Origin: a gamma proteobacterium symbiont of Ctena orbiculata
Lineage (GTDB): Bacteria; Pseudomonadota; Gammaproteobacteria; Chromatiales; Chromatiaceae
Assembly (NCBI GenBank): GCA_003094555.1
Contig: NATW01000095.1
Coordinates: forward strand, 1-37,697
Reading direction: 5' to 3'
Length of the DNA stretch: 37,697 bases
Shown here: in pieces, positions 1-37,697 of the stretch
Layout: each line of letters begins with the position of its first letter
Numbering within the stretch: the first letter of the stretch is position 1
The notes under the pieces: model-generated
Database searches by the model: none
The model's input: only the letters and a program-made list of their open reading frames with translations
Told to the model about the DNA's origin: nothing
Made by a program: the position numbers and the translations under genes

Positions 1-109
1 GGTGTGAAATAGATGCTAAAGATCGTGAAATATTGGTGGATATGTGCACCAAATGTGCACCGCAATAAAATGGTTAAAAATGAAAAATATCCTAACTTAT
101 TGTTTTTAT

Positions 110-186
<77 letters not shown>

Positions 187-198
187 GGAATCGGCGGG

Positions 199-204
199 AT
201 TGTA
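199..204 (-). promoter_or_regulatory. Possible -10 box of the tRNA-Ile2 promoter
   Basis: TACAAT on the minus strand lies 12 bp before the mature tRNA 5' end and is followed by the GC-rich run CCCGCCG. That is typical of stringently controlled stable-RNA promoters. No good -35 hexamer is present at 16-18 bp, so this is weak. Confidence 0.3.
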
Positions 205-251
205 GCAGATTCCGGCGCAATAACGGCAGTTTTTGCGCTGGGAGCTGGTAA

Positions 252-2084
252 TCAATCGCTATCGAGGAAGCTGCGGAGGCGATCCGAGCGGGAAGGGTGG
301 CGCAGTTTGCGCAACGCCTTGGCTTCAATCTGACGGATACGCTCCCTGGTGACATCGAACTGCTTGCCGACCTCTTCCAGGGTGTGATCGGTATTCATGT
401 CGATACCGAAGCGCATGCGCAATACTTTCGCTTCCCGGCTGGTAAGGCCGGCCAGCATGTTTTGTGTCGCTTCGCCGAGGCCTTCCGCGGTGGCGGACTC
501 GATGGGGGAGACCACACCGGAGTCCTCGATGAAATCGCCCAGGTGGGAATCCTCGTCATCGCCGATGGGTGTCTCCATGGAGATCGGCTCTTTGGCGATC
601 TTGAGTACCTTGCGGATCTTGTCTTCCGGCATGTCCATACGTTCAGCCAGCTCTTCCGGTGTGGCCTCGCGACCCATCTCCTGAATCATCTGCCTGGAGA
701 TACGATTCAGTTTGTTGATGGTCTCGATCATATGTACCGGGATACGGATGGTACGTGCCTGATCGGCGATAGAGCGGGTGATGGCCTGACGAATCCACCA
801 GGTCGCATAGGTTGAGAACTTGTAACCGCGACGGTATTCGAATTTGTCCACTGCCTTCATCAGGCCGATATTGCCTTCCTGAATAAGGTCGAGAAACTGC
901 AGGCCGCGGTTGGTGTACTTTTTCGCAATCGAGATGACCAGGCGCAGGTTGGCCTCCACCATCTCCTTCTTTGCGCGGCGTGCCTTGGCCTCGCCAATGG
1001 ACATCTTGCGGTTGGTCTCTTTGATTTCACCGATGGTCAACAGGCAGTCGTTCTCGATGCTCAACAGGCGCTTTTGCGCGCGGATGATCTCATCTGCATG
1101 CTCTTTGAGGGCTTCAGAATGGGGTTTGCCTTTATCGATCTGGTTGATGATCCAATCGAGGTTGGTCTCATTGTCCGGAAAAGAGGCGATAAACTCTTTG
1201 CGTGGCATACGCGACTTGTCGACACAAAGGTTCATGATGATGCGCTCCTGGTTGCGGATGCGCTCAATGGTATCCCTCAGGGTCGAGACAAGCAGATTGA
1301 ATGTGAGGGGTACCAGCTTGAATTCGAGAAAGGCCTCAGAAACCGCTTCCTGGGTCTTTTGCGACTTGGTGCTGGCGCGGCCCTGTTTCTTGAGTGAGTT
1401 GCACAGTGCGTTAAAGCGTTTGCGCAGCTCTTTCCCCTTTGCCGCCACCTCTTCCGGGTCGGGGCCAGTGTTTTCCGGCTCGTCATCCTCGTCATCGCTG
1501 TCATCGCCATTGTTGTCGTTTTTCGCGGCATCTTGAGGTTGCACCGGCGTGGGGATCTCATCGGGTTCGTTAGGGTCGATGAAACCGCTGGTGATGTCGG
1601 CAAGACGTGATTCACCTGGCTCGATCTTCTCAAGCAGGGTGCACAACAGATCGACAGTGGTAGGGAAGGTGGACAGTGCGGCAGAGACCTGATGCAGGCC
1701 CTCCTCAATGCGCTTGGCGATGCGCAGCTCACCTTCGCGGGTCAGCAACTCGACGGTGCCCATTTCACGCATGTACATGCGTACCGGGTCGGTGGTGCGG
1801 CCGAATTCACTGTCAACGCTGGCCAGGGCCGCAGCCGCAGCCTCGGCGGCGTCTTCATCGGCGGAGGCCACCGAGTCACTCAGGGTGTTGTCTTCCAGAT
1901 CAGGTGCCGATTCATGGACCGTGATGCCCATGTCGTTGATCATGCGGACGATATCCTCGATCTGTTCAGGCTCTACTATGCCCTCAGGAAGGTGATCATT
2001 AACTTCCGCGTAGGTGAGGAATCCCTGTTCCTTACCTTTTGCAATCAGTTGCTTTAGTTGAGATTGCTGCTGTTCCTGGTTCAT
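252..2084 (-). CDS. rpoD: RNA polymerase primary sigma factor RpoD (sigma-70)
   Basis: Housekeeping sigma factor that directs RNA polymerase to most promoters. The 610 aa match the usual size (E. coli 613). Visible in order: region 1.1 at the N-terminus; region 1.2 starting near [11 protein letters not shown]; a non-conserved region with a strongly acidic insert (about residues 188-210); regions 2.1-2.4 including [29 protein letters not shown] and [11 protein letters not shown]; region 3; and region 4.2 with [20 protein letters not shown]. The ATG is preceded by an AAGG-type ribosome site. It is the last gene of the rpsU-dnaG-rpoD block, with 111 bp between dnaG and rpoD, which is room for its own promoter. 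A GCGCAA/TTGCGC hairpin without a T-run follows the stop (215-238), before tRNA-Ile2. Confidence 0.98.
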
Positions 2085-2195
2085 CTTTTACCTTGTAGTC
2101 AGACGAGGTGCACAACGCTGAGACTGAACTCACCATATTAGCACACTTTCATATAGTTATGCTAGCTACCAGCCCTATTTTGAAGACCCCCGGTT

Positions 2196-3947
2196 CTATT
2201 GCTCATCTTGGCTGAGGGTGCCCGGATAGCGGCGTTTCAGCTCATTCAGCTGGTCATCAGACAGTTCACTGGGGCGTAGATTCCCCGGTTGCGGCCGGGA
2301 GTTCTTCCGATACTGCGCATTCAATTTGAGGAGTGCGTCACGCAATTCTGCCTCCTGATCCATGTCCGGCAGGTCAAATCTATAGTTGGCCAGTTTATTC
2401 AGGTGATTGAAGTGCTCCGTATCCCGCCAGCGTTCCAATAAGGCTGCTTTGTTAAGCGTAGGTTGAGAGCGGATTATTTCAAGTAACTGTTTAAGTATGC
2501 TTATGCCGGGTGCATTCCAGTTTTGCCATTCATTATCAACACTCTCCGCGATGGCAAACAGATGGGGGCTGTCGAGCAATAATGCAATAGCCATACGAAT
2601 CGGAGTCGGTCGTTGTTGTTTTTCTGAATGACCCATACCCCGGCGGTGAACAGCCTGGTTAGTTTGTTGACCGCCCTTGTCGAGGTGGCCACCCTTGAGC
2701 CCCACCAACTCCTCGAGATGCTGAAACATCATCCGGCGAAATACACCGGATGGGAGCTTTTCCAACAGGGGTGAGGCAAGTTGCGCAAGCTTTGCGCGTC
2801 CATCGATACTCTCCATCTGCACCTGGTCGGTGAGATGTTGGAAGAGAAATTTAGACAGGGGCTGCGCCTGCTCGATACGCTGGCTGAAGGCGCTGGAACC
2901 CTCTTTGCGTATCTGGGTATCAGGATCCTCTCCTTGGGGTAGAAACAGGAATTTGACCTCTCGTCCATCACGCATCAGGGGAAGGCCGGTCAACAGCGCT
3001 TTCCAGGCAGCATCTCGTCCGGCACGATCACCGTCAAAGCAGAACACGACCTCTGGACAGGTGCGAAAGATCAATTCAAGATGGTCGTGTGTGGTGGCTG
3101 TACCGAGTGTGGCGACGGCATTCAGGATGCCGTGTTGGGCCAGTGCCACCACATCCATGTAACCCTCCACTACCAGGAGTCTTGCAATCTTGGTGCTTGC
3201 CTTACGCGCCTCGTACAGACCGTAGAGTTCGCGGCCTTTGTGAAACAGGAGGGTTTCAGGCGAATTCAGGTACTTCGGTTTTTCCTCCCCGATGCTGCGG
3301 CCACCGAAGCCAATGCTGCGTCCACGCCGGTCCCGTATGGGAAAGATAATGCGGTTGCGGAATCGATCGTAACCTTTGCCTTCACCCTCTTGGGTCAAAC
3401 CACACTCCAGCAATCTGGCAATGGCCGGCTTATCCCTGCCCAGGGTAGAGAGCAGATTATCCCAGCCTGGAGGTGCATAGCCGATAGCGAATATGGCAGC
3501 GATCTCTCCACTCAAGCCGCGTGCCTTTAGATAGTCAATCGCTTGCCTGGCGTCAGCGTGGTTTTTGAGTTGATGTCGGTAGAAGCGGGCGGTCTCCTCC
3601 ATCATGGCATACAGCGGACTCAGGTCGGGGCCTTGAGCGGCACCGGCCTCCCGGGGTACCTCGAGGCCAGCGAAGTGGGCCAGCTCTTCCACCGCCTCGA
3701 CAAAACCCAGGTTGTCGTACTCCATGAGAAAGCCGATGGCGGAGCCATGGGCGCCACAGCCGAAGCAATGGTAGAACTGTTTTTGCGGGCTGACGGTGAA
3801 TGAGGGGGTCTTTTCGTCGTGGAAGGGGCAGCGGGCCTGAAAATCACGGCCTGCCTTTTTAAGCGGTACACGCCGATTGATCACGTCGACCACGTCGATG
3901 CGGTTCAGCAGGTCATCAATAAATTGTGTGGGAATCTTACCGGCCAT
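2196..3947 (-). CDS. dnaG: DNA primase DnaG
   Basis: Synthesises RNA primers for replication forks together with DnaB. The 583 aa match the family (E. coli 581). The N-terminal CHC2 zinc-binding domain shows C40, H43, C61 and C64 (CPFHDEKTPSF, then CFGCG). The catalytic TOPRIM core follows, with LLVVEGYMDVVAL giving the metal-binding Glu and CFDGDRAGRDAA giving the Asp pair. The C-terminal helicase-interaction domain is more divergent, as usual. It is the middle gene of the macromolecular synthesis operon, here separated from rpsU by yqeY, which is common outside enterics. Confidence 0.97.
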   Translation of the reverse strand: MAGKIPTQFIDDLLNRIDVVDVINRRVPLKKAGRDFQARCPFHDEKTPSFTVSPQKQFYHCFGCGAHGSAIGFLMEYDNLGFVEAVEELAHFAGLEVPREAGAAQGPDLSPLYAMMEETARFYRHQLKNHADARQAIDYLKARGLSGEIAAIFAIGYAPPGWDNLLSTLGRDKPAIARLLECGLTQEGEGKGYDRFRNRIIFPIRDRRGRSIGFGGRSIGEEKPKYLNSPETLLFHKGRELYGLYEARKASTKIARLLVVEGYMDVVALAQHGILNAVATLGTATTHDHLELIFRTCPEVVFCFDGDRAGRDAAWKALLTGLPLMRDGREVKFLFLPQGEDPDTQIRKEGSSAFSQRIEQAQPLSKFLFQHLTDQVQMESIDGRAKLAQLASPLLEKLPSGVFRRMMFQHLEELVGLKGGHLDKGGQQTNQAVHRRGMGHSEKQQRPTPIRMAIALLLDSPHLFAIAESVDNEWQNWNAPGISILKQLLEIIRSQPTLNKAALLERWRDTEHFNHLNKLANYRFDLPDMDQEAELRDALLKLNAQYRKNSRPQPGNLRPSELSDDQLNELKRRYPGTLSQDEQ

Positions 3948-4015
3948 GTCTTCCTACTGGCCTTCAAGGGACGCGGCCATGGGGGCAAGAATAGCCGATA
4001 TTGACCGGTTGTGAG

Positions 4016-4459
4016 TCAGCCGGCCAGTTTTTGTTTCACCAGACCGCTGACCTTGCCCATATCGGCCCGGCCCTGCATCTGGGGTTTGAGCAGTCCCATG
4101 ACCTTGCCCATATCCTTCATACCCGCGGCATTGGACTGGGTGATGGCCTGCTCGATCATTGCCGTGATCTCTTCATCGCTGAGGCCCTCCGGCATATAGG
4201 CCTCGATGATGGCAATCTCGCTCTTTTCCTGCTCCGCCAGCTCCTGACGGCCGGCATCCTCATACTGTTTGATGGAGTCTCGCCGCTGCTTGATCATCTT
4301 CTCCAGGATCGCCAGCACCTGGGTATCGTCCAGTTCGATGCGTTCATCCACCTCGCGCTGCTTGATCGCGGCGGTGATCAGGCGCAAGGTGCCAAGACGT
4401 GCTTTATCCTTGGCCTTCATGGCGGCCTTGACGTCATCTAGGATCTGTTGTTTAAGCAT
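4016..4459 (-). CDS. GatB/YqeY domain protein (YqeY)
   Basis: 147-aa helical protein of the YqeY family, related to the tRNA-binding tail domain of GatB/GatE amidotransferase subunits. Recognisable features are the N-terminal DVKAAMKAKDKARLGTLRLI, the central YEDAGRQELAEQEKSEI and the family-typical IIEAYMPEGLSDEEI, followed by an AAGMKDMGKVMGLLKPQMQGRADMGKV-like tail (quoted here as a description of its Gly/Met-rich pattern). Its cellular role is not firmly established, though tRNA-dependent functions are suspected. It lies between rpsU and dnaG, 33 bp after rpsU and 68 bp before dnaG. This is a conserved gammaproteobacterial order that suggests co-transcription with the macromolecular synthesis genes. 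Confidence 0.93.
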   Translation of the reverse strand: MLKQQILDDVKAAMKAKDKARLGTLRLITAAIKQREVDERIELDDTQVLAILEKMIKQRRDSIKQYEDAGRQELAEQEKSEIAIIEAYMPEGLSDEEITAMIEQAITQSNAAGMKDMGKVMGLLKPQMQGRADMGKVSGLVKQKLAG

Positions 4460-4492
4460 CCGGGCTGACTCCTGCCGTGCAGGGAGGGATGA

Positions 4493-4708
4493 TCAATATT
4501 GGCGTTCGAAACGGCGGCTTTCGCGGGAGACCTTTTTCAGGTTGCGCTTAACGGCAGCGGCCGCCTTGCGTTTGCGTTCCCAGGTGGGCTTTTCATAAAA
4601 TTCCCGGCGGCGGACTTCGGCAAGTACCCCGGCCTTCTCACAGGAGCGTTTGAAACGGCGCATGGCGACTTCAAAAGGTTCGTTCTCTTTGACGCGTACG
4701 TTAGGCAT
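4493..4708 (-). CDS. rpsU: 30S ribosomal protein S21
   Basis: 71-aa, very basic ribosomal protein that assists initiation by 30S subunits. The sequence shows the S21 signature [20 protein letters not shown], then [17 protein letters not shown] and an Arg/Lys-rich tail. A longer in-frame reading upstream exists. The ATG at 4706-4708 is chosen because [12 protein letters not shown] is the universal S21 start and a GAGGAAA ribosome site precedes it. It is the first gene of the rpsU-yqeY-dnaG-rpoD block, divergent from tsaD, with a good sigma-70 promoter just upstream. Confidence 0.97.
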
Positions 4709-4760
4709 CGATGTTGTTTCCTCGGATCTGTTAAGCTTCTCAACCGGTCGAAAGGCGGAG

Positions 4761-4789
4761 ATTCTACTCATAGCCACTCCGGTTTGCAA
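4761..4789 (-). promoter_or_regulatory. Sigma-70 promoter for the rpsU-yqeY-dnaG-rpoD operon
   Basis: On the minus strand, TTGCAA (4784-4789) and TAGAAT (4761-4766) are separated by exactly 17 bp, giving 4/6 and 5/6 matches to consensus. The predicted start is about 45 bp upstream of the rpsU ATG. TTGCAA is self-complementary, but no matching -10 is evident for tsaD in the other direction. Confidence 0.65.
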
Positions 4790-4827
4790 AGGTATGAGGC
4801 TATTTTAAAGCAAAAATTGGTACAAAT

Positions 4828-5877
4828 ATGCGGGTATTAGGTATAGAAACCTCCTGTGATGAGACCGGTGTGGCCGTTTACGACAGTCAACAGGGCATGT
4901 TGGCCCATGCACTGCACAGTCAGGTCGAACTGCACGCCGAATATGGGGGTGTGGTGCCGGAATTGGCCTCCCGGGATCATGTGCGCAAGTTATTGCCCCT
5001 GGTCAGGCAACTGTTTCAGGAGGCGGGGATCGAGGCATCATCACTGGACGGGGTGGCCTACACCGCCGGTCCGGGACTGGTCGGGGCCCTGCTGGTGGGT
5101 GCCTCGGTGGGGCGCAGCATGGCCTGGGCCTGGGGTGTGCCTGCAATAGCCGTCCATCACATGGAGGGTCATCTCCTGGCCCCCATGCTCGAGCCGGATC
5201 CCCCGGCTTTTCCCTTCATTGCCATGCTGGTATCCGGCGGCCACACCCAGCTGGTGGAGGTGGAAGGCATAGGTCGATACCGGCTGCTTGGGGATACCCT
5301 GGACGATGCGGCTGGCGAGGCCTTCGACAAGACTGCCAAACTGCTGGGATTGCCCTATCCGGGGGGACCGGAGCTGGCCAAGCTGGCTGAACGGGGGGAT
5401 CCAGGCCGTTACAAATTTCCCCGTCCCATGACCGACAGACCTGGTCTAGACTTCAGTTTCAGCGGTTTGAAGACCTTTGCCCTGAATACCATCCAGCAGG
5501 CCGAACGCCAGGAGGGGGGGAGCCTATCCGATACGACCCGGGCGGATATCGCCCGCGCCTTCGAAGAAGCGGTGGTGGATACGTTGTTGATCAAGTGTCG
5601 CAGGGCCGTCAGGCAGTGTGCGATCAAGCGTTTGGTGCTGGCAGGTGGCGTCAGTGCCAATCAACGCTTACGCCAGCGTATCGATTCGATGATGGAGGGT
5701 GAAGCGGGGACAGCCTACTACCCCCGTCCCAAGTTTTGCACCGATAATGGGGCCATGATCGCCTACGCTGGCTGCCAACACTTGCTGGCCGGCGAGTCGG
5801 AGGCACTTCGTTTTACGGTCCGCTCCCGCTGGCCGATGGATGAACTGGGTGTGGGTGTTTCGGATCCCGGCCTCTAA
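4828..5877 (+). CDS. tsaD: tRNA N6-threonylcarbamoyladenosine transferase TsaD
   Basis: Transfers the threonylcarbamoyl group from threonylcarbamoyl-AMP onto A37 of ANN-decoding tRNAs, acting with TsaB/TsaE. The 349 aa fit the Kae1/Qri7/YgjD family. The N-terminus has the ASKHA phosphate motif [15 protein letters not shown]. The metal-binding histidines H111 and H115 lie in HHMEGH, then LVSGGHTQL, a central [29 protein letters not shown], and the C-terminal [14 protein letters not shown] with the ligand Asp. The gene is divergent from rpsU (119 bp apart), the classical arrangement. Its TAA overlaps the epmB stop codon tail-to-tail (CTAA), so there is no terminator between the two convergent genes. 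Confidence 0.97.
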
Positions 5878-6893
5878 TCCGGGCATCCCTGGAGCGGTGT
5901 TTTAAAGGGCACGCCGGCTATTTCACGCACCATTCTCGGCATTAGGTATCCTGGCAACTCGGTTAGCAGTTGCTGCTGCAGTATCCGGATGGCGCTCTCG
6001 TCCAGCTCGAAATGTGCCGCACCTTCAACCCGATCGAGCAGGTGCAGGTAATACGGCAGGACACCGATCTCAAACAGGCGATAACTGAGCCTGGCCAGGG
6101 TGTCGCAGCTGTCGTTCACGCCTTTCAATAAAACCGACTGATTCAGCAGGGTGACTCCCGCGGTCGCCAGCTTTTCCAATCCATCGGCCACTGCGGGTGC
6201 CAGCTCGTTGGGGTGATTGGCGTGGATGACCATTACCTTATTGATGGCGCAACGCTGCAGAACCGCAACCAGTTCCTCAGTGATTCGCTGGGGCAGCACC
6301 ACGGGCAGCCGGGTATGGATGCGCAAGCGTTTGATCTGAGGCAGTGCCTCAAGCTGCTGCAGCCATCCTGCAAGCTTGTCGTCACTGGCCATCAAGGGAT
6401 CTCCGCCGCTCAGAATAACCTCTTCTATAGCGGGACTGGACCTGAGATATTCCATCACCTGGCACCACTGACTGGCGGTGGCTGTTGCCCTGGTGTAGGG
6501 GTAGTGGCGACGGAAGCAGTAGCGGCAATGGACGGCGCAGGCCCCGGTTGTGATGATCAGGATTCGGCCATGGTACTTCCGTAGCAGTCCTGGGCTCTGC
6601 TCTGCCTTGTGATCACCCACCGGATCTGAATTGAATCCGGCGGCCGGATCCATCTCATTCGCAGTGGGTAGGATTTGTAACAGGAGAGGATCCTGAGGAT
6701 CCCCCTTGCGCATAAGTTCAGCGAAACCCTGAGGGACGCGCAGCGCAAACTGTTGGCTGGCCAGGGTATGATCGGTGACTGCCGACGCTTCGATCTGAAG
6801 GTATTCGAGCAGAGTGGAAACGTCGCTGAAACCATCGGCAAGGGCCTTTTGCCATGCTGATGCCTGCACACGGGACCCAGTCTCAGGTATCAT
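5874..6893 (-). CDS. epmB: EF-P beta-lysylation protein EpmB (lysine 2,3-aminomutase)
   Basis: Radical-SAM, PLP-dependent enzyme converting (S)-alpha-lysine to (R)-beta-lysine for attachment to EF-P. The CxxxCxxC cluster motif appears in [15 protein letters not shown], followed by [27 protein letters not shown] and SVLLKGVND with the PLP-region lysine. I choose the ATG at 6891-6893 (339 aa). It puts the cluster cysteines at 119, 123 and 126, next to the E. coli positions, and gives the family length. An alternative ATG at 6927-6929 (351 aa) would overlap the efp start codon (CATG). Neither start has a strong ribosome site. It stands head to head with efp, its substrate gene. Confidence 0.95.
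6865..6893 (+). promoter_or_regulatory. Possible sigma-70 promoter for efp-epmA
   Basis: TGCACA (6865-6870) and TATCAT (6888-6893) are 17 bp apart on the plus strand, each 4-5/6 to consensus. The predicted start near 6900 gives a leader of about 28 nt to the efp ATG. It overlaps the 5' end of epmB. Confidence 0.4.
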
Positions 6894-6927
6894 GTGCGCC
6901 GCAATTGATATGTTTCGTGAGGATGTC

Positions 6928-7500
6928 ATGGCTAGTTATAGCACCAATGAGTTTAAGGGTGGCCTGAAAATCATGCTGGATGGTGATCCCTGCTCCATTA
7001 TTGAAAACGAATTCGTCAAGCCTGGCAAAGGTCAGGCCTTCAACCGGGTCAAGATACGCAATCTAAAGACCGGACGGGTACTGGAAAAGACCTTTAAATC
7101 GGGTGAGTCGGTGGAGGGGGCGGATGTCCACGAGACCGAACTGCAGTATCTCTATAATGATGGTGAATTTTGGCACTTCATGGATCCCGAGAGTTATGAG
7201 CAGGTGAGCGCCGATCAGTCTGCGGTGGCGGAGAGCGCCAAATGGCTGAAGGAGCAGGATGTCTGTCTGGTGACCCTGTGGAATGGGACGCCAATTATCG
7301 TGGAACCACCCAAGTTCGTGATCTTGAATGTTACCGACACCGATCCGGGATTGAAGGGAGATACCTCCGGCAGTGGCGGTAAACCGGCCACCCTTGAAAC
7401 AGGGGCGGTGGTGCGGGTGCCCCTGTTTGTTCAGATCGGCGAGGCAATCAAGGTGGATACGCGGAATGGCGAGTATGTCTCACGTGCCAAGGATGATTGA
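6928..7500 (+). CDS. efp: Translation elongation factor P
   Basis: Relieves ribosome stalling at polyproline stretches. 190 aa with KOW-like domain I and two OB domains. The modification loop reads KPGKGQAF with the acceptor lysine at residue 34, the position beta-lysylated by EpmA in E. coli. An upstream in-frame extension exists; the ATG at 6928 is chosen because [15 protein letters not shown] is the normal start and GTGAGGA precedes it by about 7 nt. It is followed 8 bp downstream by epmA and stands head to head with epmB. Substrate, ligase and aminomutase are therefore all together. The hydroxylase EpmC is not in this window. Confidence 0.97.
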
Positions 7501-7508
7501 TCGGTTTA

Positions 7509-8492
7509 ATGACCCAATCTGATATCTGGCGGCCCTCCGCCTCTGTGGAGATTATTCGGGCCAGGGCGGAGATGTTGGGCCTGATCCGCCAGTTCTTTGA
7601 TCGTATCGGTGTGCTTGAAGTGGAGACGCCGATCTGTTCCCGCTTCGCTGCCACAGACCCTGCAATAGAGAGTTTCTCCACCCGCTATACCGGCCCCGAG
7701 GCGGATCAGGGGCGTGACCTGTTTCTGCACACCTCCCCGGAATTTCCCATGAAACGGCTGTTGGCCGCCGGGTGTGGTCCGATCTTTCAGATCTGTAAGG
7801 TGTTTCGCAATGCCGAGCTTGGACGTCGCCATAATCCTGAGTTTTCCCTTCTGGAGTGGTATCGACCCGGCCTCGACTATCACCAATTGATGGATGAGGT
7901 GGCGAGTCTGGTGAATATCCTGACACAACAACCGTTGCAGATTGAAAAACTGACCTATGCCGAAGCCTTCGAGCGCCGGCTGGGTGTGAATCCGCATACG
8001 ACTACACGCGATCAATTGAGGCAATGCGCTATCGAACAGGGTATTCCCGGTGCGGATCAACTGGCCATCGATGAGTGTGACGGTTGGCTTGACCTGCTCC
8101 TGAGTCAACTGATCGAGCCCGAACTGGGACAGGCAGGAATGACCTTCCTATATGACTATCCCGCCAGTCAGGCGGCGCTGGCAAGGGTGAGAGGTAGTCG
8201 ACCGACGGTGGCGGAGCGTTTTGAACTCTATATACAGGGCATAGAGATTGCCAACGGTTTTCAGGAACTGACCGACGCGGATCAGCAACGCAAGCGTTTC
8301 AGCGATGACAATCGTCGACGCCGACAGTCACGACAAGCAGTACCACCCATGGATGAGAACCTGCTCGATGCCTTGACGGCAGGGATGCCGGAGTGTGCCG
8401 GTGTTGCCCTGGGGCTTGACCGTCTATTGATGTTTTTGACAGACACTCGTGACTTAAGCCAGGTGGTGACATTCGATCTTAACCGGGCATGA
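7509..8492 (+). CDS. epmA: EF-P--(R)-beta-lysine ligase EpmA (PoxA/GenX)
   Basis: Paralogue of the lysyl-tRNA synthetase catalytic domain without the anticodon-binding domain. It adenylates (R)-beta-lysine and attaches it to Lys34 of EF-P. 327 aa, matching the family (E. coli 325). Class II motifs are visible: FLEVETP-like motif 1 (VLEVETPICS), motif 2 FRNAELGRRHNPEFSLLEW, and motif 3 GVALGLDRLLM. The ATG at 7509 is preferred over an in-frame TTG at 7497, because MTQSDIWRPSAS aligns with the E. coli start (MSETASWQPSAS). The gene begins 8 bp after efp, so the two are probably co-transcribed. Confidence 0.95.
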   Translation: MTQSDIWRPSASVEIIRARAEMLGLIRQFFDRIGVLEVETPICSRFAATDPAIESFSTRYTGPEADQGRDLFLHTSPEFPMKRLLAAGCGPIFQICKVFRNAELGRRHNPEFSLLEWYRPGLDYHQLMDEVASLVNILTQQPLQIEKLTYAEAFERRLGVNPHTTTRDQLRQCAIEQGIPGADQLAIDECDGWLDLLLSQLIEPELGQAGMTFLYDYPASQAALARVRGSRPTVAERFELYIQGIEIANGFQELTDADQQRKRFSDDNRRRRQSRQAVPPMDENLLDALTAGMPECAGVALGLDRLLMFLTDTRDLSQVVTFDLNRA

Positions 8493-8833
8493 TGCCCGCC
8501 GCTGCTGCCCCAAGAATAGAACGAGTAGATGATTGACGGCTAAGATTTGACTGTATGGGAAGCCGGTTCCTGTACTGATTTCCCTTCCTAGTCTCAGCGG
8601 GTGGTGTTAACAAATTTTCACCCAACCTCCGATCCGGCCCATATAGACTCCAACCATGTATTGTCGGGGGTAAACCCGTCTCAACCCCGATGCTGAACTA
8701 AGCTTTATGTATAGAGGTGTCGATCGTCTGAGTCTCCGTCTTCTGGCGATTACAATTGCGGCAAGATATCTGTTGTATCGGTCTCCCTGTTGCCACAGCA
8801 CACCCTATTCATTGAGTTAGATTGCTTAGGCGT
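8493..8833. other. Intergenic region epmA-ldtD
   Basis: 341 bp without a supported gene. A short CGGGCAT/ATGCCCG dyad (8484-8498) overlaps the epmA stop but lacks a T-run. TTGACT (8547-8552) and TGTACT (8571-8576), 18 bp apart, could be a promoter for ldtD with a long leader. A TCGGGG/CCCCGA pair (8664-8690) could fold. None of these is strong. Confidence 0.4.
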
Positions 8834-10498
8834 ATGGTGAAAGATAAACAAAGATACTGGTGTGGCATTCTCCTCTGCCTGAGTTTCACTACCGGTGAAG
8901 CTGCTGATGCTGTTGACATCACGCCCACGACACAGCCATTGGCAGTGCCTATCGAAACCGCGTTGCAGAAGGGGCTGGTAATCGATTGGCCGCAGATTGA
9001 ACGCCTTTACGATAGTCAGCAGCAGAGTTTTATTTGGCACCAAGGTGGAAAACTCACAGAGCAGGGCAGACAGATCTTTCGTTGGTTGGCAGCTGCGGAT
9101 CAGGAGGGATTGAATGCCAGTGATTATCATGTGGATCATCTCCATGGCTTGATCTACAACCCATCCTCGGAAGTCTTGGTTTATCGTGAACTGCTGCTCA
9201 CAGACGGCTACTTCAGGCTGGCCAGGGATCTGCGTTTGGGTCGATTTGATCCGCAATCAATCGATCCGCACTGGATGTTGCCAATGGATGATTTCGATCC
9301 GGTGGAGGCCTTGGCCGCTGCCCTATCGAGGGGCGAACTGGAGCAGTTGCTCAACTCATTGCGACCCAACGACAGTGCCTATCTGCAGCTGAAACATGCC
9401 TTGGCGAAGTATCGTGACATCCAGGCCAAAGGTGGTTGGGAAACTGTCCAGGCGGCTGATAGTTTACGCCCCGGCGATACCGATCCTGCAGTCGCCATGC
9501 TGCGGCAGCGGTTAAAGGCGGAATCGTTTCAGATCGAGGAACCGGTACCCGAGCCAAACTACTTCGATGCCAACCTGGCATCTGCAGTCAAGCAATATCA
9601 GCGGCGTCTGGGTCTGCTGGTGGATGGCATAGTGGGGTCCGCCACCCGGCAATCCCTGAATGACCCGATAGAGACCCGCATCGCGCAGATACGCGCAAAT
9701 CTGGAGCGATGGCGTTGGCTGCCTCACGAAATCGAGCCCCAACACCTGATGGTCAATACAGCGGGATTTGAAATAAGCCTCGTGAACGGGGACCGGGTGG
9801 TGTTTCACAAGCGCACAGTTAATGGCAAGCTGGAACGACAAACACCTTCATTCAGGAGTCGTGTGACCCATCTGGTCATGAATCCGTTATGGACCGTGCC
9901 GCGTTCCATTGCAGTGCAGGATATATTGCCGCGTCTGCAGCAGGATAGTGAATATCTGGCGACCAAGCGGTTTCGCGTCTATACACGCTCAGGCGATGGA
10001 TGGGGTGAGGTCGATCCGCTCGATATCGATTGGGATAGCTTTGATGAAGATAATTTTCCCTTCGTCTTGAAACAGGATGCAGGCAATAGCAACAGTCTCG
10101 GGCGGATTAAGTTTCATATGCCCAATTCACACCAGATCTATCTCCACGATACCCCGGCCCAGGGTCTGTTCGAGCGGCCGAATCGAGCCTACAGTTCAGG
10201 ATGTGTCCGGGTTGAGGCGGCTGGCCAGCTGGCACAGCTGCTGGTTGAATATGCCGAACAGCCACAAACGGGTTGGTTGCAGCAGGCCCTGAGCAGTGGG
10301 GAAACCCAGATCGCCCCCCTGGCCAAGCCTATGCCGGTCTATCTCACCTATTTCACCAGTTGGGTGGATACGGGGGGGAGTATCAATTTCCGCCCCGATA
10401 TCTACCAGAGAGACACCGCTTTAATGCTGGTGATGGGGGAAGGGATTGAGCAGATAACCGCCCATCACGCCAGCAGCGTGGAGAATCCCTCCCTTTAG
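8834..10498 (+). CDS. ldtD: L,D-transpeptidase (YcbB/LdtD type), periplasmic
   Basis: Forms mDAP-mDAP (3-3) cross-links in peptidoglycan, bypassing penicillin-binding proteins. 554 aa. The order is: N-terminal signal sequence with a hydrophobic core after MVKDKQRYW; a YcbB-type N-terminal scaffold (residues about 40-190); a peptidoglycan-binding_1 domain (LRPGDTDPAVAMLRQRL to GIVGSATRQSLND); and a YkuD catalytic domain. The catalytic Cys457 lies in SSGCVRV, with the upstream histidine in IYLHDTP. Start: an in-frame TTG at 8822 exists, but ATG 8834 gives a cleaner signal peptide. It is followed in the same direction by a mepK-like gene, the same pairing as ycbB-ycbK in E. coli. Confidence 0.93.
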   Translation: MVKDKQRYWCGILLCLSFTTGEAADAVDITPTTQPLAVPIETALQKGLVIDWPQIERLYDSQQQSFIWHQGGKLTEQGRQIFRWLAAADQEGLNASDYHVDHLHGLIYNPSSEVLVYRELLLTDGYFRLARDLRLGRFDPQSIDPHWMLPMDDFDPVEALAAALSRGELEQLLNSLRPNDSAYLQLKHALAKYRDIQAKGGWETVQAADSLRPGDTDPAVAMLRQRLKAESFQIEEPVPEPNYFDANLASAVKQYQRRLGLLVDGIVGSATRQSLNDPIETRIAQIRANLERWRWLPHEIEPQHLMVNTAGFEISLVNGDRVVFHKRTVNGKLERQTPSFRSRVTHLVMNPLWTVPRSIAVQDILPRLQQDSEYLATKRFRVYTRSGDGWGEVDPLDIDWDSFDEDNFPFVLKQDAGNSNSLGRIKFHMPNSHQIYLHDTPAQGLFERPNRAYSSGCVRVEAAGQLAQLLVEYAEQPQTGWLQQALSSGETQIAPLAKPMPVYLTYFTSWVDTGGSINFRPDIYQRDTALMLVMGEGIEQITAHHASSVENPSL

Positions 10499-10536
10499 CC
10501 ATATCCTCTCGGATAAGGCATTCTGCAAGACTCACC

Positions 10537-10552
10537 TGTGACTGGAGTCACA
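10537..10552. promoter_or_regulatory. Perfect CRP/Vfr-type site TGTGA-N6-TCACA
   Basis: TGTGACTGGAGTCACA is an exact match to the core CRP half-sites with 6-bp spacing, as a perfect dyad. It lies 39 bp after the ldtD stop and about 103 bp before the mepK-like ATG, a suitable distance to activate or repress a promoter for mepK. Hexamers downstream are unconvincing, so its regulatory role is inferred. Confidence 0.55.
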
Positions 10553-10654
10553 TGGCTGGCTTTATGCTGTAGGAATTTGTTAACCTGCGCGTGGATTTTA
10601 TTCGGTCCTCGCCGACAATAGATTCACAATCTGTTACAAGGTTTGCCTGCTTCC

Positions 10655-11224
10655 ATGTCGTCATCGCTGATAACTCCCAACCATAAACCCTGCTTGAGCA
10701 GGCGTCGCTTTCTCTCCGGCTGCGCATCGTTGACCGGTATAGTGTTGGCGTCACCCATGCTGGCAATCGCGGCAGGCGAGAATCGCAGTTTGGCGTTTCG
10801 CCACACCCATACGGGTGAAAGAAAGAGCGTAACCTATTGGCGCGATGGGGAATATCAGTCCGATAGCCTGCAGATTCTCGATCATCTGCTCAGGGATCAT
10901 CGTACCGGCGAGTCGATCCGTATGGATAGAGCGCTGCTGGATATGCTCTACCAACTGCAGCAGGCGACGGGAGCCACGGGCGAATTCGAAATCATCTCTG
11001 CCTACCGCTCCCCCAAAACCAACACCATGCTGCGCAATAAGAGTGGCGGCGTGGCAAAGCGGAGCCTGCATATGCAGGGCAGGGCGATCGATATCCGCCT
11101 CTGTGGCTGTGATCTCAAGACCCTGCGGGACAGTGCTGTCGCCATCCAGGCGGGTGGTGTGGGTTACTATCCAAAATCCAATTTCATCCATGTGGACACC
11201 GGGCGCTTTCGCTACTGGTCTTGA
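10655..11224 (+). CDS. mepK: MepK-like peptidoglycan endopeptidase (DUF882/peptidase M15 family), Tat-exported
   Basis: Zinc D,D/L,D-endopeptidase family. E. coli MepK (YcbK) cleaves 3-3 and 4-3 cross-links, which fits its place after an L,D-transpeptidase. 189 aa. The N-terminus has a twin-arginine motif (SRRRFLSG, R16-R18) followed by a hydrophobic stretch ending SPMLAIAA. The catalytic domain shows SAYRSPKTN, then SLHMQGRAIDIR giving zinc ligands H139 and D146, and NFIHVDTG giving H179. The ATG at 10655 is chosen over an in-frame TTG at 10643. The enzyme would act in the periplasm. A perfect CRP-type dyad lies upstream. Confidence 0.93.
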   Translation: MSSSLITPNHKPCLSRRRFLSGCASLTGIVLASPMLAIAAGENRSLAFRHTHTGERKSVTYWRDGEYQSDSLQILDHLLRDHRTGESIRMDRALLDMLYQLQQATGATGEFEIISAYRSPKTNTMLRNKSGGVAKRSLHMQGRAIDIRLCGCDLKTLRDSAVAIQAGGVGYYPKSNFIHVDTGRFRYWS

Positions 11225-11370
11225 ACCTGCCGAGACCCTGTCGTTGCATTTCAAAACCCAGGGGTATTTGCCCGGGACTCCCCTGATGCCTTGAAAAGGG
11301 ATCACTGCAAAGGCCGCGATTCAGAACCTCACAGGAAACCTCATCATCCTGGATATTCAGCGCATTAAGT

Positions 11371-11399
11371 TTGCAACGCCATAAGGATTGTTCTATAGT
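11371..11399 (+). promoter_or_regulatory. Sigma-70 promoter of arsR-arsM
   Basis: TTGCAA (11371-11376) and TATAGT (11394-11399) are separated by exactly 17 bp. The predicted transcription start (about 11406-11407) falls on or next to the arsR ATG (11407), so the transcript may be leaderless. No Shine-Dalgarno sequence precedes the ATG. Confidence 0.6.
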
Positions 11400-11420
11400 T
11401 CGATATATGTCGAATAATAG
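11393..11420. promoter_or_regulatory. Operator-like palindrome over the arsR -10 box and start codon
   Basis: A 28-bp imperfect palindrome centred at 11406/11407 has 11 of 14 base pairs matching. The inner TTCGATAT/ATGTCGAA has 7 of 8 matching. It covers the -10 box, the predicted start site and the first codons of arsR, as expected for an autorepressing ArsR/SmtB protein. Confidence 0.6.
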
Positions 11421-11757
11421 ATCTGATGACCAGCAACTTGCAGAGATGTTCAAGGCCCTGGGAAATCCCCACCGGTTGCTGATCTTTCAGCGCTTGAGTC
11501 GCTGCTGTCAACCGGGTACCCGCTGCGAGCTGGAGCAGGCGATCAGCTTTAGCGTCGGGCAGCTGGGGGAGGGATTGAAGATCGCTCCATCCACCCTCTC
11601 ACACCATCTGAAGGCGCTGCACTATGCTGGATTGATCGAGATGGAGCGGCAGGGCAAGCGGGTCAATTGCTGGATCGATCCCGGGGTGCTGAAACAACTG
11701 TCGGGTTTTTTCGACCCGCCAACCGAATTGATAAACAATGGAGGCTGTGATGTCTGA
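11407..11757 (+). CDS. arsR: ArsR/SmtB-family metalloregulator, probably As(III)-responsive
   Basis: 116-aa winged-helix repressor. The fold is visible from QLAEMFKALGNPHRLLIFQRL through the recognition helix APSTLSHHLKALHYAGLI to the wing MERQGKRVNCWID. Cysteines C33, C34 and C40 (CC-x5-C) sit at the start of the region where E. coli ArsR holds its C-V-C-x2-C arsenite site, so thiol sensing is likely, though the spacing differs. The ATG at 11407 is chosen over an in-frame TTG at 11371, which is in the -35 box. It overlaps arsM by 8 bp, with the arsM ribosome site inside arsR, so translation is coupled. Autoregulation is suggested by the palindrome on its start codon. Confidence 0.88.
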   Translation: MSNNRSDDQQLAEMFKALGNPHRLLIFQRLSRCCQPGTRCELEQAISFSVGQLGEGLKIAPSTLSHHLKALHYAGLIEMERQGKRVNCWIDPGVLKQLSGFFDPPTELINNGGCDV

Positions 11758-12598
11758 CAAATCAAACAACGGTTCACCGGAGGTGTCATTGACAGATCTC
11801 CAGGACAGTCATCGGCAGGAGGTGCGTCGGGCCTATGCGGAAGTGGCGGTGACGGACAATGCGAATGGCTGCTGTGGCGTCGAATCGAGTTGTTGCGGGG
11901 TCTCCGATGATGCGTCGATCAACACCCTGATCTCAACCCGTCTGGGCTATAGCCAGGAGGACCTTGGCATGGTGCCGGATGGTGCCGATATGGGTCTGGG
12001 TTGTGGTAATCCAAAGGCTATCGCCGCCCTGCAGCCGGGAGAGGTGGTGGTCGACCTCGGTTCCGGTGGTGGATTTGACTGTTTCCTGGCAGCTGTGGAA
12101 GTGGGTGATGCGGGGCAGGTGATCGGTGTGGATATGACCCCGGACATGCTCTCCAAGGCGCGCAACAATGCCTTGCGCGGTAAGTATAAGAATGTGGAGT
12201 TCAGGTTGGGCGAGATCGAGGCCCTGCCGATTGCCGATAGCACGGTGGATGTGATCATCTCCAACTGCGTCATTAACCTCTCACCGGATAAGGGCAGGGT
12301 GTTTCGTGAGGCCTTCAGGATACTCAAGCCGGGCGGGCGTTTAGCCATCTCCGATGTGGTGGCCAGCGTGGAAATCCCGGATGAGATGAGAAACGATCCC
12401 CAATTGGTCGCCGGGTGTATGGGCAATGCATCGATGATCGAGGAGTTGGAAGAGTTTATCGATGTGGCGGGATTTACCCGTATCAAAATAGAACCCAAGG
12501 ATGAATCCCGGGAGTTTATCCGCGATTGGGCGCCGGGGCGCGGGGTTGAGGATTACGTGGTATCGGCGACCATCGAGGCGATAAAACCAAGTTTATGA
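11750..12598 (+). CDS. arsM: Arsenite S-adenosylmethionine methyltransferase ArsM
   Basis: Methylates As(III) to mono-, di- and trimethylated species using SAM. 282 aa. The Rossmann SAM motif is VVDLGSGGGFDCFLAA. The three conserved arsenic-binding cysteines are present: C85 in GLGCGNP, C173 in SNCVINLSPDK and C223 in VAGCMGN. An N-terminal double CCG motif (C41-C42, C48-C49) is typical of bacterial ArsM. ATG 11750 is preferred over ATG 11738 because GGAGG sits 7 nt before it. No arsenic efflux pump or reductase accompanies the pair, so methylation appears to be the sole arsenic response at this locus. Confidence 0.94.
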   Translation: MSDKSNNGSPEVSLTDLQDSHRQEVRRAYAEVAVTDNANGCCGVESSCCGVSDDASINTLISTRLGYSQEDLGMVPDGADMGLGCGNPKAIAALQPGEVVVDLGSGGGFDCFLAAVEVGDAGQVIGVDMTPDMLSKARNNALRGKYKNVEFRLGEIEALPIADSTVDVIISNCVINLSPDKGRVFREAFRILKPGGRLAISDVVASVEIPDEMRNDPQLVAGCMGNASMIEELEEFIDVAGFTRIKIEPKDESREFIRDWAPGRGVEDYVVSATIEAIKPSL

Positions 12599-12612
12599 GC
12601 GTTTTGAGTTGT

Positions 12613-12670
12613 GAGTTTTCAGTTGCTGTGATGGCTGCGTTCACGACTTAAAATCCAAAACTAAAAACTC
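12613..12670. repeat. Imperfect inverted repeat between convergent arsM and psd
   Basis: GAGTTTTCAGTTG (12613-12625) and AAACTAAAAACTC (12658-12670) pair at 11 of 13 positions across a 32-nt loop. It lies between two convergent genes with only 73 bp between stops. It could work as a bidirectional terminator or be a dispersed palindromic repeat; a canonical GC stem plus T-run is absent. Confidence 0.4.
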
Positions 12671-12671
12671 C

Positions 12672-13571
12672 TCAGCATGTCTCTGCGATTGCCTGTCCCA
12701 TTCGCACCGTCGATCCTGCTGTGAGATCCTCCATCCACTCCACCGCATCCTTGGGGAAGAGCAGTATCACGGTGGAGCCCATGTTGAAGCGTCCCATCTC
12801 CTCACCTCTAACCAGTTCAATCGCGGCGGGCTCGGAATGGGGTGCGTAATCCCAGCTGTTTACTCTTTGCTGGACTGGAGTGACGGTGCCGGCCCATACG
12901 GTCTCGATGCTGGAGACAAAGATGGCGCCCACCAGGATCATTGCCATGGGACCCAAGTCGGTCTCGAAGAGACAGATTACCCGTTCATTCCTGGCAAACA
13001 GTCTCGGTACCTTCCGGCAGGTGGTTTCATTGACGCTGAACAGGCGGCCAGGGACATGCAGCATGCGCTTCAATCTGCCACTGACAGGCATGTGCAATCG
13101 GTGATAGTCCCGTGGTGAAAGGTAGATGGTGGCAAAATTGCCATCCTCGAACAGGCGGCTCATCTCACTATCCCCGCCTAGCAGTTCGAGTAGCGAGTAG
13201 TCGTGTCCCTTTGCCTGAAACAGGAATCCCGCCTCTATATCACCTGCCTGACTGAGTGTGCCATCAGCCGGCGAGGCAAGCTGATTGCTTTCCTGAGTGA
13301 CCGGGCGTGCATCAGGACGCAATGCCCGGGTGAAGAAGTCGTTGAAACACCTGTATTGAGCAGGATCGCTCTGTAACGCTTCCTGCATGTCAACCATGTA
13401 CCATTTGATGGCTTGCCGGATGAGTAGATCTTTTAACGGTTTCAGTTCGATACGGGCAATGCTGTGCATCAAGGAGGAGAGCAGATGGTGAGGCAAGATA
13501 TATTGCAGACCCACAAACAGGGATTGGGCGATGGTTTTGGCGATGTCCTTTGCGGTATCGGGTTGATTCAT
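12672..13571 (-). CDS. psd: Phosphatidylserine decarboxylase proenzyme
   Basis: Inner-membrane enzyme that decarboxylates phosphatidylserine to phosphatidylethanolamine. 299 aa. The family signature is visible as FNDFFTRALRPDARP, the catalytic DYHRLHMPVSG, RLFSVNE and the self-cleavage motif FNMGSTVILLFP, with cleavage between Gly265 and Ser266 generating the pyruvoyl group (Met in place of the usual Leu before GST). The ATG at 13571 fits the family. It is the last gene of a minus-strand operon, 4 bp after the SCO-like gene. The rhdA-psd neighbourhood is also seen in Pseudomonas. Confidence 0.96.
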   Translation of the reverse strand: MNQPDTAKDIAKTIAQSLFVGLQYILPHHLLSSLMHSIARIELKPLKDLLIRQAIKWYMVDMQEALQSDPAQYRCFNDFFTRALRPDARPVTQESNQLASPADGTLSQAGDIEAGFLFQAKGHDYSLLELLGGDSEMSRLFEDGNFATIYLSPRDYHRLHMPVSGRLKRMLHVPGRLFSVNETTCRKVPRLFARNERVICLFETDLGPMAMILVGAIFVSSIETVWAGTVTPVQQRVNSWDYAPHSEPAAIELVRGEEMGRFNMGSTVILLFPKDAVEWMEDLTAGSTVRMGQAIAETC

Positions 13572-13575
13572 AGTG

Positions 13576-14169
13576 TTACTGCGCTGAGATGATCAGATTA
13601 TTGATATCTTCAGCGATAGTAGCGGTATTGCCATTGCGGGTAAACAGGGCATGCAGCTTTGCCCTCGGTCCTATCAGGTAGAGTGTATGCTGTATGTCTT
13701 CAGTATCACCACCGAGGGCTTCAAAGGTCCCGTTAACCATCCGCGTATCGCCAGCGAGGACTTGGATGTTGTCCGACATCGATGTGAAGGATATCGCCAT
13801 CTCTTCGACCATGTTTCCGGGAAGATAGAGATAGTGGATCTGCTGCTGCAGGTCTGGATCTGATGCCAGGCGGTTGTGCACCTGTATCAGTCGGGTGAGT
13901 GCGGTTGAGGCAGTTTTCCCAGGATTGGGATCAAGCATCAACAGACTCCAATGCCCCTGAAGATCGGTATTGGTAAAGGGTTCACCCGCCTGCTTGAATA
14001 GATTGATCGTAGGCATCGGCAGTGGTGGATCGATCAGGACTCCGTCGATGTGCGGTAACGCCTTGTTGTGCTGCTTTTGTGTATGCCCTGCGTAATAGGC
14101 CACTGAAAATGTTAGCAGTGCCAGAATCAGAATGACTATCCGACGCTGCTTAGGGGATGGCCGTCTCAT
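13576..14169 (-). CDS. SCO1/SenC-like membrane-anchored thioredoxin-fold protein lacking the copper cysteines
   Basis: 197 aa with an N-terminal transmembrane anchor (about residues 11-27) and a periplasmic domain of SCO outline: a LPMPTINLFKQAGEPFTNTDLQGHWSL-type first strand region (read as pattern), then the loop that normally carries CxxxC, and a late HTLYLIGPRAKL matching the His-containing strand of SCO proteins. The CxxxC copper/redox motif is absent; the loop reads DPNPGKTAST. Copper delivery as in Sco1 is therefore doubtful. It overlaps the rhdA stop by 4 bp (ATGA) and precedes psd by 4 bp, so it is firmly part of the operon. The family assignment is by pattern, and its function is unknown. 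Confidence 0.75.
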   Translation of the reverse strand: MRRPSPKQRRIVILILALLTFSVAYYAGHTQKQHNKALPHIDGVLIDPPLPMPTINLFKQAGEPFTNTDLQGHWSLLMLDPNPGKTASTALTRLIQVHNRLASDPDLQQQIHYLYLPGNMVEEMAISFTSMSDNIQVLAGDTRMVNGTFEALGGDTEDIQHTLYLIGPRAKLHALFTRNGNTATIAEDINNLIISAQ

Positions 14170-14984
14170 GGCAAGGCTTTTGGTGTATCATCACTGTTAC
14201 CCCATTCTGACCATGAGCCTGGGTAGCCCCTGCAGCGTTGATAACCCAAATGGCGAAGCACGAACCAGGCGAGGGAGGAGCGATGGTGTGTCTGGCAGTA
14301 AGCGACGATCTCTTTGTCTTGCTCCAGCCCGAGTTGGTTAAGCTGCGTGCTCAGGGTTTCGTCCGACTTTAGGCGTAGGTTTCGCGCTCGATCCATAACC
14401 TCCAGCCAGTCGAGATTGACCGCTCCAGGAATGTGTCCCGGGTGCCTGGAGAAACGTGAGACGCCGGAATATTCATTCCAACTGCGGGCATCCCAGAGGG
14501 CGAAGTCAGGCTCACCCAGACGTTCGGTTATGTATTCGGCGCTGGCCACAGATTCGTTCCTGGGTGTGGCGCTGAAACTGGCAGCAGGGGGAGCGGTGGA
14601 TTCACGGCTGCAGGCTTGGCCTTCATTGGCCCAGGCGTGGAGTCCGCCGTTCAGCAGGGAATAGCGATCGTGCCCCATGGCATCGAGTGTCCATAACAGA
14701 CGCGAGGCGTTGCCGCCGCCCTCATCGTCATAGGCGGCCACATGGGTGTGGTTCCCGATGCCGTGCTCAGAAAGGATCTGTGCCAACAGTCCGGGTTCAG
14801 GGAGTAAACCGTGCACCGGATGCCGGCTGGCCACAATCCGGCTGTAGGCCAGATGTACCGCCCCAGGAATATGCAGCTGGGAGTAGGTGGTCTGCTTGCA
14901 TAGATCGATGACCACCAAACTCTTTTCACCAAGCAGGTCTCGCAGCTGCCCGGGTTCGAGCAGCAGAGGGATTTCGGCTGTCAC
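14166..14984 (-). CDS. rhdA: Thiosulfate sulfurtransferase (tandem rhodanese, RhdA type)
   Basis: Transfers sulfane sulfur from thiosulfate to thiophilic acceptors. 272 aa with two rhodanese domains: an inactive N-terminal one (VVIDLCKQTTYSQLHIPGAVHL) and a catalytic C-terminal one with FALWDARSWNEYSG and the active loop AYCQTHHRSS. CQTHHR is the Azotobacter/Pseudomonas RhdA loop rather than the CGSGVTA loop of SseA. The GTG at 14984 places the catalytic cysteine at residue 230, as in Azotobacter RhdA, and begins 8 bp after the upstream stop. A longer ATG reading would run about 90 bp into the aminotransferase gene and adds non-homologous residues. Acts in the cytoplasm. Confidence 0.93.
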   Translation of the reverse strand: MTAEIPLLLEPGQLRDLLGEKSLVVIDLCKQTTYSQLHIPGAVHLAYSRIVASRHPVHGLLPEPGLLAQILSEHGIGNHTHVAAYDDEGGGNASRLLWTLDAMGHDRYSLLNGGLHAWANEGQACSRESTAPPAASFSATPRNESVASAEYITERLGEPDFALWDARSWNEYSGVSRFSRHPGHIPGAVNLDWLEVMDRARNLRLKSDETLSTQLNQLGLEQDKEIVAYCQTHHRSSLAWFVLRHLGYQRCRGYPGSWSEWGNSDDTPKALP

Positions 14985-14992
14985 TGTTCTGC

Positions 14993-16165
14993 TTAGAGCG
15001 CTTGCTGCATACGACCCAGGGCAACACCAGTATTGATCGGTGCCTGCATGTCGCTCAAGACGGCCTCCAAGGCACCTACGCACAACAGGATGTTCTCCGC
15101 TCGGGCACTATGCCCCATCAGGCCTATACGCCAAACCTTGCCAGCCAGAGCACCCAGTCCGGCACCGATTTCCAGGTTGTATTCATTCAGCAGCCGGCTT
15201 CTTACGCTGGCATCGTCGACACCTTCGGGGATGGAGACCGCATTTAACTGTGGCAGCCGATGCGCTTCATCCACGATAAATGTCAGACCCATCGCCTCAA
15301 GTCCGGCTTTCAGCGCGTTATGCATCTTCTGATGTCGCATCCAGGCGTTTTCCAATCCCTCCTCCTGAAGTATGCAGAGTGCTTCATGTAGGCCATACAG
15401 GGCATTCACAGGCGCGGTATGGTGATAGGCGCGCTTTTGACCACTACCCCAATATCCCATCACCAGGTTAAGGTCGAGAAACCAGCTCTGTACCTTGCTG
15501 CTGCGGTTGCGGACCTTATCCAGGGCGCGCTCATTAAAACTGATTGGAGAGATGCCTGGTGTGCAGGAGAGACACTTCTGGGTTCCCGAGTAGATGGTAT
15601 CTATTCCCCATTCGTCGACCTTCAATTCGCAGCCGCCGAGGGAGGTAACACTATCCACGATGGTAAGGCAGTCGTGACGATGGGCAAGTTCCACCAGCTC
15701 CTTGGTATCTGAACGGGCGCCGGTAGATGTTTCGGCATGCACGAATGCCAGAATCACTGCATCGCTGTTTTGCTCAAGCGCTGCTTCTACCTTGGCCAGA
15801 TCGACCGCTTTGCCCCACTCATCCTCGACCATGATCGGAGTCCCGCCGCAGCGTTCAACATTCTCCTTCATGCGGCCGCCGAAAACACCATTTTGGCATA
15901 CGACGACCTTGTCACCGGGCTCGACAAGATTGACAAAACAGGTCTCCATGCCGGCGGATCCCGGTGCCGATACAGGCATTGTCAGAGAGTTTTCAGTTTG
16001 GAATGCATATTGGAGTAATCCCTTGGTTTGCTCCATCATCTCCACAAACACCGGGTCCAGGTGGCCGATTGTCGGGCGTGACAGTGCCTCCAGTATGCGC
16101 GGGTGTACATCTGAGGGGCCAGGGCCCATGAGGGTGCGGATGGGTGGGGTAAAACTTGAAGTCAT
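14993..16165 (-). CDS. Class V aminotransferase (alanine/serine--glyoxylate aminotransferase type)
   Basis: PLP enzyme of the AGXT/PucG/SgaA group. 390 aa from the ATG at 16165. Family marks are LMGPGPSDVHPRILEAL at the N-terminus, the cofactor aspartate in IVDSVTSLGG, and the Schiff-base Lys197 in YSGTQKCLSCTPGISP, then AYHHTAPVNALYGLHEAL and GLGALAGKVWRIGLMGH. Likely reaction: transamination of glyoxylate with alanine or serine; substrate choice cannot be read from sequence. A longer in-frame extension upstream is rejected because a good promoter lies inside it. First gene of an operon with rhdA (8 bp), the SCO-like gene and psd. The metabolic link to those genes is unclear. Confidence 0.9.
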   Translation of the reverse strand: MTSSFTPPIRTLMGPGPSDVHPRILEALSRPTIGHLDPVFVEMMEQTKGLLQYAFQTENSLTMPVSAPGSAGMETCFVNLVEPGDKVVVCQNGVFGGRMKENVERCGGTPIMVEDEWGKAVDLAKVEAALEQNSDAVILAFVHAETSTGARSDTKELVELAHRHDCLTIVDSVTSLGGCELKVDEWGIDTIYSGTQKCLSCTPGISPISFNERALDKVRNRSSKVQSWFLDLNLVMGYWGSGQKRAYHHTAPVNALYGLHEALCILQEEGLENAWMRHQKMHNALKAGLEAMGLTFIVDEAHRLPQLNAVSIPEGVDDASVRSRLLNEYNLEIGAGLGALAGKVWRIGLMGHSARAENILLCVGALEAVLSDMQAPINTGVALGRMQQAL

Positions 16166-16204
16166 GCTGGGTTGCCTATTGTTATCGAATTTAAATCGTT
16201 GCTG

Positions 16205-16234
16205 AGTATAAGTGTCGAGTCCGTTCGGCATCAA
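16205..16234 (-). promoter_or_regulatory. Sigma-70 promoter of the aminotransferase-rhdA-psd operon
   Basis: Minus-strand TTGATG (16229-16234) and TATACT (16205-16210) lie 18 bp apart, 4/6 and 5/6 to consensus. The predicted start (about 16198) is roughly 33 nt upstream of the ATG at 16165, supporting that start over longer readings. Confidence 0.5.
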
Positions 16235-16606
16235 GCATTACCCCCCTGTTCAGATTCGGGTAATTGGGCTTGTGAGTGGGATATGCCGACAGGATCTGCT
16301 GTGTTATCACTGTTTGAATCTGGGTGTTCGAAGTAACTAATTAAACAGGTCTGTAATTATCGCCTCATTCCCGACTTGTCTGCTTGGTAAATTCTCTCTT
16401 CGAATTGGAAAAAATCTAGCCGATCACGCGCCAATCAAGCTTCGAAAATCCCACATTAAACTAAATAAAAAAGTAACAAAATCAATAAATTATAAAACTC
16501 TGTCCGGTATTGTGAATAAGGTCATGCTGATCTGTGATCCAGTTCCTCAGGTCCTTCCCATGTCTGCCGTAACCTATCGCAGGAATTACGTTACTGAGGC
16601 ATCGAA
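16235..16606. other. AT-rich intergenic region between divergent genes
   Basis: 372 bp without a supported gene. The stretch 16450-16500 is very AT-rich. GAGG lies 8 nt before the ATG at 16607 and is its ribosome site. No convincing promoter hexamers, tRNA or repeat were found for the plus-strand gene. Confidence 0.4.
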
Positions 16607-17722
16607 ATGAGATCTTACCAGGCGGTTTTTACAACAATAACATTGAGTATCATTCTCAGTGCGTGTGGTGGTGGAAGCGCCGTAACTGAGTCCGGTCAGG
16701 TGGCGAGCAATCAGGACACCGCCGTCTCCAGCGGCAGCGAAACGATCATTATACCACCTTCGACAAATGCAATAACATCAAGTGAAGAGCAGCCGAGCGC
16801 CGCAACGACACCGGTTACAACAACAACGACAGTAAAACCAGTAACGACAACGACAACCCAGACCCCTACGGTAACTACCAATGCGTTTGGTGCTGCGTCG
16901 CTAACCACTGCAACCGTATCGAATGACGATGTCGTCCTCAGTTGGAACCAGACCAACGATACACCCCAAAGCGGATACAATGTATTCATCGATGGTGTGA
17001 GTGCTACTGATCTAACCAACATAGCTGGCACCACGGCTACCGTTCAAGGCCTGGACCTTAGTGTACAGCACTGTTTTACAGTACAAGCACAATATAGTCA
17101 GGTATCTCCGGTACAATATTTTACTTCGAACAGCCGTTGTACAGATCCGCAACAGTCTGCCAACCAGGCCCCTGTGATTTCCGGTAGTCCCGCTAACAGC
17201 GTAGACGCAGGTGCAACATACTCCTTCACACCGAGCGCAACGGATAGTGACAATGATGACCTGACTTTCGCTGTCTCCAACCTGCCTGCATGGGCACAAT
17301 TCAACAGTCAGACAGGAAGATTGAGCGGTTCTCCCACCACTGATGATGTGGGTGACTACAACAATATCGTAATCACTGTATCTGATGGCACTGACGAAGC
17401 CAGCTTGAACGCATTTGCTATTTCCGTGAATTCGGATACCACTACGGCGGTTACCGGTTCAATCTCGTTGAGATGGAACGCACCAACAACTCGTACTGAT
17501 GGCTCAGCACTCAGTCTTGCGGATATCCAGGGATTTTGTATCTACGTTGGCACCACGAGAGATAACCTTCAGATGGTTGCAGACATCAATGAAGGTGATA
17601 GGACCACCTATGTGTTGGATAATCTGGATCTTGGAGATTATTACGTCGCTGTATCTGTATACGATCAAGAAAACAACATGAGCAGTTATTCTAATGTCGT
17701 GCTGAAGACTGCCGTGAATTGA
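16607..17722 (+). CDS. Surface lipoprotein with Thr-rich linker, putative Ig (He_PIG/cadherin-like) and FnIII-like domains
   Basis: 371 aa. Lipoprotein signal peptide with lipobox LSAC, the mature protein starting at Cys20 followed by GGGS, so probably outer-membrane anchored. Residues about 25-95 are a low-complexity Ser/Thr linker with runs of threonine. A FnIII-like segment follows (VSNDDVVLSWNQTNDTPQSGY). A putative Ig/CADG domain then starts at NQAPVISGSPANSVDAG and includes PAWAQFNSQTGRLSGSPT and ITVSDGTDEAS. A second FnIII-like domain ends the protein (SISLRWNAPTTRTDGSAL onward). Function unknown; adhesion or polysaccharide contact is a guess from domain type. It is monocistronic with its own terminator. 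Confidence 0.8.
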   Translation: MRSYQAVFTTITLSIILSACGGGSAVTESGQVASNQDTAVSSGSETIIIPPSTNAITSSEEQPSAATTPVTTTTTVKPVTTTTTQTPTVTTNAFGAASLTTATVSNDDVVLSWNQTNDTPQSGYNVFIDGVSATDLTNIAGTTATVQGLDLSVQHCFTVQAQYSQVSPVQYFTSNSRCTDPQQSANQAPVISGSPANSVDAGATYSFTPSATDSDNDDLTFAVSNLPAWAQFNSQTGRLSGSPTTDDVGDYNNIVITVSDGTDEASLNAFAISVNSDTTTAVTGSISLRWNAPTTRTDGSALSLADIQGFCIYVGTTRDNLQMVADINEGDRTTYVLDNLDLGDYYVAVSVYDQENNMSSYSNVVLKTAVN

Positions 17723-17772
17723 TTGTGACCTAGACTGTTACAATTCCTTCGATACGATATTCAAGATAAGAT

Positions 17773-17811
17773 AACCCGTTGCAAGATGACTCACTTGCAA
17801 CGGGTTTTTTT
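17773..17811 (+). terminator. Intrinsic terminator after the lipoprotein gene
   Basis: A perfect 13-bp stem AACCCGTTGCAAG/CTTGCAACGGGTT with an 8-nt loop (ATGACTCA) is followed by a run of T that merges with the 3' arm (17805-17811). Confidence 0.93.
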
Positions 17812-18238
17812 AATTGTGAATTACCCACCAAGGTTGCGATTAAATTTGATTGGCAGTATGGCGAATAAGGATTCTGTTTAGTTGGCCCAGGCAGCAGCGA
17901 TAATTAATCGATGTTTTTTTGTTGTACTGTCATGTGAAGTTAAGATACCAATATAATAAATAGCCTAGGTGTAATGACAGGGTCCGGATGACTGTCAGGT
18001 GTTCATTGCACACATACGCTATTAATTGCAGGAATACCTGATTGAAATTTCCCTGGAATGTCTAATTAAACGCCCAAATATTAGTAATGCATTTGTAAAT
18101 TCTGATGGGATGAATTGTAAAATTTTTATGTTGTGTGCAAAAGATAGTATTTTTAGTATTTTTTTATAGAAAGCTGACCATTACCAACTAAGATAGATGT
18201 TACGGGTTTTAGGAGTTTTGTTCTGAAGGAAGATAGAT
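17812..18238. other. AT-rich intergenic region before the PEP-CTERM-like gene
   Basis: 427 bp with no supported ORF on either strand. It is markedly AT-rich (18050-18180). I looked for a sigma-54 promoter (TGGC-N8-TTGC) of the kind found upstream of some PEP-CTERM genes and saw none. AAGGAAG at about 18226-18232 is the ribosome site of the next gene. Confidence 0.4.
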
Positions 18239-18709
18239 ATGAAAAAACTTATCATTTACATATTTGCAATGGTGGCGGTCGTCGTTTCAGGTGGCGCGCT
18301 TGCTGGAACAGTGATTGACGCGGGCACCTTCAGTGAGAATGGTGATACTTATACTCCTTCGCCTTATTCCGGTCTCTTTACAGATATTTATCACCTTGAT
18401 ATCGAGACCTCCGGGCTATTGATCAACTTCTCCGGTTCCCACCAAGGTATGGCTGGTGATGATCTGTTGCTGACAAACATCAATGATGAAACAGAGTATC
18501 ACCTCGCTCCCATGTTTTCAGAGACTTTGAGCCTAGGGGTGGGAAGTTATGTTTTTACCCTCTCCGGTTTCGCTCTGAACGCGCTAGATAGTAAAGTCCA
18601 TTCCGACTATGACCTGGTAATTAAGGCCGTACCCCTGCCTGCGGCAGTATGGCTGTTCGGTTCTGCTTTGATCGGGTTCATCTCTTTCAGTGTCAGACGG
18701 AAGATCTGA
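18239..18709 (+). CDS. Exported PEP-CTERM-like protein (VPLPA variant sorting signal)
   Basis: 156 aa. N-terminal signal peptide (MKKLIIYIF, then a Val/Ala-rich core, cleavage near GGALAG). The mature part is a short beta-rich domain reminiscent of the FxDxxxF-type PEP-CTERM proteins (IDAGTFSENGDTYTPSPYSG). The C-terminus has the tripartite sorting signal: VPLPAAVWLFGSALIGF followed by SVRRKI. This VPLPA variant is common in Proteobacteria and is processed by exosortase (EpsH/XrtA), coupled to exopolysaccharide export. No exosortase is in the window. It has its own ribosome site (AAGGAAG) and terminator, so it is monocistronic. Confidence 0.85.
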   Translation: MKKLIIYIFAMVAVVVSGGALAGTVIDAGTFSENGDTYTPSPYSGLFTDIYHLDIETSGLLINFSGSHQGMAGDDLLLTNINDETEYHLAPMFSETLSLGVGSYVFTLSGFALNALDSKVHSDYDLVIKAVPLPAAVWLFGSALIGFISFSVRRKI

Positions 18710-18738
18710 CGCACCAACAATTGTAGGCGAATGAATAG

Positions 18739-18771
18739 GTCCGCAAAGGTTCAGCCTCTGCGGACTTTTTT
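18739..18771 (+). terminator. Intrinsic terminator after the PEP-CTERM-like gene
   Basis: GTCCGCAAAGG (18739-18749) pairs with CCTCTGCGGAC (18755-18765) with one mismatch and a 5-nt loop, followed by six T. Confidence 0.88.
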
Positions 18772-18835
18772 ATGAGCTACCTTCTCACTTGTTGTGGAAG
18801 GCCTGGCTCGACGCTAATTGATGATGTGGCTGGTT

Positions 18836-20047
18836 TCAGATCTCTCGCAATCCTTCCGAGGGCTCTATTCTAGCTGCCCGATATCCCGCCAGGGAGGCAG
18901 CAATGATGGAGGATCCCAGGGTCAGAATCAGGGCGATGATAAAGTGGCTCAGTAACAGCTGACAAATCGTCTCGCTACCCTCGGTTTGGGTCACGAACAG
19001 TCCATTGATGGTGAAACTCACAGCCAGATATATCAGTGAGGCGGTAAGCCAGCCGAAAATGGCTGTGAAAGCTGATTGTAGAACCGGAAACCAGATAATT
19101 TCACCAGTACGAAATCCAACCAATCTAAGTACGCTCAGCTCTTTTCTCTTCCGGTCCACGTTAGCCCAGAGGCTGGCCCCCAAAGAGAATGAGAAACCGA
19201 TCAGTCCTATGAGTGCGATCAACCAGAAAACCAGGCTCAGATTTTGATCCATGTTACGCACGATATCGATATCTGCAGCGCGGGTATTCACTTCGATTCC
19301 CAGCTTGTTCATTGCATCACTGATAGGTGCGATATCGTAGATGGAACGTGTATAGAGACGAAAGCTGGGGTAGGTGCGTTTGTCATTCCTTTGATTGGTG
19401 CCGCTCCAACCAAGAATGGGGACCGCGCGACCATCGCGGAAGTCCTCCGCAGCTTCAAGCAGGCTCAGGTGAGTAAAAGCGCCATCCCGGGTGAAACTGG
19501 CGTGTCTTGCGATATCGGTCACTCGGAGTGTGATATGTACCCTTTCGCTACGTCCCTTGTATCGACGGGACAGACTGCCACTGACTTCATCGCCAGGCTT
19601 TACTTTAAGTTTTTGTGCCGCTTTTTCTGAAAGTACGATCTGCCGCAGATCTTGTGGAATTGATTTTGACTCGAGCAGTGGATCACCCTGGCCTGTAGGT
19701 AGCATCTCAACAGAGATGATGCTCTTGGCCGTTTTACTCTTCAGGTCTATGGTGGCGGCGATGGCGCGTGTACGCGGAATTATAAAGTCGATCTCCTCCC
19801 TGGCGTGGAGTTGCTCGATCCAGGCGCTGTCGTAACGACCGCTACCGATAGGGCGAACCTCCCGGTTCCGAGGATCCTCTATAAGATTTGTCAGCATGCT
19901 GCCGACGATGCCGAACTTGAGGCCATACAGGATCATCATTGGTCCGAGCACAGCTGCCAGGGCAATGATAAAGAAGGTCGACATCTGCCACTCGTTTCGA
20001 TAATCGCGACTGGCCAACCAGATAATGTCCTTAAAACGATGATGCAT
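18836..20047 (-). CDS. ABC transporter permease, FtsX/LolC/MacB-like (TagS-like)
   Basis: 403 aa. One N-terminal transmembrane helix (about residues 22-45), a large extracytoplasmic domain (about 50-270), then three C-terminal helices (VFWLIALIGLIGFSFSLGA; SAFTAIFGWLTASLIYLAV; LLLSHFIIALILTLGSSII), ending in a GYRAARIEPSEGLREI tail characteristic of FtsX-type permeases. Such type VII (MacB-superfamily) transporters usually transmit mechanical signals or extract lipoproteins rather than import solutes. Its ATG shares one base with the ATPase stop (TGATG), so the two are co-translated. Last gene of a four-gene operon with a PpkA-vWA-like protein, which recalls TagS of T6SS loci. That link is inference. 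Confidence 0.85.
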   Translation of the reverse strand: MHHRFKDIIWLASRDYRNEWQMSTFFIIALAAVLGPMMILYGLKFGIVGSMLTNLIEDPRNREVRPIGSGRYDSAWIEQLHAREEIDFIIPRTRAIAATIDLKSKTAKSIISVEMLPTGQGDPLLESKSIPQDLRQIVLSEKAAQKLKVKPGDEVSGSLSRRYKGRSERVHITLRVTDIARHASFTRDGAFTHLSLLEAAEDFRDGRAVPILGWSGTNQRNDKRTYPSFRLYTRSIYDIAPISDAMNKLGIEVNTRAADIDIVRNMDQNLSLVFWLIALIGLIGFSFSLGASLWANVDRKRKELSVLRLVGFRTGEIIWFPVLQSAFTAIFGWLTASLIYLAVSFTINGLFVTQTEGSETICQLLLSHFIIALILTLGSSIIAASLAGYRAARIEPSEGLREI

Positions 20048-20820
20048 CAGCCGCTCACTACGGTTTCAGTCATCGATCCGTCCGCCTCTCTATGGGTATG
20101 GTGTTCCAAATGACGTAGTCCCAAGCGGTTGATATGTCGCCACGCATGGCTGGCAAGGATGACAGTGATATGCAGCTCATCCACCAACTCGATAAACAGC
20201 GACATGATGCGTTCTGCTGCTATTGGGTCGAGTGACGCTGTGGGTTCGTCGGCTATCACTATAGCCGGGCGGTGGGCCAGTGCACGACCTATGGCAACCC
20301 GTTGGCGCTCACCGACAGAGAGCAAATGGGGTAGCTTGTTCAAGTGTCTGCGAATGCCCAGGTCACTCGCCAGTTCGTCGACCAGACCATCATCCTGCAT
20401 ATCGAGCAAGCGACGGGAGAGGTTGATATTCTCCCGTACCGTCAGATAGGGTAGAAGACCGCCTGTCTGCATGACATAGCCGATCCTCAAGCGACGCAGA
20501 TCACCCAGTTGATTGAGTTGTTTTTTCTTCCACAGGTTTGAAATATCGACTGGTTCAGCACCAGGCTCAGGTCTAAAACGAAATGACCCGATGTTGCTCG
20601 GTTTTAATGTCATCGAGAGCATATCTAATAGGGTGCTCTTGCCGCAGCCGCTTTCACCAATCAGGGCTATCTTCTCTCCGAGGGCAATTTGTAAGCTGGG
20701 TACGCGGAGACGAAATGCACTGCCTTCGGCTTCCCGGGTCTTCACCACATCACGTAGATGATAGATGAGTACTCTCTCGCCGCTCAGGTTGACACCCGGC
20801 TGGGTAACAGTTGTAGTCAA
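20047..20820 (-). CDS. ABC transporter ATP-binding protein (LolD/TagT-like), TTG start
   Basis: 257-aa ATPase partner of the adjacent permease. Walker A GESGCGKST, Q-loop region YVMQTGG, signature LSVGERQ (a variant of LSGGQ), Walker B AIVIADEPTASLD and H-loop ILASHAW. There is no in-frame ATG at the right place. The start is TTG at 20818-20820, supported by GGAGGAG 8 nt upstream. It would work in the cytoplasm with two copies of the 403-aa permease. It follows the vWA gene by 35 bp. The insertion between Walker A and the Q-loop (RFRPEPGAEPVDISNLW) is longer than in LolD and fits a dedicated subfamily. Confidence 0.9.
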   Translation of the reverse strand: MTTTVTQPGVNLSGERVLIYHLRDVVKTREAEGSAFRLRVPSLQIALGEKIALIGESGCGKSTLLDMLSMTLKPSNIGSFRFRPEPGAEPVDISNLWKKKQLNQLGDLRRLRIGYVMQTGGLLPYLTVRENINLSRRLLDMQDDGLVDELASDLGIRRHLNKLPHLLSVGERQRVAIGRALAHRPAIVIADEPTASLDPIAAERIMSLFIELVDELHITVILASHAWRHINRLGLRHLEHHTHREADGSMTETVVSG

Positions 20821-20855
20821 ATCCGGGACTCCTCCAGGCGCATAGTGAAGGAGAG

Positions 20856-22871
20856 CTAGGGTAACATTTCCAAGGCGATAGGAAAGACGGAGTCACCAGA
20901 TATCGGACCTCCGTCCAGCGAGACCCAAAGGTCCGTATGGTCGTGTAATACCTGGTAATAGTTTATCTTCTCTTCCAGGCGATTGATGAAGCTGATTTGC
21001 TCTCGCGCTGGCCAATCCTGCCAATTCTCCAGGGAGAGATTCATTACTTCACCGGTGTAGGGGAGGTCCTCTATGTACTCACGCATAAAGCCCATGTCAG
21101 CAAGGTTGCCTTGGCGTGCGCCAGTTACCCGTGTGGTCGTGCCGAGTTGTTCAGGATCCCGGGCAATAGTGGCGGCGAGACTCTTTAAATCATTCAGGAA
21201 AGTGCGTGGGGATAGCAGCCCCTCTTCAGCCGTGATGAGCACCTGGTGCATGATGCCATGGAGATCGCTGAGTTGATCGCGAGTCAAAAGTACACGTACA
21301 TCCAGGGTTTGCCTTCGGGGTTTGTTGATGTCCCGGTCGACTAGCCAGGCATTGAAGACATTGGGTATCTGTTGTTTATCATTCTGCTGCAGATAGCGCA
21401 TGCGCAGGGCGTACCCCAGTTTGGCGACTTTTGCCTGGAATTGGGCCAACTGATCAGTCTCTTTCTCTTGCTCTGCCTGGTTGTTCTTGGCTTGGCGTTC
21501 CAGTGCCATGTTTTTCCCGGCGGCCGCCATGGCAGCCAGTTTGACCTGTTCGGTAATCTGTGTGGCCAGGGCATCAAGTACGCGTCCGAACCGCTCAACA
21601 TTTCCCGTTTCCACACCGAAATAGAAGCTACCTATACCCGGGTAGTATGAGAGATCGCGATAGGTCTCTTCTGCCTTGCTGTGATCCGCCATGATGCTTG
21701 GGGTCAATAGGTGTAAAACCGAGAGGGCTATCCCTTTGTCCTGGGCCAACTGCCGAAGCGATGCGCTCGACATGCCTGTGCCGGAGAGGGGATCACCTGC
21801 TTCCCGGGGTCCGGCATCAGTGATCAGAACAACATAGCGGGCGTCCTGTCCCTGCCAATCGATTCCGGCGATGGCCTCGTTTACACCAGCAAAGCTGTCT
21901 TCATTGAAATCGCGACTGGAAATGGTAGCGGCTTTGAGTGAGGAGACCTGGTTGAAAAAGCCGGCCGCATCCTGTCCCTGCTGAAGATCGACATAGGTTT
22001 GGGTCAAATACTCAAGGTCCGGAACGGCCTGTGGATTATCGCGAAAGGCAATTAGGCCAAAGCTCACATCCCCGGTCAGATCCTCTTTAGTAATGGTGTC
22101 ATATATTTTTCGCACTGCTTCTCGAGTGCGGTCGATATAGGGGTCCATTGAGAGGGTGGAGTCAATAACAAACACTACGGCGGAGCGGAAGGGCTTAATC
22201 TTTTTGTCAGATGCTTTTGCGCGTTTCGGCGCCACATCCGCCTTTTTGCTCTCAACGGCAGGTAGGAGTGGTACGCTGGATACCTGCAGTATTCGCGCCT
22301 GCTCATTCCCGATATAGATATCCTCATGGTCACGGATGGGTACCAGATAGAAATCCTTCAATATATCGATATGTGTCCTGGGCTGAATTGCGATTACCGG
22401 AGAGTTGTCATCGAGTTCACCCGACTCGGCAGCCTGATAGAGCTGTCGATATTTTTCCTTATCGTTGCTGTCTATGAGCGCTTTCAGATTGTCCTTTTCA
22501 TTGAAAAGAAGCACCCGGTCGTTGCCCACAGGATCACGAAAAGCGACGGTCAAACCTTGATTCCAGGGAATGGTCTCGGTTTCCGGCATCCAACCGGCTA
22601 GTTCGCCATGACGATTGTGGCCAAGTTGTAACCAGGTGGCACCATTTTTGGTTTTGCGGTTGTACACATAGAAGACACTGAAAGGTGTGGCAGGTTTGGA
22701 CTTAGCCTTTTGTATTTCTTCATAAAAATGAGCGCCGGGTTTGCTCAGGACACGCTGGTAGAGTGCCTGCTTTCCCTCCATGAGAAGCGGGTGTTGCTGT
22801 ACAGCTCCCAAGAGAAGAGAAGGCATAAGAACAACAATCAATAGAGTCAGAGTCGATTTGAGTATGGCCAT
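20856..22871 (-). CDS. Secreted vWA-domain protein resembling the C-terminal vWA region of PpkA
   Basis: 671 aa. N-terminal signal peptide (MAILKSTLTLLIVVLMPSLL then GAV). Residues about 30-205 form an N-terminal domain of unknown type. The vWA domain begins near 230 with the MIDAS motif D237-S-T-L-S241 (DxTxS rather than DxSxS), then FGLIAFRDN and VLITDAGPRE. A helical segment (about 430-510) and a C-terminal domain follow. The wording around the MIDAS (VVFVIDSTLSMDPYIDRTREAVRKIY, a 26-residue stretch abbreviated here to its pattern) strongly recalls the periplasmic vWA region of the T6SS kinase PpkA, but no kinase domain is present. Its ATG has AAGGA upstream. Second gene of the operon. Confidence 0.82.
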   Translation of the reverse strand: MAILKSTLTLLIVVLMPSLLLGAVQQHPLLMEGKQALYQRVLSKPGAHFYEEIQKAKSKPATPFSVFYVYNRKTKNGATWLQLGHNRHGELAGWMPETETIPWNQGLTVAFRDPVGNDRVLLFNEKDNLKALIDSNDKEKYRQLYQAAESGELDDNSPVIAIQPRTHIDILKDFYLVPIRDHEDIYIGNEQARILQVSSVPLLPAVESKKADVAPKRAKASDKKIKPFRSAVVFVIDSTLSMDPYIDRTREAVRKIYDTITKEDLTGDVSFGLIAFRDNPQAVPDLEYLTQTYVDLQQGQDAAGFFNQVSSLKAATISSRDFNEDSFAGVNEAIAGIDWQGQDARYVVLITDAGPREAGDPLSGTGMSSASLRQLAQDKGIALSVLHLLTPSIMADHSKAEETYRDLSYYPGIGSFYFGVETGNVERFGRVLDALATQITEQVKLAAMAAAGKNMALERQAKNNQAEQEKETDQLAQFQAKVAKLGYALRMRYLQQNDKQQIPNVFNAWLVDRDINKPRRQTLDVRVLLTRDQLSDLHGIMHQVLITAEEGLLSPRTFLNDLKSLAATIARDPEQLGTTTRVTGARQGNLADMGFMREYIEDLPYTGEVMNLSLENWQDWPAREQISFINRLEEKINYYQVLHDHTDLWVSLDGGPISGDSVFPIALEMLP

Positions 22872-22892
22872 CGGATAGTCCTTGATTGAGAG

Positions 22893-23621
22893 CTACTGCC
22901 AGTTCAACAGAAGTCGCTGAGCTGCAAGATCTCCTTTCTTGGCTTGCGCTTCGGTGGTCCTTTTCAGGGATTTCAACCGTTCATTCGCTTTGTCTAAACC
23001 TTTGCCGGCGGCCACCGAATACCATTTATGTGCCTGATAAGAATCAGGTTTATCGAGCAATGGATTGGCTTTGTTAAAATGGTTCGGGTCGTGCATATCG
23101 GCCAGAGAAAAGGCCGCCCCACCATCGCCTTCACGCGCGGCATAAAAGAGCAACAGATAGGCGTCGGTCAGCATTCCCTCTTTCCGGTAGGCATCTACCT
23201 GGTTGAGGATTTGATGCGGATCCAAGGTTGCTTCTCCGGAACGTAGCCGGGATATCAAACCACGAGCCGGACCGCCTTCAGTGTCAGCAGCTTGGACGGG
23301 TGGATTGTCAGCCGCAGCGATGTCCAGATTCGACGTATCATCCTCGGTTGTCGATGTTTCGGTGGTGCTGGTCTCCTCCTCAACGGGGGAGGGTTGCTCC
23401 GCTGCCGAGTCGATTTGGGCGCGAATAATCGGGTCGATCTGACTCTGCTCCAGAGGAGGTGCCAGGTCTATCTCTTCTTCAGGAGCAAAAAGGAAATAGA
23501 TACCCGTGAGGATAAGCGCTGCAATGGCTATTTCCAATACCACTCTCAATCGATCGGAGTTCGTCGATTTCTCAACATCCTGATCATATTCATCGGGTAA
23601 TTTGGAATCTGGACTCGTCAT
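22893..23621 (-). CDS. Single-pass membrane protein with acidic linker and Sel1/TPR-like C-terminus
   Basis: 242 aa. A short acidic cytoplasmic N-terminus (MTSPDSKLPDEYDQDVEKS), one transmembrane helix (about residues 26-45, LEIAIAALILTGIYFLF), then an extended Glu/Thr-rich linker (about 50-130). The C-terminal domain has Sel1-like repeats (DAYLLLFYAAREGDGGAAFSL; HKWYSVAAGKGLDKANERL, given as patterns). It probably anchors a partner-binding domain in the periplasm. The ATG at 23621 is chosen; a 45-residue in-frame upstream extension lacks support. First gene of the operon, 21 bp before the vWA gene. Family not recognised with certainty. Confidence 0.75.
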   Translation of the reverse strand: MTSPDSKLPDEYDQDVEKSTNSDRLRVVLEIAIAALILTGIYFLFAPEEEIDLAPPLEQSQIDPIIRAQIDSAAEQPSPVEEETSTTETSTTEDDTSNLDIAAADNPPVQAADTEGGPARGLISRLRSGEATLDPHQILNQVDAYRKEGMLTDAYLLLFYAAREGDGGAAFSLADMHDPNHFNKANPLLDKPDSYQAHKWYSVAAGKGLDKANERLKSLKRTTEAQAKKGDLAAQRLLLNWQ

Positions 23622-23922
23622 ACTCTGCTTATTATCTAAGGTTTCGGTGGGCACTGGCGCCACCGTGATGCACGCACCTGTTGTTTCACTATAACCCCAA
23701 CATTTGAACAGAACAGACACATAAAATCCATATATGCGATAGGTGGGTATCCACATATCGGGTAGCGCTGAAATATATGGGCTGTCATGCCCGATGCAAT
23801 ATTCGGATAGATGCCGAGGTGAGGCGGGATTCCGGTTTCGTGATGCCGGGATAATATAAGCAGATTGTCACAGGATGGGGATCGATCGATTGTAAATAAT
23901 AATGATTATTATTTATTTAGAT
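23622..23922. other. Intergenic region upstream of the vWA/ABC operon
   Basis: 301 bp without a supported gene. No convincing sigma-70 hexamers for the minus-strand operon were found. It contains the AT-rich perfect palindrome described separately (23894-23914). Confidence 0.4.
23894..23914. promoter_or_regulatory. Perfect 21-bp AT palindrome, Fur-box-like
   Basis: Ten-base arms AAATAATAAT and ATTATTATTT flank a central G. Its core TAATAATGATTATTA differs from the 7-1-7 Fur motif TGATAATNATTATCA at one symmetrical pair. It lies 8 bp beyond the 3' end of the small minus-strand gene and 272 bp upstream of the vWA/ABC operon. A Fur role is possible but unproven; the site is too AT-rich to exclude chance. 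Confidence 0.35.
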
Positions 23923-24210
23923 CTATTTATGTGTTTTTCTGAATTGCAGAGGGCGAGTTCTGTTAATCTTAGTGACGTCTCTTTTCTTGCTATTTTCTCG
24001 TATCTTTAGGTTGTTGGAGATGCGGAGTATACCGTCACTGCCAAGAACCCCCAGCTTGTTGGTGTGTTTATTTAACAGGATTGTTGTTGTGTCAAATACG
24101 GTGGGACGCCTGACGCAGACGATTCGCCAACCGAATTTTCTCAGCACCTCGAGTCCGTTCACCTGTTCTTTGTTGAGATAGTACTTGGGCTCGGATGGAA
24201 TTGGTCCCAT
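23923..24210 (-). CDS. Small conserved protein of unknown function
   Basis: 95 aa from the ATG at 24208-24210 (107 aa from an alternative ATG at 24244-24246). The central part, YYLNKEQVNGLEVLRKFGW followed by RIVCVRRPTVFDTTTILLN and KLGVLGSDGIL, has the cadence of a small gammaproteobacterial family I recognise only by pattern: a 'GW-x-L/V-x-F/C-V-RRP' core, then a 'vlg-DG-x-l' turn. No signal peptide or membrane helix is visible, so it is cytoplasmic. The basic tail (RENSKKRDVTKINRTRPLQF) could bind nucleic acid. It stands alone, and its start is close to that of a plus-strand ORF. Confidence 0.65.
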   Translation of the reverse strand: MGPIPSEPKYYLNKEQVNGLEVLRKFGWRIVCVRRPTVFDTTTILLNKHTNKLGVLGSDGILRISNNLKIRENSKKRDVTKINRTRPLQFRKTHK

Positions 24211-24244
24211 GCCTATTCGCTTATTTGTAAATGATTTCGTTCGC

Positions 24245-24445
24245 ATGCCAGAGTACCAGGATGACTTTTGTACAGACAGGTTGTCTTATACAGAAAAGTT
24301 GTCAGCCAAACTGATTGAGGCCAGAAAGCCTGTTATAGGGGATATGGGTTTTTTGCCTATGCTTCTCTCTGCCATGATGGAATCTCCAGATTTTATTTCA
24401 GGCGAGAAAATTATTTCTCAGATCGATGATCAAATAAACAAATAA
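24245..24445 (+). CDS. Possible small orphan ORF, divergent from the preceding gene
   Basis: 66 aa from the ATG at 24245 (longer in-frame starts at 24209 and 24185). The product looks protein-like: an acidic start MPEYQDDFCTDRLSYTEK, then AKLIEARKPVIGDMGFLPML and a helical end. No family is recognised, no Shine-Dalgarno precedes any of the starts, and its 5' end overlaps the minus-strand ORF if that uses its longer start (CATG). Treat as doubtful. Confidence 0.3.
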   Translation: MPEYQDDFCTDRLSYTEKLSAKLIEARKPVIGDMGFLPMLLSAMMESPDFISGEKIISQIDDQINK

Positions 24446-24575
24446 TGTCAGTACAATTAGTGGGCTTTTGATATAACTAAATTCTATTATAAGTGATAAA
24501 AAATACCACCAAAACCGGATTGCTTCAGTACTGGGTTTGTCTGATGTGGGGTGGGTGATAGAGGATGGTGGGTGA

Positions 24576-24662
<87 letters not shown>

Positions 24663-24698
24663 GTCGTGAAGCCGCAAAGTATACATAATTTTTTCAGG

Positions 24699-26948
24699 CT
24701 ATGCAGAATAATTGAGGGGGTCTGCGGCAGAGCTGGGTTTATCGGTCAGCCGCATCGGCCGACCGAAATGGTATCCCTGGCCATAACGGAACCCAAGTAT
24801 ACTCAGCTGTTCTGCGATCTGGGCAGTTTCTATACCCTCGGCAACCAGGAGATGGCCGGATTCGGTTATCATTTTCGCCAGGTAGCTGAGGATGGGGTTG
24901 TTTTCCTTGTTGTCGACCAAGCGGGTCAGGGTGATGTCGAACTTGACCACGTCAACCGGCATGGCTCCCAGATAACGCAGGGAAGAGTAGCCACTGCCGA
25001 AGTCATCCAGAGCGATACTGAATCCCATTTCGCGCAGGGTTTCAAGATTTATCCTGGCGGTCTGAAGCTGGGTGATGAGGGCGGTCTCGGTGACCTCGAT
25101 CAACAGCTTATAGTCATCCATGTAGGGTTTGAATCCTGCAAGCCGTTTTATCAATTCGTTATCTATAATGGATGGCGCCGAGATATTGATCGACACACCT
25201 GTACCCGCAGGGATCACACCCTCCTGCAGGTCGGTGATGATCTTTTGAATGACATGGTGATCCAACTCCTGGTCAAGGCTGCGTGCCTCCACTAGCGGAA
25301 AAATGTGGGATGGCATGATCAGTTGACCCTCATGAGCAATACGTACCAATGCTTCATAATACTGGGGCCTGCCATCCTGCATGTTTACGATTGGTTGGTA
25401 GTGCATGATTAGCCCGGTACCGCGGGTGATAGCATCGTAGACTGCACTGTGAGTCCGGTTCGAAAACAGGCCTTGGGTAGTTTCGGCCAACTCGGGTTTG
25501 AATCGGACAATACTGGAGTAACCGGGACGTTTGGCGAAGTGTATGGCAATATCCGCCTGCCAATGCAGAGTATTGAGGTTGTCACTCCTATCGATGGTTG
25601 TATCTGCCACCCCAATGCTGATACGTACCGGTTCATTGATGCCAAGCGTATCAAAGGGATAGTTGGTGATGGCCAGATGGCACTGCTTGGCGACTTGCAT
25701 GGCTTTGCGGGGTGTTGCACCGATGAGGATGGTAGCAAATTCATCACCACTAAGCCTGAATAGCTGTTCCCGCTTAGGTAGAATGCTGTTTATCGTACGT
25801 GCAATGGCGATTAATACCTCATCGCCAGTGTGATGACCATAGGTGTCGTTAAGCGCCTTGAAGTGGTTGATGTCAAACAGTAGCAGGGAGATCTCGTTGG
25901 TACTGTGTTTAAATACATCACTTACTTCCCTCCAGTAGGTGTCAAAGGCACGGCGATTCATAACACCGGTCAATGGATCGTGCTGCGCTAGATCATCCAG
26001 TTCCTGGGTCTTCTGGTCGAGATTCGTATTCGCCTGATTGAGTTTATTGTGGTAGGCGTACAGGGATGTTTGTATTTTATCCAGTTCCTTGATGAACAAG
26101 GGTTTCACTATCTGTTGATTGACAGCTGTTCGAGGTGAGAATTGCAACTGATCGATCTGTTGCGATATCTGCAATATGGGGCGATTTACCAGCCAGGCAG
26201 CCAATGGAAAGATCAATAGTGTCAATATCAAAGCGGCACCGGCCAGTTGCAGTAGTGACTCCTGAATGACCGGTTTGATTGCCTCAGCATAGGGATCGCT
26301 TGTAAGCCGATACTCGATATGTTCTAACAGCGATAGATTCGAAGTTTTATCAATATTGGCGATGTTGATGCTGATACTGGTATTGTCAATATAGCTGAAA
26401 TGGCTTAATCCTTTCAGGATTGGAAATAATTTGTATAACGTAGCAAGATACCCCAGCTTTTTCTTGCTGACCGGGTCCTCCACGGGAGTTACGACTACTA
26501 TAAGTGGCTCATGGTCACGTACCTGAATATAGTCACTGTCACTACCGGTTTCGATCTTCCGGGGTAGTGAAGACGTGTTGACAGGCGCAAGCGCCTTACC
26601 ATTGAGATCATAGATCGCGATATCGAGCATGTGTGTCGAGTCATACTCAATATTTTTTGCCCTGTTGGCATACCAATCGGTGTAAAAGGTTGGGTTGTTG
26701 AGCTGTTGTCCAACTTCATCCCAAGCAGCTAGTCGGCGGGTTTTTTCTCTGGCGAGGCTGATGGTCTCTGTCAATGTGGCTTCGAGTTCAGCCGCCGCAC
26801 TCTGTTCAGTGGCTACTCGAAATCTACTATCCAACTTCTCAAACTCCCTATAAGTCAGATTTCCCAGAGTAAAAAGCAGAATTAGAAAAAGCATCACGAA
26901 GAGTGATGTAAAGAGACTGAGGGATAGAGGTTTTGGTCTAATCGTCAT
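24699..26948 (-). CDS. Membrane GGDEF/EAL cyclic-di-GMP protein with CHASE4-like sensor
   Basis: 749 aa. Transmembrane helix 1 (about 12-32), a periplasmic sensor of CHASE4 type (about 35-230; note RRLAAWDEVGQQLNNPTFY), helix 2 (about 238-256), a short linker coiled coil (QANTNLDQKTQELDDLAQHD), a GGDEF domain and an EAL domain. The cyclase motif reads SGDEF (first Gly replaced by Ser, a variant sometimes active), with the metal site DINHFK. The phosphodiesterase side looks intact: YEALVRI, NISAPS, EVTET, LDDFGSGYSS and VAEGIE. It is probably a bifunctional or PDE-dominant enzyme controlling biofilm or motility. It lies 36 bp upstream of tRNA-Leu on the same strand. Confidence 0.95.
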   Translation of the reverse strand: MTIRPKPLSLSLFTSLFVMLFLILLFTLGNLTYREFEKLDSRFRVATEQSAAAELEATLTETISLAREKTRRLAAWDEVGQQLNNPTFYTDWYANRAKNIEYDSTHMLDIAIYDLNGKALAPVNTSSLPRKIETGSDSDYIQVRDHEPLIVVVTPVEDPVSKKKLGYLATLYKLFPILKGLSHFSYIDNTSISINIANIDKTSNLSLLEHIEYRLTSDPYAEAIKPVIQESLLQLAGAALILTLLIFPLAAWLVNRPILQISQQIDQLQFSPRTAVNQQIVKPLFIKELDKIQTSLYAYHNKLNQANTNLDQKTQELDDLAQHDPLTGVMNRRAFDTYWREVSDVFKHSTNEISLLLFDINHFKALNDTYGHHTGDEVLIAIARTINSILPKREQLFRLSGDEFATILIGATPRKAMQVAKQCHLAITNYPFDTLGINEPVRISIGVADTTIDRSDNLNTLHWQADIAIHFAKRPGYSSIVRFKPELAETTQGLFSNRTHSAVYDAITRGTGLIMHYQPIVNMQDGRPQYYEALVRIAHEGQLIMPSHIFPLVEARSLDQELDHHVIQKIITDLQEGVIPAGTGVSINISAPSIIDNELIKRLAGFKPYMDDYKLLIEVTETALITQLQTARINLETLREMGFSIALDDFGSGYSSLRYLGAMPVDVVKFDITLTRLVDNKENNPILSYLAKMITESGHLLVAEGIETAQIAEQLSILGFRYGQGYHFGRPMRLTDKPSSAADPLNYSA

Positions 26949-27229
26949 ACGCTGCTACTCTGTATACGTCCCCTCACAACAGATGCACAATCACATTGTG
27001 TATTATAGTGGGTTTTATCTCCATACTGGAAATTGTTTTAACCCACATATGATCATCCCTATCGGCCAATAACAACCATGATTAGTGTGTCAGTCTTTAT
27101 TCGAAAATCGGGTTCGCAGGTATTGATACACCTTACACGGAATAATGACTAGGATATTGATAATAATACCTGCTTGATGAAAAGTGAATTGTTCCCCGCT
27201 TACTCGTGACGTGCTACCATCCGCGCGCT
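26949..27229. other. Intergenic region between the GGDEF/EAL gene and queA
   Basis: 281 bp. Two dyads are visible near the GGDEF/EAL start: CACAAT-CAC-ATTGTG (26986-27000) and GTGGGTT/AACCCAC (27008-27014 with 27040-27046, 25-nt loop). Either could be an operator, but no factor is indicated. No Shine-Dalgarno precedes queA and no clear promoter is visible for it. Confidence 0.35.
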
Positions 27230-28270
27230 ATGCAGCTATCCGACTTTAATTACCGCTTACCAGATGAACTCATCGCCCAGTTTCCACATAAGGAGCGAAG
27301 AGGGAGTCGCCTGCTTGGGTTGTTACAGGGGGAGTCACAACCGCAGGATCTGATGTTTTCTGACCTTCCCGCACTGCTGCAGCCTGGGGATTTGTTGGTG
27401 TTGAATAACACCCAGGTGATGCGTGCTCGACTGTATGGGAATAAACCGAGTGGCGGGAAAGTCGAAGTACTGATTGAACGTGTTATTGAGCCTGGATTGG
27501 CATTGGCGCATATCCGCGCCAGCAAATCGCCCAAACCTGGAACTTGGATTGAACTTGGCGATAGCGATCAATGTGTCGAGGTCACAGGTCGAGAAGGTGA
27601 TCTGTTTCTGCTTCGCTCCCAAGTTCATGACTTCTATCATCTGATGAATCATTTGGGTCACATGCCATTGCCCCCTTACATAGCCCGTGACGATAAATCC
27701 ATTGACATGGAACGATATCAAACGGTCTATGCACAAAGCCCTGGGGCGGTTGCCGCACCTACTGCCGGGCTGCACTTCGATCAAGAGATGCTGAATGAAC
27801 TATCCGAATTGGGTGTCAACCAGGCAACAGTGACCCTGCATGTAGGTGCTGGAACCTTTCAACCGGTAAGGGTTAAAAATCTCGATGAGCATATTATGCA
27901 TAAGGAGTATGTTGAGGTTGATGAGGCCGTATGCCAACAGGTTGTCGATACGCGTAAAAGGGGCGGGCGTGTGGTGGCCGTGGGCACAACTTGTGTGAGG
28001 AGTTTAGAGGCTGCATCAAGCGATGGTGCTATCAAACCCTATCAGGGGGATACCCGACTCTTTATCAAACCAGGTTATCGATTTCGCAGTGTGGATGCCA
28101 TGATAACCAATTTTCATCTACCCCAGTCCACCTTACTGATGTTGGTAGCGGCCTTTGCCGGTTATGATCGCATCATGAATGCCTATCAACATGCAATTGA
28201 AAAACGCTACCGTTTTTTCAGTTACGGAGATGCAATGTTCCTGACTCCCGCAAAGGAATCCAACGGGTAA
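27230..28270 (+). CDS. queA: S-adenosylmethionine:tRNA ribosyltransferase-isomerase QueA
   Basis: Transfers and isomerises the ribosyl part of SAM onto 7-aminomethyl-7-deazaguanine in tRNA to give epoxyqueuosine. 346 aa, the usual size. Family marks are FNYRLPDELIAQFPHKERRGSRLL at the start (abbreviated as pattern), LLVLNNTQVMRARL, GHMPLPPYIAR, YQTVYAQSPGAVAAPTAGLHF, LHVGAGTFQPVR and the C-terminal DAMITNFHLPQSTLLMLVAAF. The ATG at 27230 is chosen over an upstream in-frame start since MQLSDFNY is the family start; no ribosome site is visible. It is followed in the same direction by tgt, the preceding step of the pathway, with a 228-bp gap holding an antisense-strand small RNA candidate. Confidence 0.97.
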   Translation: MQLSDFNYRLPDELIAQFPHKERRGSRLLGLLQGESQPQDLMFSDLPALLQPGDLLVLNNTQVMRARLYGNKPSGGKVEVLIERVIEPGLALAHIRASKSPKPGTWIELGDSDQCVEVTGREGDLFLLRSQVHDFYHLMNHLGHMPLPPYIARDDKSIDMERYQTVYAQSPGAVAAPTAGLHFDQEMLNELSELGVNQATVTLHVGAGTFQPVRVKNLDEHIMHKEYVEVDEAVCQQVVDTRKRGGRVVAVGTTCVRSLEAASSDGAIKPYQGDTRLFIKPGYRFRSVDAMITNFHLPQSTLLMLVAAFAGYDRIMNAYQHAIEKRYRFFSYGDAMFLTPAKESNG

Positions 28271-28297
28271 AAAAAAGCGCGGCAAGGGTGCCGCGCT
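28269..28297 (-). terminator. Intrinsic terminator of the candidate sRNA
   Basis: Minus-strand stem AGCGCGGCA/TGCCGCGCT with a 4-nt loop followed by a T run (8 T including the stem-closing base). The plus strand after the same hairpin (AAACATATCC) has no T-run, so it does not terminate queA. The T-run overlaps the queA stop codon. Confidence 0.88.
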
Positions 28298-28362
28298 AAA
28301 CATATCCACCAAAGGAGGATGGAGGAGTGTAGAGTGCTGAACGATAATGATCAGCACATGAA
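28269..28362 (-). ncRNA. Candidate trans-acting small RNA with anti-Shine-Dalgarno motif (queA-tgt intergenic)
   Basis: A compact sRNA-like unit is read on the minus strand. A perfect -35 TTGACA (28387-28392) is followed at 17 bp by a poor -10 (GAAGAT, 28364-28369), or at 12 bp by a better TATAAG. Then comes a 7-bp stem GTGCTGA/TCAGCAC with a 10-nt loop (28334-28357). Next is a CU-rich stretch with CTCCTCCATCCTCC (28314-28327), complementary to Shine-Dalgarno AGGAGG/GGAGGAG. It ends in a 9-bp GC stem (28276-28297) and a T8 run. Length is about 90-95 nt; the exact 5' end is uncertain. No protein gene explains this terminator on the minus strand. The class resembles C-rich anti-SD sRNAs known in other proteobacteria, but I do not recognise a named family. 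Confidence 0.65.
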
Positions 28363-28489
28363 CATCTTCTTATATAGTGATGCTCTTGTCAAGAAAAAAT
28401 AAGGGATAACCCTAATTATGCCGAGTAATAACACTTAGGATATTCATTCGTAGGACGAGCAAGTTTACCGCTGTTCTTTAACGGTTTGA

Positions 28490-29599
<1,110 letters not shown>

Positions 29600-29617
29600 C
29601 CGGAAAAAACCATTTAA

Positions 29618-30598
29618 CTATTGCCTCAGATCGGCAAGGCCGTCTGATGTAATCATCTTTCCATGCTTGTCGATGATAATGGTTTCCACATCATGCAGCC
29701 GATTGATCAGTGCCATTCCCTTTTCCGCGCCGAGTACAAAGACGCTGGTGGAGAGGGCATCGGTGCGGGTGGCATTGGGACCGATAATTGTGACGCTTTG
29801 CAGGTTATCGGCGGAACGTCCCGTATCCGGGCTGATGATATGGTGATAGCGGATCCCATCCCGTTCAAAGAAACGTTCGTAATCTCCCGACGTTGAGACG
29901 GCACTATCGGCAATGGGTAGCACAGCCGCCATGTTACCTTTGTCCCGAGGTGCCCGGACACCGATATGCCAGGGTCTGCCCCGATGGTCGCCCAGCAAAC
30001 GGCTGTCGCCACCCGCGCTGATCAACACATGTCGTACGCCTCTGTGCTGCAGCAGTTCTATGCCCCGATCGACGGCGTAGCCTTTGGCGATGCCGCCGAG
30101 GTCGATGCGTACGCCCTGCTTTTCGAAGAAGACTGTGCCTCTATCCGCGTCGAGCCGAATGTTGCGGTGGTTGATCAGGGGCAGGGAGCGGTCGATCAGG
30201 GATTCGGTCGGTTTGATTCCCTTGCGATAGTCATAGCGGTGGCCGATGGAGGCGAAGGTGATATCGAAGGCGCCTTCGGTCAGCTCGGAGTATTCGAGGG
30301 AGGTCTCGAGAAGGCGGAAGAACTCCTCCGAGATAACCAGGGGTTCGAGTGAGGCCATGCGGTTGACCAGGGAGAGCTCGCTGCTATCGATGTAGGGGCT
30401 CAGTTTTCTGTCGAGGCGTCGAAACTCCTCCATCACGGTCTCGACCGCCGCCTTGCCCTGATCCTTATCCTGGTGCCAGAGTTGGACACTGATCCGAGTG
30501 CCCATGATCGCTTCCTCTCCGCTGACCCAGGCCGCGTGCACCGACTGGAAACAGGCGAGCGCCGTCAACAGCAGTAAAAGTCTATAGGCGGTTCGCAT
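29618..30598 (-). CDS. apbE: FAD:protein FMN transferase ApbE, exported
   Basis: Covalently attaches FMN from FAD to threonine residues of periplasmic flavoproteins (for example Nqr and Rnf subunits). 326 aa. N-terminal signal peptide (TAYRLLLLLTALACFQSVHA). Family motifs are IMGTRISVQLW, the LSPYIDSSELSLVN segment, FDITFASIG, RIDLGGIAKGYAVDRG, VRHVLISAGGDSRLLG, STSGDYERFF, HHIISPDTG and TDALSTSVFVLG with the catalytic/metal Asp. No target flavoprotein is encoded in this window. It is convergent with tgt (18 bp between stops). Upstream, 209 bp separate it from the end of the TonB-like operon on the same strand. Confidence 0.95.
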   Translation of the reverse strand: MRTAYRLLLLLTALACFQSVHAAWVSGEEAIMGTRISVQLWHQDKDQGKAAVETVMEEFRRLDRKLSPYIDSSELSLVNRMASLEPLVISEEFFRLLETSLEYSELTEGAFDITFASIGHRYDYRKGIKPTESLIDRSLPLINHRNIRLDADRGTVFFEKQGVRIDLGGIAKGYAVDRGIELLQHRGVRHVLISAGGDSRLLGDHRGRPWHIGVRAPRDKGNMAAVLPIADSAVSTSGDYERFFERDGIRYHHIISPDTGRSADNLQSVTIIGPNATRTDALSTSVFVLGAEKGMALINRLHDVETIIIDKHGKMITSDGLADLRQ

Positions 30599-30763
30599 TG
30601 TTCTTGTTACATCTCATCATGTTTGAAAAGAGAAATCTTGCCATTTCAATCACTGCGGTATCCATCCTCAATGATTACGAATTGCAGCATATTTAATGAC
30701 AGCTTTTACTTCCAGAATTCCATTTCAGGAGACATTCGCGCCTTACATTTTTACACGGCTTAC

Positions 30764-30795
30764 CCGCCTGCAAAGCAAAACGCTGTTGCAGGCGG
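30764..30795. other. Strong stem-loop at the 3' end of the TolQ/R-TonB-like operon
   Basis: CCGCCTGCAA/TTGCAGGCGG is a perfect 10-bp stem, extended by an inner AGC/GCT with one bulge. It lies 12 bp beyond the operon's last stop. There is no adjacent T-run on either strand, so it is more likely an RNA 3'-end stabiliser or part of a rho-dependent end than a classical terminator. Confidence 0.45.
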
Positions 30796-30807
30796 AGAGT
30801 GGAAACA

Positions 30808-31776
30808 TCAGGAGGGCAGGAAGTCGATGGGATAGGAGACCACTGCGGTATCCACATCCTTGGCGGGGAACTTGAACAGCTTGATACGTGACACCAGCTT
30901 GCGCTCCAGTTTCGGATCGTTGAGCTCGGATGAGAGGATGACGCACTTGGTAACCTTTCCCGTAGGTGTTATGGTCAACTCCAACACCACCTTGCCGCGC
31001 AGAGAGGGATCCTTTCGCAGGGCGCGGTTATAGAGAGCGTAGACAGCACCCTTGTTCTGGTCGAACACCAGCTGAATCTCTTCCCGGGTACGGAATCCCT
31101 TGTAGTCTTTGCCTTTTCCACCGCTCCGAGCCGCAGCTTTGGTCTCATCGCTGATGGCGGCACTCTCTACCTCGGTGGTCTTTCGGCTAGAGAGGCCGGT
31201 GCCACCGGTACCCCTGCTCAGGGCCGCGGTATTGATGCCGCCGCTGCCACTGGTGACGCCGGAGGAGATGATCGAGCGTTGATTGCGATAGGTCTTTTTG
31301 CCGGTGGTAGAGAGTCTCTGACTTCCACGGACATTCGATTCGATCTGCTCTTCGCGCAGGTCGGCCAACTGATCGGCAAAGGCGAGTAGGCCGGCGCTCG
31401 CAGCTTTCTTGCGCGCATCCTGTTTAGTCGGCTTCTTTTTCACCACCTGCTTTTCCGGTTTTTTCTTTGGCTCCGGTTTTTTCTTCTCTTCAGGCTTTTT
31501 CTCCGGTTTCTTCTTCTCCGGTTCCGGCAGTTTCTTCTTGACGATCTTCTTCGGTTTTGGAGGCTCCTTTTTCTGTTCCAGGATCAACCTCGCCAGACGG
31601 GGCGGCAGGGTCTGTTTCTTGAACCGCTCTTTCTCCGGCAGTTCGATTATCGGTATGATGGTACCTAACAGCAGGGCGATGATGAGCACCACCAGGGTTA
31701 TAATCTGAAATCGCCGCTCGTCGGCCGATGCGGTATACCAGGGCAGATAATTGGAGTGTCGGTAGGCGGAGCTCAC
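30808..31776 (-). CDS. TonB-like energy transducer of AgmX/GltJ-C type
   Basis: 322 aa. A short cytoplasmic N-terminus, one transmembrane helix (about residues 24-46), then a long Lys/Pro/Glu-rich spacer (about 68-125) typical of TonB proteins, a Ser/Gly-rich middle, and a C-terminal domain of AgmX/PglI type (KGFRTREEIQLVFDQNKGAVYALYNRAL as pattern; GKVVLELTITPTGKVTKC). It would carry the proton-motive-force signal from the TolQ/TolR motor across the periplasm. The start is GTG at 31774-31776 in a GTGA overlap with the preceding stop; GGAGGAC lies 7 nt before it. Last gene of the operon. Confidence 0.88.
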   Translation of the reverse strand: MSSAYRHSNYLPWYTASADERRFQIITLVVLIIALLLGTIIPIIELPEKERFKKQTLPPRLARLILEQKKEPPKPKKIVKKKLPEPEKKKPEKKPEEKKKPEPKKKPEKQVVKKKPTKQDARKKAASAGLLAFADQLADLREEQIESNVRGSQRLSTTGKKTYRNQRSIISSGVTSGSGGINTAALSRGTGGTGLSSRKTTEVESAAISDETKAAARSGGKGKDYKGFRTREEIQLVFDQNKGAVYALYNRALRKDPSLRGKVVLELTITPTGKVTKCVILSSELNDPKLERKLVSRIKLFKFPAKDVDTAVVSYPIDFLPS

Positions 31777-32303
31777 AACGGCTGTCCTCCATTGGCTCCA
31801 TTGGCCTTTTCATTCTTTCTCAATACCGCGAGGGAGACATGGGGGTAATCCGACTCGGCACAGGTGGCCATGACGCGCTTCAGTAGGGTGTAGGGAATAG
31901 TCTTCTCACCCATGATGGTGATCTTGCCTTTAAAGGGTTCCTCCGGGTTGATCACCTTGGATTTCGACCTGTCGGCATGGCGTTGCAGTTCATTTTTCAG
32001 GGCTGGTAGCGTGGTCCCCCTTGGCAAGGGTTGAGAAAGGTCCATAACCCGATATCCCTGTACCAGGATTTCATCGTGATTGACCATCACCACCAGGGTC
32101 TCCCCTGGTTTCAGGGTTGCCACCGACTCGGGTAGGCTCAATGCCTTGGCGTTGGGCAATACTTGAACCTCGCCGGAATTGACCAGCAGGAAGAACACCA
32201 GGATGGTAAAGATATCCATCAGGGAGACCAGGTTCAGTACCGCATGGCCCTTGTTTCGCCGATGGTGGCGATCCATGCGTTTGGCACGGCGCGACATCTT
32301 CAT
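31773..32303 (-). CDS. ExbD/TolR-family protein (second copy)
   Basis: 176 aa. N-terminal basic cytoplasmic segment and one transmembrane helix with the functional aspartate (LNLVSLMDIFTILVFFLLV), followed by a periplasmic domain. It is longer than typical ExbD (about 140) with an inserted middle section (ALKNELQRHADRSKSKVINP). Together with the first ExbD-like protein and the ExbB-like protein it should form a proton-driven motor. Both ends overlap their neighbours by 4 bp (ATGA upstream, GTGA downstream), showing translational coupling. In Myxococcus the gliding motor likewise has two TolR-like proteins (AglQ, AglS). Confidence 0.9.
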   Translation of the reverse strand: MKMSRRAKRMDRHHRRNKGHAVLNLVSLMDIFTILVFFLLVNSGEVQVLPNAKALSLPESVATLKPGETLVVMVNHDEILVQGYRVMDLSQPLPRGTTLPALKNELQRHADRSKSKVINPEEPFKGKITIMGEKTIPYTLLKRVMATCAESDYPHVSLAVLRKNEKANGANGGQPL

Positions 32304-32818
32304 GATGCGTTACCTTCGTCCTGTTTCTGCGCGGCTACCGGGGGGGCGTCACCCAACGCGATATCCGGGAATAATTCATATTGCACTACGGCGCCGGCTT
32401 CCATGTTCTCTGTCATGCGTACCGCATCCATCACCTGAACCATGGTTTCGTAATGGGTGTTGGGCTCTGAGAGAATGAAGATATTGCGTTTGTCATGGAA
32501 ACGGACCTTGATCTGCACCAGCAGCTCATTCAATCCCTTCACATCATAACCTTCCGGAGTGTTCTTGATGCGTCTGATCAAGCCCCCTTGCCGGTCCGCA
32601 ACCTCGAGGCTGTTCTTGCGGATGATGACTTCCAGCTGCAGCTCCTTGATCGCCTTCAGGGTGCCCTCACTGGCAGGGGGCAGGTAGAGCTCAATAATGG
32701 AGAACCTGGAAAACGCGGCCGTGATCAGCAAAAAGGGAATCAGGATCACCATCAGGTTGAGGAAGGGCGTGATGTTCAGCTCTTCCCCGTGGCGATGGCG
32801 CCTCAGCCGTTCTCTCAT
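32300..32818 (-). CDS. ExbD/TolR-family protein (first copy)
   Basis: 172 aa. Starts MRERLRRHRHGEELNITPFLNLMVILIPFLL (pattern): the transmembrane helix follows ELNITPFLNLMV, where the usual motor aspartate position is occupied by Asn (NLM rather than D-x-x). If real, this copy would lack the proton-carrying acid and act as the structural partner of the second copy. The periplasmic domain has IELYLPPASEGTLKAIKEL and an FILSEPNTHYETMVQVMDAV helix. It overlaps its neighbours by 4 bp on both sides. Confidence 0.9.
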   Translation of the reverse strand: MRERLRRHRHGEELNITPFLNLMVILIPFLLITAAFSRFSIIELYLPPASEGTLKAIKELQLEVIIRKNSLEVADRQGGLIRRIKNTPEGYDVKGLNELLVQIKVRFHDKRNIFILSEPNTHYETMVQVMDAVRMTENMEAGAVVQYELFPDIALGDAPPVAAQKQDEGNAS

Positions 32819-33468
32819 GCCTTGCTCCGTGTACTGAATGCCTGTTCACTGAAGATGTTGAGGAACTTCACCGAAGCCATCTCCAGGCTGTCGACGATGG
32901 CGGTGGTCTTACTCTGCAGCAGGGCGTACACCAGCAACAGCGGGATCGCCGCCATCAGTCCGAAAGCGGTGGTGTTCATGGCCACCGAGATACTGGCCGA
33001 GAGCAGGTCCGCCTTCTCCGCGGGATCGGCGTTGGAGACCGCGGTAAAGGCCTGGATCAGACCGATGATGGTGCCCAACAGGCCGAGCAGGGTGGCGATG
33101 TTGGCCAGGGTGCTGAGATAGTGAGTGCGTTTTTCCATGCGCGGGATCGCTTCCATCAAGCCCTCCTCCATGGCCACCTCCACATCGTCCCGGCGCCTCG
33201 CGGTACGTGCCCGGGCCAGACCGTAGGTCAGCATGGTGCCGATGGCGGTCTTGGATTTATTCGCGGCGGACATGGCCGACTTGAAGTCGCCGTCGTTGAG
33301 ATGGGGCAGGACCCTTTTCCAGATACGCTTGTTGCTGCCGGTCTGTATGGTCAGATAGACCCAGCGTTCGATGGCTATCGCCACACCGCCTGCAAAGATC
33401 AGCAGGATTGGGTACATAAATAGTCCGCCTTCCTGAAAAAATCGGATGATAGGATCAATGAGCTCCAT
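32815..33468 (-). CDS. ExbB/TolQ/MotA-family proton channel protein
   Basis: 217 aa from the ATG at 33466-33468, which follows GGAG and gives MELIDPIIRFFQEGGLFMYP, the normal start of this group. A 19-residue in-frame extension upstream is unlikely. Three transmembrane regions: FMYPILLIFAGGVAIAIERW, then LSTLANIATLLGLLGTIIGLIQAF, then VAMNTTAFGLMAAIPLLLVYALL. The TolQ/MotA signature LLGTIIGLIQAF and the threonine-bearing TTAFGL are present. It forms the stator with the two ExbD-like proteins. It is separated from the upstream small gene by 132 bp, the only sizeable gap in the operon. Confidence 0.93.
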   Translation of the reverse strand: MELIDPIIRFFQEGGLFMYPILLIFAGGVAIAIERWVYLTIQTGSNKRIWKRVLPHLNDGDFKSAMSAANKSKTAIGTMLTYGLARARTARRRDDVEVAMEEGLMEAIPRMEKRTHYLSTLANIATLLGLLGTIIGLIQAFTAVSNADPAEKADLLSASISVAMNTTAFGLMAAIPLLLVYALLQSKTTAIVDSLEMASVKFLNIFSEQAFSTRSKA

Positions 33469-33600
33469 AGGATTCTCCGTTGTTAAACGCCTGTATATCG
33501 GTTTACTGCATATGTGCTCAGCCATCTATTGATGACCGGCACACGACATATGTATGAAATAGGGTTGTTTTCAGTCATACGGCACTAAGTGTTAAATTCT

Positions 33601-33888
33601 TTACGGTTTTTCGCTAAATGTCTGGTACCAATCGATCTGTCTGCGAAACACATCACGGTCCAGCGGTGCGAACAACTCGTCTCTGCGACCTGTTTCCGGG
33701 GGCATCATGTTGGTCAGCCGCTTCGCGGAGCGCCAAGGTACCACATAGAGAATGTTGGGCGACTCTTTGTTGCCGAAAATTGCCGTGCCCTCCAGATCGA
33801 GACGCTGCTCCCCATACAGTTGCTGCGTGAGCAGCAACAGGGCTGCCCCGGTCATCGTCAAGGTATGTCTGTTTGGCCTTTTCAACAT
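33601..33888 (-). CDS. Small exported protein associated with the TolQ/R-AgmX cluster
   Basis: 95 aa. Signal peptide (KRPNRHTLTMTGAALLLLTQ then QLYGEQ), so periplasmic or outer membrane. The mature part is short and distinctive: LDLEGTAIFGNKESPNILYVVPW, then RSAKRLTNMMPPETGR and a helix ending RQIDWYQTF (patterns). I recall this 'AIFGN-x-E-x-P-x-xLYxVPW' motif only from genes sitting in such clusters; no biochemical function is known to me. It starts 12 bp after the TPR lipoprotein stop and is followed by exbB. Co-location suggests a dedicated periplasmic subunit of the machine. Confidence 0.8.
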   Translation of the reverse strand: MLKRPNRHTLTMTGAALLLLTQQLYGEQRLDLEGTAIFGNKESPNILYVVPWRSAKRLTNMMPPETGRRDELFAPLDRDVFRRQIDWYQTFSEKP

Positions 33889-33900
33889 AGGTGTGTACCG

Positions 33901-34554
33901 TTACTTTGTTGACTTGATACGTCGTTCAAGATCGAGAATCCAACCGCCAAGCTTTTTGTCATCGGAGCCACTCAATACCTGACAGCGTTTATAGTGTCGC
34001 AGTGCCAGTTTCGGTTTGCTCAGATAGAGATCGTAGAGTATGCCCAGGTTGCGGTGAGCCAGCTGGTAGTCGGGCTTGATCTCAAGCGCCGATTGGTAGG
34101 CCTGCTCCGCCTCCTGGAATTTCCCCTGCATTCTCAGCGCAACACCCAGTTGGTTGTGCGCGGGTGAGCTGTCAGGCTTCAGCTGCAAGGCGGTGGTGAA
34201 TGACTGTTCGGCCTTGCTCGGCTCACCTTCGTTCAACTGGATGATTCCCAGATTGATATAGGGTCCCGCCAAACCGGGATTCTGATCGATCAATGCCTGC
34301 AGGCTCTGTTTCGCTTTGACGATATCGTCTTTTCGCATCAGCGCCACCGCCGCGTCGAATCGCCTTTGCTGCTGTGGTTCTGCGCTGCTCGGCTTTACGC
34401 TGGGAGCGGTAGTAGCAGCTTTCTGCTCAGTCTCTGTGGCTTTGACCATAGCGGGTGTGCCGCTGCACCCTGAAACAATCAGGGCGGAGACAACTGTGGC
34501 GCAGACGAGCCTGATGATTGCACTGGACCGAACAGGGGGACTAGTTGATCGCAT
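33901..34554 (-). CDS. TPR lipoprotein (GltE-like) of the TolQ/R-AgmX cluster
   Basis: 217 aa from the ATG at 34552-34554, which lies after GGGAGG and gives a clean lipoprotein signal (ATVVSALIVSGC, lipobox VSGC, mature Cys about 30). After a Ser/Thr/Gln linker, about three to four tetratricopeptide repeats follow: FDAAVALMRKDDIVKAKQSL, PYINLGIIQLNEGEPSKAEQ, AHNQLGVALRMQGKFQEAEQ and AHRNLGILYDLYLSKPKLAL. It is probably anchored to the outer membrane as an adaptor between the motor-driven TonB-like rod and surface partners. Its start overlaps the preceding gene by 14 bp. Confidence 0.88.
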   Translation of the reverse strand: MRSTSPPVRSSAIIRLVCATVVSALIVSGCSGTPAMVKATETEQKAATTAPSVKPSSAEPQQQRRFDAAVALMRKDDIVKAKQSLQALIDQNPGLAGPYINLGIIQLNEGEPSKAEQSFTTALQLKPDSSPAHNQLGVALRMQGKFQEAEQAYQSALEIKPDYQLAHRNLGILYDLYLSKPKLALRHYKRCQVLSGSDDKKLGGWILDLERRIKSTK

Positions 34555-37375
34555 CGATCCACGCCTCCCGCTGCTCTTGTTTGGCATAACGTCCGGGTAA
34601 CAACTTCGCCAGTGCATCGAAACTCTTCCTCACCCACTCATCGTAGATGCCGTTGGATACCCTCTGCACGTTCGTTTCGTAGAGGTTGATGGCCTTCTCC
34701 TCGAAGGGATAGGCCTGCTCTTCCAGGAGGATCTCATACTGTTCCAACTCTTCCGCATTCAACCCCTTGGGTCTTTCGGATTCCATCAGGTCAGTACCGA
34801 ATTGCTGATACATCCTGGCGATCTGGTAGGTGGCAGTGGTGGTCACCTCCGCCACGCCATACTTGATGGCCTTTTTGTAGGCGCTGATGGCTGTCTGCAT
34901 CTGCTGTTTTTTACGTTTCAGATTCTTCTCCAGCGGGGCCTTCAACTTGATGCGACGAAAGCCCTGCAGGTTCGCCTCGGCCAGGCGCAGGGATGCCTGT
35001 GCAGCCAGATAGCGGGTGCGGTCGCTACGCTGTTTTCCGGCTCGAGCATCGAGCTGGATCAACTCTTTCAACCACCAGTCCCGCTTTCCTGTCTCGCCCC
35101 CCTTGTGATAGAGCTCGACCAGCTTTTGCCCCCCCTCCATCGCCTGATCGAGGGGGGCAGGGAAGTTCTTCACGTAGCGCTTGTAGGCGGCGATCGCCTG
35201 CTTCTGCTTGCCCGCCTTCTCATACAGCTCCGCTGAGCGCCAGCCGGCTTCACGGCGTAACTCGGGGGAGCCGGCCCGGGTGGATAGAGTGGCGAGCTCC
35301 GCGGCCGCTTTGAGTGGCTGCTTGGTCTCCATATAGGCAACGGCGAGTTTACTGTTGACCTCCGGTATCAACTTATCCTTCGGATATTTCGCCTTGTAGG
35401 ATTCGAGGATTTTAACCGAGCCTGCCCAGTCACCGGCGGCAATCAGGCTGGCGGCGGCATCGTACTCGGCAGTGGCTATTATCGAGGCTTTGGGGGCCTG
35501 CTTGGCAATGCGCATAAACGCCTGAGCCGCGCCTTTATTGTCGCCCTGGGAACGCAGGGTGGTGCCCTGTTGATAGATACTGGCAGCCAGCCTCTCCTCA
35601 AGGGGTTTCCTCTCCTTGGCTTTATTGGGCATCAGTACCAGTGCCTGCTGGTAGGCCTTTTCCGCAGCCTGGTAATCTTTCTGTTCAAAGGCGGCGTGGG
35701 CGGCAATGGTCCAGGCAGTGCGCAGCAGCTTTTTCTCCGCCGGCGGTTTTAGATTGGTGACTTGCAACGCGGCGCCACGCGCGCGTCCGATCTCCTTGAG
35801 TTGCAGCAGTTGATCGGCCGCCTCTGTCAAGACCGAGGCCCGCCGGGAATCCTTGGGGAAGATATCGCAGAACTTCAGCGCACTCTCCACCCCCTGCCGA
35901 CTCCATGCCTGCTGTCTATTTTCCGCCAGACTTTTTTTATGCTCGGCATAGGCGAGTAGGGCGGCATACCCTGCCTCGGCCTGCTTGTCATGGGCAGGCA
36001 ATCGGTAGGCGCTGTCCTCATAGGCGGTCACGGCTTCGGGATATTTTTTCAGCTCGAACAACAGCTCACCGAGGAGGAAACTGATACTGCCTGCGGTGGG
36101 GTCGTCGGCAAAGGTATCCAGATAGAGCCGATACCAGTGTGCTGCTTCTGCACCCTGTTTGGCCTGCTGTGCAGCCAGTTTTTTATCCTTGCTCTTTTTG
36201 TATTGCTGCGCCAGCGCATGGTGATATTCGGCAAGCTCTTTGAGATAGTTGCGCAGCTGCTGATTCAACCATGCCTGATTCTTCTGATCCTGTTTCTTCC
36301 AGGCATCGCTGCCCACAGCATAGTGTTGGACAAAGGCTTTCTTGCTCTCTATTGCCCGTCCCGGGAAGTCGTTTTCGGTATAGATATCGACTACCTTCAC
36401 CGACAAGCGGGGCGATTGGGGGTGGTCGGGAGAGAAGTCTACGAAGGCAAGATAGGCATCAGCCGCGTCCTGGATACGCTCTTGCTTAAGGTAGAGATCA
36501 CCCAGTCCCTGGTAGATCATATACTCGTAGTTGCGATGACCTTTAGTGTCAAAGTAACGGCTGATGCGCTTTGCGCCGCCGAGTTCAGAGAAGGTCAGGC
36601 TGATCACCCTGATGGTCTCTTTTAATAGTTTCTGATCGGCGGGAGAGAGTTTGCCGACATCGGCCTCCGGGGCATCACCTAGGTTGCGATCAAGCAATTG
36701 AGTGAATGAATCGAGGCCCTTTTCGATGTTTTGTTGCTTAAACAGTGACCAACCGTGTTTGAACAACGCCCGGTCGTAGTAGGGTGTCTCCTGACGTTGT
36801 TTCAGAATGGCATTGTAGGATGATTCGGCATTATCGAACTGCTGCGAGACGAAGAAGTGTTCACCGCGCCGGAACTGGGCCTCTTGCCAGTGGGGACTGT
36901 CGGGGTATTGTGTAATCAGGGCGCGCAGAGTCAGCATCATGGCGTTTAAGTCGCCCTTCAACTCATAGGCCCTGGCTAGCTGATAGAGAACCAGGTCACG
37001 GGATGCATAGTTAGGATCCTTACGTAACAGGGATTCATAAAGTTTTATGGATTTGTCTAGTTCAGCATCGCTGGGGATTGGTTCGTCTGTGGAATCCAAT
37101 AGTTTTGTTTCACTACGTTCCAACTCAAGATCTGCCAGGCGACGGGTCGCTTCACTATTCAGACGCTGATCGGGATTAAGCTGCAGAATGGCGCGATAAT
37201 TTTCGATGACTTCGTTGCGATCAGTGGGGGAGAGGGCCTTTTTTTCAACCTTTACCGGCTGCTTTTGGATATCTGCCAGGGTAGGTTCATCAGATTTCGA
37301 TTTACCTATCATGGGCATATTCGAGCAGCCATAGAGTAGTGCGCCAAGCAGAGCGATCGAGAAAGAGAGCCTCAT
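34541..37375 (-). CDS. Large TPR lipoprotein (944 aa) of the TolQ/R-AgmX cluster
   Basis: 944 aa. Lipoprotein signal with lipobox LYGC (Cys17) after MRLSFSIALLGAL. The rest is almost entirely helical repeats: many TPR/HAT-like units such as LVLYQLARAYELKGDLNAML, AQFRRGEHFFVSQQFDNAES, ALFKHGWSLFKQQNIEKGLD, AHAAFEQKDYQAAEKAYQQA and WRSAELYEKAGKQKQAIAAY. No enzymatic motif is seen. It is likely an outer-membrane-anchored periplasmic scaffold comparable with the large TPR proteins of Glt-type clusters. The ATG overlaps the stop of the preceding coiled-coil gene (ATGA). It is the longest gene in the window. Confidence 0.9.
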   Translation of the reverse strand: MRLSFSIALLGALLYGCSNMPMIGKSKSDEPTLADIQKQPVKVEKKALSPTDRNEVIENYRAILQLNPDQRLNSEATRRLADLELERSETKLLDSTDEPIPSDAELDKSIKLYESLLRKDPNYASRDLVLYQLARAYELKGDLNAMMLTLRALITQYPDSPHWQEAQFRRGEHFFVSQQFDNAESSYNAILKQRQETPYYDRALFKHGWSLFKQQNIEKGLDSFTQLLDRNLGDAPEADVGKLSPADQKLLKETIRVISLTFSELGGAKRISRYFDTKGHRNYEYMIYQGLGDLYLKQERIQDAADAYLAFVDFSPDHPQSPRLSVKVVDIYTENDFPGRAIESKKAFVQHYAVGSDAWKKQDQKNQAWLNQQLRNYLKELAEYHHALAQQYKKSKDKKLAAQQAKQGAEAAHWYRLYLDTFADDPTAGSISFLLGELLFELKKYPEAVTAYEDSAYRLPAHDKQAEAGYAALLAYAEHKKSLAENRQQAWSRQGVESALKFCDIFPKDSRRASVLTEAADQLLQLKEIGRARGAALQVTNLKPPAEKKLLRTAWTIAAHAAFEQKDYQAAEKAYQQALVLMPNKAKERKPLEERLAASIYQQGTTLRSQGDNKGAAQAFMRIAKQAPKASIIATAEYDAAASLIAAGDWAGSVKILESYKAKYPKDKLIPEVNSKLAVAYMETKQPLKAAAELATLSTRAGSPELRREAGWRSAELYEKAGKQKQAIAAYKRYVKNFPAPLDQAMEGGQKLVELYHKGGETGKRDWWLKELIQLDARAGKQRSDRTRYLAAQASLRLAEANLQGFRRIKLKAPLEKNLKRKKQQMQTAISAYKKAIKYGVAEVTTTATYQIARMYQQFGTDLMESERPKGLNAEELEQYEILLEEQAYPFEEKAINLYETNVQRVSNGIYDEWVRKSFDALAKLLPGRYAKQEQREAWIDAIN

Positions 37376-37697
37376 TCCTCTCCTCCTGCTCGTGCGCTAC
37401 TGATATCCAGCAGGTTGGCGACGCCAAACCTGGCTTGGACCAGATAGTTGTTGATTAAAGTGCGCCGTCGTTCGAGTCTTTCAAGCGCCATCTCGCGCAA
37501 CAATCCGGCCTCGTCTTGGCGTAACACCTTCACTTGTCTATGCAGCCCTGGGAGTTCCTGTTCGAGTTGTTTGATTCGCGTGGAAAATGCATCGAAACGT
37601 CCCTCAGCCTCAGCACGGGCCTTGGCCAATTCAGTCTCCTTTTGATGTGCCATCTCGAGGTTTTGTTCCAATTCGATCATCTGCTTCTTCAGCGACC
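37372..37697 (-). CDS. C-terminal part of a coiled-coil protein (truncated by the window edge)
   Basis: Open reading frame continuing past the window end, so the start lies outside. The visible 108 residues are a long charged coiled coil (ELEQNLEMAHQKETELAKAR, FDAFSTRIKQLEQELPGLHR) ending LERLERRRTLINNYLVQARF followed by GVANLLD. It is the first gene seen of the Glt-like operon and overlaps the large TPR lipoprotein by ATGA. The Myxococcus Glt cluster includes coiled-coil and TPR proteins, but I cannot assign a specific orthologue from this fragment. Confidence 0.8.
   Translation of the reverse strand, partial: SLKKQMIELEQNLEMAHQKETELAKARAEAEGRFDAFSTRIKQLEQELPGLHRQVKVLRQDEAGLLREMALERLERRRTLINNYLVQARFGVANLLDISSARAGGEE

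What the first reader, a model, noticed from the sequence alone, without database searches (positions are those of the whole stretch)
28269..28392. Unannotated anti-Shine-Dalgarno small RNA antisense-oriented between queA and tgt
Minus-strand TTGACA, a 5' stem-loop GTGCTGA/TCAGCAC, a CU-rich single-stranded stretch with two CCTCC motifs (CTCCTCCATCCTCC) and a strong intrinsic terminator with T8 form a complete sRNA-like unit of about 90-95 nt. No protein gene accounts for it. The CU-rich stretch is complementary to AGGAGG, so it could repress many mRNAs at their ribosome sites, as C-rich-loop sRNAs do in other proteobacteria. One copy of the motif may be masked by a TCCTCC/GGTGGA fold, leaving the first exposed. 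The weak spot is the -10: GAAGAT at 17 bp is poor and TATAAG is only 12 bp from TTGACA.
Basis: partly seen in the sequence, partly recalled or inferred. Interest (0 to 1): 0.75.

Follow-up and report, generated by a model that had tools for sequence, protein, structure and literature searches.

The report
Conserved anti-Shine-Dalgarno small RNA gene
Between two tRNA-modification genes of a sulphur-oxidising clam symbiont lies a small RNA gene, also found in many other sulphur bacteria, that looks built to block ribosome-binding sites; it resembles small RNAs already known from Neisseria, Burkholderia and Bordetella.

Summary
Minus-strand 28358-28269 should encode an RNA of about 90 nt: 5' stem-loop, linker, a hairpin presenting UCCUCCUU in its loop, terminator with U8. 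It is convergent with queA and divergent from tgt. A copy occurs in 21 of 22 genomes of the genus (Ca. Thiodiazotropha); the exception gave no tgt match. The queA linkage reaches Sedimenticola, Halochromatium and Thiohalocapsa records. In 46 queA-linked loci all 7 pairs of the 5' stem show two-sided changes; the middle hairpin does not covary. The doubted promoter is conserved. In the genus a palindrome, ATTAGGG-N4-CCCTAAT, keeps its distance to this promoter, not to tgt. Corrections: the second CCTCC, not the first, is exposed; two siblings exist. The locus fails Rfam gathering scores (RF02278: 34.3 against 50) but shares its core with a Gallionellaceae RNA that passes. Best reading: a new gammaproteobacterial member of the "double-hairpin"/NmsR kind of anti-SD sRNAs, repressing a subset of mRNAs. 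Targets, inducer and expression are unknown.

The parts
28399..28416 (.). palindrome ATTAGGGTTATCCCTTAT (genus consensus ATTAGGG-N4-CCCTAAT), probable operator of the sRNA promoter
   Evidence: Present at 20 of 20 genus loci, 33-35 nt from the -10 motif, distance to tgt 68-159 nt; best match in this genome (1 mismatch; two others have 2)
28387..28392 (-). -35 TTGACA
   Evidence: TTGAC upstream in 44 of 46 queA-linked loci, TTGACA in 35 (in L058, L100 and L127 it is half of an FNR-like box)
28364..28369 (-). -10 GAAGAT, 17 bp from the -35
   Evidence: GAAAAT or GAAACT at 17 bp in 24 of 46, shifted by one base in 9 more
28269..28358 (-). predicted sRNA, about 90 nt
   Evidence: R1 match 28359-28269, 89.5 bits; fold z -8.0; start inferred from the -10
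28334..28357 (-). 5' stem-loop GTGCTGA / TCAGCAC
   Evidence: 7 of 7 pairs with two-sided changes over 46 loci; folds in 46 of 46
28327..28333 (-). linker UCUACAC
   Evidence: Mostly unpaired in the ensemble, 0.42-1.0
28305..28326 (-). anti-SD hairpin UCCUCCA-UCCUCCUU-UGGUGGA; loop 28319-28312
   Evidence: Fold; sequence near invariant, so no covariation support
28276..28297 (-). intrinsic terminator stem-loop; U8 at 28276-28269
   Evidence: Scan; 3 of 8 pairs with two-sided changes
27230..28270 (+). queA, convergent neighbour
   Evidence: PF02547, E 2.7e-130
28499..29599 (+). tgt, divergent neighbour
   Evidence: PF01702, E 2.6e-165

Best explanation
A trans-acting sRNA gene. A sigma70-type promoter with an upstream palindrome, probably bound by a dedicated activator, makes an RNA of about 90 nt. 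Its middle hairpin presents UCCUCCUU, a mimic of the 16S rRNA 3' end; with the neighbouring CU-rich arm it pairs with purine-rich ribosome-binding sites of a subset of mRNAs and blocks translation, probably with Hfq on the U8 tail, while the 5' stem protects the end. Two siblings elsewhere in the genome share the anti-SD core under other promoters, so one targeting module can answer different signals. Shown by comparison: gene, 5' stem, promoter, palindrome, siblings. Inferred: transcription, Hfq binding, repression, activator, targets.
For: Fold z -8.0. 21 of 22 genus genomes. Always between queA and tgt in the 20 genus loci tested. Covarying 5' stem over 46 loci, 62 two-sided cells against 13.6 shuffled, alignment-free 46 of 46. 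Promoter. Palindrome tied to the promoter. Anti-SD tract in the loop. Likeness to RF02278 (34.3 bits, E 1.6e-5) and identical core in a gathering-level member. Hfq is encoded. Precedent for RBS repression: PMC5362039, PMC11722255, passages.
Against: No transcript data. Below every Rfam gathering score. The middle hairpin does not covary: 4 of 6 pairs never vary and the outer pair fails in 15 of 46. The first anti-SD tract is largely paired, unlike NmsR. Complementarity to ribosome-binding sites only equals that of the 16S tail (17 of 279 genes at 7 nt or more for both), so no target specificity is shown. Citrate synthase starts gave nothing striking.
Confidence: 0.75

Rival explanations
1. A cis element: the minus-strand transcript mainly acts on its own locus, as an antisense brake on queA read-through towards tgt; or the read-through queA 3' UTR, which carries the full complement, serves as a sponge of the sRNA.
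For: Convergent with queA and antisense to the queA-tgt spacer at 20 of 20 genus loci; the terminator has no U-run on the plus strand, so queA read-through would cover it.
Against: The conserved letters are the anti-SD core, which siblings keep far from queA; in Halochromatium or Thiohalocapsa-type loci tgt can lie 0.8-2.8 kb away.
Confidence: 0.12
2. A ribosome-directed or decoy RNA: the 16S-like loop competes for mRNA purine tracts in general, or binds a protein, so the main effect is global slowing of translation rather than regulation of chosen mRNAs.
For: The loop mimics the 16S tail; RF02278 RNAs inhibit E. coli growth (PMC4603805, passage); pairing potential equals that of the 16S tail.
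Against: Only 17 of 279 sampled genes have 7 nt or more; characterised relatives act on particular mRNAs (PMC5362039, PMC11722255, passages); S17 did not impair exponential growth of E. coli.
Confidence: 0.08
3. A small protein gene rather than an RNA gene.
For: A minus-strand frame of 74 codons starts with GTG at 28357.
Against: It runs through the terminator into antisense queA; loop and linker lengths differ among relatives by amounts that break the frame; what is kept is promoter, stem and U-run.
Confidence: 0.02

Closest known systems
RF02278 'toxic' / double-hairpin sRNAs (B. cenocepacia ncS03, ncS05, ncS27, ncS62; bdhR1; related B. pertussis S17)
   Same: CUCCUCCA...UCCUCC core with a hairpin closed by GGUGGA, then terminator with U-run; dispersed siblings; CU regions predicted to cover RBSs (PMC5688073, passages)
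   Different: 34.3 bits against a gathering score of 50; extra covarying 5' hairpin; queA-tgt locus; own palindrome; gammaproteobacterial
NmsRA/NmsRB (RF02877) of Neisseria
   Same: Three stem-loops, UC-rich anti-SD in the SL2 loop (PMC5362039, passages)
   Different: 23.7 bits against 52; here the first tract is mostly in a stem and copies are dispersed, not tandem
AniS (RF02274) of Neisseria
   Same: 22.2 bits, weak likeness; FNR-like boxes occur upstream of some relatives and of sibling C109
   Different: Below gathering score 50; the window's copy has a palindrome of another type
SisA-D (alphaR8) of Caulobacter
   Same: Sibling sRNAs with an anti-SD core that repress many mRNAs (PMC12559287, passages)
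   Different: Homology not tested; alphaproteobacterial

Membership tests
RF02278 (Betaproteobacteria_toxic_sRNA) | Score at or above Rfam gathering cut-off (50 bits) | tested here: not met
   34.3 bits, E 1.6e-5; 2 of 274 class genomes pass, 109 match at E <= 0.01; control genomes: 1 of 14 below cut-off, none above
RF02278 (Betaproteobacteria_toxic_sRNA) | CU-rich 5' part, hairpin, terminator with U-run over the full model | tested here: met
   Full-length match, model 1-64; identical 22-nt core in Gallionellaceae L090, 51.8 bits
RF02278 (Betaproteobacteria_toxic_sRNA) | Inhibits growth when overexpressed | not testable with these tools
   Needs an experiment
NmsR (RF02877) | Score at or above gathering cut-off (52 bits) | tested here: not met
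   NmsRb 23.7 bits
NmsR (RF02877) | anti-SD1 in a single-stranded linker and anti-SD2 in the SL2 loop | tested here: inconclusive
   Loop tract exposed, first tract mostly paired
Hfq-dependent trans-acting sRNA | Hfq encoded; intrinsic terminator with long U-run | tested here: met
   PF17209, E 8.2e-30; T8
Hfq-dependent trans-acting sRNA | Is transcribed, binds Hfq and pairs with target mRNAs | not testable with these tools
   No RNA data; RBS complementarity only

The most novel reading that the evidence does not exclude
RF02278 RNAs, S17, NmsR, AniS and this group are branches of one old beta/gammaproteobacterial anti-SD sRNA superfamily whose targeting core stays fixed while its promoters are rewired: FNR-type boxes in some lineages and siblings, and in Ca. 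Thiodiazotropha a near-private palindrome read by a dedicated regulator, making it a metabolic switch of lucinid symbionts.
Probability: 0.4. Interest if true: 0.65.

Novelty: new member of a known kind. Interest (0 to 1): 0.47.

Why it matters
It carries a class of sRNAs studied in Neisseria, Burkholderia and Bordetella into chemosynthetic symbionts and free-living sulphur oxidisers, where the listings of my searches showed no description. It offers an ortholog set with fixed synteny, a covariance model, and siblings with different regulatory sites, so it becomes testable how one anti-SD module is reused under different signals, and it gives a concrete regulatory RNA to look for in symbiont transcriptomes.

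Tried and rejected
Consensus scans alone: not significant. A further sibling at G000:C34 (33.5 bits): rejected, the sequence there has a terminator but no CCTCC core. TCA-cycle targets as for NmsR: 30 citrate synthase loci gave -5.0 to -16.0 kcal/mol with no background computed, and for sdhC my script, by my reading of the translations, took neighbouring frames in most rows, so nothing is claimed. RBS complementarity: 279 genes, start sites partly chosen by SD strength, so inflated; the 16S tail scores the same 17 of 279. FNR-like boxes: 17 of 156 upstream regions against 2.3 expected, but 6 of the 17 (L018, L019, L061, L104, L134, L143) take their first half from the -35. The MAFFT alignment A2 misplaced the 5' stems and was not used for pair counts. 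Of 51 queA-linked loci, 4 identical copies (L006, L008, L009, L015) and L110 (contig ends before the terminator) were dropped, leaving 46; four loci from records of genomes already held (L072, L095, L113, L128) were left out before that. The loci were fetched by an exact 22-mer, so invariance of the core in them is by selection; 5' stem, queA linkage and promoter were not selected on. A4 is fitted to model R1, which favours its structure; one search uses no alignment but only mononucleotide shuffles.

Full report
Identity and place. The window is contig C95 of an assembly of 4,068,818 bases in 193 contigs. Contigs of same-genus genomes have the lengths of named records: G015:C179 and L072 (4,940), G005:C1 and L095 (986,486), G003:C4 and L128 (334,702), all titled Candidatus Thiodiazotropha. 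queA (27230-28270, +) and tgt (28499-29599, +) flank the feature.

The element. On the minus strand: TTGACA 28392-28387, 17 bp, GAAGAT 28369-28364, predicted start near 28358, stem GTGCTGA/TCAGCAC within 28357-28334, linker, hairpin 28326-28305, terminator 28297-28276, U8 to 28269. Fold z -8.0, 0 of 200 shuffles as low. The second CCUCC (28318-28314) has unpaired probabilities 0.73-1.0, the first 0.01-0.75; the hairpin with the first tract in the stem scores -6.4 kcal/mol, the alternative -3.5.

Conservation in the genus. A DNA search found long matches at 72-85% identity in same-genus genomes. Covariance model R1 (11 sequences) finds a copy of at least 53.8 bits in 21 of 22 genus genomes. In the other, G006, the best match has 31.8 bits at C81, by sequence a sibling of the C173 type (L031), and that assembly gave no match to tgt. 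In all 20 genus loci tested with tblastn the element lies between queA and tgt, on the strand opposite to both. The core CTCCTCCATCCTCCTTTGGTGG is identical in 19 of these 20; L026 differs.

Wider. Loci with queA just downstream on the opposite strand include Sedimenticola, Halochromatium and Thiohalocapsa records; tgt is next door, or 0.8-2.8 kb away, or outside the locus. R1 matches 93 of 274 class genomes at E <= 0.001; RF02278 matches 109 of 274 at E <= 0.01, 2 of them over its cut-off. (That GTDB's Gammaproteobacteria include the former Betaproteobacteria is recalled.) An exact 22-mer scan stopped at its limit with 117 stretches; the 80 titles shown are nearly all gammaproteobacterial, many of sulphur oxidisers, one Gallionellaceae.

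Structure test. In 46 queA-linked loci aligned to R1, 96.6% of 1,004 cells pair (shuffled 91.0); 62 cells change on both sides (shuffled mean 13.6, 0 of 500 as high); slid structures reach at most 9. All 7 pairs of the 5' stem and 3 of 8 terminator pairs have two-sided changes. In the middle hairpin 4 of 6 pairs never vary, one varies on one side, and the outer U-A pair fails in 15 of 46; it rests on energy and precedent. Without alignment the 5' segment folds better than shuffles (p <= 0.04) in 46 of 46.

Promoter and operator. TTGAC is found in 44 of 46 (TTGACA in 35; in L058, L100 and L127 it is half of an FNR-like box); GAAAAT or GAAACT stands at 17 bp in 24 and one base further in 9. The palindrome ATTAGGG-N4-CCCTAAT lies upstream at 20 of 20 genus loci, 33-35 nt from the -10 motif, while its distance to tgt runs from 68 to 159 nt (the 159, L026, depends on the start codon chosen). 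With up to 2 mismatches 22 genomes hold 72 places (control, pattern read backwards: 10); 21 of the 72 are this locus, and so are all 7 perfect ones. It was not found upstream of the copies of other genera that I looked at by eye (output partly cut). That it binds an activator, centred near -50, is inference. Other lineages have FNR-like boxes: perfect TTGAC-N4-GTCAA in L058, L100 and L127, one mismatch in L161, and ATGAT-N4-ATCAA in L024, L110 and L146, by my count near -41 and -62, usual activator positions (recalled).

Siblings. Two further places in the genome match RF02278 at E <= 0.01: C173, upstream of ORFs that I read as rplM and rpsI, with TTGACA and TATATTAGATAAT; and C109, between ORFs that I read as purL and malQ, with the same CU tract but no GGUGG arm and an FNR-like TTGATATTTCTCAA. 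A candidate at C34 was rejected.

Known kinds. No gathering-level match in the window except tRNAs. With E-values: RF02278 34.3 bits (gathering 50), ncS54 24.0 (43), NmsRb 23.7 (52), AniS 22.2 (50). Of 20 related loci, one gave a gathering-level sRNA match: Gallionellaceae L090, 51.8 to RF02278, with the identical core. From passages of papers: NmsRs act through an anti-SD in a linker and one in the SL2 loop on TCA-cycle mRNAs (PMC5362039); the RF02278 RNAs of B. cenocepacia are dispersed double-hairpin homologues, and overexpressed ncS27 slows growth (PMC5688073; PMC4603805); S17 of B. pertussis represses a sigma54 regulator and has a 27-nt region conserved in Betaproteobacteria (PMC11722255); Caulobacter SisA-D have an anti-SD signature (PMC12559287); AniS is an anoxia-induced sRNA cited as under FNR control (PMC4423775). 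Searches: Thiodiazotropha with small RNA, 0 papers; queA, tgt and sRNA terms, 50 papers, 10 listed, none of the ten with queA; sulphur-bacterial genera with sRNA terms, 29 papers, 10 listed; bdhR1, 1 paper; RF02278, 4 papers. No listing described this group; the papers were not opened.

Mechanism. In 279 genes predicted from 400 kb of a same-species genome, 17 RBS windows have at least 7 nt of contiguous complementarity to the CU region, against 5 mid-ORF windows; the 16S tail also gives 17. A subset of mRNAs is eligible, but nothing here separates targets from strong SD sites in general. Hfq is encoded. Repression at the RBS is the likeliest mode by precedent; targets and inducing condition are unknown.

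Verdict. A real, well conserved sRNA gene: a new member of a known kind, in a group of bacteria where the listings showed none described.

Noticed in passing
L032:1890-2040 + (G000:C173): Sibling sRNA with the same promoter type, upstream of ORFs read as rplM-rpsI.
   Followed up: partly
L033:1930-2110 + (G000:C109): Sibling with the CU tract but no GGUGG arm, between ORFs read as purL and malQ, with an FNR-like box; similar places in G004 and G019 (L036, L049).
   Followed up: partly
L109:5782-6024 +: Three copies of the 22-mer core in a row in a Thiotrichaceae record.
   Followed up: no
L040 and L042, minus, about 1460-1600: Core-bearing RNAs of two other genera that share a different 5' part (CCAAAGGCAGTATCG...).
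   Followed up: no
window 24579-24662 -: tRNA gene about 3.6 kb from the sRNA; a tRNA lies within about 2 kb of the sRNA in L022, L024, L027, L030, L058, L073 and L077.
   Followed up: no
window 28310-28326 +: The plus strand here reads AAAGGAGGATGGAGGAG, the full complement of the CU tract, so queA read-through RNA could titrate the sRNA.
   Followed up: no
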